This document shows positions 1-64,000 of a DNA stretch of 64,000 nucleotides, one piece after another; the first letter of the stretch is position 1, and each line of letters begins with the position of its first letter. The DNA is from Actinomycetes bacterium (GTDB taxonomy: Bacteria; Bacillota; Sulfobacillia; Sulfobacillales; JAIMBI01), in the NCBI GenBank assembly GCA_023565505.1, contig JAIMBI010000012.1, positions 19,917 to 83,916 on the forward strand. The letters are read 5' to 3'. The notes under the pieces were generated by a model that saw nothing but the letters and a program-made list of their open reading frames with translations, was not told the DNA's origin and searched no databases. Position numbers and translations under genes: made by a program.

Positions 1-2
1 CT

Positions 3-641
3 CGGACGGTCGACAACCTGTTCCGGCGGGGGGCGACCGTCATCTACGGCATCCCCATGGGGGTGCACGTATCGGGGCACGCCAGCCAGGAAGAGCTCAA
101 GCTGATGCTGAATCTCACGCGGCCCCAGTTCTTCGTGCCGGTCCACGGCGAGTACCGCCACCTGGTGCATCACGCCCAGCTCGCGCGCGACGTGGGGATC
201 CCTTCGGACCACATCTTCATCGGGGAGAACGGGACCGTCTTCGAATTCGGGCCCCAGGAGGGACGGATCGCCGGCCAGGTGCCGTGGGGCAAGGTCCTCG
301 TGGACGGCGTGGGCGTGGGCGACGTGGGGCACATCGTGCTGCGGGACCGGCGGCAGCTGTCCCAGGACGGCGTGATGATCGTCGTCATCGGCATCGACAG
401 CCAGACGGGCGAGTTGGTCTCCGGCCCGGACGTGGTCTCGCGCGGCTTCGTCTACGTGCGCGAGTCGGAGTCCCTCATGGAGGAGGCGCGGCAGCGGGTC
501 CGCGACGCGGTGCGCAACCTGGGCGAGGAGTCCACGGAGTGGACGGCGATCAAGGCGGCCGTGCGCGAGACCCTCGGTAAACTGCTGTTCGAGCGGACGC
601 GCCGGCGCCCCATGATCCTGCCCATCGTCATGGAGGTGTAG
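3..641 (+). CDS. rnj: Ribonuclease J, C-terminal part (gene starts before the window)
   Basis: Open from base 3; RTVDNLFRRGATVIYG...GVHVSGHASQEELKLMLNLTRPQFFVPVHGEYRHL matches RNase J beta-CASP/C-terminal motifs. Confidence 0.93.
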   Translation, partial: RTVDNLFRRGATVIYGIPMGVHVSGHASQEELKLMLNLTRPQFFVPVHGEYRHLVHHAQLARDVGIPSDHIFIGENGTVFEFGPQEGRIAGQVPWGKVLVDGVGVGDVGHIVLRDRRQLSQDGVMIVVIGIDSQTGELVSGPDVVSRGFVYVRESESLMEEARQRVRDAVRNLGEESTEWTAIKAAVRETLGKLLFERTRRRPMILPIVMEV

Positions 642-1119
642 GCCCCGGGCCGGGGACGGGGGTGAGGCTGACCAGGATGGTGGTCACGCGCCAGACCAGG
701 ACGGCCCGGACCGACAGGCGGTACCAACGCCCCCGGACGGCGAGGAGACGACCCTCGAACAACCGCCACAGCACTTCGAGATGGCTCGCGTCGGGCTCGG
801 TGCCCAGCAGGGAGCCGGTAAGCGGCTCGAGGGCGTGGGCCACCTCGGCGTAGCCGGGGTCGGGTCCCACAATGCGCAAGTCGACCGCCTCGATCCGGAG
901 TCGACGCGGCGTTCGCGGGCCTTCCCGGGCCAGGGTCTCGCGCAGGCGGTCGGCTTCCGCCGCGAGCTTGTCGGCTTCCAGCCGACAGACGTGGACGGCG
1001 TTCTCCAGCCGCGCCAGGACGGCGCGGTCGCGGGCTTGGGCCAGCGCCGCGCCGAAGGCGGCCGCCAGCGTCCAGGCGGCCAGCCGCCGGGCCGCGCGCG
1101 CTAGCCGCGGGCGATCCAT
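628..1119 (-). CDS. YtrI-like sporulation membrane protein
   Basis: Single N-terminal TM plus coiled coil, directly after a YtrH-like ORF with short overlap; start at 1119 chosen within a larger ORF. Confidence 0.6.
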   Translation of the reverse strand: MDRPRLARAARRLAAWTLAAAFGAALAQARDRAVLARLENAVHVCRLEADKLAAEADRLRETLAREGPRTPRRLRIEAVDLRIVGPDPGYAEVAHALEPLTGSLLGTEPDASHLEVLWRLFEGRLLAVRGRWYRLSVRAVLVWRVTTILVSLTPVPGPGPTPP

Positions 1120-1436
1120 CGGAGCAGCCAGTACCCCACCTGGGCGCCGCCGTAGGCCACGGCAACGGTGGCCGCATCCCGGGCGGCACCCCACAGGCCG
1201 CGGGTGAGGAACTCCCGCTCGAGGTTTTCGAGCGCCGTGAGGGTGCCGCCGATCGCGACCGCGACGGCCCAGATCCGGAGCCGCCAGGCCAGCTGGGCGT
1301 AGTCGGGGGCCGGTTCGCCGGCCAGCCATTGGGCCAAGCCGCCGATGAGCGCCCCGCCCACGGTGACCCCCAGCGCCGTCCCCATGGGCGGCAGCAGGAT
1401 CCGTGTCATCCGCCACCACAACGCCTCGGCGGCCAT
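1101..1436 (-). CDS. YtrH-like sporulation membrane protein
   Basis: 111 aa hydrophobic protein, ...LPPMGTALGVTVGGALIGGLAQWL...; paired with YtrI-like ORF. Confidence 0.7.
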   Translation of the reverse strand: MAAEALWWRMTRILLPPMGTALGVTVGGALIGGLAQWLAGEPAPDYAQLAWRLRIWAVAVAIGGTLTALENLEREFLTRGLWGAARDAATVAVAYGGAQVGYWLLRWIARG

Positions 1437-1586
1437 GGTCGGACCTCCCCCTGCATGCTACGGCGGTCGCCGGCCGGCCATGCGGGCCGCCGCGACGCAT
1501 AAATCCCCTCGGGCGCCGAAGACTACAGCGCGTCGGACGACAGTCCGGGCCCGTCCGCAAGCCGGGCCCGGCGAGGGGGAGAGGCG

Positions 1587-2366
1587 ATGCGGCAGGCGAC
1601 GCGGCGACCGTCCGCGCCCGGGCGGGGGACGCCGGGCGGCGCCGGCCGGGCGGCCGGGCAGAACGTCGTGGAGTTCGGGACGCCCGACGTCGCCACGGCG
1701 GAGAGCCGCTTCCACACCCTGGTGGTCGTGGGCCAGATCGAGGGGCACATCACGCTGCCGGCGCAGAACAAGACCACGAAGTACGAGCACGTGATCCCCC
1801 AACTGGTGGCGGTGGAGGAGAATCCGGCCATCGACGGCCTCCTGGTGGTGCTCAACACCGTCGGCGGCGACGTGGAGGCCGGCCTGGCGCTGGCGGAGAC
1901 CATCGCGAGCCTGTCCAAGCCGACCGTTTCGTTGGTGCTGGGCGGCGGCCACTCCATCGGTGCGCCCATCGCGGTGGCGGCGCGACGCTCGTTCATCGCT
2001 CCCTCGGCCACGATGACCATCCATCCCATCCGCATGAACGGCCTGGTCATCGGCGTCCCGCAGACCTACGAATATCTCGACAAGATGCAGGACCGGGTCA
2101 TCGACTTCGTGGTCCGGCACTCCCGCATTCCCCGGGCCCGCCTGCGCGAGCTCATGTTCCAAACGGGCGAGCTGGCGCGGGACGTCGGCACGGTCCTGGT
2201 CGGGAAGGACGCCGTCGCCTGCGGTCTCATCGACGCCGTGGGCGGACTGGCCGACGCGCTCGACGCGCTCCGGGGGATGGTGCCGTCCCGCCCCGAGGAC
2301 GACCCGCGGGACCGAGGGACCCGGGCACCGGGCGACGGCGGCGAGCACGGGGAGAAGCGGCCATGA
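1587..2366 (+). CDS. tepA: ClpP-class translocation-enhancing protein TepA
   Basis: [58 protein letters not shown]...[14 protein letters not shown]; ClpP fold motifs and TepA context. Confidence 0.9.
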
Positions 2367-2578
2367 TTCTCTACACGCCGCTGGCGCCGGAGGATGTCTT
2401 CGGGTGGGGATGGGGTGGGCCGCCCGGCGACGACCGCCTCGAGCTCGAGGACGTCGCCGGCCGCCCGTGCCTGGTCCGGACCGGCGCCGACGGCCGACGC
2501 CGGCTGGAACGCCTGCTGTCCACCGATCCCCGCGACTTCCTGGACCCTCGCTTCGCCCCCGGCCGGCTCGTCCCGTAG
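2363..2578 (+). CDS. YlzJ-like protein
   Basis: [16 protein letters not shown]...; 71 aa, overlaps tepA stop (ATGA), canonical tepA-ylzJ order. Confidence 0.75.
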
Positions 2579-2623
2579 CGCGGCCGGAGGGGTCCGCCGC
2601 ATAGGCATCCACGGGGTGATGCG

Positions 2624-3385
2624 GTGGGCCCGGCGTTGTGGTTGGGGATCGTTCAGGGCCTGACGGAATTCCTGCCCGTCAGTTCCTCGGGCCACCTCGT
2701 GGTGCTGCGCCACCTCCTGGGCGTAACGGGGGCGGGCGCCGCCTGGGAGGTGGCCCTGCACTTGGGCACCCTGGGCGCCCTCCTGCTGGGACTCCGACAC
2801 CGGCTGGGGACCTGGGGACGCCGCCTGGTCCGCCGGGATCCCCGGGCCCGGCGCCTCGTGGCGCTTTTGGCCCTCGGCACGCTGCCGGCCGCCGTGGTCG
2901 GCGGCATCGGCGGCGACGTCCTCGCGCACTGGCTGTTCCGGCCGTCCGTGGCCGCGTTCGGGTTCGCCGCGACCGCCGTCGCCCTGTGGACGACGCCGGC
3001 GCCCGGACGCGGATGGCGCTCCCTCGAGGACCTGGACCCCCGGGACGCCCTCGCGGTGGGGGCGGCCCAGGCCCTGGCCTTGATCCCCGGCTTCTCCCGC
3101 TCCGGCGCCACCATGGCCGCCGCCCGTTGGTGCGGGCTCGCGCCCGACGCGGCGGCGGAACTGTCCTTCCTGCTGGCCATCCCGGTCACGGCGGGGGCCG
3201 TGCTGCTCGAGGCGCCGGCCATCGTCACCCTGGGCCCGCCGGCCCTCATCGGGGCGGCCGCCGCCCTGGGCGCCGGACTCGTGGCGTTGGGCGCGGCGTT
3301 CCGCGCGCTGGCGGCCCCCCGCTGGTGGCGTCCGCTGGGCTTGTATACCATGATGATGGCAGTGTGGACGTGGACCCTGCGATAA
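2624..3385 (+). CDS. uppP: Undecaprenyl-diphosphatase (UppP/BacA)
   Basis: GIVQGLTEFLPVSSSGHLVVL and GFSRSGATM motifs. Confidence 0.93.
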   Translation: MGPALWLGIVQGLTEFLPVSSSGHLVVLRHLLGVTGAGAAWEVALHLGTLGALLLGLRHRLGTWGRRLVRRDPRARRLVALLALGTLPAAVVGGIGGDVLAHWLFRPSVAAFGFAATAVALWTTPAPGRGWRSLEDLDPRDALAVGAAQALALIPGFSRSGATMAAARWCGLAPDAAAELSFLLAIPVTAGAVLLEAPAIVTLGPPALIGAAAALGAGLVALGAAFRALAAPRWWRPLGLYTMMMAVWTWTLR

Positions 3386-3429
3386 GGTGGACGGGCCGCG
3401 CGGGGCGCATGTGAAGGACGGGGGATGCC

Positions 3430-5565
3430 GTGTCGGCCGATACGCGCCGGGAACTGGGCGGCGTGGCGTGGCTCGCCCTGGCCGTCCTGGGCTGGCTGGC
3501 CCTCGCCGGGCGTGCCGGGGGCGCCGTCGGCACGCTGTTGGCCCGCGGGCTCCGGGACGCCTTCGGCGGGGAGGCGTGGTGGGTTCCGGGGGCGGTGGCC
3601 GGACTGGGGGTGGCGCGCCTGCTGAATCGCCCCGTCGGGACGGCGCGGGGCGTCGCCGTGGCGGCCCTCACGCTCCTGGGGGACGGGTTTCTGGAGTTGG
3701 TGGCGCCGCCCCACGGAGGCCTGTTCGGGTGGCTTTTGGCCCACGCCCTCCGGTTCCTGTTCGGAACCGCGGGGGCCATGGTGGCGTTGGCGGCGCTCGC
3801 GCTCGGAGCCGCCTTGGTCGCCACGGAGGGGAGCATGGTGGCCGCGGCCCGCACGGGCGGCCGCGGCGCCCTCTGGGGCTTGCGGCGGCTCGGAGTCGGC
3901 GGGCTCAGGGCCGTGCGCGCCCTCCGCGACTGGGTGTACCCCGAAGAGGACGCCCCGCCGGAGGCGGAGGACGCCCCGGCCGCGCCGGAGCCGGAACCCG
4001 TATCGCCTCGCCCGCGTCGGCCGCGTTCGGCCCGTGCCGAGCCGGAGGCGACCGCCCCGGCGGAGCCTCCGGCTCCGGCCCCGGCTCCGCCCGCCCCGCC
4101 GGCCCCGCCGCCCGCCTGGATGCCGGGCCTCCCGTACGCTCCGCCCCCGCTGGACCTGCTCCAAGCTCCGCCCGTCCGGGCCGCCCGGCGGGGCAAGACG
4201 GCCGAGGAGCGCGGCGCCGTGCTCGTGGAGACCTTGAGGCAGTTCGGCATCGAGGCCCGCCTGGCGGACGTCAGCCAGGGTCCGACCGTCACCCGGTTCG
4301 AGCTGGTCCCCCCTCCCGGCGTGAAGGTGGCGCGCATCGTCGCCCTGGCGGACGACATCGCCCTGAGTCTCGCCGCCACCGGCGTCCGCATCGAAGCGCC
4401 CATCCCGGGCAAGAGCGCCATCGGCATCGAGGTGCCCAACGAAGAGGTGGCCGTGGTCTGGTTGCGGGAGGTGCTGGAATCCCGGGCGTTCCGCGACGCG
4501 ACCTCCCCGCTCGCCGTCGCGCTCGGCAAGGACATCGCGGGCCAGCCGGTGGTCGCCGCGCTCGACCAGATGCCCCATCTGCTCGTGGCCGGGGCCACGG
4601 GGGCCGGCAAGAGCGTGCTCATCAACGTGCTCATCACCAGCCTGCTGATGCGCGCCAGCCCGAACCTGGTGCGGTTGTTGCTGGTCGACCCGAAGGTGGT
4701 GGAGTTGTCCGCCTACAACGGCGTGCCCCACCTTCTGGCCCCGGTGGTGACGGATCCCAAGCAGGCCAGTCGTGCGCTCCGCTGGGCGGTCAAGGAGATG
4801 GAGCGCCGCTACCAGCTCTTCGCCGCCAGCGGCAGCCGGGACATCGGGCGGTACAACCGCCAGGCCGACGAGCCGTTGCCCTACATCGTGGTGGTGATTG
4901 ACGAGCTGGCCGACCTGATGATGGTGGCGCCGGTGGACGTCGAAGAGGCCATCGCCCGCCTGGCCCAGATGGCGCGGGCGGCCGGCATCCACCTCGTGGT
5001 GGCCACGCAGCGCCCGTCGGTCGACGTGATCACCGGCACGATCAAGGCCAACATTCCCAGCCGGATCGCGTTCGCGGTCTCCAGCCAGGTCGACTCGCGC
5101 ACGATCCTGGACGCGGCCGGGGCGGAGAAGCTGCTCGGCCGGGGGGACATGTTGTTCAGTCCGGTGGGGGCGCCCAAGCCGCTGCGCGTGCAGGGAGCGT
5201 TCATCCAGGAGTCCGAGGTGGAGCAGGTGGTGGCTTACCTCAAGGCCGCCGGGGCGCCGGCCGAGCCCGACGGGGAGGTCGCGGCCGCGCTCGGCGGCGA
5301 CGACGGGAGCGGCGGCGCGGACACCGAGCCCGACGTCTTGTTCCCCGAGGCGGTGCGGGTGGTGGTCGAGAGCCGCCAGGCCTCGGCGTCCCTGCTGCAG
5401 CGCCGCCTGCGGGTGGGTTACACGCGGGCCGCCCGACTCATCGACGCCATGGCCGAACGCGGGTTCGTGGGACCGCCCGACGGGGCCCGGCCGCGCGAGG
5501 TCTACCTGACGGCCGAGCAATATGCGCGGCTGTTTGGCTCCTCCGCGTCGGACCGGGCCGACTGA
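3430..5565 (+). CDS. ftsK: DNA translocase FtsK/SpoIIIE
   Basis: N-terminal TM segments, Pro-rich linker, [19 protein letters not shown] Walker [14 protein letters not shown]-terminal gamma-domain winged helix. Confidence 0.95.
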
Positions 5566-5625
5566 GCGTCAGACCGGACCTGCGGGACGACGCCGGGTGG
5601 ACCACCCGAGCCAGTCGTACACCGG

Positions 5626-5805
5626 TCAGTACCCGGTCGCGGCGGTGAACAGCTCGACCCCGCCCAACGCCCCCGCCGCCGCCACAAGGCCGGGGGCCCA
5701 TCCTCCCAGCGCCGGCCCGGCGACCAGGAGCAGGCCCAGGATGCCCCGCACCGCTCGGTCGACGGGGCCGGTGTTGGGGACGAGGCAGCGCGCGTCGTTC
5801 GGCAT
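5626..5805 (-). CDS. Small DUF2892 (YgaP-like) membrane protein, 59 aa; below the supplied ORF-track cutoff
   Basis: Manual translation of reverse strand MPNDARCLVPNTGPVDRAVRGILGLLLVAGPALGGWAPGLVAAAGALGGVELFTAATGY*; N.G..DR..RgilG motif; RBS-like GGGAGG upstream. Confidence 0.65.
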   Translation of the reverse strand: MPNDARCLVPNTGPVDRAVRGILGLLLVAGPALGGWAPGLVAAAGALGGVELFTAATGY

Positions 5806-5917
5806 TCCGCTTCCCTCCCGTCGCGCCTAGGGTACCCGACCGGCTCCGGCGGCACGCGTACGACCCGTGTCGGTGCCGGGGCGCCCGGCGCATATGTATC
5901 CGGCGGAGGCGAGGCCG

Positions 5918-6739
5918 ATGTCACCCGGCGACCGGAGTCGGGCGAAGCCGGCGCGGAGATGGGACCTAGAGGGGCTCGTGGTCGCCCACGGCGGGCCGTG
6001 GTACGCCCCGGCGGACGCGGTCGCCCTCCCAGGGGGGCGTCCGGGACCGGCGCGACTCGACGTCGCCACCGTCGTCGCCCAGGTGTTCGGGGACGGCCGG
6101 GATCCCGCGGACGGGGCGCCTCGGCGCGGACGGCGCATCTGGCGCCGGCTGCTGGTGTCCGCCGCCCGGGGGCGCGGGCCGGCGGATCGCGTCGCCTCCG
6201 GCGGGCGGACGGTCGCCGGACCGGCGACGCTGGTTGCGGTCCAGGACGTGTCCGGGTCCCTCGCCGCGGTCCGCCCCGTCGCGGGGCTGTTCTGGCGGTG
6301 GCTGGCGGCCGCGCTAGAGGGACGCCACGGCCCGATGGACAAGGTGCTCGTGGTGCATCGCCGCCGACCCGAAGCCGTCACGGCCGAGGCGTTCTTCGCC
6401 GCGGCGCCGTCGGGGGGCACGGCACTGGCTCCGACCTACGCCTTCGTCGGCGAGCGGCTGGCCCAGATCCCCGCGGCCGGGGCGCTCTACGTGGTCCATC
6501 TCACCGACGGGCGCGGCTGGTCGCCCCGGGACGAGCGGCAAGCGGCGCTGTTCGCGGCCCGGTGGATGCACCGGGTGCATGTGTTCGCCTGCGTGGAGGC
6601 GGGGACCGACGCGAGCCCTTCGCCTCTCGTCAGGCATCTGCTCGCCCTGGGCCACCCGGCCCTCCGGGTGGCCCGGCTCGACCCCGCGGGCCCGGTGGCC
6701 GACGCGATCGCGGCGGTGCTCGCCCCGCCGGAAGGGTGA
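5918..6739 (+). CDS. Divergent YhbH/DUF444-like VWA-fold protein
   Basis: VAVQDVSGSLAAVRPVAGLFWRWL...VLVVHRRRPEAVTAEAFFAAAPSGGTALAPTYAFV...YVVHLTDGRGWS resembles DUF444 (DVSGSM / F..ESGGT..S / SDGDNW). Confidence 0.6.
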   Translation: MSPGDRSRAKPARRWDLEGLVVAHGGPWYAPADAVALPGGRPGPARLDVATVVAQVFGDGRDPADGAPRRGRRIWRRLLVSAARGRGPADRVASGGRTVAGPATLVAVQDVSGSLAAVRPVAGLFWRWLAAALEGRHGPMDKVLVVHRRRPEAVTAEAFFAAAPSGGTALAPTYAFVGERLAQIPAAGALYVVHLTDGRGWSPRDERQAALFAARWMHRVHVFACVEAGTDASPSPLVRHLLALGHPALRVARLDPAGPVADAIAAVLAPPEG

Positions 6740-6749
6740 GACGGCTCCG

Positions 6750-7313
6750 TCAACCGTCCCCGCGCCACCGGCGGCCGAGCGGCGTCGGCAGGCCGTCGAT
6801 GGTCTCCCCGTTGCGGGTCTGCCAGGAAGTGCGAAGCCCCTCGGGGCCTTTGCGCTCCGCCCAGCGGGCCAGGGTGGGTCGGTCGCCGACCGGCGTCATC
6901 AGGGGCACCCCGAAGCCGCAGGAGGTCTGCACCCGGTAGATCCGGGCCCGGATGATCTGGCCGGCTCCCGGCCGGAGGCCGAAGTGCCCCGCGATTTCGT
7001 CCCACGCGGCAGTTTCCGGCAGCACCACCTCGCCGCGCCCGTAAAGCCGCAGGATCCGAGGCGGGCCGGTGAAGGCACAGAACATGAAGGTGATCCGGCC
7101 GTTCTCGGCGACGTGCCCGCTGGTCTCGTTGCCGCTCCCCGTCAGGTCAAGGTAGGCGACCTCGGTCGGGGACAGGACCGCGAACGTGTCGTAGCCTTTG
7201 GGCGAGAGGTTGACGTGGCCGTCCGGGCTCAGGGGCGAGGAGGCGACGAAGAAGACGGGCTGTTGCCGGATGAAGGCGACGTGTTCCGGCAACAGCGCCG
7301 GATAGACCTGCAT
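6750..7313 (-). CDS. Pyridoxamine 5'-phosphate oxidase family protein
   Basis: FIRQQPVFFVASSPLSPDGHVNLSPKGYDTFAVLSPTEVAYLDLTGSGNETSGHVAENGRITFMFCAF. Confidence 0.85.
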   Translation of the reverse strand: MQVYPALLPEHVAFIRQQPVFFVASSPLSPDGHVNLSPKGYDTFAVLSPTEVAYLDLTGSGNETSGHVAENGRITFMFCAFTGPPRILRLYGRGEVVLPETAAWDEIAGHFGLRPGAGQIIRARIYRVQTSCGFGVPLMTPVGDRPTLARWAERKGPEGLRTSWQTRNGETIDGLPTPLGRRWRGDG

Positions 7314-7477
7314 GGGGTTTCCCCCTTCCCGCTTGGGCACCAGTCTAGCGCGCCGCGCGGGCGCCCGGGTCGTCGAGCAGGACAGAATCGTGTCGAGCAT
7401 ATGTCCTTTCGCAACCGGCAGGAATTTCAGCAGGTGACGCGAATAGGACGGGAAAGACAGCCCAGCACCGGGGGGGC

Positions 7478-7897
7478 GTGGCCGTGGGCGGTCGACGGCG
7501 GGCGTTGGAGCCGGGCATCCTCGACTTAGCCGATCCGGCGGGGCCGCGCCTGGTGGGGGCCCGCTGCCGGGTGTGCGGCGAGCGCTATTTCCCGCGCCGC
7601 CACCGATGCGCCAAGGGCACGTGCCTCGGCCCGTGCGAGGAAGTCCGGCTGGCGACGACCGGAACGCTCTACACCTGGACCTACGTCCCGACGCCGAAGT
7701 ACGGTCGGCTGGCCGTGGGGGACGAGCCGTTCCTCGTGGGGCAGGTCGACCTCGACGACGGTCCCCGGGTCCAGGGCATTCTCGTGGGACCGCCCGAGGG
7801 GATGGCGATTGGGATGCGGATGCGGCTTGATCTCGACGTGGTGCGGGAGGACGAAAAGGGGGCCGTGGTGACCTACTGCTTCGTCCCGCTCGCGTGA
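7478..7897 (+). CDS. DUF35 / OB-fold Zn-ribbon acyl-CoA-associated protein (ChsH2-DUF35 or BbsA-like)
   Basis: Rubredoxin-like knuckle ARCRVCGERYFPRRHRCAKGTC followed by OB-fold GTLYTWTYV. Confidence 0.85.
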   Translation: MAVGGRRRALEPGILDLADPAGPRLVGARCRVCGERYFPRRHRCAKGTCLGPCEEVRLATTGTLYTWTYVPTPKYGRLAVGDEPFLVGQVDLDDGPRVQGILVGPPEGMAIGMRMRLDLDVVREDEKGAVVTYCFVPLA

Positions 7898-7913
7898 CCG
7901 GGAGGCGGAGCCC

Positions 7914-9044
7914 GTGGGACAAGAGGTGGCCGTGCTGGGTGTCGGGATGCACCCGTTCGGGATCTTTCCCGACGTGTCGCCGCTCGAGATGGGGCGCGTC
8001 GCGGCGGAGGCCGCCCTGGCCGACGCCGGCCTCTCCTTCGCGGCCATCGACGCCGTATACGTAGGGTTCATCGGCGCCATTCGGATGGGGGCGCCGAAAA
8101 TGGTCAAGGAGCTCGGGCTGACGGGGGTGCCCGTGGTCCGGGTGGAGGCGGCGTCCGCCACCGGTGCGGCCGCGTTCCGGGAAGCGTGCCTGGCCGTGGC
8201 CGGCGGGCACTACGAACGGGTCCTCGTCGTCGGCTTCGACAAGATGGAGGAGATGCCGGCGCGGTTTGGGACCGGGTCCACGGAGGCGACGCTGTTGCCC
8301 GCCGCCTTCTTCGCCATGTGGGCGGAGCGCCGGCGTCACGAGCGGGGCACGACGCCGCGGACGCTGGCCTGGATCGCGGCCAAGAACTGGAACCAGGCGG
8401 CGCACAACCCTTATGCCCACCGCCGTCCGGACCACGTGGTGACCGAGGACGAGGTTCTGGCAGCGCGGATGATCGCCACGCCGTTGACCTCGATGATGGC
8501 CGCGCCGGTCGGCGGGGGCGCCGCGGCCGCCGTCGTCGGCCCGGTGGCGGGGGCCCGTCGGAGCGGGGGGCGGCCGGTGGTCCGCGTGCTGGCCGCCGAG
8601 CTGCGGTCGGAGACGTATACGCCCGGCCACGTCTTTCTGGGGCCCATCGTGGGTCCGTCCCGCATGACCGCCGACGCCGCCCGCGCGGCCTACGAGCGGG
8701 CGGGGGTGGGACCGGAGGACGTCGACGTGGTGGCCGTGCACGACGCGTTTGCCATCGAGGAACTGGAGTACTACGAGCTCCTGGGTTTCGCCCGGGAAGG
8801 CGAAGGCGACCGCCTGGTGGCCGAGCAGGCCACCCGGATCGGGGGGGCCATCCCGTTCAGCACGGACGGCGGTCTCATCGGGCGGGGCCACCCGGGCGGG
8901 CCCACCGGATTGGCGCAGATCGCGGAGCTGACCTGGCAGCTCCGGGGCGAGGCGGGACCCCGCCAGGTGGCGGACGCCCGTGTGGGCCTGGCGCACCTCG
9001 TCGGCGCCGGCAGCGTGTGTACCGTCCACATCCTCGCCCGCTGA
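7914..9044 (+). CDS. SCP-x/lipid-transfer-type thiolase-fold protein (Ltp2-like or BbsB-like)
   Basis: VAVLGVGMHPFG...VRVEAASATGAAAFREA...VHDAFAIEELEYYELLGF...GHPGGPTGLAQIAELTWQLRGEAG; paired with DUF35. Confidence 0.85.
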   Translation: MGQEVAVLGVGMHPFGIFPDVSPLEMGRVAAEAALADAGLSFAAIDAVYVGFIGAIRMGAPKMVKELGLTGVPVVRVEAASATGAAAFREACLAVAGGHYERVLVVGFDKMEEMPARFGTGSTEATLLPAAFFAMWAERRRHERGTTPRTLAWIAAKNWNQAAHNPYAHRRPDHVVTEDEVLAARMIATPLTSMMAAPVGGGAAAAVVGPVAGARRSGGRPVVRVLAAELRSETYTPGHVFLGPIVGPSRMTADAARAAYERAGVGPEDVDVVAVHDAFAIEELEYYELLGFAREGEGDRLVAEQATRIGGAIPFSTDGGLIGRGHPGGPTGLAQIAELTWQLRGEAGPRQVADARVGLAHLVGAGSVCTVHILAR

Positions 9045-9065
9045 GGGTCGGCGCCCGCGCGTCGC

Positions 9066-9536
9066 TTGGCAAGGAGGTGGCCCATCGTGCCAATCGATCG
9101 GACCCTCGTCGGCAAGACCGGACCGGAAGTGGTCGTGGAGGTCGAGGCTGGCCATATTCGCCGCTTCGCCGAGGCCGTCGGGGACGACAGTCCGCTGTAC
9201 ACGGACCCTCGGTTTGCCGCCGAAACGCCCTTCCGCGGGGTCATCGCCCCGCCCACCTTCGCCACCACCTTTCCTGCCGGCACGGCCTCCCTGTTCGCCG
9301 ACGTCGAGGGGTTCGAACTCCGACGGGTGTTGCACGGGGAGCAGGAGTACGTGTACCACCGGCCGGTTCGGCCGGGACAGCGCCTGTGGGTGACGTCACG
9401 GGTGGCCGACGTCTATGAGCGCAGCGGGCGGACGGGACGGATGGCCTTCATCGTCGTCGAGACGGTGGCCCGGGACATCGACGGCCTGCCCGTGGTGACG
9501 GGCCGGTCGACGATCGTGTACCGGCACGACCTGTAG
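9066..9536 (+). CDS. MaoC-like N-terminal-type dehydratase (FAS1-like/FkbR2 hotdog)
   Basis: VEVEAGHIRRFAEAVGDDSPLYTDPRFAAETPFRGVIAPPTFATTF. Confidence 0.8.
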   Translation: MARRWPIVPIDRTLVGKTGPEVVVEVEAGHIRRFAEAVGDDSPLYTDPRFAAETPFRGVIAPPTFATTFPAGTASLFADVEGFELRRVLHGEQEYVYHRPVRPGQRLWVTSRVADVYERSGRTGRMAFIVVETVARDIDGLPVVTGRSTIVYRHDL

Positions 9537-9551
9537 AGGGAGGGAACCGCC

Positions 9552-9974
9552 ATGGCGGGCAGGGTGCCGTTCGCCGACTGGACCGAGGGGATGGAGCTGC
9601 CCCCCCTCGTCAAACCCCCCATTGACCGGGTGCAGTTGGTGCGCTACGCGGGAGCCTCGGGAGACTTCAACCCCCTGCACACCGTCGAGGACTTCGCCCG
9701 CAGCGCGGGCCTGGACGGGGTCATCGCGCACGGGATGCTCTCCATGGGTTTCCTCGGCCAGTACGTCCGGCGGGTGGTCGGGCCGGCGGTCCACATCGCG
9801 CAGCTCAAGGCCCGTTTCCAAGCCATGGCGCGGCCGGGCGACGTGCTGACGATCCGGGGGCGGGTGGCCCGCCTCGACGGCGCCGAGGCGACGCTGGACG
9901 TGTGGGCGGAGAACCAGCACGGCCAAGTGGTGACGGCCGGCGCGAGCCGCGTCCGCGCGGTCGCGACGGGCTGA
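9552..9974 (+). CDS. MaoC-like enoyl-CoA hydratase
   Basis: VQLVRYAGASGDFNPLHTVEDFARSAGLDGVIAHGMLSMGFLGQY (hydratase 2 D-x(4)-H type motif). Confidence 0.85.
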   Translation: MAGRVPFADWTEGMELPPLVKPPIDRVQLVRYAGASGDFNPLHTVEDFARSAGLDGVIAHGMLSMGFLGQYVRRVVGPAVHIAQLKARFQAMARPGDVLTIRGRVARLDGAEATLDVWAENQHGQVVTAGASRVRAVATG

Positions 9975-9989
9975 ACGCGAGGGGGAGCC

Positions 9990-11198
9990 ATGGAGGAGCA
10001 GGTTCTGAGCGACATCCGGATGGTGGAGATCGGCGAGGGGGTCGGGTTGGCCTTCGCGGGACGCCTGTTCGCCGACTTCGGGGCCGACGTGGTGAAGGTC
10101 GAGCCGCCGAGGGGCGACGCGACGCGGCGCCACGGGCCTTTTCCGGGCGACATCCCCGACGCGGAGGCGAGCGGGCTGTTCCTGCACCTGAACCGCAACA
10201 AGCGCGGCATCACGCTCGACGTCAGCACCCCGACGGGTCAGGACCTGTTCCGCCGCCTCGTGGCGGAGGCGGACATCGTGCTGGAGTCTTTCCCGCCCGG
10301 ACAGCTCGCCGCGTGGGGGGTCGGCTTCGCCGAGCTGCACGCCCGGCATCCCCGCCTGGTCATGGGCAGCCTGACGCCGTTCGGACAGACGGGCCCGTAT
10401 GCCGGCTGGCGGGGCAACGACATCGTCTACTACGCCATGGGCGGCCCCATGAACTGCACCGGCGTGGCCGACCTCTATCCCGTCAAGAAGGCCTTGTCCA
10501 TGGTGGAGGCCCAGGCCGGCAACGTCCTCGCGGGCGCCGTGCTCGCCGCGTACCTGGTCGCGGTGGACCAGGGCGAAGGTCAACACGTCGACGTCGCAGC
10601 CGTCGAGACACAACTCGGGTCCATCGACCGGCGCATGGTGTACGAACTGGCCTACCAGTTCCACGGCGAAAACAGCTCGCGGGGCGACCTGCTCGACGTG
10701 GCCTTGCCGTGGGGGATTTATCCCTGTGCGGACGGATACGTGCAGATCGCGACCGTGGGGCCGTGGGTCGAGCGGATGTTGGCCACGCTCGACGATCCGG
10801 ACCTGACCGCCTTCTTCCGGGAGAACCCGGGGGCCGCGTTCGACCCCGCCGCCCGCGAGCGCATCGAGGGGCCGCTCTTCGCCTGGCTGCTCCGCCACAC
10901 CAAGCAGGAGTGCTTCGAGGAGGCGACGCTCGGCCACCAGTGGCCCGTCTTCCCCGTGAACACGGTGGCGGACGTCGTAGAAGACCCGCACTTCCGGGCC
11001 CGCAACTTCTTCGTGACGATGGACCACCCCCGGGCCGGGCGCCTGACGTACCCCGGCGCCCCGTTCCGCATGGGGGAGGGAGGGTTCCGCCTGAGGCGGC
11101 CGGCGCCCCTGCTGGGCGAGCACAACCGCGAGGTTTACGGGGCGGTGGGCCTGTCGCCCCGGGATCTCGCGGATCTCAGGGGGCTCGGCGTGGTCTGA
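9990..11198 (+). CDS. Family III CoA-transferase (CaiB/BaiF); catalytic Asp position reads Glu
   Basis: VGLAFAGRLFADFGADVVKVEPP, GQTGPYAGW; PVKKALSMVEAQAGNV in place of PVRVG.PVAD...G. Confidence 0.88.
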   Translation: MEEQVLSDIRMVEIGEGVGLAFAGRLFADFGADVVKVEPPRGDATRRHGPFPGDIPDAEASGLFLHLNRNKRGITLDVSTPTGQDLFRRLVAEADIVLESFPPGQLAAWGVGFAELHARHPRLVMGSLTPFGQTGPYAGWRGNDIVYYAMGGPMNCTGVADLYPVKKALSMVEAQAGNVLAGAVLAAYLVAVDQGEGQHVDVAAVETQLGSIDRRMVYELAYQFHGENSSRGDLLDVALPWGIYPCADGYVQIATVGPWVERMLATLDDPDLTAFFRENPGAAFDPAARERIEGPLFAWLLRHTKQECFEEATLGHQWPVFPVNTVADVVEDPHFRARNFFVTMDHPRAGRLTYPGAPFRMGEGGFRLRRPAPLLGEHNREVYGAVGLSPRDLADLRGLGVV

Positions 11199-11224
11199 GG
11201 CGTTCAGGTGAGGAGGGACCTGCG

Positions 11225-12517
11225 ATGGCGCGATTGCCCCTGGAGGGCGTCCGGGTGGCGGACCTCACCGTGGTCTGGGCGGGCCCGCTGGCCACGAAGC
11301 TGTTGGCCGACCTGGGGGCCGAGGTGATCCGGGTGGAGTCCAAGGATCGGTTCCCCTCCAGCACCAAGGGCTTGGCGCCCTACCTGCCCAAGGAGCTGGT
11401 GCCCCGTCTCGGCTATCTCGGCGGGGCCTATCCCGACCATGACCCGGGGGAACGGCCGTTCAACCGCCACGCCATGTACAACGTGCACGGCCCCAACAAG
11501 TTGAGCTGCACTATGGAACTCGACACGCCGGCGGGGCAGGAGGCCTTCGAGCGCCTCATCGCAGTGAGCGACGTCATGGTGGAGAACAACGCGGTGCGGG
11601 TCGGGGAGCGCCTGGGGTTCGGCTGGGAGCGGCTGTCCCGGATCAACCCGCGGCTCATCCTGGTCCGCATGCCGCCGCTGGGGCTGGACGGCCCCTACGC
11701 CAACGCGGTCGGGTTCGGGGCCCATTTCGAGGCGTTGGCGGGGGTGACCTACATCCGGGGGTACCCGGAGGCGGACCCCACCCGCTCGAGCGACACGTTC
11801 CACATGGACGACGCGTCCGGCCACGCGGTGCTGTTCGCCGTGCTGGCGGCCCTCCTTCACCGCCGCAAGACCGGTCGGGGTCAGTTCATCGAGGTCCCCC
11901 AGGCGGAGAACCTCATGCAGCAGATGGGCGAGGCCTTCCTGGACTACAGCATGAACCGCCGCGCGGCCGAACCCCACGGCAACACGCATCCGTACTTCGT
12001 GCAGGGCTGCTACCCGTGCCGCGGGGAGGACCAATGGGTCGTGCTGACCGTGGAAACCGACGCCCAGTGGGACGCGATGACGGCGATCCTGGGCCGGCCG
12101 GACTGGGCCCGGGATCCGGCCTGGCGGAACGCCCTTGAGCGGCGCCGCCGCCAGGATGAGCTGGACGGCCGGCTGACCGCGTTTTTCCGGGGCACGGAGC
12201 GCGACGCCATCGTGCGCACGCTGCAGGACGCCGGCATCCCGGCGGCGCCGGTGTACCGCGAGGCCGACGTGTTCGCCGATCCGCACTTCCGGGCCCGTCG
12301 GTTCTTCCGCCCGCTCACGCATCCGGAGACGGGCACCCACCTGTATCCCGCCCACATCCCCAAGTATTCCGCCATGGAGCTCCGTTGGGCGCGCGCGGCC
12401 CCCACGCTGGGACAGGACAACGAATACGTCTACCGCACGGTGCTCGGCTACCGCGAAGAGGAGTACCGGGCGCTCGAGCGGGACGGCTTGGTGGGAACGG
12501 CGTATCCCCAAGCCTGA
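11225..12517 (+). CDS. Family III CoA-transferase (CaiB/BaiF), catalytic Asp present
   Basis: VADLTVVWAGPLATKLLADLGAEVIRVES; HMDDASGHAVLFAVLAALLHRRKTGRGQ. Confidence 0.88.
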   Translation: MARLPLEGVRVADLTVVWAGPLATKLLADLGAEVIRVESKDRFPSSTKGLAPYLPKELVPRLGYLGGAYPDHDPGERPFNRHAMYNVHGPNKLSCTMELDTPAGQEAFERLIAVSDVMVENNAVRVGERLGFGWERLSRINPRLILVRMPPLGLDGPYANAVGFGAHFEALAGVTYIRGYPEADPTRSSDTFHMDDASGHAVLFAVLAALLHRRKTGRGQFIEVPQAENLMQQMGEAFLDYSMNRRAAEPHGNTHPYFVQGCYPCRGEDQWVVLTVETDAQWDAMTAILGRPDWARDPAWRNALERRRRQDELDGRLTAFFRGTERDAIVRTLQDAGIPAAPVYREADVFADPHFRARRFFRPLTHPETGTHLYPAHIPKYSAMELRWARAAPTLGQDNEYVYRTVLGYREEEYRALERDGLVGTAYPQA

Positions 12518-12559
12518 CGCGGGCCGGCGGGGGATCAGGGCAGACGAGGAGGCAAGATC

Positions 12560-13474
12560 ATGGGTCTTCTGGAGGGGAAAGTGGCCATCATCACCGGGGC
12601 GGCGCGCGGGGTCGGATTCGCTCACGCCCGCCTGTTCGCCGCGGAGGGCGCCCGCCTGGTGCTCAACGACCGGGGCGGCGAGTGGGACGGAACCGGCCAG
12701 GACACGCGCCCGGCGGCGCAGGCGGCGGAGGCCATCCGCCAGGCGGGCGGGGAGGCGGTGGCGCACTTCGGCGACGTGGCCGAGGCGGAGGATGCCCGGA
12801 GCCTCATCCAACTGGCGCTCGACACGTACGGTCGCCTCGACGTCCTGGTCCTCAACGCCGGCATCCTGCGCGACCGCATGGTCTTCAACATGACGCCGGA
12901 AGACTGGGATGCAGTCGTGCGGGTGCACCTGCGGGGGCACTTCCTCCCCGCCCACTACGCCGCGGCGTACTGGCGGGAGCGGAGCAAGGCGACGGGCCAG
13001 CCCCAGAACGCGAGCATCATCCTGACCAGCTCGGAGTCGGGGATATACGGCAACGCCGGCCAGATCAACTACGCCGCCGCCAAGTCGGGCATCGCGACGA
13101 TGGCCATCGTCCTGGCCCGGGAGCTCGAGCGCTACGGCGTCCGGGCCAACGCCATCTGCCCCCGGGCCCGCACCCGCCTGACCGAGGGGACCTTCGGGCC
13201 TATTCCGGCCCCCGAGGACTTCGATCCCTGGGACCCGGCCACCAACTCGCCCATGGTGGCCTTCCTCGCCAGTGACGCGGCCCGCGACATCACGGGCCAG
13301 GTCTTCGTGGTCGGCGGGGACACGGTCCAGTGGATGCAAAGTTGGACCGTGCGCCGACAGATCCGAAAGCCCGGGGCGGCCTTCACCCCGGCGGAACTGG
13401 TCGACCGCGTCCACGACCTCTTCGGGGATGACGCGACTCGGCCGGCACGGTTCCCCAGCAGCCTGAGCGAGTAG
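12560..13474 (+). CDS. Short-chain dehydrogenase/reductase
   Basis: AIITGAARGVGFAHARLF; ILTSSESGIYGNAGQINYAAAKSGI (S-Y-K triad). Confidence 0.9.
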   Translation: MGLLEGKVAIITGAARGVGFAHARLFAAEGARLVLNDRGGEWDGTGQDTRPAAQAAEAIRQAGGEAVAHFGDVAEAEDARSLIQLALDTYGRLDVLVLNAGILRDRMVFNMTPEDWDAVVRVHLRGHFLPAHYAAAYWRERSKATGQPQNASIILTSSESGIYGNAGQINYAAAKSGIATMAIVLARELERYGVRANAICPRARTRLTEGTFGPIPAPEDFDPWDPATNSPMVAFLASDAARDITGQVFVVGGDTVQWMQSWTVRRQIRKPGAAFTPAELVDRVHDLFGDDATRPARFPSSLSE

Positions 13475-13507
13475 GACGGCCGGCCCCACGGGAGAGGAGG
13501 CGACCGC

Positions 13508-14764
13508 GTGGCACCGCCGCTGGTCGGCGTTCGCGTCCTGGACCTGGCCGAGGCCGAGGCGGCCTTGGCGGGCAAGATTCTGGCCGATCTGGGGGCCGAC
13601 GTGGTGAAGGTCGAACCGCCGCAAGGGGAGGTCGGGCGGAGCCGGGGACCGTTCCTCGACGATGTCCCCGATCCGTCGCGGAGCCTCTTCTTCGCCTTCT
13701 ACAACCAGGGCAAGCGCGGCGTGACGCTGGACCTCGACCATCCGGACGGTCGGACCCTCTTCATCCGGCTGTTGGCGGGGGCCGACGTGGTCCTCGAGAA
13801 CTTCGGGCCGCGACGGCGGGACGCCATGGGGTTTTCCGCCGCGGCCGTGAGCGCCGTCAACCCGGGTCTCGTCTGGACATCGCTCACGGCCTTCGGCGAC
13901 GCGGGCCCCTACCGGGATTGGGCCGGTCCCGACTTGGTGCTGGCGGCCCTGGGCGGCGCCGCGTTTCTGGCGGGCGAGCCCGACCGGCAGCCGGTGCGCA
14001 TCGGCTGGCCGCAGTACTGGCAGCATGCCGCCGCCGAAGGCGCCGTGGCGACGTTGATGGCGCTCTGGGACCGCCGGCGCACCGGCCGCGGCCGGCAGGT
14101 GACCGTGGCCGCCCAGCTGACGGTGATTCGCACCCTCATGAACGCCACCGGGTTCTGGCCGCTTCAAGGCGAGGTGCCGCGCCGGCAGGGGCGCTGGGCG
14201 CGGCACGGGACCCAGGCGCTGCCACAGGTGATGCCGTGCCGGGACGGCTACGTCTTCGTCGGCATTTTGGGCGGGGCCGTGGGATCCTCTGTCAATGCGT
14301 TGGCGGCCTGGATGCGGGAGGAGGGGGCCGTGGCGGAGACCATCGGGTCGGTGGACTGGCGCGAAGTGGACTTCCGCCGTCTGGACGAGCAGGTTCCGGA
14401 CGTGGAGGCGTTCCTGGCCGGGGTGGCGCGGGAGGTCGAAGCCTTTACCCGGCTGCGGACGAAGGGCGAGTTGTTTGCGGGCGCCGCGGCCCGCCGGATC
14501 CTGCTGGCGCCCATCAACGACGCGGCGGACGTCCTGACCCATCCCCAGCTGGCCGCGCGGGGGTTCTGGCGCGACGCGCCGGGCCCCGCGGACGACCGCC
14601 GCTTCAGCTGGCCCGGGCCGTGGATCCGGCTGTCGGCGACGCCGCTCGTCGAGGCGCCGCGACCCGCTCCGCGTCTCGGCGAGCACAACCGGGCGGTGTT
14701 CGCGGACGAGCTGGGCCTGGCGACCTCGGAGTTGGACGCCTTGGCGGCCGCCGGAGTCGTATGA
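13508..14764 (+). CDS. Family III CoA-transferase (CaiB/BaiF); catalytic Asp not seen
   Basis: AGKILADLGADVVKVEPP; PVRIGWPQYWQHAAAEGAVATLMALWDRRRTGRGR. Confidence 0.87.
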   Translation: MAPPLVGVRVLDLAEAEAALAGKILADLGADVVKVEPPQGEVGRSRGPFLDDVPDPSRSLFFAFYNQGKRGVTLDLDHPDGRTLFIRLLAGADVVLENFGPRRRDAMGFSAAAVSAVNPGLVWTSLTAFGDAGPYRDWAGPDLVLAALGGAAFLAGEPDRQPVRIGWPQYWQHAAAEGAVATLMALWDRRRTGRGRQVTVAAQLTVIRTLMNATGFWPLQGEVPRRQGRWARHGTQALPQVMPCRDGYVFVGILGGAVGSSVNALAAWMREEGAVAETIGSVDWREVDFRRLDEQVPDVEAFLAGVAREVEAFTRLRTKGELFAGAAARRILLAPINDAADVLTHPQLAARGFWRDAPGPADDRRFSWPGPWIRLSATPLVEAPRPAPRLGEHNRAVFADELGLATSELDALAAAGVV

Positions 14765-14774
14765 GCCCACCGAC

Positions 14775-16025
14775 ATGCGGACGAAAGGGGGAGCGGCGGT
14801 GACGATGCCCGGCACGGACCTCTTCGCGGGGCTCAAGGTGCTCGACCTGGCCTGGGTGGGGGTCGGCCCCCTCACGACCAAGTACTTGGCGGACCACGGC
14901 GCGGTTGTGGTCCACGTCGAGAGTTCGCGCCGGCCCGACGTGCTGCGGACGATGCCGCCGTTCGCCGGCGGGGTGCCGGGCCTCAACCGGAGCCAGTTCT
15001 ACGCCGAGTACAATTCCAGCAAGCTGGGATTCGGCGTGGACCTCGGTCATCCGGACGGCCGGGCCCTGGTCCGCGAGCTGGCCCGCTGGGCGGACGTCGT
15101 CGTCGAGTCGTTCACGCCCCACGTGCTGGCGCGCTGGGAACTCGACTATCCCCACCTCGCCGCGGACAACCCGGGCCTCATCATGCTGTCGACCTGTCTC
15201 TTCGGCCAGACGGGTCCGTATCGGGACGTCCCCGGTTTCGGCACCAGCATGGCGCCGATCTGCGGCTTCTACCACCTGACCGGCTATCCCGACGCGGCGC
15301 CGGTCCCGCCGTACGGCGCGTATACGGACTTCGTCTGCCACCGGTTCACCGCGGCGGCGCTGCTGGCCGCCCTGCTCCACCGCGCCGCCACGGGCGAGGG
15401 GCAGTACATCGACGCGGCCCAGTTCGAGATGGCGCTCCAGTTCCTCGGTCCCGTGCTCCTGGACGCGGCCGCGCACGGGCGCGTGGCCGGACGCTCGGGG
15501 AACAAGTCGCCCTGGGCGGCGCCGCACGACATCTACCCCTGCCGCGACCCCGACACGTGGTGCGCCATCGCCGTGGAGACGGACGCGCAGTGGCAGGCAC
15601 TGAAGACCAAGATGGGACGGCCGGCGTGGGCCGCGGACCCCAAGTGGGACACGCTGGAGGGCCGCAAGCGGTACGAGGCGGAGCTCGACGGGCGGCTGGC
15701 GGAATGGACCCGGGGTTTTACGCCCGACGAGCTCATGCACCGCCTGCAGCCGGAGGTCCCCGCCGGCGCGGTGCGGGACATCGCCGGGATTTTCGCCGAC
15801 GCGCAGATCCGGGCCCTGGGCTACTTCGTCGACCTGGAGCATCCGGAGATGGGGCGCGTCCCGTACACCGGCGTCGAATTCCGGTTCGCGGACCGGCCTG
15901 TGGGGCTCCGTTGGGCGGCCCCCACGCTGGGCCAGCACACCTATGAGGTGCTGCACGACATTCTGGGCAAATCGGACGAGGTCATCGCCGACCTCCTGGC
16001 CCGCGAGGTCGTGGAGATCACCTGA
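14775..16025 (+). CDS. Family III CoA-transferase (CaiB/BaiF), catalytic Asp present
   Basis: VLDLAWVGVGPLTTKYLADHGAVVVHVESS; YTDFVCHRFTAAALLAALLHRAATGEGQ; an internal start about 30 nt downstream is possible. Confidence 0.87.
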   Translation: MRTKGGAAVTMPGTDLFAGLKVLDLAWVGVGPLTTKYLADHGAVVVHVESSRRPDVLRTMPPFAGGVPGLNRSQFYAEYNSSKLGFGVDLGHPDGRALVRELARWADVVVESFTPHVLARWELDYPHLAADNPGLIMLSTCLFGQTGPYRDVPGFGTSMAPICGFYHLTGYPDAAPVPPYGAYTDFVCHRFTAAALLAALLHRAATGEGQYIDAAQFEMALQFLGPVLLDAAAHGRVAGRSGNKSPWAAPHDIYPCRDPDTWCAIAVETDAQWQALKTKMGRPAWAADPKWDTLEGRKRYEAELDGRLAEWTRGFTPDELMHRLQPEVPAGAVRDIAGIFADAQIRALGYFVDLEHPEMGRVPYTGVEFRFADRPVGLRWAAPTLGQHTYEVLHDILGKSDEVIADLLAREVVEIT

Positions 16026-16082
16026 CCCGCCCCCGCGCCGCCGCGTGCGGGGGATGGAGAGGAGAAAGGACGGGGAGCGGTT

Positions 16083-17201
16083 TTGCTGGAAGGGGTGGTC
16101 GTGCTGGATTGCTCCCGCCTGCTGCCGGGGCCGTTCGCCACCCGGTGGCTGGCCGCGCTGGGCGCGCAGGTCATCCGGGTCGAGGCGCCCGGCGGGGGCG
16201 AGGCGCCCAATCCCCTCGGGGCCCTGCTGGACGCGGGCAAGGCGCGGATCGTGGTCGACCTGAAGACGGAGCAGGGCCGTCGGGACTTCCTCCGCCTGGC
16301 GGCACGGGCGGACGTCGTCCTGGAGTCGTTCCGCCCGGGGGTGAGCGCCCGGTTGGGCATCGACTACGCGACCGTGCGGGCGGTCAATCCGCGACTGGTG
16401 TACGTCTCCTTGACCGGGTGGGGGCAGACCGGGCCGCTCGCTCCCCGAGCGGCGCACGACATCAACTACCTGGCGGTGGCGGGTTTCTTCGGGCTGACGC
16501 GGGACCGCGACGGCCGGCCGGTGCTGCCGGGGACCCAGGTGGCCGATCTGGTGGGCAGCGCCCAGGCCGTGGTCGGGATCCTGGCGGCGCTGTGGGAACG
16601 GGAGCGGACCGGCCGCGGGCGCTACCTCGACGTCGCCATGCTCGACGGCGCCGTCGCTTGGCAGGCGGTCTTCCTGGCTCCGTTCCTGGCGGGCGGACCA
16701 CCTCCGGAACCCGGCGGCCATGCCCTGTTGGGGCGATACGTCTGCTACAACTTCTACCGCACCCGGGACGGGCGGTGGATGTCCCTGGGCGCGCTCGAGC
16801 CGAAGTTCTGGAGGGCGTTCGTCGACGCCGTCGGCCGTCCGGAATGGCTCGGCGGGCAATGGGCTCCGGCCGACGGCCAGGGCTTGCACCGGGAGGTCGC
16901 GGACCTGTTCGCCCAACGGGATCAGGCCGCGTGGACCGCGCTGGGCGAAGAGGCCGACTGCTGCCTCTTTCCGGTCCTCGAGGCGGAGGAGGCCTGGCAT
17001 CATCCGCAGGTCCAGACCCGTGTGGCGGATGGGCCGCAGCGCCGGACCCTCCGGTTTCCGTTGGAGGCGAGGCCGCCCGCGGCGCCGGACCTCGACGGCC
17101 TGTTGCGAAGCTGGGGATGGTCGACGGGCGACATCCGGCGCCTTCGGGCCGTGACCGCGGCGAGCCGCCGGCCCGCGCCGGGGACGGAGGAGGACGCATG
17201 A
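16083..17201 (+). CDS. Family III CoA-transferase (CaiB/BaiF), catalytic Asp present
   Basis: VLDCSRLLPGPFATRWLAALGAQVIRVEAP; VADLVGSAQAVVGILAALWERERTGRGR; TTG start assumed. Confidence 0.88.
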   Translation: MLEGVVVLDCSRLLPGPFATRWLAALGAQVIRVEAPGGGEAPNPLGALLDAGKARIVVDLKTEQGRRDFLRLAARADVVLESFRPGVSARLGIDYATVRAVNPRLVYVSLTGWGQTGPLAPRAAHDINYLAVAGFFGLTRDRDGRPVLPGTQVADLVGSAQAVVGILAALWERERTGRGRYLDVAMLDGAVAWQAVFLAPFLAGGPPPEPGGHALLGRYVCYNFYRTRDGRWMSLGALEPKFWRAFVDAVGRPEWLGGQWAPADGQGLHREVADLFAQRDQAAWTALGEEADCCLFPVLEAEEAWHHPQVQTRVADGPQRRTLRFPLEARPPAAPDLDGLLRSWGWSTGDIRRLRAVTAASRRPAPGTEEDA

Positions 17202-17482
17202 CGAAAGCGGGAAGTCGATGGCGGTGTGCGGTGTGTGGGGCCCAGGTGGTCGTCACGCGGGTGACCGAGACGGCCCTCGCCTGCTGCGACCACCCGATGG
17301 AGCCGGGGACCGCGGGCGGTCCGGCCGGGCCGGCCGTCGCCGGCGGGTTGCAGTTGGGCAAGCGCTACCGGTGTCCCGCCTGCGAAGGCGAAGTGCTGGT
17401 GACGCGGGCCGGAGCCGGTCCGCTCCGCTGTCACGACCCGATGGTGCTGCAGGCGCCCAAGCCGCTGGCCACATCGGACTGA
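17198..17482 (+). CDS. Tandem desulforedoxin-like metal-binding protein
   Basis: WRCAVCGAQVVVTRVTETALACCDHPMEP and YRCPACEGEVLVTRAGAGPLRCHDPMVLQ; ATGA overlap with upstream gene. Confidence 0.65.
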   Translation: MTKAGSRWRCAVCGAQVVVTRVTETALACCDHPMEPGTAGGPAGPAVAGGLQLGKRYRCPACEGEVLVTRAGAGPLRCHDPMVLQAPKPLATSD

Positions 17483-17485
17483 GCC

Positions 17486-18979
17486 GTGCGGCCGCTGGCA
17501 GGTTTGGCGGTGGCCGTGGCCGGCGACCACCCGGCGCTGTGGTGGGCAAGCACCGTGTTGGCCTGGCTTGGGGCGGACGTGGGCGTGAACTTCGGGGAAG
17601 CGGACCTGGTGCTGGGGTGCGGCGCGGGTCCGGTCGGACGCGTGGGACGGGTCGGCCTGCTGCCCGAGCTGCCGGACGGGAGCGGGTTCACGGCGGCCCC
17701 GGGCGGCCTGTCGGCCGCCGCGGCCGTCACCGGTCTTCATGTCGCCGCCGCGGCCTGCCTCGCGGTATGGGCCCGGGAGACCGGACAAGCGGACGGCGTG
17801 ACCGTGGCGGTCTCCGCCTACCGGGCCGCCTTGGGCTTGGTCCAGCCGCTGTTGGCGGGGGCCCCGAGCCGTCGGTCGCCGTGGCTCGCCTATTATGCCG
17901 GCGCCGACGGGATCGTCGGCGTGTTCTGCCCGACACCCCGGGACGTGGCGGATCTGGTCGTGATGGCGGAGCTGCCGGCGTATCCGGGGGGCGTCGGGGA
18001 CGATGAGCCGCGGCGGCGGGCCTGGGAGGCGGCCCTCGCTGCGTGGGTGCGGCGGTGGCCCGTGGAGCGGCTCGCGGCCGAAGCACAGGCCTGGCGGCTC
18101 CCGTGGGCGCCGGTCCGGCCGCCTCCCGCCCGGCCGGCGCCGCCCTGGACCGTCGTGGGCGTCGGCCCACCGGGGGACGCACCCGGCGCCGGAAGCCGGC
18201 GGACGGCCTGGTTGGACGGCTTGGTGGTGGTGGATCTGACCGCCGTGTGGGCGGGACCTCAGGTGACCCGATGGCTGGCCATGCTCGGGGCCCGGGTCGT
18301 CAAGGTGGAAAGCCCCCTCCGGCCGGACGGGTACCGGGCGGCGGGCGGCCGGGTGTTCGCGAACCTCAACGCCGGCAAGGCGGTGCGGCGCCTGCACCTC
18401 GGCCGCCCCCCGGACGACGTGGCCTTCGCGCGCCTGCTCGCCGGCGCCCATCTCCTGGTCGACAACCTGAGTCCGCGCGTGTTGCCCAACCTCGGCTGGG
18501 ACGACGCCCGGCTCTGGCAGGTTCGGCCGGGTCTCGTGCACGTGGCTCTGCCGGCGTTCGGCGGCACGGGCCCAGAGCGCTACTGGATCGGGTACGGGCC
18601 GACCGTCGAGGCGGCGGGGGGCTTGGCGTGGGCCGCGGGGGTGCGGCCGGGGGAGCGGGCCGGCCCGACCGTGGCCGACCCGCTGGCCGCCGCATGGGGC
18701 CTCGTGGGCGTGTTGGCGGCCTGCCTCGAGGCCCGGCGGCGCGGGCGGGGCGTCGCCGTCGAGGTGCGGCAGGTCGACGGGCTCGGCGCGCTGGTGGCCG
18801 CCGGCCTGACGGCGGGTGGCCTTGCCGCGCCCGGCTGGGAGGATCCGGCGGCGATGGCGCAGCGACGGGCGCTGGCAGCGCGATGCGCGGCCATCGACCC
18901 GGCCACCGGGGCGGTCCGGCCCCCCTGGGGGATTCACGGGGGGCACCGCGCCGCGGCCCGACGGTTGCTTCCGGAGTAA
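17486..18979 (+). CDS. Fused, degenerate two-half CaiB/BaiF CoA-transferase
   Basis: Degenerate first half (LSAAAAVTGLHVAAAACLAVW) followed at about aa 225 by canonical N-terminus WLDGLVVVDLTAVWAGPQVTRWLAMLGARVVKVESP and GPTVADPLAAAWGLVGVLAACLEARRRGRG. Confidence 0.75.
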   Translation: MRPLAGLAVAVAGDHPALWWASTVLAWLGADVGVNFGEADLVLGCGAGPVGRVGRVGLLPELPDGSGFTAAPGGLSAAAAVTGLHVAAAACLAVWARETGQADGVTVAVSAYRAALGLVQPLLAGAPSRRSPWLAYYAGADGIVGVFCPTPRDVADLVVMAELPAYPGGVGDDEPRRRAWEAALAAWVRRWPVERLAAEAQAWRLPWAPVRPPPARPAPPWTVVGVGPPGDAPGAGSRRTAWLDGLVVVDLTAVWAGPQVTRWLAMLGARVVKVESPLRPDGYRAAGGRVFANLNAGKAVRRLHLGRPPDDVAFARLLAGAHLLVDNLSPRVLPNLGWDDARLWQVRPGLVHVALPAFGGTGPERYWIGYGPTVEAAGGLAWAAGVRPGERAGPTVADPLAAAWGLVGVLAACLEARRRGRGVAVEVRQVDGLGALVAAGLTAGGLAAPGWEDPAAMAQRRALAARCAAIDPATGAVRPPWGIHGGHRAAARRLLPE

Positions 18980-18988
18980 GGAGGCGCC

Positions 18989-19720
18989 ATGGACGGATTT
19001 CAGACGATCCGATGGACGGTCGACGGGCCGGTGGCGGAACTGGTGCTCCACCGGCCCGAGGCGCTGAACACCTACGACGACGCCATGCGGGACGAACTCT
19101 GGGCCGTGCTGACGGCCGTCCGCGACGACCCGTCCGTCCAGGTGTTGCTCGTCGGGGGCGCAGGTCGGGGATTCTCGGCGGGGGCGGACCTCAGGACGTT
19201 CGGAGGGTTCCGATCGGTGCTGGATGCCCGCCGCGTCCGGCAGTGGCGGGATCCCTGGCGCCTCTTCGCGGTGCTGCCGGCGGTGGTCGTGGCCGCCGTC
19301 CACGGCTTCTGCCTCGGCGACGGCCTCGAGCTGGCGCTGTGGGCGGACATCCGCGTGGCCGCGCGGGGTACGGTGTTCGGCCTGCCGGAAAGCCGGCTCG
19401 GCTTCCTGCCGGGCGCGGGCGGCTCCGTCACGCTGCCCCGCACCGTGGGCGAGCGGCGGGCCCTGGAGTGGCTGCTCGGCGGCACCCGCCTCGACGCCGA
19501 CGCGGCCTGGGCCGCCGGCCTGGTGCACCGCGTGCTGCCAGCGGAAGGGTTCTGGGAGCGGGTGCGGGCGGGCGTGCGGCGGTGGCTCGCCGCCGCCGAG
19601 AGCGACCCCCGGTGGGTGAAGCGCGCCGTGCGCGGCGGAGCGGACCTCCCGGAGGCGGCGGCGTCCGCCCTCGAACGTCGTCTCGCCCGGGCGGCGGCGC
19701 CAAGGAGGGGAACCCCATGA
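18989..19720 (+). CDS. Enoyl-CoA hydratase/isomerase family protein
   Basis: GRGFSAGADLRTFGG; VHGFCLGDGLELALWADIRVAARGTVFGLPESRLGFLPGAGGSVTLPR (both Glu positions present). Confidence 0.9.
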   Translation: MDGFQTIRWTVDGPVAELVLHRPEALNTYDDAMRDELWAVLTAVRDDPSVQVLLVGGAGRGFSAGADLRTFGGFRSVLDARRVRQWRDPWRLFAVLPAVVVAAVHGFCLGDGLELALWADIRVAARGTVFGLPESRLGFLPGAGGSVTLPRTVGERRALEWLLGGTRLDADAAWAAGLVHRVLPAEGFWERVRAGVRRWLAAAESDPRWVKRAVRGGADLPEAAASALERRLARAAAPRRGTP

Positions 19721-21258
19721 ACTGCTTCTGGCTCCTCGACATCCCGGCGTCCATTGGTCCGGACCACGTGGCGGTGGTCGACGGGCCGCGCCGCTGGACG
19801 TATGCAGAGCTGCTGAAGGACGTCCGCCGGTGGGCGGGCGTGCTGACGTCCTGCGCGGTCGGACCCGGCGACCGGGTCGCGTTTGTGGACGTCAACCGGG
19901 CCGAAGCCGTGAGCCTGCTGTTCGCGAGCGCGCTGGTCGGGGCCACGTTCGTGCCGCTCAACTTCCGGTCCCGCCCGGAGGAACTCGCCGACCTCCTGGA
20001 CCGTGCGGCCGTCCGCACGGTCGCCGGCGGCGCGCGCTACCTGCCGGGCCTCCGGATGCTGGGCGCGAGCCGGCCGCATCTGACGGTGCTGGACCTCGAC
20101 CGGCCGACGGTGCCGGAGACCGCGGCACCGCCGGCGGCGCCGCCGGACGCTGACGAGGCGGCTCCCGCGGTGCTCCTCTACACCAGCGGGACGACCCGCC
20201 GCCCGAAGGCCGTGGTGCTGACCCACGGGGATCTGACGGCCTACGTGCAGAACCAGGTCGAACCGTTCGACGGCACCGACCGCGGGGCGGCGGTGACGGC
20301 GGTGCCGCTCTACCACGTGGCCGGGCTGACCGGCGTGCTGAGTTCCGTCTACGGCGGGCGGCGGACGGTGCTCCTGCCCCAGTTCGAGGCCGGCACATGG
20401 CTGCGGACCGTGGCGGCGGAGCGCTGCACGTTCGCGTTCCTCGTGCCGACGATGCTCAAGCAGGTGTTGGACCACCCGGAGTTCGACCGCACGGACCTGG
20501 GTTCGTTGGACACCCTCGCCTATGGTGCCGCGCCGATGCCGGCCCCGGTCCTTGAGGAGGCCCTCCGCCGGTTTCCGCCGCACGTCGGCTTCGTCGGTGC
20601 CTTCGGGATGACCGAGACGACGTCCACGGTGACGGTGTTGACGCCCGAGGACCATCGGCCGCAGGACGACTCGCCCGCCGAGACGGCCCGTTGGCGCGCC
20701 CGGCTGCGGTCCGTGGGGCGGCCGCTGGCCGACGTGGAGGTCCAGATCCGCGGACCCGACGGGGCCGTACTGCCGCCCGGGGCGGTGGGGCGGGTGGCGC
20801 TGCGTACCCCCCGGCTCATGCGCGGCTACTTCGCGGAGGGGGGCCCGGAACGCCCGCTCGACGCGGAGGGGTGGCTGGTGAGCGACGACCTCGGCTATCT
20901 TGACGCCGAGGGCTACCTCTTCCTCCTCGGGCGGGCCGACGACGTCATCATCCGCGGCGGCGAGAACATCGCCCCGGCGGAGGTGGAAGACGTGCTGAGC
21001 CGCCACCCGGCGGTGGCCGAGGTGGCGGTGGTGGGCCAGCCCAGCCTGCTGTGGGGCCAGGAGGTGCTCGCCGTGGTGGTGCCGCGGGACCCGGAGCGAC
21101 CGCCGACCCTGGAGGACCTGCAGGCGTTCTGCCGCGACCGACTGGCGGGCTTCAAGAAGCCGACGGCCCTGCGGATCGTGACGGAACTGCCCCGCACCGC
21201 GACGGGCAAGGTGCTCCGGCGCCGGCTTCGGGACGAGGCGGAGGCGGGCACCCCATGA
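19717..21258 (+). CDS. Acyl-CoA synthetase (AMP-forming)
   Basis: LLYTSGTTRRPKAVVLTH; AFGMTETT; GEN IAPAEVEDVL; PRTATGKVLRRRLR. Confidence 0.93.
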   Translation: MNCFWLLDIPASIGPDHVAVVDGPRRWTYAELLKDVRRWAGVLTSCAVGPGDRVAFVDVNRAEAVSLLFASALVGATFVPLNFRSRPEELADLLDRAAVRTVAGGARYLPGLRMLGASRPHLTVLDLDRPTVPETAAPPAAPPDADEAAPAVLLYTSGTTRRPKAVVLTHGDLTAYVQNQVEPFDGTDRGAAVTAVPLYHVAGLTGVLSSVYGGRRTVLLPQFEAGTWLRTVAAERCTFAFLVPTMLKQVLDHPEFDRTDLGSLDTLAYGAAPMPAPVLEEALRRFPPHVGFVGAFGMTETTSTVTVLTPEDHRPQDDSPAETARWRARLRSVGRPLADVEVQIRGPDGAVLPPGAVGRVALRTPRLMRGYFAEGGPERPLDAEGWLVSDDLGYLDAEGYLFLLGRADDVIIRGGENIAPAEVEDVLSRHPAVAEVAVVGQPSLLWGQEVLAVVVPRDPERPPTLEDLQAFCRDRLAGFKKPTALRIVTELPRTATGKVLRRRLRDEAEAGTP

Positions 21259-22241
21259 GGACCCGGGTGACGGAACTCCTCGGCATCCAGGTTCCCGTGG
21301 TCCAAGGCGGGCTGGCCTATCTCGCCCATGCCGACCTGTGCGCGGCGGTTTCGGCGGCGGGCGGGCTGGGGCAGCTGACGGCCACCACCATGCCGTCCCC
21401 GGACGCCCTGCGGGAAGAGATCCGGGCGGTACGGGCGGCCACCGACCGGCCGTTCGGCGTCAACTTCGCCCTCGGCCGCCGCGACGTGACGGACCTTTTG
21501 GCCGTGGCGACGGAGGAGGCGGTCCCGGTAGTGAGCGTGACCGGCGGGGATCCCGCCCCCGTGCTGGAACGTCTGGCCGCCGCCGGCTTCCGCGGGCGGA
21601 CGCTCGTGCTGGTCTCCAGCGTGCGGCAGGCGGTGCGCGCCGAACGCCTGGGGGCCGACCTGGTGGCGGCGGTGGGCCAGGAGGGCGGAGGGCACATCGG
21701 CCGGAACGGCGTCGGAACCTTCGTGCTGGTGCCGGCCGTGGCGGAGGCGGTCCGCATCCCGGTGCTCGCCGGCGGCGGCATCGCCGACGCGCGGGGCCTC
21801 GTCGCGGCGCTGGCGCTGGGCGCCGAAGGGGTGGAGATGGGGACCCGGTTCGTGGCGACTGCCGAATGCCGGGCTCACGCCCGGTACAAGGCGGCGCTGG
21901 TGGCCGCCGGGATCGAGGACACCACGCTTGTCGAAGCCTCGTTGGGCCATCCTGGGCGGGTGCTCGACGGACCCATCCCCCGGGTGATCCGCGAGCTGGA
22001 GGCCCAGGGAGCCTCCTTCGAAGAGCTCCGGCCCTTCGTGCGCGGGGAGACCAACGTGGAGGGTGCCCTGGGGGGCAATCTGGAGGGGGGCTTCGTCTGG
22101 GCCGGACAGGCGGCGGGTTTGGTGCGCGACGTGCCCACGGTGGCCGAGTTGTTCCGGCGGCTGGTGGCGGAGGCGGCGGCCGTCCGGGAGCGGCTGGGCC
22201 GGGTGTGGCCGGCGGCCGCCGCGGCGGGGGCGGCGCCGTGA
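21255..22241 (+). CDS. Nitronate monooxygenase / 2-nitropropane dioxygenase family
   Basis: LLGIQVPVVQGGLAYLAHADLCAAVSAAGGLGQL; VGQEGGGHIGRNGVGTFVLVPAV; VLAGGGIADARGL. Confidence 0.9.
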   Translation: MRTRVTELLGIQVPVVQGGLAYLAHADLCAAVSAAGGLGQLTATTMPSPDALREEIRAVRAATDRPFGVNFALGRRDVTDLLAVATEEAVPVVSVTGGDPAPVLERLAAAGFRGRTLVLVSSVRQAVRAERLGADLVAAVGQEGGGHIGRNGVGTFVLVPAVAEAVRIPVLAGGGIADARGLVAALALGAEGVEMGTRFVATAECRAHARYKAALVAAGIEDTTLVEASLGHPGRVLDGPIPRVIRELEAQGASFEELRPFVRGETNVEGALGGNLEGGFVWAGQAAGLVRDVPTVAELFRRLVAEAAAVRERLGRVWPAAAAAGAAP

Positions 22242-22990
22242 GCGGCGCGGCGTCGCCCCACCCGGTCGTCGCCGCCTACGACGGCCGCGTCGCGCGGGTC
22301 CGCCTCGAGGGGCACCCCGACAACGCGTTCGACGGCCGGCTGGTCAACGGACTGTTGGCGGCGCTCGACGCCCTTCCCGACGACGCGGTACTCCTGGTGC
22401 TCGAAGCCCGCGGGACGGACTTCTGCCCCGGGTGGCGGGACCCGGCGGCCGCGGGAGCGCTCGCCGAGACGGTGCCGAACCCGGTCGACGCTCTGGCGGC
22501 GCTTCCCATGCCGGCCGTCGCGGTCGTGCAGGGTCGGTGTTTCGGTCCCGGTTGCGAACTCGTCATGGGCTGCGATCTGGTGTGGGCCCTTCCCGACGCC
22601 CGCTTCCGCCTGGCCGCGCTGAGGGAGGCGGAGCGCCCCCGCTGGGGCGGGATCCAGCGCCTGGTCCGCCTTGTCGGGACCGGCCGGGCCATGGAGTGGC
22701 TGTTGTCGGGGCGCGCGGTCGGCGCCCCGGAGGCGGCCGCGGCCGGCCTCGTCGGCCGGCTGGTGCCGGGGACGGCGGAGGTCGAGGCCGGCCTGGCGGA
22801 CCTGGCGGCCGCCGCACCGTGGTCGCTCTGGGCCGCGAAGCAGGCGGTGGTCCGCGGACGCGATCTCACCCTCCTTCAGGCACTGGAACTGGAGGCGGAC
22901 CTTTACGCCCTCCTGGAGACGACGGAGGACCGCCGAGAGGGGATCCGCGCCTTCCTGGAGAAGCGTCCGCCGCACTTCCGGGGGCGGTGA
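22238..22990 (+). CDS. Divergent enoyl-CoA hydratase family protein
   Basis: VQGRCFGPGCELVMGCDLVWALPDARFRLAALREAERPRWGGIQRLVRLVGTGRAMEWLLSGRAV; second catalytic Glu position not obvious. Confidence 0.8.
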   Translation: MSGAASPHPVVAAYDGRVARVRLEGHPDNAFDGRLVNGLLAALDALPDDAVLLVLEARGTDFCPGWRDPAAAGALAETVPNPVDALAALPMPAVAVVQGRCFGPGCELVMGCDLVWALPDARFRLAALREAERPRWGGIQRLVRLVGTGRAMEWLLSGRAVGAPEAAAAGLVGRLVPGTAEVEAGLADLAAAAPWSLWAAKQAVVRGRDLTLLQALELEADLYALLETTEDRREGIRAFLEKRPPHFRGR

Positions 22991-23038
22991 GACCCCCGGG
23001 GTCGGGCCGCGGGCGGGCCCGCGGCGCCGGCGGATGCC

Positions 23039-24469
23039 TCAGTCGGTCTCCACCGGCCGACCTGCGAGGAACACCCGGCGGATCCGGATCTGATCCCATT
23101 CCGGGGGCGGCAGCGCGAGGGGGTTGGGTTCGACTTCCACCAGGTCCGCCGGGGCTCCCGGGACGAGGCGTCCCGCCTCCAAGCCGGCGACGACCGCGGC
23201 CTCGCGCGTGGCGAGGGCCAGGAGGGTCGCCGCGGGCACCGGGGTGGGCGGGCCCAGGGCGGCGCCGGAGCGCGTGACGCGGCGGACCAGGGCGGAAAGG
23301 CTCCGGAGCGGGTCGGCCGGGGCGACGGGCGCGTCGGAGCTGACCGCGAGCCGGATCCCGGCGCCGAGGAGTGTGGCGGAGGGGTACAGCCAGGGCCACA
23401 GCGCCGGCTCCACCCGGCGGCGATAGCCGTCGCCGCGCCAGTAGAGAAAACCGGGTTGGGTGACCACCGCGTCGGCGACCCGGGCCACGTCGGGCGCCAG
23501 GGACGGGGGGCAAACCCCGACGTGCTCCAGCCGGACGTAGGGACGGAGCGGCAGCGTGCCGAGCACGTCGAGGGCGAACACCAGCGTTTCGAGGTCGGGC
23601 ACGTGCACCGCCAGCGGCCGGCGGGCGGCGCGGGCCAGCGCGGCGGCGTCGGTCAGGGCGCGACGGGCCGCTTCGTCGAGCCCGGCCGGCTCCAGGACCA
23701 CCTTCAGGCCGAACCGCCGGCCGGCCGACAAGCGGTCGAGCCAGGTCACGTCGACCCGATCCGGCGCGAAGAGCATGCCAATTCGCTGCGGGACCAGGCC
23801 GCGCGCGTGCCAGTCAGCGAGACGCGCCCAGTCCGCCGGGCCGTTCGTGGCCGTGGCGTCGGAAAACGCCGTGACCCCCCGGCGGAGCAGGGTCCGGGCG
23901 GCCTTCCGGACCGCCGCTTCCGACGGACCGGGGCCGGGCGGGGCGGCCCGCGCGATGTCGTCCAGGCGGCCGACGATGCGTCCGTCCGGGTAGCGCGCCG
24001 TCCAGCCGAGGGCCCGGAGCGCCAGGCTGTTGAGCACGGCCGCGTGGCCGGTCGCGTGCCGCACGGCGGCGGGGCGGTCGGGAACCAGGCGGTCGAGCGC
24101 GCTCCGGGTGAGGCCGTCGAGGTCGCCGTCGTAGCCGGGCAGGAACACCCACGCGCCGGGCGGGGTCTTCCGCCGCTCCCGTCGGAGCCGGCGGGCAAGC
24201 CCGTCGGCCGTCGGCCGGACAGTCGGTTGGCCCAGACGGACGAGGGTGGCGAAGTGCAGGTGGGGGTCCACGAAACCCGGGAGCACGGCGCCGGCCGGGT
24301 TGGCGACCTCCACGGTGTCCGGGCCGGCGAAGGCCCGGGTGCGGTCGTGGTGCCCGACCGCCAGCACCCGTCCGTCTCGCGCAGCGAGAAAACGGGCCGG
24401 CGCCCCGGCAGGATCCCCGACAATGATGGGGGTGTCGCGAACGACGAGGTCGGCCGGTCGTCCGTCCAT
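23039..24469 (-). CDS. Amidohydrolase family (YtcJ-like)
   Basis: VLPGFVDPHLHFATLVRLGQ; Asp/His metal-site motifs; AVSSDAPVAPADPLRSLSALV. Confidence 0.85.
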   Translation of the reverse strand: MDGRPADLVVRDTPIIVGDPAGAPARFLAARDGRVLAVGHHDRTRAFAGPDTVEVANPAGAVLPGFVDPHLHFATLVRLGQPTVRPTADGLARRLRRERRKTPPGAWVFLPGYDGDLDGLTRSALDRLVPDRPAAVRHATGHAAVLNSLALRALGWTARYPDGRIVGRLDDIARAAPPGPGPSEAAVRKAARTLLRRGVTAFSDATATNGPADWARLADWHARGLVPQRIGMLFAPDRVDVTWLDRLSAGRRFGLKVVLEPAGLDEAARRALTDAAALARAARRPLAVHVPDLETLVFALDVLGTLPLRPYVRLEHVGVCPPSLAPDVARVADAVVTQPGFLYWRGDGYRRRVEPALWPWLYPSATLLGAGIRLAVSSDAPVAPADPLRSLSALVRRVTRSGAALGPPTPVPAATLLALATREAAVVAGLEAGRLVPGAPADLVEVEPNPLALPPPEWDQIRIRRVFLAGRPVETD

Positions 24470-24584
24470 AGGCGCCTCCTCAATGGGCTTGGCAGGATGG
24501 TAGCAGACCGGCGCCGGCGGGGCCAGGAATCGGGCGGCGCCGCGGCGAATGGGGCGCCCAGCGGGCGAAGGGGAGGCGAAACCG

Positions 24585-25433
24585 ATGCACGAGACGGTCG
24601 GTCGCTCCCGCTACCTCACGGTGGCGGGCTACGAGATTCACGTGCTGGACTGGGGCGCGCCGGACGCCCCGGCGGTGGTCTGCTGGCACGGCATGAGCCG
24701 GACGGGACGGGACTTCGACGGCTTGGCCCGCATCCTGGCCCAGGCGGGCCGGCGGGTGGTGGCTCCGGACACGCTGGGCCGCGGGCTGTCCCAGTGGGCC
24801 AGGGACCCCGAGCGGGAGTACCGCTACCCGTTCTACGTCGAGCTGGCGACCGCGCTGGTGGACGCCCTCGGCTTGGAGACGTTGGACTTCGTCGGCACGT
24901 CCATGGGCGGCACGTTGGGCATGCTGCTCGCCGGCGGCCCGCTCCGGGGCCGGGTGCGGCACCTGGTGCTCAACGACATCGGTCCGGAGGTGGATCCCGT
25001 CGGCATCCGGCGCATCGCCTCCTACATCGGTCAGCCGCCGCGCTTTGCGACCATGGCAGAGGTGGTGGCGTATCTGAAGACGGCGTATCGACCGTTCGGA
25101 CTCGACGACGACGAGTGGTGGGCGATGGCCGAGTGGTCGGTGCGTCGGACGGACAGCGGGGCCTTCACGCTCCATTACGACCCGCGGATCGCCGTGCACT
25201 TCGCGGGTTCGGCGCGGGAGCGCCTCGACCTCTGGGCGTATTACGACGCCATCACGGCCCCTACGCTGCTCATCCGCGGGGAGACGTCGGATATCCTGAG
25301 TGCGACGGTGGCCCGGGCGATGAGCGAGCGGGGACCGAAGGCGGAGTTGGTGGTGGTGCCGGGGGAGGGTCACGCCCCCTCGCTGAACCATCCGGAGCGG
25401 GCGCGGCTCATCCAGACCTTTCTGGCGCGGTAG
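24585..25433 (+). CDS. Alpha/beta hydrolase
   Basis: VVCWHGMSRTGRDFDGLA; DFVGTSMGGTLGMLLA; GEGHAPSLNHPE. Confidence 0.9.
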   Translation: MHETVGRSRYLTVAGYEIHVLDWGAPDAPAVVCWHGMSRTGRDFDGLARILAQAGRRVVAPDTLGRGLSQWARDPEREYRYPFYVELATALVDALGLETLDFVGTSMGGTLGMLLAGGPLRGRVRHLVLNDIGPEVDPVGIRRIASYIGQPPRFATMAEVVAYLKTAYRPFGLDDDEWWAMAEWSVRRTDSGAFTLHYDPRIAVHFAGSARERLDLWAYYDAITAPTLLIRGETSDILSATVARAMSERGPKAELVVVPGEGHAPSLNHPERARLIQTFLAR

Positions 25434-25485
25434 GCGAGACAGGGCGGCGGCTCGGATCCGGGCCGGCCGCAAGGAGGTTGGACGC

Positions 25486-26658
25486 ATGCGGGACGCGGTC
25501 ATCGTGGACGTGGTGCGCAGTCCGGTCGGGCGGCGGCGGGGCGCGCTGAGCGGGGTGCACCCGGTGGACCTGCTGGGCTACGTGTTGGCCGAGCTGGTGA
25601 AGCGGAATCATCTCGACCCCGAGCGGGTCGACGACGTCATCGTGGGGTGTGTGGACCAGAACGGGGAGCAGTCGGTCAACGTCGCGCGCAATGCGTGGCT
25701 GGCCGCGGGCCTGCCGGAGAGCGTGCCGGCCACGACGGTGGACCGTCAGTGCGGCTCGAGCCTGCAGGCGGTGCACTTCGCCGCCCAGGGGGTGCTGGCG
25801 GGAGCCTACGACATCGTCATCGCCGCCGGGGTCGAGTCCATGACGCGGGTGCCGATGGGGAGCAACCTGGCCAACGGGCCGGGGACGCCGATGACGGCGA
25901 AGCTTCAGGCCCGCTACCCCCAGGTGCAGGGGTGGTTCAGCCAGGCGGTGGGGGCGGAACTCATCGCCAAGCGGTGGGGCTTCACCCGGGAGGACCTGGA
26001 CCGGTTCAGTTACGAGAGCCACATGCGGGCGAGCCGGGCGCGGGAGTCGGGCCGCTTGGCGCGGGAGATCCTGCCGGTGCCGGTGGACCGGGACGGAGTC
26101 CCGGCCTGGGTGGAGCACGACGAGGGGATCCGACCGGACACCACGCTGGAGAAGATGGCCGCCCTGGAGCCGGCGTTCCCGGGACTGGAACTCATCACGG
26201 CGGGCAATTCCAGCCAGATCTCCGACGGCGCCAGCGCCTGCCTCATCATGGAGCGACACGTGGCGGAACGGTTGGGTCTTAGGCCCCGGGCGCGATTCGC
26301 CGGCTTCGCCGTGGTCGGCGTCGATCCGGTGACGATGCTCACCGGACCCATCCCCGTCACCCGGAAGGTGCTGGAGCGGGCGGGGCTCGAGCTCGGGGAC
26401 ATCGACCTGTTTGAGGTCAACGAGGCCTTCGCGCCCGTGGTGCTGGCTTGGCAGAAGGAGTACGGGGTGCCCTTCGACCGCCTCAACGTCAACGGGGGGG
26501 CGATCGCGTTGGGCCATCCGCTCGGCGCCACCGGCACGCGGCTGGTCGACACGCTGGTCAACGAACTCGAGGTGCGGCAGGCCCGGTACGGCCTCATCGC
26601 CATCTGCGAGGGGGGCGGGATGGCCAACGGGACCATCATCGAGCGGGTGAGCGAGTAG
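25486..26658 (+). CDS. Thiolase (acetyl-CoA acyltransferase)
   Basis: TTVDRQCGSSLQAVHFAAQGV; NVNGGAIALGHPLGATGTRL; CEGGGMANGTIIE. Confidence 0.93.
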   Translation: MRDAVIVDVVRSPVGRRRGALSGVHPVDLLGYVLAELVKRNHLDPERVDDVIVGCVDQNGEQSVNVARNAWLAAGLPESVPATTVDRQCGSSLQAVHFAAQGVLAGAYDIVIAAGVESMTRVPMGSNLANGPGTPMTAKLQARYPQVQGWFSQAVGAELIAKRWGFTREDLDRFSYESHMRASRARESGRLAREILPVPVDRDGVPAWVEHDEGIRPDTTLEKMAALEPAFPGLELITAGNSSQISDGASACLIMERHVAERLGLRPRARFAGFAVVGVDPVTMLTGPIPVTRKVLERAGLELGDIDLFEVNEAFAPVVLAWQKEYGVPFDRLNVNGGAIALGHPLGATGTRLVDTLVNELEVRQARYGLIAICEGGGMANGTIIERVSE

Positions 26659-26836
26659 GACGGCGGGGCCCGGGGGTCTCGGGCCGTCGCCGATGTGCCG
26701 CGGAGTGAAAATATTCGCTCGAAATCCGGGGGCGGGCCGGGTTCCCCCATTGCCCGCCCGGAACCGGTCGTGTACGTAGAAGGAGGCGAAGCCGGGGCCG
26801 ACCCGGAGGCGCCCAAAGGCAGAGGAGGCGAGCGGG

Positions 26837-27280
26837 ATCCCGGACGGAACGGGAGGCGGGCGACCGCGCCCGCTGGCGGAGCACAACTGGTCCAATCCGC
26901 ACGACGCGCCGTTTTTCCGCTGGGCGGGGATCACGGTGCAGAAGGTGGCGGACGGAGCGGCCGAGGTGGAGTTGGCGGTCCAGGACCACCATCGGGGCGG
27001 CGGCGGGACCGAGGCCGTCAACGGGGGCATCGTGGCGTATCTCTTCGACGCGGCGATGGGGCTGGCCGCCCGGTCGACCTGGGACGCGGGCGTGCGGGGC
27101 CAGGTGACCGTGACCATGACGGTGCAGTATCTCGCCATGCTCGAGGCCGAGCATCGGGTCCGCGCCGTGGGGCGGGTGGTCCGTCGCGGGGGGACCACGG
27201 TGTTCACGGAGGCGGAGGCGCTGGACGAACGGGACGCGGTGGCGGCCCGGGCGACGGGGATCTACCGCCTGTTCCGGTGA
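26837..27280 (+). CDS. PaaI-like hotdog thioesterase (start uncertain)
   Basis: AEHNWSNPHDAPFFRWAGITVQKVADGAAEVELAVQDHHRGGGGTEAVNGGIVAYLFDAAMGLAAR; frame open from 26780, no ATG/GTG/TTG before 26936; ATC at 26837 lies after GAGGAGG. Confidence 0.65.
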   Translation: MPDGTGGGRPRPLAEHNWSNPHDAPFFRWAGITVQKVADGAAEVELAVQDHHRGGGGTEAVNGGIVAYLFDAAMGLAARSTWDAGVRGQVTVTMTVQYLAMLEAEHRVRAVGRVVRRGGTTVFTEAEALDERDAVAARATGIYRLFR

Positions 27281-27284
27281 CGCG

Positions 27285-27974
27285 GTGCCGGGCGGCTGGT
27301 TCGACCTCCATCTGCACACCGCGGTCGGCTCGGACGACAGCCGGCTCGACGTGCGGCAGGCGGCCGAGCGGCTGCGGGCCCTCGGGTTTCGGGGGTTCGC
27401 CGTGACCGATCACCAGACCGCGCCCCCCGCCGCATGGGTGCGCGAGGTAGCGGCCCGGACCGGAATGGTGGTCCTTCGGGGGGCGGAGGTGTCGACGGAG
27501 ATCGGGCACGTGCTCGTCTACGGGTGGGACGACGAAAGCCTCTGGGCCTACGACCGGATCGCCGACCTGGCCCGGGCGGCGCGCGCCAAGGGCGCCGTGC
27601 TGGTGGCCGCCCATCCGCTGCGCCGTTGGTATTCGGAGCGGGCCCGGCGGGCCGGCGTGGCGGCGCCGGACCTCGACGAGCTGGCGCGGCGCCCGTGGTG
27701 GCGGTGGCTCGACGGCGTGGAAGCGTTGAACGGCCGGGCGACGGCGCGCGAGAACGCGGCGGCGGGCGCCTTGGCCGACCGCCTGCCGCTCATGCGGGTG
27801 GGCGGGAGCGACGCCCACGCGACGGAGCACGCCGGTCGCGCGGGCACGTGGATCGAGGCGGCGGGGCGGGAACCCGAGGCCGTGCTGGACGCCCTGCGCC
27901 GGGGCCGGGTGCGGCCGGGTCGTCCCGGCGGCGGGGACGAGGAGACGCCCCCCGACAGGCGAGGGATCGAATGA
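27285..27974 (+). CDS. PHP-domain phosphoesterase
   Basis: WFDLHLHTAVGSDDSRLDVRQAAERLRALGFRGFAVTDHQ; GSDAHATEHAG. Confidence 0.88.
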   Translation: MPGGWFDLHLHTAVGSDDSRLDVRQAAERLRALGFRGFAVTDHQTAPPAAWVREVAARTGMVVLRGAEVSTEIGHVLVYGWDDESLWAYDRIADLARAARAKGAVLVAAHPLRRWYSERARRAGVAAPDLDELARRPWWRWLDGVEALNGRATARENAAAGALADRLPLMRVGGSDAHATEHAGRAGTWIEAAGREPEAVLDALRRGRVRPGRPGGGDEETPPDRRGIE

Positions 27975-28040
27975 GCACCCGGGTGCCGGTCGCCGGCCGG
28001 GGATCGGCGGCGGTACGGCACCCAGAGCGGAGGTCGACCG

Positions 28041-29243
28041 ATGGACGTCAGTTTCACCCCTGAACAGGAGCAGTTCCGGCGGCGGGCGCAGGAGTTCCTG
28101 CGGGACGTGTTGCCGCCGGGATGGGGGACCCCCGCCCACCCGCTGCCCTCGACCCAGGAGGAGCGCGAGCGGGTGGGGCTGTGGTGGGAGAAAGAGCTGG
28201 GCCGCCACGGGTTTGCGGGCCTGTCGTGGCCGAAGGAGTACGGCGGTCAGGGGCTCTCATGGGTGGAGGAGATCATCTTCGCCCAGGAGTGCGCCAAGGT
28301 GCGGGCGCCGAGCGGCGTCAACGGGCTCGGCAAGGGCCTGTTGGCCCCCACGCTCCTGGTGGAGGGGACCGAGGAGCAGAAGCGCCGGTTCCTGCCGCCC
28401 ATGGTGCGGGGCGAGGAGATCTGGTGCCAGGGCTACTCCGAACCCAACTCGGGATCCGACCTGGCCTCGCTGCGGACCCGGGCGGTCCTGGAAGGCGACG
28501 AGTGGGTGATCACGGGCCAGAAGATCTGGACCTCCAACGCGCACCTGGCCGACTGGTGCTTCGTACTGGCGCGGACCGACCCGGACGCGCCCAAGCACCG
28601 GGGCATCAGCTTCCTCCTGGTGCCCATGCGCCAGCCGGGCGTGCGGGTGCAACCGCTCCGGCAAATCACCGGCGAGGCGCACTTCAACGTGGTGACCTTC
28701 GAGGGGGCCCGGACGGCCCGGGAGAACATCGTGGGCGCCGTCAACGACGGCTGGCGGGTGGCCAACACCATCCTGTCGTTCGAGCGGGGGACCTTCGTGG
28801 TCGGCGCGTACGCCAACGTGCACCGCGAAATGGCCCAACTCCTCGCCCTGGCGCGGGAGCTTCCGGCGCCGACCGGGGGCACGGTGGCCGAGGACGCCTA
28901 CTACCGCCAGAAACTCATGACCGCCTGGTCGGAGATTGAGATCCTGCGGTTCCTGGGCTACCACGTCATCACCCAGCTGCAGAAGCGCGACAAGCTCGGG
29001 CCGGAGGCGTCCATGATGAAGCTCTACTGGAGCGAGATGCACCAGCGGTTCGGCGAGCTGGCGATGGACGTGCTGGGCGGGCGGATGCCCTTCCGGGAGG
29101 GGCTGGATGCCGTCGCCGACGGCAGCTTCCAAGGGACCTTCCTGTGGTCGCGGGCGGAGACCATCTTCTCGGGAACCTCGCAGATCCAGCGGAACATCAT
29201 CGCGGAGCGGGTGCTCGGCCTGCCGCGCGACGCCCGGCAGTAG
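28041..29243 (+). CDS. Acyl-CoA dehydrogenase
   Basis: WCQGYSEPNSGSDLASLRTRA; GQKIWTSNAHLADWCFVLART; SGTSQIQRNIIAERVLGLPR. Confidence 0.93.
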   Translation: MDVSFTPEQEQFRRRAQEFLRDVLPPGWGTPAHPLPSTQEERERVGLWWEKELGRHGFAGLSWPKEYGGQGLSWVEEIIFAQECAKVRAPSGVNGLGKGLLAPTLLVEGTEEQKRRFLPPMVRGEEIWCQGYSEPNSGSDLASLRTRAVLEGDEWVITGQKIWTSNAHLADWCFVLARTDPDAPKHRGISFLLVPMRQPGVRVQPLRQITGEAHFNVVTFEGARTARENIVGAVNDGWRVANTILSFERGTFVVGAYANVHREMAQLLALARELPAPTGGTVAEDAYYRQKLMTAWSEIEILRFLGYHVITQLQKRDKLGPEASMMKLYWSEMHQRFGELAMDVLGGRMPFREGLDAVADGSFQGTFLWSRAETIFSGTSQIQRNIIAERVLGLPRDARQ

Positions 29244-29276
29244 CCGTCGGGCGACCCCACGCCAGGAGGCGGCGAC

Positions 29277-29717
29277 GTGGATCGACTGACGGAACGGGTG
29301 TTCTTGGGCGACTCGGGCGACGGGCCGGCGATGATCGAGGCGGGGGCCACGCGTCTGGTGGACCTCCGGGCGGAGACCCGGCCGCCGCGGTATCGGGTGC
29401 CGGTGGACCACTTCCCCCTGGAGGACCTCGTCGAGGGCCAGGAGGAAATCATCTGGCGGGCGGCCCGGCGGGTGCAGGAGCTCGTGGCGGCGGGCGAGAC
29501 GGTGGGGGTGTACTGCCAGGCGGGTGTGTCCCGGACGGCGGCGGTGGCGATCGCGTACCTGATGCTGGAGGGGATGGACTTGCCGACGGCGACAGGATTC
29601 CTCCGGTCCCGGCGGCCGGCCGCGCTGCCGGCGCTGGGGCTGTGGAAGTCGCTCGAGGTCCTGGCGCGCCGGCGGTGGGAGGACGTGAAGGAGGCGCCGT
29701 CGGAAGAAGTCCGGTGA
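29277..29717 (+). CDS. Dual-specificity/tyrosine phosphatase-like protein
   Basis: VGVYCQAGVSRTAAVAIAYLML (CX5R loop). Confidence 0.83.
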   Translation: MDRLTERVFLGDSGDGPAMIEAGATRLVDLRAETRPPRYRVPVDHFPLEDLVEGQEEIIWRAARRVQELVAAGETVGVYCQAGVSRTAAVAIAYLMLEGMDLPTATGFLRSRRPAALPALGLWKSLEVLARRRWEDVKEAPSEEVR

Positions 29718-29798
29718 GGCGGTCCGGTACAGACGGGTCACGCTTGGCCCGTATCGACCGACCGGACGGACGGCTCGGACGGGAGGGGAGGGCGCGGC

Positions 29799-30989
29799 AT
29801 GGACTTCGCCTATACGCCGGAGGAAGAAGCGTTCCGGCAGGAACTCCGGGCGTGGCTCGAGGATCACCTGCCGGTGGAGTGGAAGCGGGGCTGGCGGCCG
29901 CCGGAGGGATCCGCCGAGGAGGCGGCGTTCCTGCGCCGGTGGCAGCGCACCCTCTACGAGGGCGGGTGGGCCGGGATCGCGTGGCCCAAGGAGTACGGGG
30001 GGCGGGGGGCCTCCCTCGTCGAGCAGGTGATTTACCAGGAGGAAATGGCGCGGGCCGAAGCCCCCCGGCAACTAAACACGATTGGGATCGGCATGGTCGG
30101 CCCCACCCTCATCGCCATCGGGACGGAGGCGCAGAAGCGCCGCTACGTGCCCAAGATCCTGAACGGCGACGAGGTATGGTGTCAAGGCTACTCCGAACCC
30201 AACGCAGGGTCGGACCTGGCGTCCCTCCGGACCCGGGCGGTCCTCGACGGGGACCGGTGGATCATCAACGGCCAGAAGATCTGGACGTCCAACGCCCACC
30301 TGGCTGACATGTGCTTCCTGCTCTGCCGGACGATGGACAATCCGCCGAACAAGCACGAGGGCCTGACCTGCCTCCTGGTGGACATGCACCAGCCCGGGGT
30401 GCGGGTTCGCCCCATCCACCAGATGAACGACCACCGGGACTTCAACGAGGTGTACTTTACGGACGCGGTGGCGCCCCGCGACGCCGTCGTCGGGGAGGTC
30501 AACGACGGCTGGCGGGTGGCCATCCTGCTGCTGTCGTTCGAGCGGGTCAGTTCTGCCACCCGGGTGTTTGCCCTCAACCAGACGTACGACCGGCTCGTCG
30601 AGTACTGCCGGACCCACACGCGGCGCGGCATCCCGCTCATCCGGGACCCGGAGATCCGGCGCCGCCTGGCGGCGTACCACGGACGGGTGCGGGCGGCCCG
30701 GCTCAACTTCTATCGGCATCTCACGCGTCAGCTGCAAACCGGGCGACCGGGTCCGGAGGGGTCTATCGACAAGCTCTACACGTCCGAGTTGGCGAAGGAA
30801 CTGCTCGGCTTTGCCGTCGACATCCTTGGCCCGGAGGCGGCGCGCTGGCCCGCAGCGGCCGGGGAACCCACGTGGCAGGAACGGTATCTGTCCAGTTTCG
30901 GCGGCACCATTGCCGCGGGGTCGTCCGAGATCCAGAAGAACATCATCGCCGAGCGGCTTTTGGGGCTGCCCAAGGACATCAAGGGTTAG
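29799..30989 (+). CDS. Acyl-CoA dehydrogenase
   Basis: WCQGYSEPNAGSDLASLRTRAVL; AAGSSEIQKNIIAERLLGLPKD. Confidence 0.93.
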   Translation: MDFAYTPEEEAFRQELRAWLEDHLPVEWKRGWRPPEGSAEEAAFLRRWQRTLYEGGWAGIAWPKEYGGRGASLVEQVIYQEEMARAEAPRQLNTIGIGMVGPTLIAIGTEAQKRRYVPKILNGDEVWCQGYSEPNAGSDLASLRTRAVLDGDRWIINGQKIWTSNAHLADMCFLLCRTMDNPPNKHEGLTCLLVDMHQPGVRVRPIHQMNDHRDFNEVYFTDAVAPRDAVVGEVNDGWRVAILLLSFERVSSATRVFALNQTYDRLVEYCRTHTRRGIPLIRDPEIRRRLAAYHGRVRAARLNFYRHLTRQLQTGRPGPEGSIDKLYTSELAKELLGFAVDILGPEAARWPAAAGEPTWQERYLSSFGGTIAAGSSEIQKNIIAERLLGLPKDIKG

Positions 30990-31064
30990 GGCAGCCAGAG
31001 CGCGGGCGTCGTGACCGCCCCCGGGGCCCGGGGGCGGTTCGCCGGGGAAAGGGGTGGCGGGCGG

Positions 31065-32201
31065 ATGCATTTCGCGTTGTCCGACGACCAGGTCATGTTC
31101 CAGGAGACGGCGCGGCGGTTTTTCGCGGACGCGGGCGGGACGGCGGTCGCCCGAAGGGTCATGGCGGGCGACCGGGAGGCGGCCGTCCGGCTGTGGCGGC
31201 AGATGGGGGAGCTGGGTTTCATGGCCATCGCGGTGCCCACCGCGTACGGCGGGGCCGGGGAGGGCACGCTCTCGCTGGTGCCGGTGCTGGAGGAGGCGGG
31301 GCGCGTGTTGGCCCCGGGGCCGCTGCCGGAGACGGTGGGCTTCGCCGTCCCGCTCTTGGTCCGGGCCGGCACGCCGCAGCAGCGGGAGCGGTACCTGCCG
31401 GGGATCGCGTCCGGGCAGGCGGCGTGGACCCTGGCGCTCGACGAGCCCGGCCGGGAGGCCTTCGCCGGCGAGGTGGGACTGTCGGCCGTCGCCACGGGGG
31501 ACGGCTGGCGGCTGACGGGCGAAAAGCACCTCGTCGTCCATGCCGAGATGGCCACCCGCCTCGTGGTGCTGGCTCGGACCCACCCGGGCGCGGACGGCGA
31601 GGGGACGGCGCTGTTCCTCGTCGACCCCCGGGCCGACGGGGTCACCCTGGCCGAAGAGCGGGCCTTGGACCAAACGCGTCCGCTGTGGCACGTCCGGTTC
31701 GACGGCGTGGCGGTGGCGGACGCGGATCGCCTGGGCCCGGATGGGGCGGGGTGGGCGCTGGTCCGGACGGGGTACGAGACCCTCGCGGCCGCCGTGGTGG
31801 CCGCCTCGGTGGGCGGCATGGAGCGGTGCGTCGAGCTATCGGCGGAACACGCCAAGACCCGGGTGCAGTTTGGCCAGCCCATCGGCCGCTTCCAGGCCAT
31901 CAAGCATCGTATCGTGGACATGCAGGTGGACCTCGAGTCCGCTCGGTCGCTGTCGTATTACGCAGCCTGGGCCCTGGACGAGGACGCGCCCGACCGGGCG
32001 GTCGCCGTGAGCAACGCCAAGGCCTTCGTCAGCGAGGCCTACGTGCGGGTGGCCCAGGCCAACGTCCAGACCCACGGCGGGATGGGGTTCACGTGGGACG
32101 CCGACCCCCATCTCTACGTCAAGCGGGCCAAGGCTTGGGCGCCCTACGCGGGATCGGTGGGGGACCACCTGGAACGGGTGGCGGCGGCAGAAGGCTGGTG
32201 A
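31065..32201 (+). CDS. Acyl-CoA dehydrogenase
   Basis: MHFALSDDQVMFQETARRFFAD; RVQFGQPIGRFQAIKHRIVDM; THGGMGFTWD. Confidence 0.9.
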   Translation: MHFALSDDQVMFQETARRFFADAGGTAVARRVMAGDREAAVRLWRQMGELGFMAIAVPTAYGGAGEGTLSLVPVLEEAGRVLAPGPLPETVGFAVPLLVRAGTPQQRERYLPGIASGQAAWTLALDEPGREAFAGEVGLSAVATGDGWRLTGEKHLVVHAEMATRLVVLARTHPGADGEGTALFLVDPRADGVTLAEERALDQTRPLWHVRFDGVAVADADRLGPDGAGWALVRTGYETLAAAVVAASVGGMERCVELSAEHAKTRVQFGQPIGRFQAIKHRIVDMQVDLESARSLSYYAAWALDEDAPDRAVAVSNAKAFVSEAYVRVAQANVQTHGGMGFTWDADPHLYVKRAKAWAPYAGSVGDHLERVAAAEGW

Positions 32202-32295
32202 TCGCGACGGTCGGCGGGCGCGGCGCCGGGTCGGGCTTCGGGCCCGCAACCGGCCCGCCCGCCGGGGAGGTCGGGCGACCACGCCTCCCCGAAGG

Positions 32296-32321
32296 GCCCC
32301 GGCCCGGACGGGGGCCGGGGC
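32296..32321. terminator. GC-rich hairpin between convergent genes (no U-tract)
   Basis: GCCCCGGCCC-GGACGG-GGGCCGGGGC, 10-bp stem; no T-run. Confidence 0.45.
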
Positions 32322-32338
32322 GTTGGCGCATCCGGCGG

Positions 32339-32614
32339 TTAGGCCGTCGGCCGGGCGGCTTTGCGGTTGCCGAACAGGGCCCGCGGACCGAGCGGGCCGT
32401 TTTCATGGAAATAGAGGGAATACAGATAGGGATCGATGACCGCCCGGTAGGCCTTGATGATCCCAATCTCCTCCATCTTGGTGATGCGCCGCTCCACATC
32501 GGCCTCCTCGAGGCCGAGTTCACGCGCCAGCACGGCGACCGGGATGCGGGCGTTGTCGGTCAGGAGCTGCAGCAGCTCCCGGTCCGTGGGATCGACAGCG
32601 TATCCGTCGGTCAC
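32339..32614 (-). CDS. AsnC/Lrp-type HTH protein lacking an obvious RAM domain
   Basis: DPTDRELLQLLTDNARIPVAVLARELGLEEADVERRITKMEEIGIIKAYRAVIDP. Confidence 0.8.
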   Translation of the reverse strand: MTDGYAVDPTDRELLQLLTDNARIPVAVLARELGLEEADVERRITKMEEIGIIKAYRAVIDPYLYSLYFHENGPLGPRALFGNRKAARPTA

Positions 32615-32637
32615 TCCTCATCCTCCTCGCCGCGGCC

Positions 32638-33255
32638 TCAGGACGCCGGTCGCGGCATCGTTCGCAACTGATCCAGGAGCGTGCGCAGCCACATCACTTC
32701 CTGCCCGAGCCGCTGCACCAGGCTCCGCTGCTCGAGCAGCTCCTGCTGGTCCGCCAACGACAGCGGCAGGCGCTGGGCCACGGAGTAGGACAGCGTCTCG
32801 GGGTCCCCGGGGATGGGCCAGCGTTCCGCCGGCTCCACGGTGCTGAAGTATTCCGAGGCCAGCGCGTAGGCCTCGTCGACCAGCCGCGGGCCGGGACGGT
32901 CGTCGTTGTCCGGCGCGAAGCGGGCCTGGCCGATCAGCACGCGGGCGCCCTGGCGGTAGGAGAGCAACTGAAACCGTCCGATGCCGACCACCGTGATCCG
33001 CAGGTGGCCGTCGTCGTCGGTGCGGCTCTGCAGGATGCGGGCCGTGGTGCCGACGCTGTGGGGTTCGGTCGGGGCCGCCGGCGCCTCCGTCCCCTTGGCC
33101 AGCACGATCCCGAGCGGCGTGTCGTGCTCCATGCAGTCGGCGACGAGGCGGCGGTACCGGTCGTCGGCGACCGTTACATCCAGGCGCATGCCGGGGTAGA
33201 GCACGGCCTGCACCGGGATCAGCGGCAACGTGATGGTGTCACGGCTCACCGGCAT
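32638..33255 (-). CDS. Lon substrate-binding (N-terminal) domain protein
   Basis: LPLIPVQAVLYPGMRLDVTVADDRYRRLVADC...LGIVLAKG...VGTTARILQS; GAGGTGG RBS before ATG at 33255. Confidence 0.85.
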   Translation of the reverse strand: MPVSRDTITLPLIPVQAVLYPGMRLDVTVADDRYRRLVADCMEHDTPLGIVLAKGTEAPAAPTEPHSVGTTARILQSRTDDDGHLRITVVGIGRFQLLSYRQGARVLIGQARFAPDNDDRPGPRLVDEAYALASEYFSTVEPAERWPIPGDPETLSYSVAQRLPLSLADQQELLEQRSLVQRLGQEVMWLRTLLDQLRTMPRPAS

Positions 33256-33295
33256 GCTGTCCACCTCGCCGAAAAGTGATGAGCTTGCTAGCTTC

Positions 33296-33325
33296 ATTCT
33301 ACGGGAAGGCCGGGATCCCTGCCAA
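33296..33325 (-). promoter_or_regulatory. Sigma-A-like promoter for the Lon-domain gene
   Basis: Reverse strand TTGGCA-N18-TAGAAT. Confidence 0.6.
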
Positions 33326-33456
33326 TCGTCCGGTCGCTCCCCGGCCCCGGTGCCCGGCCGCATGGGCCGGTCGGCCCGTGCGCGGGCCGGATCGGCCCAA
33401 AACTGTTGCATTCCGGGGATCGGAGCCTCAGGATGGACGGTGAAGGAGTGGAGCGC

Positions 33457-34629
33457 GTGCGAGTTTCCGGATTGACGGAGGAACAAGAGCTGTTTCGCGC
33501 CAGCGTGCGCCGGTTCGCGGAGGAACGCGTGGCGCCGCGGGCGGCGGAGATCGACCGGACGGGGGAGTTCCCCTGGGACATCGTGCACCTGCTCGCCGAG
33601 CAGGGGCTGCTGGGCCTGGGGCTGCCCGAGGCGTGCGGCGGCGGCGGCGCCGATCTTTTGACCACGGCTTTGGCCATCGAGGAGGTGTCGCGGGTCTGTG
33701 CCACCTCCGGCGTCCTCGTCGCCGTGCAGCATCTCGGGTCGCTGCCGATCATGATCGCCGGGACGCCCGAGCAGCAGGAGCGCTTCCTGAGCCCCGTGGC
33801 GCGGGGCGAGTGGCTCGCGGCCTTCGCCCTGACCGAACCGGAGGCCGGCTCGGACGCCGCGGCCGGCACCACCCGGGCCGACCCCGTCGAGGGCGGTTGG
33901 TTGCTGCGGGGCACCAAGGTCTTCATCACCAACGGGGGCGTGGCCCGGGTGCTGGTGGTCTTCGCCAAGACGCCGACGCCGGACGGCGGCCGGGCGATGT
34001 CGGCCTTCATCGTCGACGGGGAGGCCCCCGGCCTCAAGGTCGGCCGCATCGAGGAAAAGTTGGGCATCCGCGGGTCCCAGACGGCCCAGCTGCTGTTCGA
34101 AGACGTCTTCGTGCCGAGGGACCAACTCCTGGGACAGCCGGGCGAGGGATTCAAGATCGCCATGCGCACGCTCGACCGGAGTCGGCTGGGCATCGCCGCG
34201 CAGGCCCTCGGCATCGCCCAGGGGGCGTTCGACGCGGCCTTGGCCCACGTGCGCCAGCGGCGCCAGTTCGGCCGGGCCATCGCCGACTTCCAGGGTATCC
34301 AATGGATGCTGGCCGACATGGCCACGCAGATCGAGGCGGGGCGGCAACTTCTCTACCGGGCCTGCCAGGTGGTCGAGGCCGCCGGGTTCGGTCCGACGGC
34401 GTCGCCGGAGGTCACCCGGTTCTCCGCGATGGCCAAACTGTTCTGCTCCGACACGGCCATGCGGGTGACGACGGATGCGGTCCAACTGTTCGGCGGCTAC
34501 GGCTACATCCGTGACTACCCGGTGGAGCGCATGATGCGGGACGCCAAGATCACCCAGATCTACGAGGGGACCAACCAGGTCCAGCGCATGGTCATCTTCC
34601 GCAACCTCCCGGGCCAGCGGGAAGGCTAG
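33457..34629 (+). CDS. Acyl-CoA dehydrogenase (short/medium-chain type)
   Basis: FALTEPEAGSDAAAGTTRA; FGGYGYIRDYPVERMMRDAKITQIYEGTNQVQRMVI; GAAGGAG before GTG. Confidence 0.94.
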   Translation: MRVSGLTEEQELFRASVRRFAEERVAPRAAEIDRTGEFPWDIVHLLAEQGLLGLGLPEACGGGGADLLTTALAIEEVSRVCATSGVLVAVQHLGSLPIMIAGTPEQQERFLSPVARGEWLAAFALTEPEAGSDAAAGTTRADPVEGGWLLRGTKVFITNGGVARVLVVFAKTPTPDGGRAMSAFIVDGEAPGLKVGRIEEKLGIRGSQTAQLLFEDVFVPRDQLLGQPGEGFKIAMRTLDRSRLGIAAQALGIAQGAFDAALAHVRQRRQFGRAIADFQGIQWMLADMATQIEAGRQLLYRACQVVEAAGFGPTASPEVTRFSAMAKLFCSDTAMRVTTDAVQLFGGYGYIRDYPVERMMRDAKITQIYEGTNQVQRMVIFRNLPGQREG

Positions 34630-34732
34630 AACCGGCACGGGGCGCGGAGCGACGGATTCGGGCCGCCGCGCCCCGCCCGGCGTCGCCGCCGGACGCACCC
34701 CGGGTCGGTGGGACGAAGGAGGTCTAGCGTTC

Positions 34733-35569
34733 ATGGTGTCCGAGCCTCCCGGGAACACGGATATCGGGGCGGTGCTCCGTGCCCGGCGCGAGGCGCTGGG
34801 CCTCAGCCTGGAGGACGTCCAGGCGGCCACCCACATCCGGACCGGATATCTCGAGGCCCTGGAGCAGAACCGGTGGGATCACCTGCCGGCCGAGGTCTAT
34901 GCCCTCGGCTTCCTGCGCACCTACGCCCGGCACCTCGGGTTGGACGCCGAGGACCTGGTACGCGCTTGGCGGGCCGCGCGTCAGGCGGCCGCCCCGGCTC
35001 CGGCGGCAGAGCCGCCCCGAGCGCCCGAGCCGCCTGCCGCCGTCCGCGTTCCGCGGCGCTCGCGCCCGGCCGCCGCCCGCACCGGGGCGCCGCGACCCTG
35101 GGCGTGGGGCGCCGTGGTCGTCGTCCTTTTGGCAGTCCTGGTGGGCGTCGTCGCGGCGCTGCGAGGGCACCGGGCCCCCACGCCGCCTCGCGTGGCGAGC
35201 GGCACGCCGTCCGCCCCCCGCCCGGCCGCCCCGCGCCCCGCCTCGGCCCCGCCGCGGTCCTCGGGGCCGGTGGTCCGGCGGGTGGACGACACCCCCCAGC
35301 TTCTGGCCTACCAGGTGACGCCGGGACCGGTCCGCCTGACCCTCACCTTCTCGGCCCCCTGCTGGGTCGAGGTTTGGGTGGACGGGGTGACCGACAATCC
35401 GGCCGGCCACACGTACGGTCCCGGCGACTCGCTGAACTTGACCGGCCGGTCCCTGCGCCTGCTGCTCGGCAACCCGGGCGGCGCCGCCGCGGTGTTGAAC
35501 GGCCGCACGCTGGGCGTGCTCGGCAGTCCTGGTCAACCCCGCTACCTGAACCTCGTCGCCGGCGGCTGA
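34733..35569 (+). CDS. rodZ: RodZ-like HTH/TM cytoskeleton-associated protein
   Basis: IGAVLRARREALGLSLEDVQAATHIRTGYLEALEQNRWDHLPAEVYALGFLRTYARHLGLD, TM, C-terminal DUF4115-like domain. Confidence 0.88.
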   Translation: MVSEPPGNTDIGAVLRARREALGLSLEDVQAATHIRTGYLEALEQNRWDHLPAEVYALGFLRTYARHLGLDAEDLVRAWRAARQAAAPAPAAEPPRAPEPPAAVRVPRRSRPAAARTGAPRPWAWGAVVVVLLAVLVGVVAALRGHRAPTPPRVASGTPSAPRPAAPRPASAPPRSSGPVVRRVDDTPQLLAYQVTPGPVRLTLTFSAPCWVEVWVDGVTDNPAGHTYGPGDSLNLTGRSLRLLLGNPGGAAAVLNGRTLGVLGSPGQPRYLNLVAGG

Positions 35570-35616
35570 CGCATAGAGCCGCCGCTCCGGCCCAGACTAC
35601 GGCCGGAGGGAGCAGT

Positions 35617-36756
35617 ATGGGGACGGGACCGGGCGTATGGATGGCCGGGGTGATGCTGGCGGCCGCGGTGAGCGGGACGCCGACGCCCGGCGCGGCGCCG
35701 CCCCCGTCCTGCGGGTGCCGGGCCGCCGTGCTGATGGACGCCGACACGGGGCAGGTCCTGTACGCGTATCATGCGTACCGCCAGATGGATCCCGCCTCCC
35801 TGACCAAGATGATGACGGCTTACGTCGCCATCCGGGCCGGCCGGCTGGACCGCAGGGTGACCATCAGCCCCCGGGCGGCCGCCACCGGGGGATCGCGGAT
35901 GCACTTGGCCGCGGGCCAGGTGTACACCGAGCTGGACCTGCTCCGGGGTCTCCTGCTCCGCTCCGGCAACGACGCCGCCGTCGCGCTGGCCGAGGCGGTC
36001 GCCGGGTCGGTGCCCGCCTTCGTGGCCCGCATGAACCATGACGCCCGGGCCCTCGGTGCCTACAACACCCACTTCGAGAATCCGCACGGCCTCACGGCCC
36101 CGGGACACTACAGCTCGGCCTACGACCTGGCCCGGATCGCGCGGGCGGCGCTGGCCTTGCCCCTGTTCCAACACCTCGTGAGCTCACCTGCGGATTTCGT
36201 CCGGGAGCTGACGCGCGGGCGCCGACGGGACCTTTACAATACCAACCAACTCCTCGAGACCTTCCCGCCGGCGGACGGCATCAAGACGGGGACGACCAGC
36301 GCGGCCGGCAAGTGCTTGGCGGCCTCGGCCACCGTCTCCGGGACCCAACTGATCACCGTGGTGCTCGACGCGCGTGACCGCTTCGGGGCGGCCCGGGCGC
36401 TTCTCGACTGGGGCTTCCGCTACTTCCGGCCGACCGTGGCGGCTCGGGCGGGACAACCCCTGGCCACGGTTCGGGTCCGGCGCGGGACGGTCCCGGCGGT
36501 GGTCCTCGAGGTCCCCCGCACGGTCCGCGTGCTGGTCCCGGAGGGGGTCGTCCCGAAAGTCTTCGTCGGGGCGCCGGATGCGGTCGCGGCACCGGTGCGG
36601 GCCGGCCAGTCCCTCGGCACGGCCTATGTGTGGGCCGACGACCGCATCGTGCTCGCCGTGCCGCTTCAGGCCGCGGCTGCGGTCCCCCGAAGGCCGGTGC
36701 CGCTGCCGCCCCTGTTCGAGCGCCTGTGGCGCAGCCTCTTCCGCTATCCGCGGTAG
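35617..36756 (+). CDS. D-alanyl-D-alanine carboxypeptidase (DacF-like)
   Basis: DPASLTKMMTAYVAI (SxxK), SGND, KTGTTSAAGKC. Confidence 0.92.
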   Translation: MGTGPGVWMAGVMLAAAVSGTPTPGAAPPPSCGCRAAVLMDADTGQVLYAYHAYRQMDPASLTKMMTAYVAIRAGRLDRRVTISPRAAATGGSRMHLAAGQVYTELDLLRGLLLRSGNDAAVALAEAVAGSVPAFVARMNHDARALGAYNTHFENPHGLTAPGHYSSAYDLARIARAALALPLFQHLVSSPADFVRELTRGRRRDLYNTNQLLETFPPADGIKTGTTSAAGKCLAASATVSGTQLITVVLDARDRFGAARALLDWGFRYFRPTVAARAGQPLATVRVRRGTVPAVVLEVPRTVRVLVPEGVVPKVFVGAPDAVAAPVRAGQSLGTAYVWADDRIVLAVPLQAAAAVPRRPVPLPPLFERLWRSLFRYPR

Positions 36757-37523
36757 TCGGGCTCACCCAGCCGCAACAGATCCTCCAGCGTCACGAGACG
36801 GAACCCCTTGCCCCGGAGATCCCGGACGATGACGGGCAGCGCCGCGTCGGTCTGTTTGCAGGTGTCCGACGCATGGAGGAGGACGATGTCTCCCGGATAA
36901 GCCCGCTCCACCACCCGGCGGACGATGGTGTCGACCCCCGGATTCATCCAGTCCCAGGAATCCGTGCCCCAGGTGACTGTGGTGTACCCGAGCGAACGGG
37001 CGGCGGCCAGACTGGTCCGGTTGAAGTCGCCGTTAGGGGGCCGGATGAAGCGGACCGGGCGCCCCGTGAGCTCGCGGAGCACCGCGTCGGCCCGGCGGAT
37101 GTTGGCGACCACGCCGTCGTATCCGAGCCCGGAGAAGTTGACGTGGGCCCATCCGTGGCTTTCCACCTCGAAGCCGTCCCGGACGAGGGTGCGCACGTAG
37201 TCCGGGTGTTGGGCGGCCCACGGCCCCGACAGGAAGAACGTGGCCGGGACATGCTCCCGGACGAGGATGGTCAGGACCTTCTGCGGCATCACCGTTCCCC
37301 ACGAGATGTCGAACGTCAGAGCCAGCGCCCGCTGGTCGGTCTTGACGTCGCGCAGGCTGTAACGGTCCATGGCCGCGACGGCGGCGACGGTGGGCGCCAC
37401 CGCGCGCGCGGCGACGCCGAGGGCGCCCACGGCCAGAGCGCCCCACAGGGCCACGGCCGCGCGCCGGAGCACGCGGCGGGACGGGGCCCACACGCGCATC
37501 AACATCCCCTCCCGCATCCTCAA
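36744..37523 (-). CDS. Polysaccharide deacetylase (NodB homology)
   Basis: ALTFDISWGTVMPQKVLTILVREHVPATFFLSGPWAAQHPDYVRTLVRDGFEVESHGWAHVNFSGL. Confidence 0.92.
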   Translation of the reverse strand: MRMREGMLMRVWAPSRRVLRRAAVALWGALAVGALGVAARAVAPTVAAVAAMDRYSLRDVKTDQRALALTFDISWGTVMPQKVLTILVREHVPATFFLSGPWAAQHPDYVRTLVRDGFEVESHGWAHVNFSGLGYDGVVANIRRADAVLRELTGRPVRFIRPPNGDFNRTSLAAARSLGYTTVTWGTDSWDWMNPGVDTIVRRVVERAYPGDIVLLHASDTCKQTDAALPVIVRDLRGKGFRLVTLEDLLRLGEPDYRG

Positions 37524-37620
37524 CCGCGCCTCTGGCTACGGTCTACGCCGGGCCCCGGCGCGACAGACCGGCAGGACACGCCGGGTGATGCGGGCAGGAA
37601 ACGGGACGACCTGCGGCGAA

Positions 37621-37650
37621 TGTTAACCCAAATGCTTACATCTGGTTAAC
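37621..37650. promoter_or_regulatory. Putative BirA operator
   Basis: Inverted repeat TGTTAACC-N15-GGTTAAC located 12 bp upstream of the birA start. Confidence 0.8.
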
Positions 37651-37662
37651 GGATACGGGTCC

Positions 37663-38673
37663 GTGCCGGGGGGTGGCACCGTGGGGACCGAGGACCGGCG
37701 CCGCTGGCTGGCCCGCCGCTTAGCGGCGGCCGACGGGTTCGTGTCGGGCGCCGTCTTGGCGGAGGAGCTGGGCGTCAGTCGGGTGGCGGTCTGGAAGCAG
37801 GTCCGGCGGCTCAGGGCGGAGGGCTACGCCGTCGACACGTCCGACGACGGCTACCGGCTCCGGATTCGCCCGGACGGCCTCCTCCCCGAGGAAGTCCGTT
37901 TCGGGCTGGACACCCGGGCGTTCGGGCAAAGCGTCGAGGGGCACCGGATCACGGCCTCGACCAACAGCGTGGCGCGCGCGGCCGCCGAGGACGGCGCCCC
38001 GCACGGGCATCTGGTGCTGGCGGAAGAGCAGACGCAGGGCCGGGGGCGGCGCGGCCGCACCTGGGTGTCCCCGCCGGGCGGCCTATGGTTTTCCCTCGTG
38101 CTGCGCGAGGGCTTGGCCGTCGCGGAGCTGCCGCTGCTGAGCGGAGCGGTCGGCGTGGCCGTCGCCGACGCGCTGGCGCGCCTGGGGGTGGCGGCGCGAA
38201 TCCGGTGGCCCAACGACATCCTGGTGGGGGAGCGGAAGTGCGGGGGCATCCTGCTCGAATTGGCCGGGGAGGCCGAGGCTCTCACCTATGCCGTCGTGGG
38301 CATCGGTCTCGACGTCAACGTGCGGCCGGCGGACGCCGAGCCGGCTCTGGCGGGGTCCACCACCAGCCTGGCCGAGGCGGTGGGACGGCCGGTGGACCGG
38401 CGGCGGCTCTTGCAGGAGCTCTTGGTTCAGCTCGAGCGGTGGTGCGGCGCCGTGCGCACCGCGCCGGGCGCCGTTCTGGCTGCCTGGCGGGCGCGCGACG
38501 CCCTGGCCGGCCGGTGGGTCCGGGTGGTCCAGGGCGACACCGCCGTTGAGGGCGAGGCGTTGGGCATCGGCGACGAGGGGGGGCTCCGGCTGAAGCTGCC
38601 GGACGGCCGGGTGGTCTCCCGGTGGAGCGGCGACGTCGTCCTGGTGGAGACCGCCAGGCCTCCGTCGGCGTAG
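37663..38673 (+). CDS. birA: Bifunctional biotin-[acetyl-CoA-carboxylase] ligase / repressor BirA
   Basis: N-terminal HTH LAEELGVSRVAVWKQVRRLRAEGY; EEQTQGRGRRGRTWVSPPGGLWFSLVLR; RWPNDILVGERKCGGILLE. Confidence 0.95.
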   Translation: MPGGGTVGTEDRRRWLARRLAAADGFVSGAVLAEELGVSRVAVWKQVRRLRAEGYAVDTSDDGYRLRIRPDGLLPEEVRFGLDTRAFGQSVEGHRITASTNSVARAAAEDGAPHGHLVLAEEQTQGRGRRGRTWVSPPGGLWFSLVLREGLAVAELPLLSGAVGVAVADALARLGVAARIRWPNDILVGERKCGGILLELAGEAEALTYAVVGIGLDVNVRPADAEPALAGSTTSLAEAVGRPVDRRRLLQELLVQLERWCGAVRTAPGAVLAAWRARDALAGRWVRVVQGDTAVEGEALGIGDEGGLRLKLPDGRVVSRWSGDVVLVETARPPSA

Positions 38674-38719
38674 CGGCCGCGGCTGTCCCGGCAACGCGGC
38701 GACACGAAGCGATACGAAG

Positions 38720-38752
38720 CGAAGAAGCGAAGAAGCGAAGAAGCGAAGGAGA
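38720..38752. repeat. 8-bp tandem repeat (GCGAAGAA x about 4) in the birA-bioY intergenic region
   Basis: gaagcgaagaagcgaagaagcgaagaagcgaagga. Confidence 0.85.
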
Positions 38753-38765
38753 GAACGCAAGGCGC

Positions 38766-39305
38766 ATGGAGAAAGTCCGTTATCTAGTCTATGCGGGGCT
38801 GATGGCCGCCCTGACGGCGGTCGGCGCGTTGACGGCGATCACGATCCCGGCGCTGACCCCGGTACCGTTCACGTTGCAGGTGCTGGCCGTCTATCTGACC
38901 CTGGGTCTTCTGCCTCCGCGCTACGCGGCCGCCGCCCAGCTGGCGTATCTGGCGCTCGGCGCGCTGGGCCTCCCGGTCTTCGCCGGGGGCGCGCGCGGCG
39001 TGGGCATTCTCGTGGGCCCGTTCGCGGGATACCTGTGGGCCTATCCGGTGGCGGCCGGGATCGGCAGCTGGCTGGCCCACCGGCCGGTCCGCGGCAGCCT
39101 CGTCGCCGGCTTGCTGGCTGCCCTGCTGCTCATCTACGCGGGCGGTGTGGCGGGCCTGGTCGCCGTGGCCCACTTGTCCCTGGCCAAGGCCGTGTTGGCG
39201 GGCGTGGTGCCGTTCGTGGCGTGGGACGCCGTGAAGGCGGTGGTGGCGTATCCCGTCATCCGTCAAGTCCGCCGCGTGGTGACGGCCCGCGCGGCCGAGG
39301 CCTAG
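38766..39305 (+). CDS. bioY: Biotin transporter BioY
   Basis: VYAGLMAALTAVGALTAITIPALTPVPFTLQVLAVYLTLGLLPPRYAAAAQLAYLALGALGLPVFAGG; adjacent to birA. Confidence 0.93.
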   Translation: MEKVRYLVYAGLMAALTAVGALTAITIPALTPVPFTLQVLAVYLTLGLLPPRYAAAAQLAYLALGALGLPVFAGGARGVGILVGPFAGYLWAYPVAAGIGSWLAHRPVRGSLVAGLLAALLLIYAGGVAGLVAVAHLSLAKAVLAGVVPFVAWDAVKAVVAYPVIRQVRRVVTARAAEA

Positions 39306-39353
39306 GACCGCCGGGAGGCGCAGGCGCCGCCGGCGGCCCGCGGCCCCGGCCCC

Positions 39354-39394
39354 ACCGGCCCGATCCCCGCCCGCGCGGCGGGGACCGGGCCGGT
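39354..39394. terminator. Long GC hairpin between bioY and MFS gene
   Basis: ACCGGCCCGATCCCCGCC-cgcgc-GGCGGGGACCGGGCCGGT, 17 of 18 positions paired; no clear U-tract. Confidence 0.45.
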
Positions 39395-39562
39395 AGGCCG
39401 TGTCGCGCCGGGCGACACCCGACGCCGCCGGGCGCGGGCGGAGATCCGGGATCCGCCCGGCGTGCGGGTCGCGGGAAGGAAAAGTCCTCCGGCCGACGAA
39501 TTCCTGAAGACAGTCCAAAAGTGTCGGGGCGGCACCCCGTCGGCGTCGAAAGGAGGCGCGCC

Positions 39563-40798
39563 GTGGCCGCCACCCCCGCGTCCGTTTACGGCCTGAGGGA
39601 CTTTCGACGCCTGTGGTTCGCCGAAGTGGTGTCCAAGGCCGGCTCCAATCTCACGGAGGTCGCCCTGGCCGTCCTGGCCTTCCGTCTGGCCGGGGACAAG
39701 ACGCTCGCCTATGCCGGCGTCCTCTTCGTCGACCTCCTGCCGGCCGCGCTCCTGGGCTGGGCCGGGGGCCTGCTGGCCGACCGGCTCGACCGTCGCCGCC
39801 TGCTCGTGGCGGTCAACCTCGTGCGAGGCGTCCTGGTCGCCTCCATCCCGTTGGTCGGGACACTCTGGTGGGCCTACGTTGCGGTGTTCCTGAGCCAGGT
39901 CGGGGCGGTCGCGTACCGGCCCACCCTGAAGGCCTTGATCCCGGAGGCGGTCGGCCCGGAGCGGATCCTCGCGGCCAATGCGGCGCTCGAGGTCGGCACC
40001 AGCGCGGTCGACATCCCCGCCTACCTGCTGGGAGCCGCCTTGCTCCTGAATATTGGGCTGATGCCCACCTTCCTCGGGGACGGCGCCAGCTTCGCGGCGG
40101 CGGCGGCCGCCGTGGCCGGTCTGAGCGGGGGCCTCGGCCGAGCGCCGGCGCCGGCCGAGACCGGGGATACGCCCCGGGGCATGTGGGAGGACGTGAGGGC
40201 CGGCATCGCGTATCACGGCGAGCACCGGGTCCTGCTCCGGCTACTGCTCCTGTTCATGCTGGGGGCCTTCGGCCTGGTCGGGGTCAACGTGTTGTCGGCC
40301 GCGTTCGTGCACGACGTCCTGCGCGGCCCGGAAGGGCTCCTGGGCTGGCTGCTCGCCGCCCTCGCGGCCGGTCGATGGGTGGCGGGATGGGCGATGGGCC
40401 GCTTGGCGCCGCCGCCGCGTGCCTATCCGCTGTGGGTTTGGCGCGGGTTCGCCTCGGCCGGGGTGTGGCTGCTCCTCCTGGCCACGGCCCCGGCCTTCCC
40501 CTTGGCGGTGCTGTTGTTCATGGGGTTGGGTCTGGCGAACGGCCTCCTGGTGGTCCCGCTCAACGCGTGGATTCAGGGAATGGTGCCGTTGGCCATGCGC
40601 GGGCGGGTCTACGCGGCCCGAGCCACCGGGCTGGCCTGGGCCGGCGCGGCCTCCGTCGGCCTGACCGGCGTCCTGGCGACAGCCTGGGGGGTCCGCTGGA
40701 CCCTCGCCATCCTTGCCGCCTTCGTGTTCCTCGTCAGCGCCTGGGCCTGGGGTTGGCTGTCGGCGGAGGTCCCGGCCGCCGGGACGCTCGGCTCCTGA
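39563..40798 (+). CDS. MFS transporter (MFS_3 / enterobactin-exporter-like)
   Basis: DFRRLWFAEVVSKAGSNLTEVALAVLAF; AGGLLADRLDRRRLLVAVNLVRG; 12-TM pattern. Confidence 0.88.
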   Translation: MAATPASVYGLRDFRRLWFAEVVSKAGSNLTEVALAVLAFRLAGDKTLAYAGVLFVDLLPAALLGWAGGLLADRLDRRRLLVAVNLVRGVLVASIPLVGTLWWAYVAVFLSQVGAVAYRPTLKALIPEAVGPERILAANAALEVGTSAVDIPAYLLGAALLLNIGLMPTFLGDGASFAAAAAAVAGLSGGLGRAPAPAETGDTPRGMWEDVRAGIAYHGEHRVLLRLLLLFMLGAFGLVGVNVLSAAFVHDVLRGPEGLLGWLLAALAAGRWVAGWAMGRLAPPPRAYPLWVWRGFASAGVWLLLLATAPAFPLAVLLFMGLGLANGLLVVPLNAWIQGMVPLAMRGRVYAARATGLAWAGAASVGLTGVLATAWGVRWTLAILAAFVFLVSAWAWGWLSAEVPAAGTLGS

Positions 40799-40857
40799 CC
40801 GTCCCGAGGCGCTGGCAGCCGCACCAGAGGTTTTCAAGGAACCGAGGAAACATTCGA

Positions 40858-40866
40858 TGTTATACT
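40858..40866 (+). promoter_or_regulatory. Extended -10 promoter (TGTTATACT)
   Basis: TG-N-TATACT 36 bp upstream of the GTG start at 40903. Confidence 0.5.
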
Positions 40867-40902
40867 TCCAGGCGCGACAGGGTTGTCCGGGGAGGTGAGG
40901 GC

Positions 40903-41430
40903 GTGCGAATCACGTTCAAACAGATCGTCACCTCGTTCCTGGCGCTGGTGGCAACGTGGGGGCTGCTCTGGCTGGGCCAGCAGATTTACCAGCGTGACGT
41001 GGTACGCACGCCTCTCGGCCAGGCGGTCGCGCGCATCCCGGGCGTGGCCCGGGCGGTCGTCACGGGGTCCGGGTCCGACGAGGCCGTGGGAATCTGGTTG
41101 AAACCCGGGGCCGCCCTGAGCAGCGTCTACCCGGCCGTGCAGGATACGGTGACGCGGATGGCCGGACGTGCGCTGCCGGTCACGATCCACGACGACCGCA
41201 CGCCGGCCGAGGCCGCGCTCTACAACCGCCTGCGTTTCGTGGTGGCCCAGGGCGAGGCCACCGGCCAGTACGTCGCCATGGTCGACCAAGTCGACCGCCT
41301 CGCGGCCCAGGCCGGCGACCGGGCCGAGCTGGTGCTCGGCGACAACGCCATGTACCTGACCCTCACCGACGCCCGGCAGCATCGTCTGCTGGCCGTGCTG
41401 CCGCTCAACTGGGGGGATCGCCGTGTCTGA
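40903..41430 (+). CDS. Single-TM protein with extracytoplasmic domain; possible FtsH N-terminal-module partner
   Basis: MRITFKQIVTSFLALVATWGLLWLGQQIYQRDVV...; overlaps the next FtsH-like ORF by 8 nt. Confidence 0.7.
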   Translation: MRITFKQIVTSFLALVATWGLLWLGQQIYQRDVVRTPLGQAVARIPGVARAVVTGSGSDEAVGIWLKPGAALSSVYPAVQDTVTRMAGRALPVTIHDDRTPAEAALYNRLRFVVAQGEATGQYVAMVDQVDRLAAQAGDRAELVLGDNAMYLTLTDARQHRLLAVLPLNWGDRRV

Positions 41431-42946
41431 GCCGTTGAAGGCCGTGGCGGTGGGGACAGGCCTGGGCGTGCTCCTGTTCCTGGCGACGAACGGCGTGAAC
41501 CTCGCGCCCCTGCTGTTGCTCCTCGCCGTGGCGGGGGTGGTGGCCGTGTCCGGCGGGATCCGGCAGATGACCGGACGCACCCGGATCGGGGCCACCTTGC
41601 GCGGAGGCGGGGCCAGCGTGCCGACGGTGTGCTTCGACGACGTCGGCGGCCAGCGGGCGGCCAAGCAGGAGTTGATGGAGGCCCTGGACTTCCTGCTCCA
41701 TCCCGACGACATCCGTCGGCTGGGGATCCGCCCGCTGAAGGGGATCTTGTTCACCGGGCCTCCTGGGACCGGCAAGACGCTCCTCGCGAAAGCGGCGGCC
41801 AACTACACGCAGTCGGCGTTCGTCGCCGCCAGCGGGTCGGAGTTCATCGAGATGTACGCCGGCGTGGGCGCCCAGCGCGTCCGTCAACTGTTCGCCCAAG
41901 CCCGGTCGCTGGCGCGGCGGGAAGGCCGCGGGAGCGCCATCGTCTTCATCGACGAGATCGAGGTGATGGCGGGCCGACGCGGCCAGCACACCAGCCACCT
42001 CGAATACGACCAGACCTTGAACCAGCTGCTCGTCGAGCTGGACGGCATCACCAGCGACGACGAGGTGCGCGTGCTGCTCATGGCCGCGACGAACCGGGCC
42101 GACCTCTTGGACCCGGCCCTGCTCCGGCCGGGGCGGCTGGACCGGATCGTCCAGGTGGACCTCCCCGACCGCGAGGCGCGTCGGCAGATCCTGGCCATCC
42201 ACACGCGGCACAAGCCGCTGGCGCCGGACGTGGACCTCGACGCGCTGGCGCGCGAGACGTTCGGGTTCTCGGGAGCCCACCTGGAGAGTCTCTGCAATGA
42301 AGCCGCCATCCTCGCCCATCGGCGTCGCCTCGAGGCCATCGGGCAGCGTGAGTTTCTCGAGGCGGTGGACAAGGTCCTCCTCGGGGAGCGGATTGACCGG
42401 ACCCTGCGCCAGCAGGACCGGCGGCGGGTCGCGGTGCACGAGGGCGGCCACGCCCTGGTCTCGGAGTTGGTGCGCCCCGGTTCCGTGGCCTCCGTGACCA
42501 TCGTGCCGCGGGGATCCGCCTTGGGCTTCGTGCGCCAGACGCCGGACGACGACCCGCTGCTGCAGACCGTGACCGAGCTGCGGCAGGAGATCATGGTCTG
42601 TCTTGCGGGATCGGCGGCGGAACATCTGGCCTTCGGGGAGCGGTCCACCGGCGCCGCCAACGACTTCGAAAAGGCGTGGCAGATCGCACGCCGGATGGTG
42701 CTGGCGGGGCTGTCCAAGCTGGGCGTGGTCCAGGAGGAAGCCCTCACGCCGGCCCAGCTGTACGAGGCGGTCACCGGCATCCTGCAGGAGGCCGAGCAGG
42801 CCACCAAGGCTCTGCTGGAGGCCCATCGGGGTTTGCTGGAGCGCCTCGCCGGCCGCCTGGCCGACGCCGAGACCCTCGACGGCTCGACGCTTCGCGAGTG
42901 GCTGGCCGAACACAGCGGGCGGCGGGTGGCCGAGCAGGTCGGCTGA
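41423..42946 (+). CDS. FtsH-like AAA+ zinc metalloprotease lacking the large N-terminal extracytoplasmic domain
   Basis: TM hairpin, GPPGTGKTLLAKAAA, IVFIDEIEVMAGRRG, AATNRADLLDPALLRPGRLDR, M41 HEGGHALVSEL, GAANDFEKA. Confidence 0.9.
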   Translation: MSEPLKAVAVGTGLGVLLFLATNGVNLAPLLLLLAVAGVVAVSGGIRQMTGRTRIGATLRGGGASVPTVCFDDVGGQRAAKQELMEALDFLLHPDDIRRLGIRPLKGILFTGPPGTGKTLLAKAAANYTQSAFVAASGSEFIEMYAGVGAQRVRQLFAQARSLARREGRGSAIVFIDEIEVMAGRRGQHTSHLEYDQTLNQLLVELDGITSDDEVRVLLMAATNRADLLDPALLRPGRLDRIVQVDLPDREARRQILAIHTRHKPLAPDVDLDALARETFGFSGAHLESLCNEAAILAHRRRLEAIGQREFLEAVDKVLLGERIDRTLRQQDRRRVAVHEGGHALVSELVRPGSVASVTIVPRGSALGFVRQTPDDDPLLQTVTELRQEIMVCLAGSAAEHLAFGERSTGAANDFEKAWQIARRMVLAGLSKLGVVQEEALTPAQLYEAVTGILQEAEQATKALLEAHRGLLERLAGRLADAETLDGSTLREWLAEHSGRRVAEQVG

Positions 42947-43257
42947 GGGGCCGTGGCGGCGGGGACCCTGCCCGCCGGCGTACGGCAGGGATCCTCGGCT
43001 CGAGACGGCACGCTGGTACGGCGGTTCGGGTTGGGGGCCGCCCACGGCGATCCGGGCGGCTCGGCCGGTCCGAAAACGGACGGAAGGCGTGGGGCGTTCC
43101 GTATTTCGGAGGTGCCCTCGCGAACCGGGCGGAAACGGAGCCCGGCGCTTGTCCCCCTCCCGTCGGAAGCCCGGCCCGCCGTCACCCGACGGGCGGCCGG
43201 CCACGGCGGCCTTGTCGGCCCGGCGGTGCGGCACGGGGTGGACGGCGCGCCAAGGTA

Positions 43258-43318
43258 TGGTACAATGGCCGAGGAGCGGTGCGATCGTCACAGACGGCCT
43301 CCTCACGGGGGCCGTTTT
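43258..43318 (+). promoter_or_regulatory. cinA promoter (extended -10 TGGTACAAT) plus terminator-like leader hairpin
   Basis: TG-N-TACAAT at 43258-43266; ACGGCCTCC-TCAC-GGGGGCCGT followed by TTT at 43294-43318. Confidence 0.5.
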
Positions 43319-43349
43319 CATGCATGCCGGGGCGGTGGGGGGTCAGGTC

Positions 43350-44594
43350 ATGTGGGAGCGGGCGGCCATCATCGCGGTGGGCGATGAGGTGCTGACGGGC
43401 GAGGTGGTGAACACCAACGGCAGCTGGATGGCCCGGGAGCTTATCCGCGCGGGTAGCCGTCCGCTTCTGCAGCAATGCGTCGGCGACGACGTCGAAGCCA
43501 TCGCCGCCGCCATCAGGGGGGCTCTGGAGCGGGTGGACCTCGTGGTCCTCATCGGCGGGCTTGGGCCCACGCCCGACGACCTGACCCGGCTGGGGGCGGC
43601 CCAGGCGCTCGGTCGCGGCATCCACCGGGACCCGGCCGTGACGGAGTACATCCGCGCCCGGCACCGGCAAGGCGTCGGCCACGAAGCCTCCATCGCCCAG
43701 CAGAGCGAGATCGTCGACGGCGCGGAGGTCCTCCTCAACCCGGTGGGCACGGCGCCGGGCCAGCTCATCCGCACCGGCCCGCAGGAGCGGCAGGCGGTCG
43801 TCTTGTTGCCGGGACCGCCGAGCGAATGCCGCGGGGTCGGCGCCCTCCTGCTGGAGCGGGTGCGGCAGGCCACCGGCCGGCAGTTGGTCCGGGCCACGTG
43901 GCACTGCTACGACCTGACCGAATCCGAGCTGGCCCACTACCTGCGACCCATTCTGACGGGCCTGCACCCGCGGGCGGGCCTGTACACCCGGCCGGGGGTG
44001 ATCGACCTGCGGCTCGAGGCGGAGGCCGAGGCCGCGGGCGGCGGTCTGCCGGCGGCGGTGGCGCGGGCGGCGGCCGAGGCGCAGGCCCTCGTGCCGGTGC
44101 CGCTCTACGACGACGCGTGGCCGATCGCGCCCGATCGGCTGCTGGACGCCCTCCGTCGGCGGGGCGAGACCCTGGCGGTGGCCGAGTCCGTCAGCGGCGG
44201 GCGCCTCGCGGCGGAACTGACCGCCGTGCCCGGGGCTTCCGACGTCCTGGCCGAGGATGTCGTCGTGTACACGGACGCCGCCAAGGTACGCTTGGGCGTG
44301 CCGGCCGAGCTGTTGGCGGAGCACGGCCCCGTGAGCCAGGCGGTGGCCGAGGCGTTGGCCGAAGCGGTCCGTCGGCGGGCAGGCACCGTGTGGGGCATCG
44401 GTATCACCGGTTGGGCCGGACCCGGCGGCGGCGACGAGCGGGAGCCGGTGGGCACATACTATTGCGCAGTGGCCGGCCCGGACGGCGTCGTCACGCGGCG
44501 GCGCCGGACCCGCATGGCCCGCGAGGTCGTCCAGCAGGCCGCTGCGGAAACAGCCCGTTTCATGCTGGCAACCCGCATCCATCCCCATCCGTAA
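43350..44594 (+). CDS. cinA: Competence/damage-inducible protein CinA
   Basis: AAIIAVGDEVLTGEVVNTNGSWMARELI; IGGLGPTPDDLTR; C-terminal AVAESVSGGRLAAELTAVPGASDVLAEDVVVY; WAGPGG. Confidence 0.93.
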   Translation: MWERAAIIAVGDEVLTGEVVNTNGSWMARELIRAGSRPLLQQCVGDDVEAIAAAIRGALERVDLVVLIGGLGPTPDDLTRLGAAQALGRGIHRDPAVTEYIRARHRQGVGHEASIAQQSEIVDGAEVLLNPVGTAPGQLIRTGPQERQAVVLLPGPPSECRGVGALLLERVRQATGRQLVRATWHCYDLTESELAHYLRPILTGLHPRAGLYTRPGVIDLRLEAEAEAAGGGLPAAVARAAAEAQALVPVPLYDDAWPIAPDRLLDALRRRGETLAVAESVSGGRLAAELTAVPGASDVLAEDVVVYTDAAKVRLGVPAELLAEHGPVSQAVAEALAEAVRRRAGTVWGIGITGWAGPGGGDEREPVGTYYCAVAGPDGVVTRRRRTRMAREVVQQAAAETARFMLATRIHPHP

Positions 44595-44669
44595 CCAGGA
44601 CACGCCCGTCAGGCCGGGAACCGTCCGACGCCACGCCCCGGCGGGCCTCCAGACGAGGAGTTTGACGAT

Positions 44670-46283
44670 ATGACGGAAAAGACGACGGCGACGACATTTG
44701 CCGACATGGGGTTGTCCCCGGCGGTCATCCGGTCGCTGGAGGAGATGGGGTTCGAGGAACCGACCCCCATCCAGAGCCGGACCATCCCTATCATCCTGGA
44801 GGGCCGGGACCTCATCGGTCAGGCCCAGACCGGCACCGGTAAGACCGCGGCCTTCGGCATCCCCATCGTGGAGCGCCTCGACCACCGGAGCCGGCGCATC
44901 CAGGCCCTGGTGCTCGCGCCCACGCGGGAGCTGGCCATCCAGGTGGCGGAGGAGATCACGCGCATCGGGCGGCACAGCAACGTGCGGGTGGTCCCCATCT
45001 ACGGCGGCCAGTCCTACGACCGCCAGATCCGCGCGCTCGAGCACGGCGTGCAGGTGGTGATCGGGACGCCCGGCCGGGTCATCGACCACATCCGCCGGGG
45101 GACGCTGCACCTGGACCAGGTGCGCACGGTGGTGTTGGACGAGGCGGACGAGATGCTGGACATGGGCTTCATCGAGGACGTGGAGTTCATTCTCCAGCAG
45201 GTCCCCGACGAACGCCAGACCCTCTTGTTCTCCGCGACGGTGCCCGAGCCCATCGCCCGGTTGGCCCAACGCTACCTGCGGGATCCGGTGCACGTGGTCA
45301 TCAACCCCGAGCACCTGACCGTCCCCCAGACGGAGCAGTGGTATTACGAACTCCGGGAGCACGAGAAGGTGGAGGGCCTGACGCGGATCCTGGACATCGA
45401 GGACGCGGAGCGGACCATCATCTTCTGCCGGACCAAGAAGCGGGTCGACGAGCTGACCGAGGCGTTGCAGGCGCGCGGGTACTCGGCCGAGGCCCTGCAC
45501 GGGGATCTGAACCAGACCCAGCGTCTCCGGGTCCTCAAGCGCTTCCGGGAGGGCACGAGCGAGATCCTCGTCGCCACCGACGTGGCCGCGCGGGGCCTGG
45601 ACATCGAGAACGTGACGCACGTGGTCAACTACGACCTGCCCCAGGACCCGGAGAGCTACGTGCACCGCATCGGGCGGACCGGTCGGGCAGGGCGGCCGGG
45701 GACGGCCATCACCCTGATTCACCCCAAAGAGTTCCGCCAGCTCCGCCTGTTCGAGCGCGTCCTACGCGTCCGGATCGTCCGACGGAGCGTGCCGACGGTG
45801 GCGGACGTCGCGGAGAAGCAGCGCGAGGCGCTTCGCCGGCGGATCGCGGAGGAGGTGGAACGGGGCGTGCTGCCCGAGTTCCGCGACGTGGCCCTCATGC
45901 TGGCGGAGGAGTACGATTCCGTCGACGTGGCCGCGGCCGCCCTGCGCCTGCTGGTCGACAAGGGACGGGAAGCGGCGCCCGGCGGCGAACAGTTCGGGGA
46001 CACCGGCGCGGAACCCGGTATGGTGCGCCTCTTCCTGAACCTCGGCCGGATGGACCGGGTGACGCCCGCGGACATCGTGCGGGGGATCGCGGAGGCGTCG
46101 GGTATCTCCGGCAGCCTCATCGGGCTCATCGACATCTACGACCGGTTCACGTTCGTCGAGGTGCCCCAGGACGTGGCCCACAAGGTCCTGGGAGCGGTGT
46201 CGCGGCTGTCCATCCGCGGCAAGCCGGTCAACCTGGAGCCGGCCCGCCCCCGGGAGGAGTCCCTGGTGCGCCCGCGAATATAG
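44670..46283 (+). CDS. DEAD-box ATP-dependent RNA helicase
   Basis: AQTGTGKTAAFGIP, VLDEADEMLDMGF, SAT, HRIGRTGRAGRPGTAI; C-terminal DbpA-like RNA-binding domain. Confidence 0.96.
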   Translation: MTEKTTATTFADMGLSPAVIRSLEEMGFEEPTPIQSRTIPIILEGRDLIGQAQTGTGKTAAFGIPIVERLDHRSRRIQALVLAPTRELAIQVAEEITRIGRHSNVRVVPIYGGQSYDRQIRALEHGVQVVIGTPGRVIDHIRRGTLHLDQVRTVVLDEADEMLDMGFIEDVEFILQQVPDERQTLLFSATVPEPIARLAQRYLRDPVHVVINPEHLTVPQTEQWYYELREHEKVEGLTRILDIEDAERTIIFCRTKKRVDELTEALQARGYSAEALHGDLNQTQRLRVLKRFREGTSEILVATDVAARGLDIENVTHVVNYDLPQDPESYVHRIGRTGRAGRPGTAITLIHPKEFRQLRLFERVLRVRIVRRSVPTVADVAEKQREALRRRIAEEVERGVLPEFRDVALMLAEEYDSVDVAAAALRLLVDKGREAAPGGEQFGDTGAEPGMVRLFLNLGRMDRVTPADIVRGIAEASGISGSLIGLIDIYDRFTFVEVPQDVAHKVLGAVSRLSIRGKPVNLEPARPREESLVRPRI

Positions 46284-46312
46284 GCTAGCGGGGAGGCGGG
46301 GGGGTACGACGG

Positions 46313-47321
<1,009 letters not shown>

Positions 47322-47335
<14 letters not shown>

Positions 47336-47783
47336 CGACGGGTACCGCCAAGCCCTCCGCTGGCTTGCCGCCCGGCCCCTGACGCGGGCCGAGGTGGTGC
47401 GGCGGCTGGCCCGCCGGGGATATCCGGACCCGGCCGGGGTGGCCGCGCGCCTGCAGCGGGAGGGGTGGCTGTCCGACGCGGAGGTGGTCGAGCGGGAACT
47501 GGCCCGGGCGGTCGCGCGCCGGGAGGGGCGGGGCCGCCTGAAGGCACGGCTGGCGGATCGGGGCGTCCCGCCGGCCCTCCAGGCGGAGGCCTTGGCCCGC
47601 TTCGATCCCGAGGCGGAGTGGGCCGCGGCGTGGGAGCTGGCCCGTCGGGACCCGCCGGTGGACGCGAAGAGCCGTGCCCGTCTGGCCCGACGCTTGGCCC
47701 GCCGGGGATTCGCGGCCAGTACGATTGCCCGCCTGCTGGAACGGTGGGCCGATCCGGGCGACGCGCCGGAGACCGGGGAGTGA
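47322..47783 (+). CDS. recX: Regulatory protein RecX
   Basis: [72 protein letters not shown]; overlaps recA end. Confidence 0.88.
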
Positions 47784-47840
47784 CCGAGGAGGCACCTTTC
47801 CGGTCTGGAGGCCGCCCGACAGCGGTGAGGTAGGGAAGGG

Positions 47841-48365
47841 GTGAGCGCGATGGCGCAGCGCAGCAATGGGTGGGCGACGAGCCCCCGTAGCGTCGGGACC
47901 TTGATTGCGGTGTTGGTTCGTTATCCGGAGGTGTCCAGTCTGGACTTCGTGCCGGGCGACGGGCTTCTGACCCTCTCGTTCTGCCTCCGCACAGAACTGA
48001 CGCCGGCGACGTTCCAAGCTCTGCGGGATCGCCTGCACGAGGCGCTGGAGACCTATCGCGCCCTGATTCGCGCACCGGAACCCATCCACTGCGAGTTCAG
48101 CCAGGACAGCATGCAATCGGTCGCCATCCTCACCTTGACGCGGGACATCGAGACCTTGACCGTCGAGGAAGTCGGGATGGTGATCGAGATCCTCCGCGAC
48201 GAGTTCGGGCAAGACCTGGTGGCCGACCCGAACGAGCTGGCGGAGGACGAGATGCTGGCCCAGGAGGAGACCATCCAGGCCACGCTGGAGTCGCTCCAGG
48301 AGTCGCCGGGCGCGCGCCTGTTCGCGCTTAGGGACGAGGGGCGCGTGTTCGTGTTCAACACGTAG
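47841..48365 (+). CDS. Hypothetical protein between recX and ymdB
   Basis: Open ORF with conserved-looking codon usage, sits in the position often held by rny; no family recognised. Confidence 0.75.
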   Translation: MSAMAQRSNGWATSPRSVGTLIAVLVRYPEVSSLDFVPGDGLLTLSFCLRTELTPATFQALRDRLHEALETYRALIRAPEPIHCEFSQDSMQSVAILTLTRDIETLTVEEVGMVIEILRDEFGQDLVADPNELAEDEMLAQEETIQATLESLQESPGARLFALRDEGRVFVFNT

Positions 48366-48393
48366 GCGCTCCTGGGGGAGAGGAGGCGGTCGG

Positions 48394-49188
48394 GTGCGGG
48401 TCCTCATGATCGGGGACATCGTCGGGAAACCGGGTCGGCGGATGGTGGAACAGTGGTTGCCGCGCCTCGTGGACGAGCGCGGCATCGATTTTGTCGTGGC
48501 CAACGCGGAGAACGCGGCCGGGGGCAACGGCCTGACGCACGAGATCGCGGACGCGCTCTTGGCGCTGGGCGTCGACGTGATGACCTCCGGGAACCACATC
48601 TTCGACAAACGGGAGATCCTGGACTTCATCGACGACGTCGATCGGGTGCTCCGGCCTGTCAACTACCCTCCGTCCACCCCAGGCCGGGGGTTCGTCGTAG
48701 CGTCGACGCGATCGGGTCAGCGGGTGGCGGTGGTGAACGTCAGCGGCCGGACGTTCATGCCGGCCCAGTATGACGACCCCTTCCGCGCGATGGACGCCGT
48801 CTTGGCGGAGCTGCCGCCCGTCGACGCCATCCTGGTCGACGTGCACGCCGAGACGACCTCCGAGAAGGCGGCGCTGGGCTGGTACCTGGACGGACGGGTG
48901 GCTCTGGTCGTGGGGACCCACACGCACGTCCAGACGGCCGACGAACGCGTCCTGCCCCAGGGCACGGGGTTCCTCAGCGATCTCGGCATGACGGGGCCGT
49001 ACAACTCGGTCATCGGGGTGCGGACCGACTTGGTCCTGCAGAAGTTCCTGACCCAGATGCCGGTGCGGTTCGACACCGCATCGGGCCCCGCGCAGTTCTG
49101 CGGCCTGGTGGCCGACATCGAGGCGGGCCGCACGCGGTTTCTGGAGCGGATTTTCATCCGGGAGCCGGCGGGAGGCGGCTCGGCGTGA
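48394..49188 (+). CDS. ymdB: YmdB-family metallophosphoesterase (2',3'-cAMP phosphodiesterase family)
   Basis: VLMIGDIVGKPGRRMVEQWLPRLVDERGIDFVVANAENAAGGNGLTHEIADALLALGVDVMTSGNHIFDKRE. Confidence 0.94.
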   Translation: MRVLMIGDIVGKPGRRMVEQWLPRLVDERGIDFVVANAENAAGGNGLTHEIADALLALGVDVMTSGNHIFDKREILDFIDDVDRVLRPVNYPPSTPGRGFVVASTRSGQRVAVVNVSGRTFMPAQYDDPFRAMDAVLAELPPVDAILVDVHAETTSEKAALGWYLDGRVALVVGTHTHVQTADERVLPQGTGFLSDLGMTGPYNSVIGVRTDLVLQKFLTQMPVRFDTASGPAQFCGLVADIEAGRTRFLERIFIREPAGGGSA

Positions 49189-50141
49189 GTCCGTGGCCGT
49201 GGGTCGACACCCATGCCGACAGCCTGGGCGACGTGCTGGCCGGGCGGCGTCACCTCGACGCCGCGTCGGGGAGCGGCCAGTGGGATTTCGTGCGGATGCG
49301 GGCCGCCGGGCAACGTATCGCCTTCCTGTCCTGCTGGGTCGAACCGGTCCACAAGCCGGCGGGGGCCTTGGCCCGGCTGCTCGCCTACGTGGACGCGGCC
49401 CACGCGGAGCTGGAGCGGGACCCGTCGTTGACGCTTGTCCGCGACGGGGCCTCCCTGACGGCCGCATGGGCCGAGCCGGCCGGCGGGGTGGTGCTGTCCG
49501 TCGAAGGGGCCGAGGCGCTCGGTACCGACCCGGCGATCCTGCGGATTCTGTGGCGGCTCGGGGTTCGGGTCCTGGCCCTGACCTGGAACGAGCGCAACCT
49601 GCTGGCCGACGGGGCCGGCGAGGATCCGGGCGGGGGCGGGCTGTCACGGGCGGGCCGCCGCGTCGTGGCCGAGATGAACCGGCTGGGGATGGTGGTCGAC
49701 GTGTCGCACCTGGCCGAGGCCGGCTTCTGGGACGTGCTGGCCCTCTCGACCCGTCCCCCCCTGGCGTCGCATTCCAATTGCCGGGCCCTCGCACCCCACC
49801 CGCGGAACCTGTCCGACGCCCAGATCCGGGCCCTGGCCCGGGCGGGCGGTGTCCAGAGCGTCACCTTCGTCAAGGATTTCCTGGGCGGCACCCGCGACCG
49901 GGCCGCCGTCGTGGGACACATCCTTCACCATCTGGACGTGGTGGGGGACGACCGGCACGTCGCCCTGGGATCGGATTTCGACGGGGTCACGGAGGCCGTG
50001 CCCGGGCTGGAGGACCCCGGACGCGTGCCCGATCTGTTCGAAGACCTGGCCCGCGCCGGCTTGGGTGAGGCGACCCTGCGTCGGCTGGCCGGGGAGAACG
50101 TGGTCGCCCTGCTGCGGGCGCACTGGGAGGCCGGCTCATAG
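49185..50141 (+). CDS. Membrane dipeptidase (peptidase M19)
   Basis: PWVDTHADSLGD; VSVEGAEALG; VDVSHLAEAGFWDVLALSTRPPLASHSNCRAL; ALGSDFDGV. Confidence 0.93.
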   Translation: MSPWPWVDTHADSLGDVLAGRRHLDAASGSGQWDFVRMRAAGQRIAFLSCWVEPVHKPAGALARLLAYVDAAHAELERDPSLTLVRDGASLTAAWAEPAGGVVLSVEGAEALGTDPAILRILWRLGVRVLALTWNERNLLADGAGEDPGGGGLSRAGRRVVAEMNRLGMVVDVSHLAEAGFWDVLALSTRPPLASHSNCRALAPHPRNLSDAQIRALARAGGVQSVTFVKDFLGGTRDRAAVVGHILHHLDVVGDDRHVALGSDFDGVTEAVPGLEDPGRVPDLFEDLARAGLGEATLRRLAGENVVALLRAHWEAGS

Positions 50142-50204
50142 CGGGCCGCGCGAGGGCCACGCTAGCAGGAGGCTCCGGGGCATCACGAGGGAGGGGATGA
50201 GCTC

Positions 50205-51686
50205 ATGACGGTGACATGGACGGCGGGGGATCCGATGGCCCAGGCGGTGGACGTCCTGGTGGTCGGGGCCTACGAGGGCGAGGCCGTCCAGGGGGCGGTC
50301 GGTACGGTCGACCAGGCGCTGGACGGCGTCATCGAGCGGGCGGTGCGCCGCAAGGAGTTCGAGGCGAAACCCCGGACAGTGTGGGTCGGCCCCACCCTGG
50401 GCCGGCTCCCGGCCGAGCGCGTGCTGGTGGTGGGCCTGGGGCCGCGGGCGGAGCTGACCGTCGACGGGGTGCGCCAGGCCTACGGACAGGTCGCCCAGAA
50501 ACTGGAGGCCATCAAGGCCGACACAGTGGCCGTGGGCCTGTTGGGCGGGGACGTGCTGGCAGCGGAGGCGGTGGCCGAGGCGGCGGTGGAGGGGCTGCTG
50601 CTCGGGGGCTGGCGCTACGACGGATTCAAGCAGAAGCCGCCGGAGCGGCCGCCCGTGGCCGTGACGGTGTACGTCGAACCGCTGTCGGAGTCCGTGCGGA
50701 CGCGCCTCGAGCGGGGGCGCATCCTCGCCGAGGCGGCCAACCGCGCGCGGGAGATGGGCTGCCGGCCGGCGAACCAGCTCACGCCGGACGACTTCGCGCG
50801 CGAGGCGGTGGAACGCGCCGAGCGGGCCGGGCTGGCCGCGGAGGTGTTCGACGAGGTCCGCCTGCGCGAACTCGGGATGGGGGGCATCCTGGCGGTGGGG
50901 CAGGGCAGCACCCATCCCCCGCGGATGGTGGTGCTGCGGTACCAGGGCGGCGGGAACCGCACTCTCGCCCTGGTCGGCAAGGGAATCACCTTCGACAGCG
51001 GCGGACTCTCCCTGAAGCCCGCGGCGGGCATGGAGGAGATGAAGTACGACATGCTCGGGGCCGCCGCGGTCTTGTCGGCCCTGGAGGCGGTGGCGGCGCT
51101 CCGGCCCGCGCTGAACGTCGTCGGGATCCTGTGCCTGGCGGAGAACCTGCCCTCGGGATCCGCGACGCGCCCCGGCGACGTGGTCAAGACGTTCGGCGGC
51201 AAGACCATCGAGATCACGAACACGGACGCCGAAGGACGGGTCGCGTTAGCCGACGGGGTGGGGTACGCCGTCTCGCTGGGGGCCGACTGGATCGTCGACG
51301 CGGCCACGCTCACCGGGGCCGCCATCATCGTGCTGGGGCACGAGGCCACGGCGCTCGTGGCGACCGACGACGAACTGGCCCGGCGGGTCGAGACGGCCGC
51401 GGCACGCGCCGGCGAAAGGGTCTGGCGGCTTCCCGTCTATCCGGAGTACCGGGAGCTCTACAAGTCGGACGTGGCAGATCTCAAGAACGCCCCCGGCCGC
51501 GATGCCGGGACCATCACCGGCGGACTCATCATCAGCGAGTTCGCGGGGGACAAGCCGTTCTGCCACCTCGACATCGCGGGCACGGCGTGGCGCAAGGAGA
51601 ACGCCTTGAACGCCCGGTTCGGGCCGACCGGCGTCCCGGTGCGGACGTTGGTCCACTTGGCGTTCGGACTGGCCGGGGCGGACTAG
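50205..51686 (+). CDS. pepA: Leucyl aminopeptidase (M17)
   Basis: LVGKGITFDSGGLSLKPAAGMEEMKYDMLGAAAVL; ITNTDAEGRVALADGVGYA. Confidence 0.96.
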   Translation: MTVTWTAGDPMAQAVDVLVVGAYEGEAVQGAVGTVDQALDGVIERAVRRKEFEAKPRTVWVGPTLGRLPAERVLVVGLGPRAELTVDGVRQAYGQVAQKLEAIKADTVAVGLLGGDVLAAEAVAEAAVEGLLLGGWRYDGFKQKPPERPPVAVTVYVEPLSESVRTRLERGRILAEAANRAREMGCRPANQLTPDDFAREAVERAERAGLAAEVFDEVRLRELGMGGILAVGQGSTHPPRMVVLRYQGGGNRTLALVGKGITFDSGGLSLKPAAGMEEMKYDMLGAAAVLSALEAVAALRPALNVVGILCLAENLPSGSATRPGDVVKTFGGKTIEITNTDAEGRVALADGVGYAVSLGADWIVDAATLTGAAIIVLGHEATALVATDDELARRVETAAARAGERVWRLPVYPEYRELYKSDVADLKNAPGRDAGTITGGLIISEFAGDKPFCHLDIAGTAWRKENALNARFGPTGVPVRTLVHLAFGLAGAD

Positions 51687-51692
51687 CGGCGC

Positions 51693-51720
51693 GACGGGGC
51701 GGACGGCGGTCCGCCCCGTC
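51693..51720. terminator. Convergent terminator-like hairpin
   Basis: GACGGGGCGGAC-GGCG-GTCCGCCCCGTC, perfect 12-bp stem between converging ORFs; no U-tract. Confidence 0.6.
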
Positions 51721-51723
51721 GGC

Positions 51724-51879
51724 TTACCGTTCCTCGGTGTCGGGGAGGCCGGGCGCGCGCGAGTAGAGGCTCGGGGTCTTCGGGTCGTCGTCGTGACCCC
51801 ACTCGTCGGCGTCCCACCCGTCCACATCCGGCAGCCATAGACGGTACCACTCGTCCTCGCCGTCGTACGCGATGCGCAT
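51724..51879 (-). CDS. Small acidic protein, 51 aa, absent from the supplied ORF track
   Basis: Manual translation MRIAYDGEDEWYRLWLPDVDGWDADEWGHDDDPKTPSLYSRAPGLPDTEER*; GGAGGTGAGG RBS 5-7 nt before ATG; hairpin just after stop. Confidence 0.65.
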   Translation of the reverse strand: MRIAYDGEDEWYRLWLPDVDGWDADEWGHDDDPKTPSLYSRAPGLPDTEER

Positions 51880-52094
51880 CGAGCCTCACCTCCCGGGGTT
51901 AGCGTGACCCTGCACCGGCGCCTTAGCCGGCCGAACCGCCGGTACTGTCGGGAGGTTTCTGGGACGCCGCGCCGCGACTGGATCCGCCACCATGGCCTGC
52001 CGGGCCGAGCCGCCGGGCACATACCGGAGCCGGCGGTTCGGCCATACTAGCCCGCGTAGCGCGGCAGCGGCAGACGACGGGCGGAGGGAGTCGA

Positions 52095-53174
52095 ATGGAA
52101 CGGGCGACGTGGCGGCGCTGGTATCAGGAACATCCCCGGGCGGTGCTGGGCGCCGCCGTGCTGCTCCTCCTCCTGGTGATAGGGCTCGTGGGGGCCGCCC
52201 GCCGTTCGGCGCCGGCCCCGATGCCCTTGGGCCGCCTGTTCGGTCGCCCCTTCCAGATCATCGGCTTCTACGAGAACGCCTCCCCCGGCGAGCCGTCATC
52301 CTGGACATCCTTTCGCACCCACGTCGGGCAACTGACCACGGTGAGCCCGCGCTGGTTCTCCCTCACCGCCTCCGGGCAGGTCGACGACATCGGGTACGAT
52401 CCCACCATGGCGCGGTTTGCGGCCGCGCATCACGTGGCCCTGGTCCCGTTGGTGACCAACGCCAACGGCACGGACGGGATGCTGGCCACGGCCGCCCGGC
52501 GGCGCGCCGCAGCCGCCCGGCTCGCGGCGCTGGTGCGCCAGGACCACCTCGACGGCCTCAACGTGGACTTCGAGCTGCTCCCGGCGTCCGATCGGGACGC
52601 CCTGGACCGGTTCGTCCAGGACCTGCGCCGCGCGCTGGGACCGCATAAGGTGTTGGCCGTCTCCGTGTTTCCGCTCGTCGGCCTGCCCCCGTCCGTCAAC
52701 GGCGCGGACGACTACAAGGGATTGGCGGCCGCAGCCGACTACTTGGTCGTCATGGCGTACGACCATCATTACAGCGGCGGTCCTCCGGGACCGGTGGCAC
52801 CGTACACGTGGGTCGCGGACAACGTCGCCGCCGCGCGCCGCCTGGTCCCCGCGAGCAAGCTGGTGCTCGCCATCGGCATGTACGGGTACGACTGGAGCCG
52901 GGCCGGCGTGCCGGGGTCGGCGACGACGCTCTCCGACGTGGCCGTCGAGGCGTTGGCCAAGCGGTTGGGCATCGTGCCGCGCTACATTCCGAGCGAATCG
53001 CAGAGCACGTTCACCTACCGGAGCGGCGGGACCACGCACGTCGTGTGGTACATGGGCGACCGGTCCGCCGCGGCGCGGGCGGCCCTCGCCCGGCGCGAGC
53101 ACTTGGCCGGGATCGCCCTCTGGCGCCTCGGGTACGAAGACCCCGACTTCTGGCACGCCGTCGGCCGGCCGTAG
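52095..53174 (+). CDS. Glycoside hydrolase 18 family (YaaH/SleL-like) membrane-anchored protein
   Basis: GLNVDFELLPASDRDALDRFVQDLRRAL (DxxxE-like); YLVVMAYDHHYSGGPPGPVAPYTWV. Confidence 0.85.
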   Translation: MERATWRRWYQEHPRAVLGAAVLLLLLVIGLVGAARRSAPAPMPLGRLFGRPFQIIGFYENASPGEPSSWTSFRTHVGQLTTVSPRWFSLTASGQVDDIGYDPTMARFAAAHHVALVPLVTNANGTDGMLATAARRRAAAARLAALVRQDHLDGLNVDFELLPASDRDALDRFVQDLRRALGPHKVLAVSVFPLVGLPPSVNGADDYKGLAAAADYLVVMAYDHHYSGGPPGPVAPYTWVADNVAAARRLVPASKLVLAIGMYGYDWSRAGVPGSATTLSDVAVEALAKRLGIVPRYIPSESQSTFTYRSGGTTHVVWYMGDRSAAARAALARREHLAGIALWRLGYEDPDFWHAVGRP

Positions 53175-53175
53175 G

Positions 53176-53754
53176 TCAGCCGGCCCGGCGCCGGGTGCGC
53201 CACCACCAGGCCAGCCAGCCGACCACCACCAGGGCCCCGGCCACGAACACCCACCGCTCGTAGGCCACGACCGCACTCCAGTGGCTGCCCGCCGCGTAGC
53301 CCAGAGCCATGAAGACCACGGTCCACGGCAGGGCGCCGAGCACGCTGTAGAGGACGAACCGCCCGAAGGGCATGCGCGCCAGTCCTGCCGGCAACGACAC
53401 GTAGGTGCGCACGCCCGGCACCAACCGTCCGAAGAACACGGTCATGTCGCCGTAACGCCGGAACCACGCTTCGGCCCGGTCGAGCTCGTGCCGGCGGACC
53501 ACCCCCCGCAGCACGGCCCGCCCGCCCCAGTACGCCACCGCGTAGGAGACGACGGCGCCCGCCGTGCCGCCGGCGAGGGCCGCCAAGCCCGCTTCCAACC
53601 AGCCGGCGGCGCCCCGGGCGACCAAGTACCCGGCGAAGGGGAGCAGGATTTCACTGGGAATGGGAATCGCCGCACTTTCCAGCAGCATGCCGACGAAGAC
53701 GCCGAGGAGTCCGAGAGGCAGCAGCAGATCGGCCAAGTGGGTGAGCCAGTGCAC
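53176..53754 (-). CDS. DedA family membrane protein
   Basis: LGLLGVFVGMLLESAAIPIPSEILLPFAGYL; FFGRLVPGVRTYVSLPAGLARMPFGRFVLYSVLGALPWT. Confidence 0.92.
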   Translation of the reverse strand: MHWLTHLADLLLPLGLLGVFVGMLLESAAIPIPSEILLPFAGYLVARGAAGWLEAGLAALAGGTAGAVVSYAVAYWGGRAVLRGVVRRHELDRAEAWFRRYGDMTVFFGRLVPGVRTYVSLPAGLARMPFGRFVLYSVLGALPWTVVFMALGYAAGSHWSAVVAYERWVFVAGALVVVGWLAWWWRTRRRAG

Positions 53755-53892
53755 AGGATCGCTCCTTCACGCGGGGTTCCCGTCGGGAGGTCCGTCCGGT
53801 CCGACTGGTCGGGCGAGACGACCCGGCGCGCTGCCACCAGTGTACCGTACTGTGGGGGCGGGCCGCGCCCGGCGGCGCCGCCTGCCGGAGGT

Positions 53893-53901
53893 TGCTATAA
53901 T
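53893..53901 (+). promoter_or_regulatory. Extended -10 promoter (TGCTATAAT) for ppx-like-mutS-mutL-miaA
   Basis: TG-N-TATAAT ending 9 nt before the ATG at 53911. Confidence 0.6.
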
Positions 53902-53910
53902 CGGAACGAG

Positions 53911-54681
53911 ATGTCGCAGCCCACGCTTCCCGTCGGCGTTGTGAAAATCGGATCGACGAGTGTGAGCGCACTGGTGGCCGGCGCCCCGGACCACCCCTTG
54001 TGGGAGACCAGCGTCGACCTCGGCCTGCTCACCGCTCCGGATCCCGCCGCGCGGTTGGGACCGGCGCTGGCCGCCATCCGGGCGGCGCTCGCCCGTTGGG
54101 CGCCGCTCCGGCTCGTGGTGGCCACAGGCGAAGTGGCCCGCGCGCGCCCGGAGTTGGGCAGCGTGCTGGACGAATGGCGGGAGGCCGTCTGGCTGCTGTC
54201 CGGCGAGGAGGAGGCCCGCGTCGCCTGGTGGGGGGAACAGGCGCGGCACGCCGAACCGGTCACGGTCATCGACGTGGGGGGCGGCAGTACCGAGGTGGTG
54301 GCGCCCGACCGGTCGGTGAGCCTCCCCGTGGGGGCTGCCCGCCCGCCGGCGGGTCCGCTGCCGCCCCTGTGGTCCGCGACGGGGCGGGTCGTCGCCCTCG
54401 GCGGCACGGCCGCGGCCTTGGCCCGTTATGCGGGGCAGCCGCGGCTCAGCCGGGCCGCGTTGGCCCGGTTCGCGGCCGCGCCGCCGGACGTCGGGTCGTT
54501 GGTGCACGCGCTCGGCGTCAGCGAGCTGAGGGCCACGCTGCTGCCGGACGGGGCCGCGTGCCTCGGCGCGGTCCTGGACGGCCTCGGCGTGGAGACGGTG
54601 GAGGTGTCGCCCCGGGATCTCCGCCACGGGCTGTGGTTGGCGGCCGCCCTGGGTCGCGGGCGGCTCTGGTCCGGACCGTGA
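53911..54681 (+). CDS. Ppx/GppA-like phosphatase family protein
   Basis: VGVVKIGSTSVSALVAG; VTVIDVGGGSTEVV; ASKHA phosphate-binding motifs, shortened. Confidence 0.75.
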   Translation: MSQPTLPVGVVKIGSTSVSALVAGAPDHPLWETSVDLGLLTAPDPAARLGPALAAIRAALARWAPLRLVVATGEVARARPELGSVLDEWREAVWLLSGEEEARVAWWGEQARHAEPVTVIDVGGGSTEVVAPDRSVSLPVGAARPPAGPLPPLWSATGRVVALGGTAAALARYAGQPRLSRAALARFAAAPPDVGSLVHALGVSELRATLLPDGAACLGAVLDGLGVETVEVSPRDLRHGLWLAAALGRGRLWSGP

Positions 54682-57191
54682 CGCCGGCGGCCGACACGCC
54701 GCTCATGGCCCAGTGGCGCCGCCTGAAGGAGCAGGTCGGCGACGCCTGGCTCTTCTTCCGGCTGGGCGACTTCTACGAGCTGTTCGGGGAGGATGCCGAA
54801 CAGGCGGCGCCGGTACTGGAGGTGCAGCTGACCTCCCGCGACGGCCAGACGCCGATGTGCGGGGTGCCGTATCACGCCCTCGACGTCTATGTCCAGCGGG
54901 CGCTGGCGGCCGGCCGGTCGGTCGCCATCGCGGAGCAGCTCGAGGATCCGCGGACGACCCGGGGCCTGGTCGAGCGGGGCGTCGTGCGGTGGGTGACGCC
55001 GGGCACGTTCGTACCCGAGGAAGGGGAGGCGCCCGGCCCGGTGGCCGCGCTCGTGCGCCAGGGCGGGCGGGTCGGCCTCGCCGCCCTCTGGTTGGCGGAA
55101 GGGCGGGCCGTGGCGGAGGAGTTCCACGGGCCCCGCGCGGCGGAGCAGGCCGTGCGGCTCTTGGACCGCATCGGCCCGGCGGAGTGTCTGGTGCCGGGGC
55201 GGTCGCACGGCGAGGGGCTTTGGCGGGGTCCGCTGGTCGAACGGCCGGAGTTGTTCGGGGGACAAGCCGGGCGGCGCCTCGCGGAGGCGCTGGGCCGGCG
55301 GCTCGAGGACGCCGGTCTGGACCAGGCGCGGATGGCCCAGCAGGCCCTGTGGGCCGTGCTCCGATACGCGGAGGCGACCCAGGGGCGGCCGCCCTCCCAC
55401 GTGACCCGGCTCGCCCGCGGCCCGGTGGCCGGGGTCCTGGACGTGGACCGGCGGGTGGCCCGGCAGCTCGATGTGATCGGGACGGGCGGGCCGACGGTGA
55501 TCGGGTGGCTGGACTGTACGGTCACGCCGATGGGGGGCCGCCTGCTCCGGCAGTGGGTGGAGACCCCGTCGGGAGATCCGGCGGTGATTCGGCGGCGGCA
55601 GGACGCCGTGGCCGCGTGGCTGGCGGCGCCGGCGGCCCGGCGGCGCCTGAGGGCCGCCTTGGCGCGGGTGGGCGACGTGGAGCGCCGCGTGGCCCGCCTG
55701 GCCCTGGGTTTCGGCCAACCGCGGGACCTCGCGCGTCTGGCCGAGGCCGTGGGACGCGCCGAGGAAGTGGCGCGCATCGTGGAGGCCGAGGGGGCGGCGG
55801 CCTCCCCCCCGTTCGGGTGCCCCGACCTCAGCGCCGTCGCCGCCCGGTTGGCGGCCATCCGGCCGGATGCCGGCGGTGCCTGGGACGAGGGTCACCTGCT
55901 GGTCGCCGGGGCGGATCCCGAGGCCGACCGGCTCCGGCGACTGGTGGAGGACCGGCGGGCGGCCCTGGCCGACCTGGAGCAACGGCTCCGGGAAGAGACC
56001 GGGGTCCGTCACCTCAAAGTCGGCTATCACCGGACCCTGGGGTACTATGTGGAGGTGCCCCGCTCCCAGCGGGAGCGCGTGCCCGAGGGCTGGCGGCTGA
56101 AGCAGGCGCTGGCGACGGCGGACCGCTGGCGGGCGGACGTGTTGGAACAGCTCGCGGCGGAGATCGCCGGAGCGGAGACGGAGTGGCTCGCCCGCGAAGA
56201 GCGGGTGGCGCGCGACGTTCTGGCCGCCGTGGTCGGGGCGGCGGCCGCCCTCGCCGACTGGGCCGAATGGCTGGCGTGGCTCGACGTGGTGGCGTCCTGG
56301 GCGGAGGTGGCGGAGGTCCGCCGCCTGGTGCGGCCGGAGATCGGAGGGGACCGCTGGGAACTCGAGGCCGTCCGCCATCCCCTCGTGGAGCTGGCGGTGC
56401 CGCACTACGTGCCGTCGTCCCTCGCCTGGGATCCCGAGGTCAAGACGGCCATCATCACCGGCCCGAACATGGCCGGCAAGTCGACGTTCATGCGCGCCGT
56501 GGCGGTCAACGCCTGGCTCGCGCACGTCGGTAGCTTCGTCGCCGCGACCCGCTGGCGGATGCCGCTCTTGGACGGGATCTACACCCGCATCGGGGCCGAC
56601 GACGACCTCGTCCGCGGCCAGAGCACCTTCATGGTGGAGATGGCGGACATGGCCGACATCCTGCGCCGGGCGGGCGGACGGAGCCTCGTGGTCCTCGACG
56701 AGCTGGGGCGGGGCACCTCGACCTTCGACGGCATGGCCATCGCCTGGGCGGTGGTGGAGCACCTCGCCCGCGGCCTGGAGCCGGCGCGCCGCCCGTGGAC
56801 CCTCTTCGCGACCCACTACCAGGAGCTGACCCAACTGGCGGAGCAGGGGGGCATCCTCCCGTTGGCCGTCGACGCCACCGAGGTCGACGGGGCGCTGGTG
56901 TTCCTCCACGAGGTGCGCCCGGGGCGCGCGTCCCGCTCCTTCGGCGTCGCCGTGGCGGCGCGCGCGGGCCTGCCCCGGCCGGTGATCCTGCGGGCGGAGC
57001 GGCTTTTGCGGGAATGGGAGAAGACCGGGCGGCCCGCCCCGCCTCCCGACCGGGAGCAGACGCGCTGGTGGGAACCCGATCCGCTCCTGGAAAGTCTCGT
57101 CGACGACCTCCGCCGCCTCGACGTCAACGCGCTGACGCCCCTCGACGCCCTGGGCTGGCTCGCCGAGTGGCAGCGGCGGATGCGCCGATGA
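54678..57191 (+). CDS. mutS: DNA mismatch repair protein MutS
   Basis: TPLMAQWRRLKEQVGDAWLFFRLGDFYELFGEDA; ITGPNMAGKSTFMRAVAVNAWLAHVGSFV; LDELGRGTSTFDGMAIAWAVVEHL. Confidence 0.97.
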   Translation: MTPAADTPLMAQWRRLKEQVGDAWLFFRLGDFYELFGEDAEQAAPVLEVQLTSRDGQTPMCGVPYHALDVYVQRALAAGRSVAIAEQLEDPRTTRGLVERGVVRWVTPGTFVPEEGEAPGPVAALVRQGGRVGLAALWLAEGRAVAEEFHGPRAAEQAVRLLDRIGPAECLVPGRSHGEGLWRGPLVERPELFGGQAGRRLAEALGRRLEDAGLDQARMAQQALWAVLRYAEATQGRPPSHVTRLARGPVAGVLDVDRRVARQLDVIGTGGPTVIGWLDCTVTPMGGRLLRQWVETPSGDPAVIRRRQDAVAAWLAAPAARRRLRAALARVGDVERRVARLALGFGQPRDLARLAEAVGRAEEVARIVEAEGAAASPPFGCPDLSAVAARLAAIRPDAGGAWDEGHLLVAGADPEADRLRRLVEDRRAALADLEQRLREETGVRHLKVGYHRTLGYYVEVPRSQRERVPEGWRLKQALATADRWRADVLEQLAAEIAGAETEWLAREERVARDVLAAVVGAAAALADWAEWLAWLDVVASWAEVAEVRRLVRPEIGGDRWELEAVRHPLVELAVPHYVPSSLAWDPEVKTAIITGPNMAGKSTFMRAVAVNAWLAHVGSFVAATRWRMPLLDGIYTRIGADDDLVRGQSTFMVEMADMADILRRAGGRSLVVLDELGRGTSTFDGMAIAWAVVEHLARGLEPARRPWTLFATHYQELTQLAEQGGILPLAVDATEVDGALVFLHEVRPGRASRSFGVAVAARAGLPRPVILRAERLLREWEKTGRPAPPPDREQTRWWEPDPLLESLVDDLRRLDVNALTPLDALGWLAEWQRRMRR

Positions 57192-58885
57192 GCCGCATCG
57201 TCCGGTTGGATCCCCGGGTCGCAGACCAGATCGCGGCCGGGGAGGTGGTGGAACGCCCGGCGTCGGTGGCCAAGGAGCTCGTCGAGAACGCGCTCGACGC
57301 CCGGGCCCGCCGGATCGTGGTGCAGGTGGACGGCGGCGGCCTGGACCAGATCGTGGTGGAGGACGACGGCGAAGGCATGGACGCGGAGGACGTCCGCCTC
57401 TCGGTCGAACGGCACGCCACGTCCAAGCTGCGTACCGTGGCGGACCTAACCCGACTCGAGACGCTGGGGTTCCGGGGCGAGGCTCTGGCGGCCATCGGCG
57501 CCGTGGGGCGGCTCGTGGTGGACAGCCGACCGGCCGACGCGGCGATCGGGTACGGGGTGAGCGTGGCGGGCGGACGGGTGACCGAGGCCGGGCCGGTGGC
57601 CCGCCCCCCCGGGACGCGGGTGGCCGTGCGGGACCTCTTCTTCACTGTGCCCGCCCGGCTCAAGCAGATGAAAAGCCCGGCGGCGGAGTTGGCCCACGTG
57701 GAGCAGGTCGTCGCGGCCGAGGCGCTCCTCCACCCCGGCGTGGCCGTAGAGCTGTGGGCCGACGGGGCGCGGCGCTGGGCGACGCCGGGCAACGGGGAGC
57801 TGGCCGACGCGGTGGCCGCGGTGGTCGGGGCCGAGGCCGCCGCCCGGAGCCTGCCGGTAGAGGCGTCGATCCTGGGGGGGCGCGTGACGGTCACCGGCCG
57901 GATCCTGCCCCCGGATGGAGCCCGGGGCAACCGCCACGGGCAGGTGCTGGGCATCAACGGCCGGCCCGTGCGCCACGCTGCGCTCCGCGCGGCGGTGGAG
58001 CAGGCCTACGGGCCCGCGCTGGGGCCGCGGCGCTATCCCGTCTTCTGGCTGGCGGTCGCTTGTCCGCCCGAAGACGTGGATCCCAACGTCCATCCGGGGA
58101 AGTGGGAGGTCCGGCTGGACCGGGAACGGGCCTTGGCGGGGGCCTTGTACGGGGCGGTCCGCGAGGTCCTGGCGGGCGGGCCGCCGGCGCCCGTCCTCGA
58201 TCCCGTGCCGGCCGCCCCGGGTCCGCTGCGCGCCGCCGAACGGCAGGCGACGTGGGTGTTCGGACCGGCGTCCACCGACGCGTCCCCCGCCGTCCGCCAC
58301 CCCGACCTCGCCGGACTGGTGCCGCTGGGTCAGTGGGCGGCACGGTATGTCCTGGCCCAGGGGCCGCGGGGACTGTACGTCATCGACCAGCACGCCGCCC
58401 ACGAGCGCCTCTATTACGACCAGCTGCGGGCCGAGGCGGCGACCGTGCGCTACAGCCAGCCGCTGCTGACGCCCCTCGTCGTCGACCTGACGCCGGCGGA
58501 ATGGGCCGGATTCGAGGCGGCCCGGAGCGAGCTGGAGGCCGCGGGATTCGTCTTCGAGCCGGCGGGGCGGACGCTCAGGATCTCGGCCGTGCCGCTGTTG
58601 GTAGCCGACGTGGCCGCCGGGGGGCTGGTCGGCGTGCTCATCCAGACGTGGTCGGGGTCCTGGAGCGAGCCCGCCCATCCGGTCTCGTGGATCGCCGACC
58701 ACGCCCTCGCCACGGCGGCCTGCAAGGCCGCCGTCAAGGCGTCGCGCGGATTGGCCCGGGAGGAGATGGCCGCCCTGCTCCGCGATCTCGCCGCGACCGA
58801 CAATCCGCGCGCCTGCCCGCACGGGCGCCCGACGATGCTCCAGCTCGACTTGGAGGAGGTGGACCGTCGCTTTGGTCGGCGATGA
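57188..58885 (+). CDS. mutL: DNA mismatch repair protein MutL
   Basis: IAAGEVVERPASVAKELVENALDA; LGFRGEALAAIGAV; YVIDQHAAHERLYYDQL. Confidence 0.97.
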   Translation: MSRIVRLDPRVADQIAAGEVVERPASVAKELVENALDARARRIVVQVDGGGLDQIVVEDDGEGMDAEDVRLSVERHATSKLRTVADLTRLETLGFRGEALAAIGAVGRLVVDSRPADAAIGYGVSVAGGRVTEAGPVARPPGTRVAVRDLFFTVPARLKQMKSPAAELAHVEQVVAAEALLHPGVAVELWADGARRWATPGNGELADAVAAVVGAEAAARSLPVEASILGGRVTVTGRILPPDGARGNRHGQVLGINGRPVRHAALRAAVEQAYGPALGPRRYPVFWLAVACPPEDVDPNVHPGKWEVRLDRERALAGALYGAVREVLAGGPPAPVLDPVPAAPGPLRAAERQATWVFGPASTDASPAVRHPDLAGLVPLGQWAARYVLAQGPRGLYVIDQHAAHERLYYDQLRAEAATVRYSQPLLTPLVVDLTPAEWAGFEAARSELEAAGFVFEPAGRTLRISAVPLLVADVAAGGLVGVLIQTWSGSWSEPAHPVSWIADHALATAACKAAVKASRGLAREEMAALLRDLAATDNPRACPHGRPTMLQLDLEEVDRRFGRR

Positions 58886-59816
58886 CGGGCTGCCGCTCTT
58901 GGTCCTGGTCGGGCCCACCGCGGCGGGCAAGAGCGCACTGGCGCTCGCCTGGGCAGAGGCCGTGGGGGCGGAGATCATCGCGGCGGACTCGACCACCGTC
59001 TACCGCGGATTGGACATCGGGACCGCCAAGCCGTCGCCGGCCGACCGGGCCCGCGTGCCCCACCACGCCCTGGACTTGGTGGACCCGACGGAGACGTTCT
59101 CCGTGGCCCGGTTCCAGGCGGTGGCCGACCGGGCGGCGGTGGAGATCACGGCGCGGGGACGGTTGCCGCTCCTGGTGGGCGGGACGGGCCTGTGGATCCG
59201 CGCCGTCGTGCAGCATTTCCCCTTCCCGACGGCCGAGGACCCCGCGGGCGAGGCCCGCGCCCGCCGGTGGGCGGAACGCTTGGACGACGCGGCGCTCCGC
59301 CGGCGACTCCGCCTGGTCGACCCGGAAAGCTTCGCGCGCATCGCGGCGGGCGACCGGCGGCGGACGCTGCGGGCCCTCGCGGTCTTCTGGGGCACCGGGC
59401 GGCACCTGGTCCGGCATCCGGGCCACACGCCCTACCGCGCTTTGATCGTCGGCGTGACGCGACCCCGCGAGGTGCTGGCCCGCCGTATCGCCGAACGGGC
59501 CCGGGCGCAACTGGAGGCCGGGCTGTTGGACGAGGTTCTCGGACTCCTGCGGCGGGGCGTGCCGCCGGACGCCCCCGCGATGCGGGCGCTGGGGTACCGT
59601 GAAGGCGTGGCTTGGGCCCGCGGCCGGCTGGCCCGGCACGAGGTGTTGCCGCTCATGATCCGGCACAACCGGCAGTACGCCAAGCGGCAGATGACGTGGT
59701 TCCGACGCGAGCCCGGGGTGCGATGGATCGATCTCGAGGCGACGGGGGAGGCCGCCGCCTTGGCGCAGGTCGTGGGGTGGACCCGAGCGTTCCTTCAGCG
59801 ACAGAACACGTGCTGA
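58872..59816 (+). CDS. miaA: tRNA dimethylallyltransferase MiaA
   Basis: LVLVGPTAAGKSALALAWAEAVGAEIIAADSTTVYRGLDIGTAKPS; RHNRQYAKRQMTWFRRE. Confidence 0.96.
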   Translation: MVGDDGLPLLVLVGPTAAGKSALALAWAEAVGAEIIAADSTTVYRGLDIGTAKPSPADRARVPHHALDLVDPTETFSVARFQAVADRAAVEITARGRLPLLVGGTGLWIRAVVQHFPFPTAEDPAGEARARRWAERLDDAALRRRLRLVDPESFARIAAGDRRRTLRALAVFWGTGRHLVRHPGHTPYRALIVGVTRPREVLARRIAERARAQLEAGLLDEVLGLLRRGVPPDAPAMRALGYREGVAWARGRLARHEVLPLMIRHNRQYAKRQMTWFRREPGVRWIDLEATGEAAALAQVVGWTRAFLQRQNTC

Positions 59817-60682
59817 CCGATCCGGGTGACGACGTCGAGCGATCGGATCCAGGGATCCGTGGCCAGGTCGGGGTTGTAGAAGTACAGGGCGCCGTGGGTC
59901 GGATCCCATCCCTCCAGGGCGGCCCGGGCCGCGGCCACGGCCAGCGGCGTGACGGGCAGGTTCACGCGGCCGTCGGCCACGCTCTCGAACTGTCCCGGTT
60001 GGAAGACGACGCCGGCGATGGTCGGGGGGAAGCCGGGGGCCCGGGTGCGGTTCAAGACCACGGCGCCGACGGCGACCATGCCGAGAAACGGCTGGTTGCC
60101 CGCTTCGGCTTGGATCACGTGGGCGAGGAGCATCACGTCCTGGGCGCTGTACGCCGGCGCCGCCGCGCCCGCCGGGGCCGCTGGGGCCGCGTACGTCGCG
60201 CCGGGAACCGGACCCGGGTACGGGATGACCAGGGTCTGGCCCGGCTCCAGGCGGTCGGTCGCCAGACGGTTCTGGTGCCAGAGCAGCACGAGGGGGACCC
60301 CGAACCGCCGGGCGATCTGGGCCAGCGTGTCGCCCGGCTGGACGACGTACCGGCCGGGGACCACCAAATCCCGACCTGCGTCGATGAGCGTGCTGGTGCC
60401 GAGGTCGTTGGCCGCCTGGAGGGCGGCCACCGTCGTGTCGAACCGGCGGGCCAGCGCCCAGAGGGTGTCGCCCCAGCGAATGCGGTACAGCCGGGGGGGT
60501 TCGGCTACGGGGGCACGCCAGCGGACCGGTCGGGGCTGCGGCGGTGCCGCCCGTTCGGGATGCCGGGCGGGTTCCACCCGCACCGGGACCGGCGGCGGCG
60601 CAGCGGCGGCGACGACGAGCCAGGTGGAGGCGACGAACAGCGACAGCGCGTGGCGTTCCGACGTTCCGGCCAGGATGCGCAC
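59795..60682 (-). CDS. SleB-like cell wall hydrolase with two LysM domains
   Basis: [77 protein letters not shown] start at 60682. Confidence 0.92.
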
Positions 60683-60944
60683 GGACAATCCTCCCTTGCT
60701 CTTCCGGGAACAACGCCGGTCTGGACCCACGGACGCCCGGAGCCCGTCACGACGGCTGTCCGGACAGGAGACGGCTTGGCGCCCGTCCGTGTCCCGCGGA
60801 CGCGACGCCGTGTTCCCAGGGTATGCGCCCGAGGGCTCTGGGTTGTCTTGGAATCCGTGGCGGCCGGCTGCCAACGTCGCGGCGGGGAGAGTGGGCAAAC
60901 CTCCCGTGCGTATGATGGGGCGGAGGGCAAGGGAGGGAACGACC

Positions 60945-61525
60945 ATGCGCCCGGGTGCGGATCGCGAGCCGGACAATGCCCGCGACGTGATCCGGTGGGT
61001 GGAGGCGGGGCGGCTGACCCCGGCGGAAGCTCTCGGGCGGCTCCGCCGCCTGGACGGGCGACCGGCCCCGCCCTCGGGCATCCGCGCGCCCGAGGACCAT
61101 GTCCACACCGCGGAGCACGTGTGGCGGGAGATCGACAGCCTGGTCGGCTTGAAGGAGGTCAAGCGGCAGATCCGGGAGATCTGGGCGTTCGTCGAGATCC
61201 AGCGCCGTCGCGGGGCCGTGGGGCTGGCCACGGAGGCCCAGACGTTGCACATGATCTTCCGGGGGGCCCCGGGTACCGGCAAGACGACGGTCGCCCGTCT
61301 CGTCGGGCGCCTGTTCGCGGCCCTCGACGTCCTGCCCAAGGGGCACCTGGTCGAGGTGGAGCGGGCCGACCTGGTCGGTGAGTACATCGGTCACACGGCC
61401 CAGAAGACCCGCGAGGTGATTCGCCGCGCCATGGGCGGCGTGATGTTCGTCGACGAGGCGTACAGCCTGGCGCGGGGCGGCGAGAAGGATTTCGGCAAGG
61501 AGGCCATCGACACGCTGGTCAACAC
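60945..61525 (+). pseudogene. spoVK: SpoVK-like AAA+ sporulation ATPase, truncated/interrupted at about 61,520
   Basis: [68 protein letters not shown] then unrelated residues [15 protein letters not shown]...; 3' half absent downstream in the window. Confidence 0.85.
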
Positions 61526-61531
61526 CTATGT

Positions 61532-61918
61532 TTGCGTTTTTGGTATCGAACCGAGTGCCACTGGCCCCTCGGACAACGCTATTACTCGGACGACTTTTTG
61601 GAGCGGACAAGCCATCGCTTTGAGGCGCGGCTCCCGGAACTCATCGAACTGTATTATGGAGAACAGAAGAGCCTGAAGGAGATTGAGCAGGCAACGGGTA
61701 TTCCATGGTATGGCATCAAGTACCTTTTTCACCTGTATGGGATTCGTCGGATGACGCTCAAAGAACGGGGGCGACTGCGCCGTCTAAAGGACAGAAACCA
61801 AGTAGAACACTTATATCGGGAAAAGCACTTCTCCGTGGTGACGATTGCACGATTGTTAGATCGATCACCGACCTATGTCCGCTCGGTTCTCCGTGACATC
61901 GAGGAGAGCGATACATGA
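61532..61918 (+). CDS. Predicted DNA-binding protein with two HTH-like segments (5' end may be truncated)
   Basis: [25 protein letters not shown] and [25 protein letters not shown]; frame extends upstream to the spoVK junction. Confidence 0.55.
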
Positions 61919-62004
61919 CACGACCTCAGGGCAAGCCTGTCAGGGGTGCGCGTATCATCAGGATGGGAGGATACGCCAGCCCCACCAGCGAACCCTGAAG
62001 CGGG

Positions 62005-62382
62005 GTGATTTGTCACGTGAATGACGCAGCAACACGCCGGGAAGAACTGCGCCGCGCCATCGAAGACCGTATTCATGCCCTGTTCGGAACCCGACCTCGT
62101 ACCGGGGATTATTACGAGGACTTTTATGGGGACGGCACGCGGTTCCAGGGTTCCGACGAAGACTACAAGTGGCTTGAGGAAACCTTTGGCATTACGGAAG
62201 AAGAAGACGTGCGCTGGCAACTGATCGAGGAGGACCATTACTACGGGGAGACGACCGAGGAAAGAGAGACCGGGGAGCCTGATGAGCTTCGACCGTGGCT
62301 TGACGACGATGAAGCCGTCTGCGCGTTTCTGGAGGACCTGAAGCGAAAGTACGAGTCGGTGGCCGCCACCTATCCTGGATAA
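62005..62382 (+). CDS. Hypothetical acidic protein
   Basis: 125 aa ORF, lower GC, followed by strong terminator. Confidence 0.6.
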   Translation: MICHVNDAATRREELRRAIEDRIHALFGTRPRTGDYYEDFYGDGTRFQGSDEDYKWLEETFGITEEEDVRWQLIEEDHYYGETTEERETGEPDELRPWLDDDEAVCAFLEDLKRKYESVAATYPG

Positions 62383-62390
62383 ACAAAAAA

Positions 62391-62416
62391 CCGGGCTCCC
62401 TATTCAGGGAGCCCGG
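62391..62416. terminator. Bidirectional-context intrinsic terminator, U-tract on the minus strand
   Basis: CCGGGCTCCC-TATTCA-GGGAGCCCGG, perfect 10-bp stem; reverse strand followed by TTTTTTGTTT. Confidence 0.92.
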
Positions 62417-62426
62417 ACAGACCCAC

Positions 62427-62879
62427 TTAGTTGGCCTTGGTTTGCGTGGCGTCCACAGCCGCCGCGACAGCCTTTTCCGCGTCAGCCTTGGCGTCGGCTT
62501 GGATCTGTGCGGGATTCTTTGCCGCCTCGGCGCGGAAGGCGCGGACACCGGCGTTCAGAGCGGCGTCCAGGACCGGACCCGTCAGGCTCAGACCGTGCGT
62601 ATGAGCGACCTGAATCAGCCGTCCGGCGATCTCCTGGCTGGCCTGCTCTTCCGTCATACCAGCCGTCGCCTGAAGGGCTCCCGGCAGGATGACGTGGAGA
62701 AGGTGGTCAGCCGCCTGGACCTCACTGATAAAGCGGTCAGCCTGGGCTTTGCCCAAGTGAGCCTCCAAGAGACCCTGAACCCTGGGACGTTCGGCCACGA
62801 CCACGTAAGCCAACGCGACTCCGGCGAGTTCAGCCAAACCGGACAAAACTTGACTCACGACAGCGGGCGGAATGGGCAT
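62427..62879 (-). CDS. Phage holin-like protein (LLH-type suspected)
   Basis: N-terminal hydrophobic AELAGVALAYVVVAE, then basic/Ala-rich helical region ending ...AAAVDATQTKAN; terminator directly downstream. Confidence 0.5.
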   Translation of the reverse strand: MPIPPAVVSQVLSGLAELAGVALAYVVVAERPRVQGLLEAHLGKAQADRFISEVQAADHLLHVILPGALQATAGMTEEQASQEIAGRLIQVAHTHGLSLTGPVLDAALNAGVRAFRAEAAKNPAQIQADAKADAEKAVAAAVDATQTKAN

Positions 62880-62920
62880 GTGGGATTCCTCCTTGATGCA
62901 GCATGTGGTTCCATAAGGGA

Positions 62921-63373
62921 TTACCGAGAAGGGGGGATGATCTGTGTCCCTGACTTAGCGGCTTTCAACGCCAACAGGATCGGCCACGTAATCTCGTGAA
63001 TCCCGGTCCCTTGGCCGGTATGGTGAGGGCGGCAGAGGACGACGAGATTCCGAATGTCGTCGGGGCTAGTAATAGGGTCAGTGAGATGCCGACTGAAGCC
63101 ATAAGGGTCAAGGAGACGAAGCGTCTCTTGGACTTGATCGGGATCGAGGTCGTTCCACAGGCTCCACTCGAACCAGTGGTGCGTTTCCAGGTTCTCCCTG
63201 GACCCACAGATCCAGCAGGGGAGCCCCATTTCCTGCACCAGAATGTGGTGGTTTTTGCGGTACTCCTCTGCGGTGGGATCTTCCAGCCGCTTGACGTGTT
63301 CCGGGACTAGCACTTTCTCCGTCAAATGACGGACAATTTCGTGCGCGGCGACGACGGACTCCAAAAATGTCAT
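62921..63373 (-). CDS. HNH endonuclease-like phage protein
   Basis: CWICGSRENLETHHWFEWSLWNDL...NLVVLCRPHHTGQGTGIHEITWP. Confidence 0.75.
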   Translation of the reverse strand: MTFLESVVAAHEIVRHLTEKVLVPEHVKRLEDPTAEEYRKNHHILVQEMGLPCWICGSRENLETHHWFEWSLWNDLDPDQVQETLRLLDPYGFSRHLTDPITSPDDIRNLVVLCRPHHTGQGTGIHEITWPILLALKAAKSGTQIIPPSR

Positions 63374-63391
63374 CCTTTCGGGAGGGATACG

Positions 63392-63721
63392 ATGCTAACG
63401 GTCGTGGTCATGGGGACTTTATCAAATGGATTGAGCGGAGCAGCATGGCGCAAGGGCGGGACCCAATATCGCCTCAACGCCTTGATCGAGGCCATAGAGA
63501 CCATCGGCGGAGAGGTCGCCGCGATTCAGTTCCCCAACCGGACTTTTGGCCTAACCGACATTCGGTACGCGCTAACGGTGCGGGTGCCGTCCAAAGAGAT
63601 TCGGGATAAAGTGCTGGCGCTGCCCCGTTTGCCGCTGCGAGGCTGGGGATTTCGGGCTGACGAGTGGGTGAAAGAAGCTGTCGCCCGAGCGGAGACGGCT
63701 CCGCGTAAGGCGGTTGTGTAG
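63392..63721 (+). CDS. Hypothetical phage-associated protein
   Basis: 109 aa ORF with GGGAGGG before ATG, followed by strong intrinsic terminator. Confidence 0.65.
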   Translation: MLTVVVMGTLSNGLSGAAWRKGGTQYRLNALIEAIETIGGEVAAIQFPNRTFGLTDIRYALTVRVPSKEIRDKVLALPRLPLRGWGFRADEWVKEAVARAETAPRKAVV

Positions 63722-63734
63722 AGACAGGAGTAGG

Positions 63735-63767
63735 ACCGGGGCAGCCGACCCTGCCCCGGTCTTTCTT
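63735..63767 (+). terminator. Intrinsic terminator
   Basis: ACCGGGGCAG-CCGACC-CTGCCCCGGT then CTTTCTT. Confidence 0.92.
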
Positions 63768-63936
63768 ATTGAGCGGGGGCGACTGGCTTAAGGGCGTTGA
63801 AAGCCTGACCGGCGGCGGCCAAGACTGCGGCGTACTGCTGGTGCAGTTGGTTGTACTGCGCCTGGAGATTTGTGACCTGAGCCTGAGCAGCGGTGGCCTG
63901 CTGTTGGGCGGCCTCGATCTGGCTGTCAACGCCGGT
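63766..63936 (-). pseudogene. 3' remnant of an Ala/Gln-rich coiled-coil gene
   Basis: Manual translation ...TGVDSQIEAAQQQATAAQAQVTNLQAQYNQLHQQYAAVLAAAGQAFNALKPVAPAQ*; in-frame stop and no start at the mobile element junction. Confidence 0.7.
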
Positions 63937-64000
63937 TTAAATTTGATCCACTTGCGCCGGTCAAAATTGACCCACCTGCGGACTCCCCCAGCGAGGTGGG
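63937..64000. mobile_element. Probable end of an IS21-family insertion sequence (continues beyond window)
   Basis: TTGATCCACTTGCG (63943) and TTGACCCACCTGCG (63967), 12/14 direct repeats 24 bp apart, typical multi-repeat IS21 termini with TTGACCCACC core. Confidence 0.6.

Follow-up and report, generated by a model that had tools for sequence, protein, structure and literature searches.

The question raised by this locus is why spoVK, a gene of the mother-cell sporulation programme, breaks off in the middle of the AAA domain that it encodes and gives way to DNA of a different character. The window, i.e., the whole stretch of 64,000 nucleotides that was analysed (G000:C19:19917-83916), contains on its forward strand the 5' part of spoVK (60945..61520), which starts with the ATG at 60945 and encodes residues 1-192, including the Walker A and Walker B motifs. 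This part is 60-65% identical to its counterparts in intact relatives, matches the TIGR02881 spore_V_K family with an E value of 8.5e-69 and retains homology with the relatives through residue 192. The stop in homology near 61,520 that was pointed out in the first-pass annotation is real, and the point of divergence from intact spoVK homologues could be refined to the dinucleotide AA at 61521-61522. The accompanying shift in base composition is also there (GC from 0.74 to 0.59), and the rest of the AAA domain is indeed missing from the remainder of the window, because contig C19 terminates exactly at window position 64000, inside the end of an IS21-like element. Upstream of the gene, CGTATGAT (60909..60916, forward strand) is a candidate -10 element of a mother-cell, sigmaE/sigmaK-type spoVK promoter. 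Of 20 loci, 13 carry the CGTATNNT motif ahead of spoVK, as compared to 0.47 expected from shuffled sequences, and the motif is present in the window too. In relatives (e.g., L016, L020, and L026), this motif is preceded at a distance of about 20-30 bases by a conserved GGACAGGCAG-like box, possibly a SpoIIID site, which was not seen upstream of spoVK in the window.

When the same genome was searched with full-length SpoVK, C19 was matched by the 5' part and contig C9 by the 3' part (C9:14839-15249); on C9 the missing half of the gene (KAMEDHKSEFLLILAGY...) occupies positions 14854-15252. Simple loss of spoVK, which had been named as an alternative, is ruled out by the existence of this 3' half. 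No second spoVK was found in this search; an intact one, with no 3' half beyond the element, would have spoken against the interruption. At the examined loci of relatives spoVK is whole. It is followed by a GTPase gene in 19 of 19 of them, and the same GTPase gene follows the 3' half on C9, while miaA lies upstream of spoVK in the three relative loci whose fetched flank reached that far. The shared order of these genes indicates, therefore, that C19 and C9 represent two sides of one ancestral locus.

The short repeat anticipated at both junctions is the shared core AA. It forms the crossover dinucleotide of attL (61501..61552, forward strand; ...GACACGCTGGTC-AA-CACCTATGTTTG...) and recurs in attR on C9 (core at 14854-14855; ...GAGAACACAAGTG-AA-GGCGATGGAGG...). 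Joining of the host sides of both sites at AA restores an in-frame gene that reads ...DTLV/KAMED... (the slash marks the split between V192 and K193), which is the consensus of the intact relatives, and the joined SpoVK matches TIGR02881 with an E value of 3.9e-120. Thus, both halves of the gene have been kept and can be rejoined in frame by means of a short shared core, as is typical of the intervening elements of sporulation genes, and the interrupted gene is one whose expression in the mother cell is known from Bacillus subtilis. Joining of the phage sides produces attP with the near-palindromic arms AACACAAGTG-AA-CACCTATGTT, in which 8 or more of 12 positions match; matching of this extent occurs at 0.36% of element positions.

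A large serine recombinase, which the annotation had expected at the far end of the element, is encoded on C9 and directly abuts the 3' half of spoVK. Its N-terminal 564 codons (C9:13164-14855) cover resolvase, recombinase, and zinc-ribbon domains. The frame of this gene runs across the reconstructed attP into an open reading frame at the other end of the element, in the window (61523..61918, forward strand), to give one protein of 695 aa; the window part encodes the severed C-terminal portion of 131 aa with two predicted helix-turn-helix units.

We consider it very probable that the element is a prophage, or an intervening element derived from one, with its left end at the V192/K193 codon pair of spoVK, a split integrase, restoration of two genes upon excision, and, likely, excision in the mother cell. 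The sequences of both junctions show that the element's own large serine integrase has inserted it at V192/K193, and that integration cuts spoVK and at the same time parts the catalytic end of the integrase from its C-terminal helix-turn-helix domain. Recombination between attL and attR, as reconstructed in silico, would yield full-length spoVK in the chromosome and the 695-aa integrase on the excised circle. Excision would most likely be induced in the mother cell at sporulation, as in the case of SPbeta in spsM, phi3T in kamA, and skin in sigK, because the cortex cannot form without SpoVK, a chaperone of the mother cell. There SpoVK activates MurG, and cells that have lost it make no cortex (PMC10659427). 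The spoVK gene of B. subtilis is under the control of sigmaE/SpoIIID and sigmaK (PMC517825). This role in cortex formation, together with the sporulation promoters, implies that a lysogen unable to excise the prophage should be sporulation-defective. With Spo0A, an intact sigK, and sigE/sigG-like genes, the host is equipped with the main regulators of sporulation. The simplest way of keeping both the host and the phage would be for the prophage to leave in the mother cell.

The DNA between the two halves of spoVK is lower-GC phage DNA, as had been suspected from the genes downstream of the break. In the window, the tail of the integrase gene is followed by CGTATCAT (61951..61958, forward strand), which is one of four C[AG]TATNNT sites found on both strands in 17.3 kb of element sequence and a possible mother-cell -10 element; it sits in an inverted repeat, GCGTATC...GATACGC, and its promoter function is uncertain. 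Farther on there are a reverse-strand gene for a 150 aa protein with no PHROG match and a weak Pfam match (62427..62879), a reverse-strand HNH endonuclease-like gene (62921..63373; phrog_8048, E 1e-18), and a forward-strand gene for a protein of about 109 aa (63392..63721, within the open frame 63326-63721) that had no match in PHROG/Pfam-type family searches. The last phage feature of the window is the 3' remnant of a Gln/Ala-rich phage ORF (63770..63923, reverse strand), cut by the IS in such a way that its N-terminal part lies beyond the IS end; the 77 bp left end of the IS21-like element itself (63924..64000) forms the contig terminus, and an identical 77-mer ends contigs C1, C10, and C18. 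Contig C9 starts at an IS-like repeat, followed by about 14.8 kb of phage genes on one strand with 57-62% GC. They encode a ribonucleotide reductase fragment, MazG-like, Toprim, sigma-like, and SSB-like proteins, DNA polymerase A, a Cas4-like protein, RuvC, RecA, ThyX, and, as the last one, the large serine recombinase, past which GC returns to about 70%. The Cas4-like/PD-(D/E)XK phage protein encoded at L005:6370-7212 matches phrog_1706, while tblastn against the collection of phage records gave no match for it.

With IS ends on both sides of a gap, the phage region seems to be either partly decayed or not fully assembled. The two IS ends at which the contigs stop within the element are not the same, and the ribonucleotide reductase gene and the Gln/Ala-rich ORF are cut there. 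The missing middle of the element was not found in the bin, in which contigs C1, C4, C10, C18, and C24 are host-like high-GC DNA; the N-terminal half of the phage ribonucleotide reductase was not found in the bin either. The IS21-like element is present in at least four copies (window 63924-64000; C1, C10, C18 and C30, C6, C4, C24). The flanks of three copies can be paired by 4-5 bp target duplications and those of the C19 and C24 ends cannot, which suggests a rearrangement or a missing contig. A direct continuation of C19 into C9 through a single IS copy was considered but found no support: the two IS ends are unlike each other, and the flanks matched through target duplications belong to host contigs.

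These breaks bear on the possibility that the prophage is decayed and non-excisable, that it has permanently inactivated spoVK, and that the strain sporulates poorly or never. Such a state would be in line with the interruption of the element by IS ends on either side of the gap, with the two truncated genes, and with the lack of a match to terminase (phrog_2) in the bin. However, both attachment sites remain open and intact, as does the entire catalytic portion of the integrase, and the halves of spoVK are still open frames that rejoin perfectly, where erosion would be expected after a permanent loss. Elements of the skin type, moreover, have shed their phage functions and yet keep excision (PMC4191935). 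We therefore regard permanent inactivation as rather unlikely and infer that this copy probably still excises; either the prophage is decaying but has kept a working excision unit, or it is intact and its middle was not binned.

The integrase of this prophage deserves separate attention. Over residues 25-689, the joined protein aligns at about 36% identity (E about 1e-114) with integrases from five phages of the SPbeta group, namely SPR, SPbetaL2, Goe14, and BUCT082/083, which are matched end to end, while all other phage matches listed end near residue 570 or earlier. The tail alone aligned with the Goe14 tail with a score of 107, as compared to 29 (SD 5) for shuffled sequences. Its structural model comprises seven helices (mean pLDDT of 81), which can be read as two helix-turn-helix-like units. 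Matches of the tail to known structures are weak, both by sequence and by fold: PDB searches gave no significant match, and the low-scoring local matches included helix-turn-helix domains. In Bacillus-type phages, dN/dS of the tail, where estimable, is 0.10-0.14, which points to purifying selection. In the Goe14 record, the attachment site is annotated inside the integrase CDS, as an AA-centred near-palindrome at a nearly corresponding place. The location of the attachment site inside the integrase gene means that the enzyme loses a conserved C-terminal domain, about 130 residues long, upon integration, and in the lysogen studied here the integrase body runs into an out-of-frame spoVK tail.

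The 131-aa tail might alternatively be the product of an independent gene that is expressed in the lysogen. In lysogens it is physically separate from the integrase body, and the submitters of the Goe14 record annotated an additional CDS (1855-2148) in the tail region. Against this, the tail lacks both a clear ribosome-binding site and a good start at attL, it is in frame with the integrase across attP both in our element and in the Bacillus-type elements, and a single annotated CDS spans the body and the tail in SPR and BUCT082. An independent gene is thus unlikely, and the tail is best regarded as the C-terminal domain of the integrase. We tentatively propose that the full-length integrase of about 690 aa is made only from the free circle, and that the loss of the tail in the lysogen could serve as a built-in integration/excision switch, which unrelated phages of distant Bacillota would have kept along with the spoVK target. 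An influence of tail loss on the direction of recombination would be plausible, as work cited in PMC8270828 proposed that a direction toggle includes the extreme C-terminal end of SprA.

The interruption of spoVK is no isolated case but belongs to a recurring family. A search of viral contigs with SpoVK revealed eight proviruses in which the spoVK part extends only up to residues 193-195. In these proviruses, the integrase tail adjoins the 5' part of spoVK, and the integrase body lies at the other end, followed by spoVK 3' sequence; the core (AA/AAG) and the spoVK codon are the same as here. The joined integrases of seven of these eight Bacillus-type proviruses are of 689-693 aa, and the frame of the body in those lysogens ends at 563-600 aa, while in the eighth one (G542) the body is frameshifted. 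One of the eight matches the DNA of SPbeta-group phages with up to 99% identity. A spoVK-integrated provirus with a frameshifted integrase body, L209 (IMGVR_UViG_2850943043_000004), may be locked in spoVK. A search with the integrase alignment recovered 19 viral-contig loci, which overlap in part with the eight proviruses of the SpoVK search. In 18 of these 19 loci the integrase abuts spoVK 3' sequence at the same codon, and the remaining one (L192) encodes an uninterrupted full-length integrase. A scan of viral and genome contigs with the integrase of our element alone retrieved no close relative, although the alignment-based scan did find relatives. In a genome of the same phylum (G261), the whole arrangement is present on one contig in an element of about 75.7 kb, and the integrase, 47% identical to ours, is the only gene that is similar between the two elements. 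Among 398 genomes sampled from the phylum, the integrase was detected at E <= 1e-70 only in G261 and in the genome of the window. All spoVK-site integrases tested formed one group in the phylogenetic tree, with 100/100 support.

Misassembly at the junction, the other alternative that had been raised, is excluded because those 18 viral-contig loci and one further genome have the integrase next to spoVK at this very codon; the split at this codon in unrelated records that span the element, as well as the conserved synteny, leads to the same conclusion. A chimera of C9 and C19 from different strains, for which one could cite the estimated bin contamination of 6.6% and the location of the element ends on separate contigs, is extremely improbable, as the junctions lie inside contigs, about 2.4 kb and 14.8 kb from breaks that occur at IS repeats, the same junction structure is found in G261 and in the eight IMG/VR proviruses, and a single protein homologous to phage integrases results when the tail from one end is joined to the integrase from the opposite end.

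Goe14, SPR, SPbetaL2, BUCT082/083, and the Bacillus-type spoVK proviruses have in common with the prophage studied here the integrase clade and the end-to-end homology that includes the tail. They also share attP inside the integrase gene, the AA core, and attB at the V/K codon of spoVK. However, the integrase body of our element is only 39% identical to that of Goe14, and its host, with GC above 70%, is a distant and different spore-former. Among the matches listed, the best ones for DNA polymerase, RecA, and the Cas4-like protein are scattered and none is to the SPbeta group, and the bin contains no structural genes. The prophages SPbeta in spsM and phi3T in kamA of B. subtilis (PMC4191935, PMC6957869) are alike in the interruption of a mother-cell sporulation gene, the terminal serine integrase, and the precise in-frame rejoining. 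They differ in their integrases and target genes, as well as in the position of attP, which in those phages is flanked by int and rdf and here lies inside int. The skin element likewise carries a serine recombinase, restores a sporulation gene upon excision, and has a partly decayed phage content, but its target is sigK, which is uninterrupted in our host. In Myxococcus phage Mx8, attP is located inside the integrase gene (intP/intX), and integration alters the C-terminus of the integrase; the latter is, however, a tyrosine integrase, and the phage and its target are unrelated.

Sporulation-associated genes that are interrupted according to the literature include sigK, spsM, spoVFB, spoVR, gerE, yabG, and kamA, and among the papers covered by our literature search none ties spoVK to an intervening element. 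An abstract by Kohm et al. from 2022 reportedly gives spoVK as the integration locus of Goe14, and the spoVK site should be treated as already reported for Bacillus. As far as we have checked, the novelty lies in a distant host of high GC, in phage cargo that is unrelated, and in the joint conservation of the target codon with the split architecture of the integrase. While prophages that sit in sporulation genes are of a known kind, the integration-dependent truncation of the integrase is the most novel part. One integrase-target pair, a self-split serine integrase and a fixed spoVK codon, is common to at least three otherwise different prophage types of distant spore-formers. This extends the rule that phages settle in late sporulation genes whose products only the dying mother cell requires, and provides a natural system in which the truncation of a serine integrase upon integration can be tested, which bears on the open question of direction control.

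Two genes are candidates for a recombination directionality factor, and neither passed a similarity test. The weaker candidate is the first gene inside attL past the integrase tail (62017..62382, forward strand), which encodes an acidic protein of 121 aa and is preceded by the SD-like GGGGTGAT; it had no convincing family match and no homologue at the same place in other spoVK proviruses. The other candidate is a small ORF that immediately precedes the gene for the spoVK-site integrase, seen at L005:12958-13182 and as equivalents in G261 and SPR (74, 62, and 48 aa, respectively). Its position is conserved in three phage types, and the similarity between the groups is weak, most pairs being non-significant.

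Two minor observations concern other genes. Genomes G002-G006 of the same family (f1) encode a multi-AAA SpoVK-like protein of about 1150-1240 aa (e.g., G002:C93 and G006:C106), which was not detected at E <= 1e-10 in the genome of the window. The latter genome encodes a second, unrelated large serine recombinase (G000:C11:9992-10921; L072:4924-6453), which is located in high-GC DNA and adjoins an enoyl-CoA hydratase gene.
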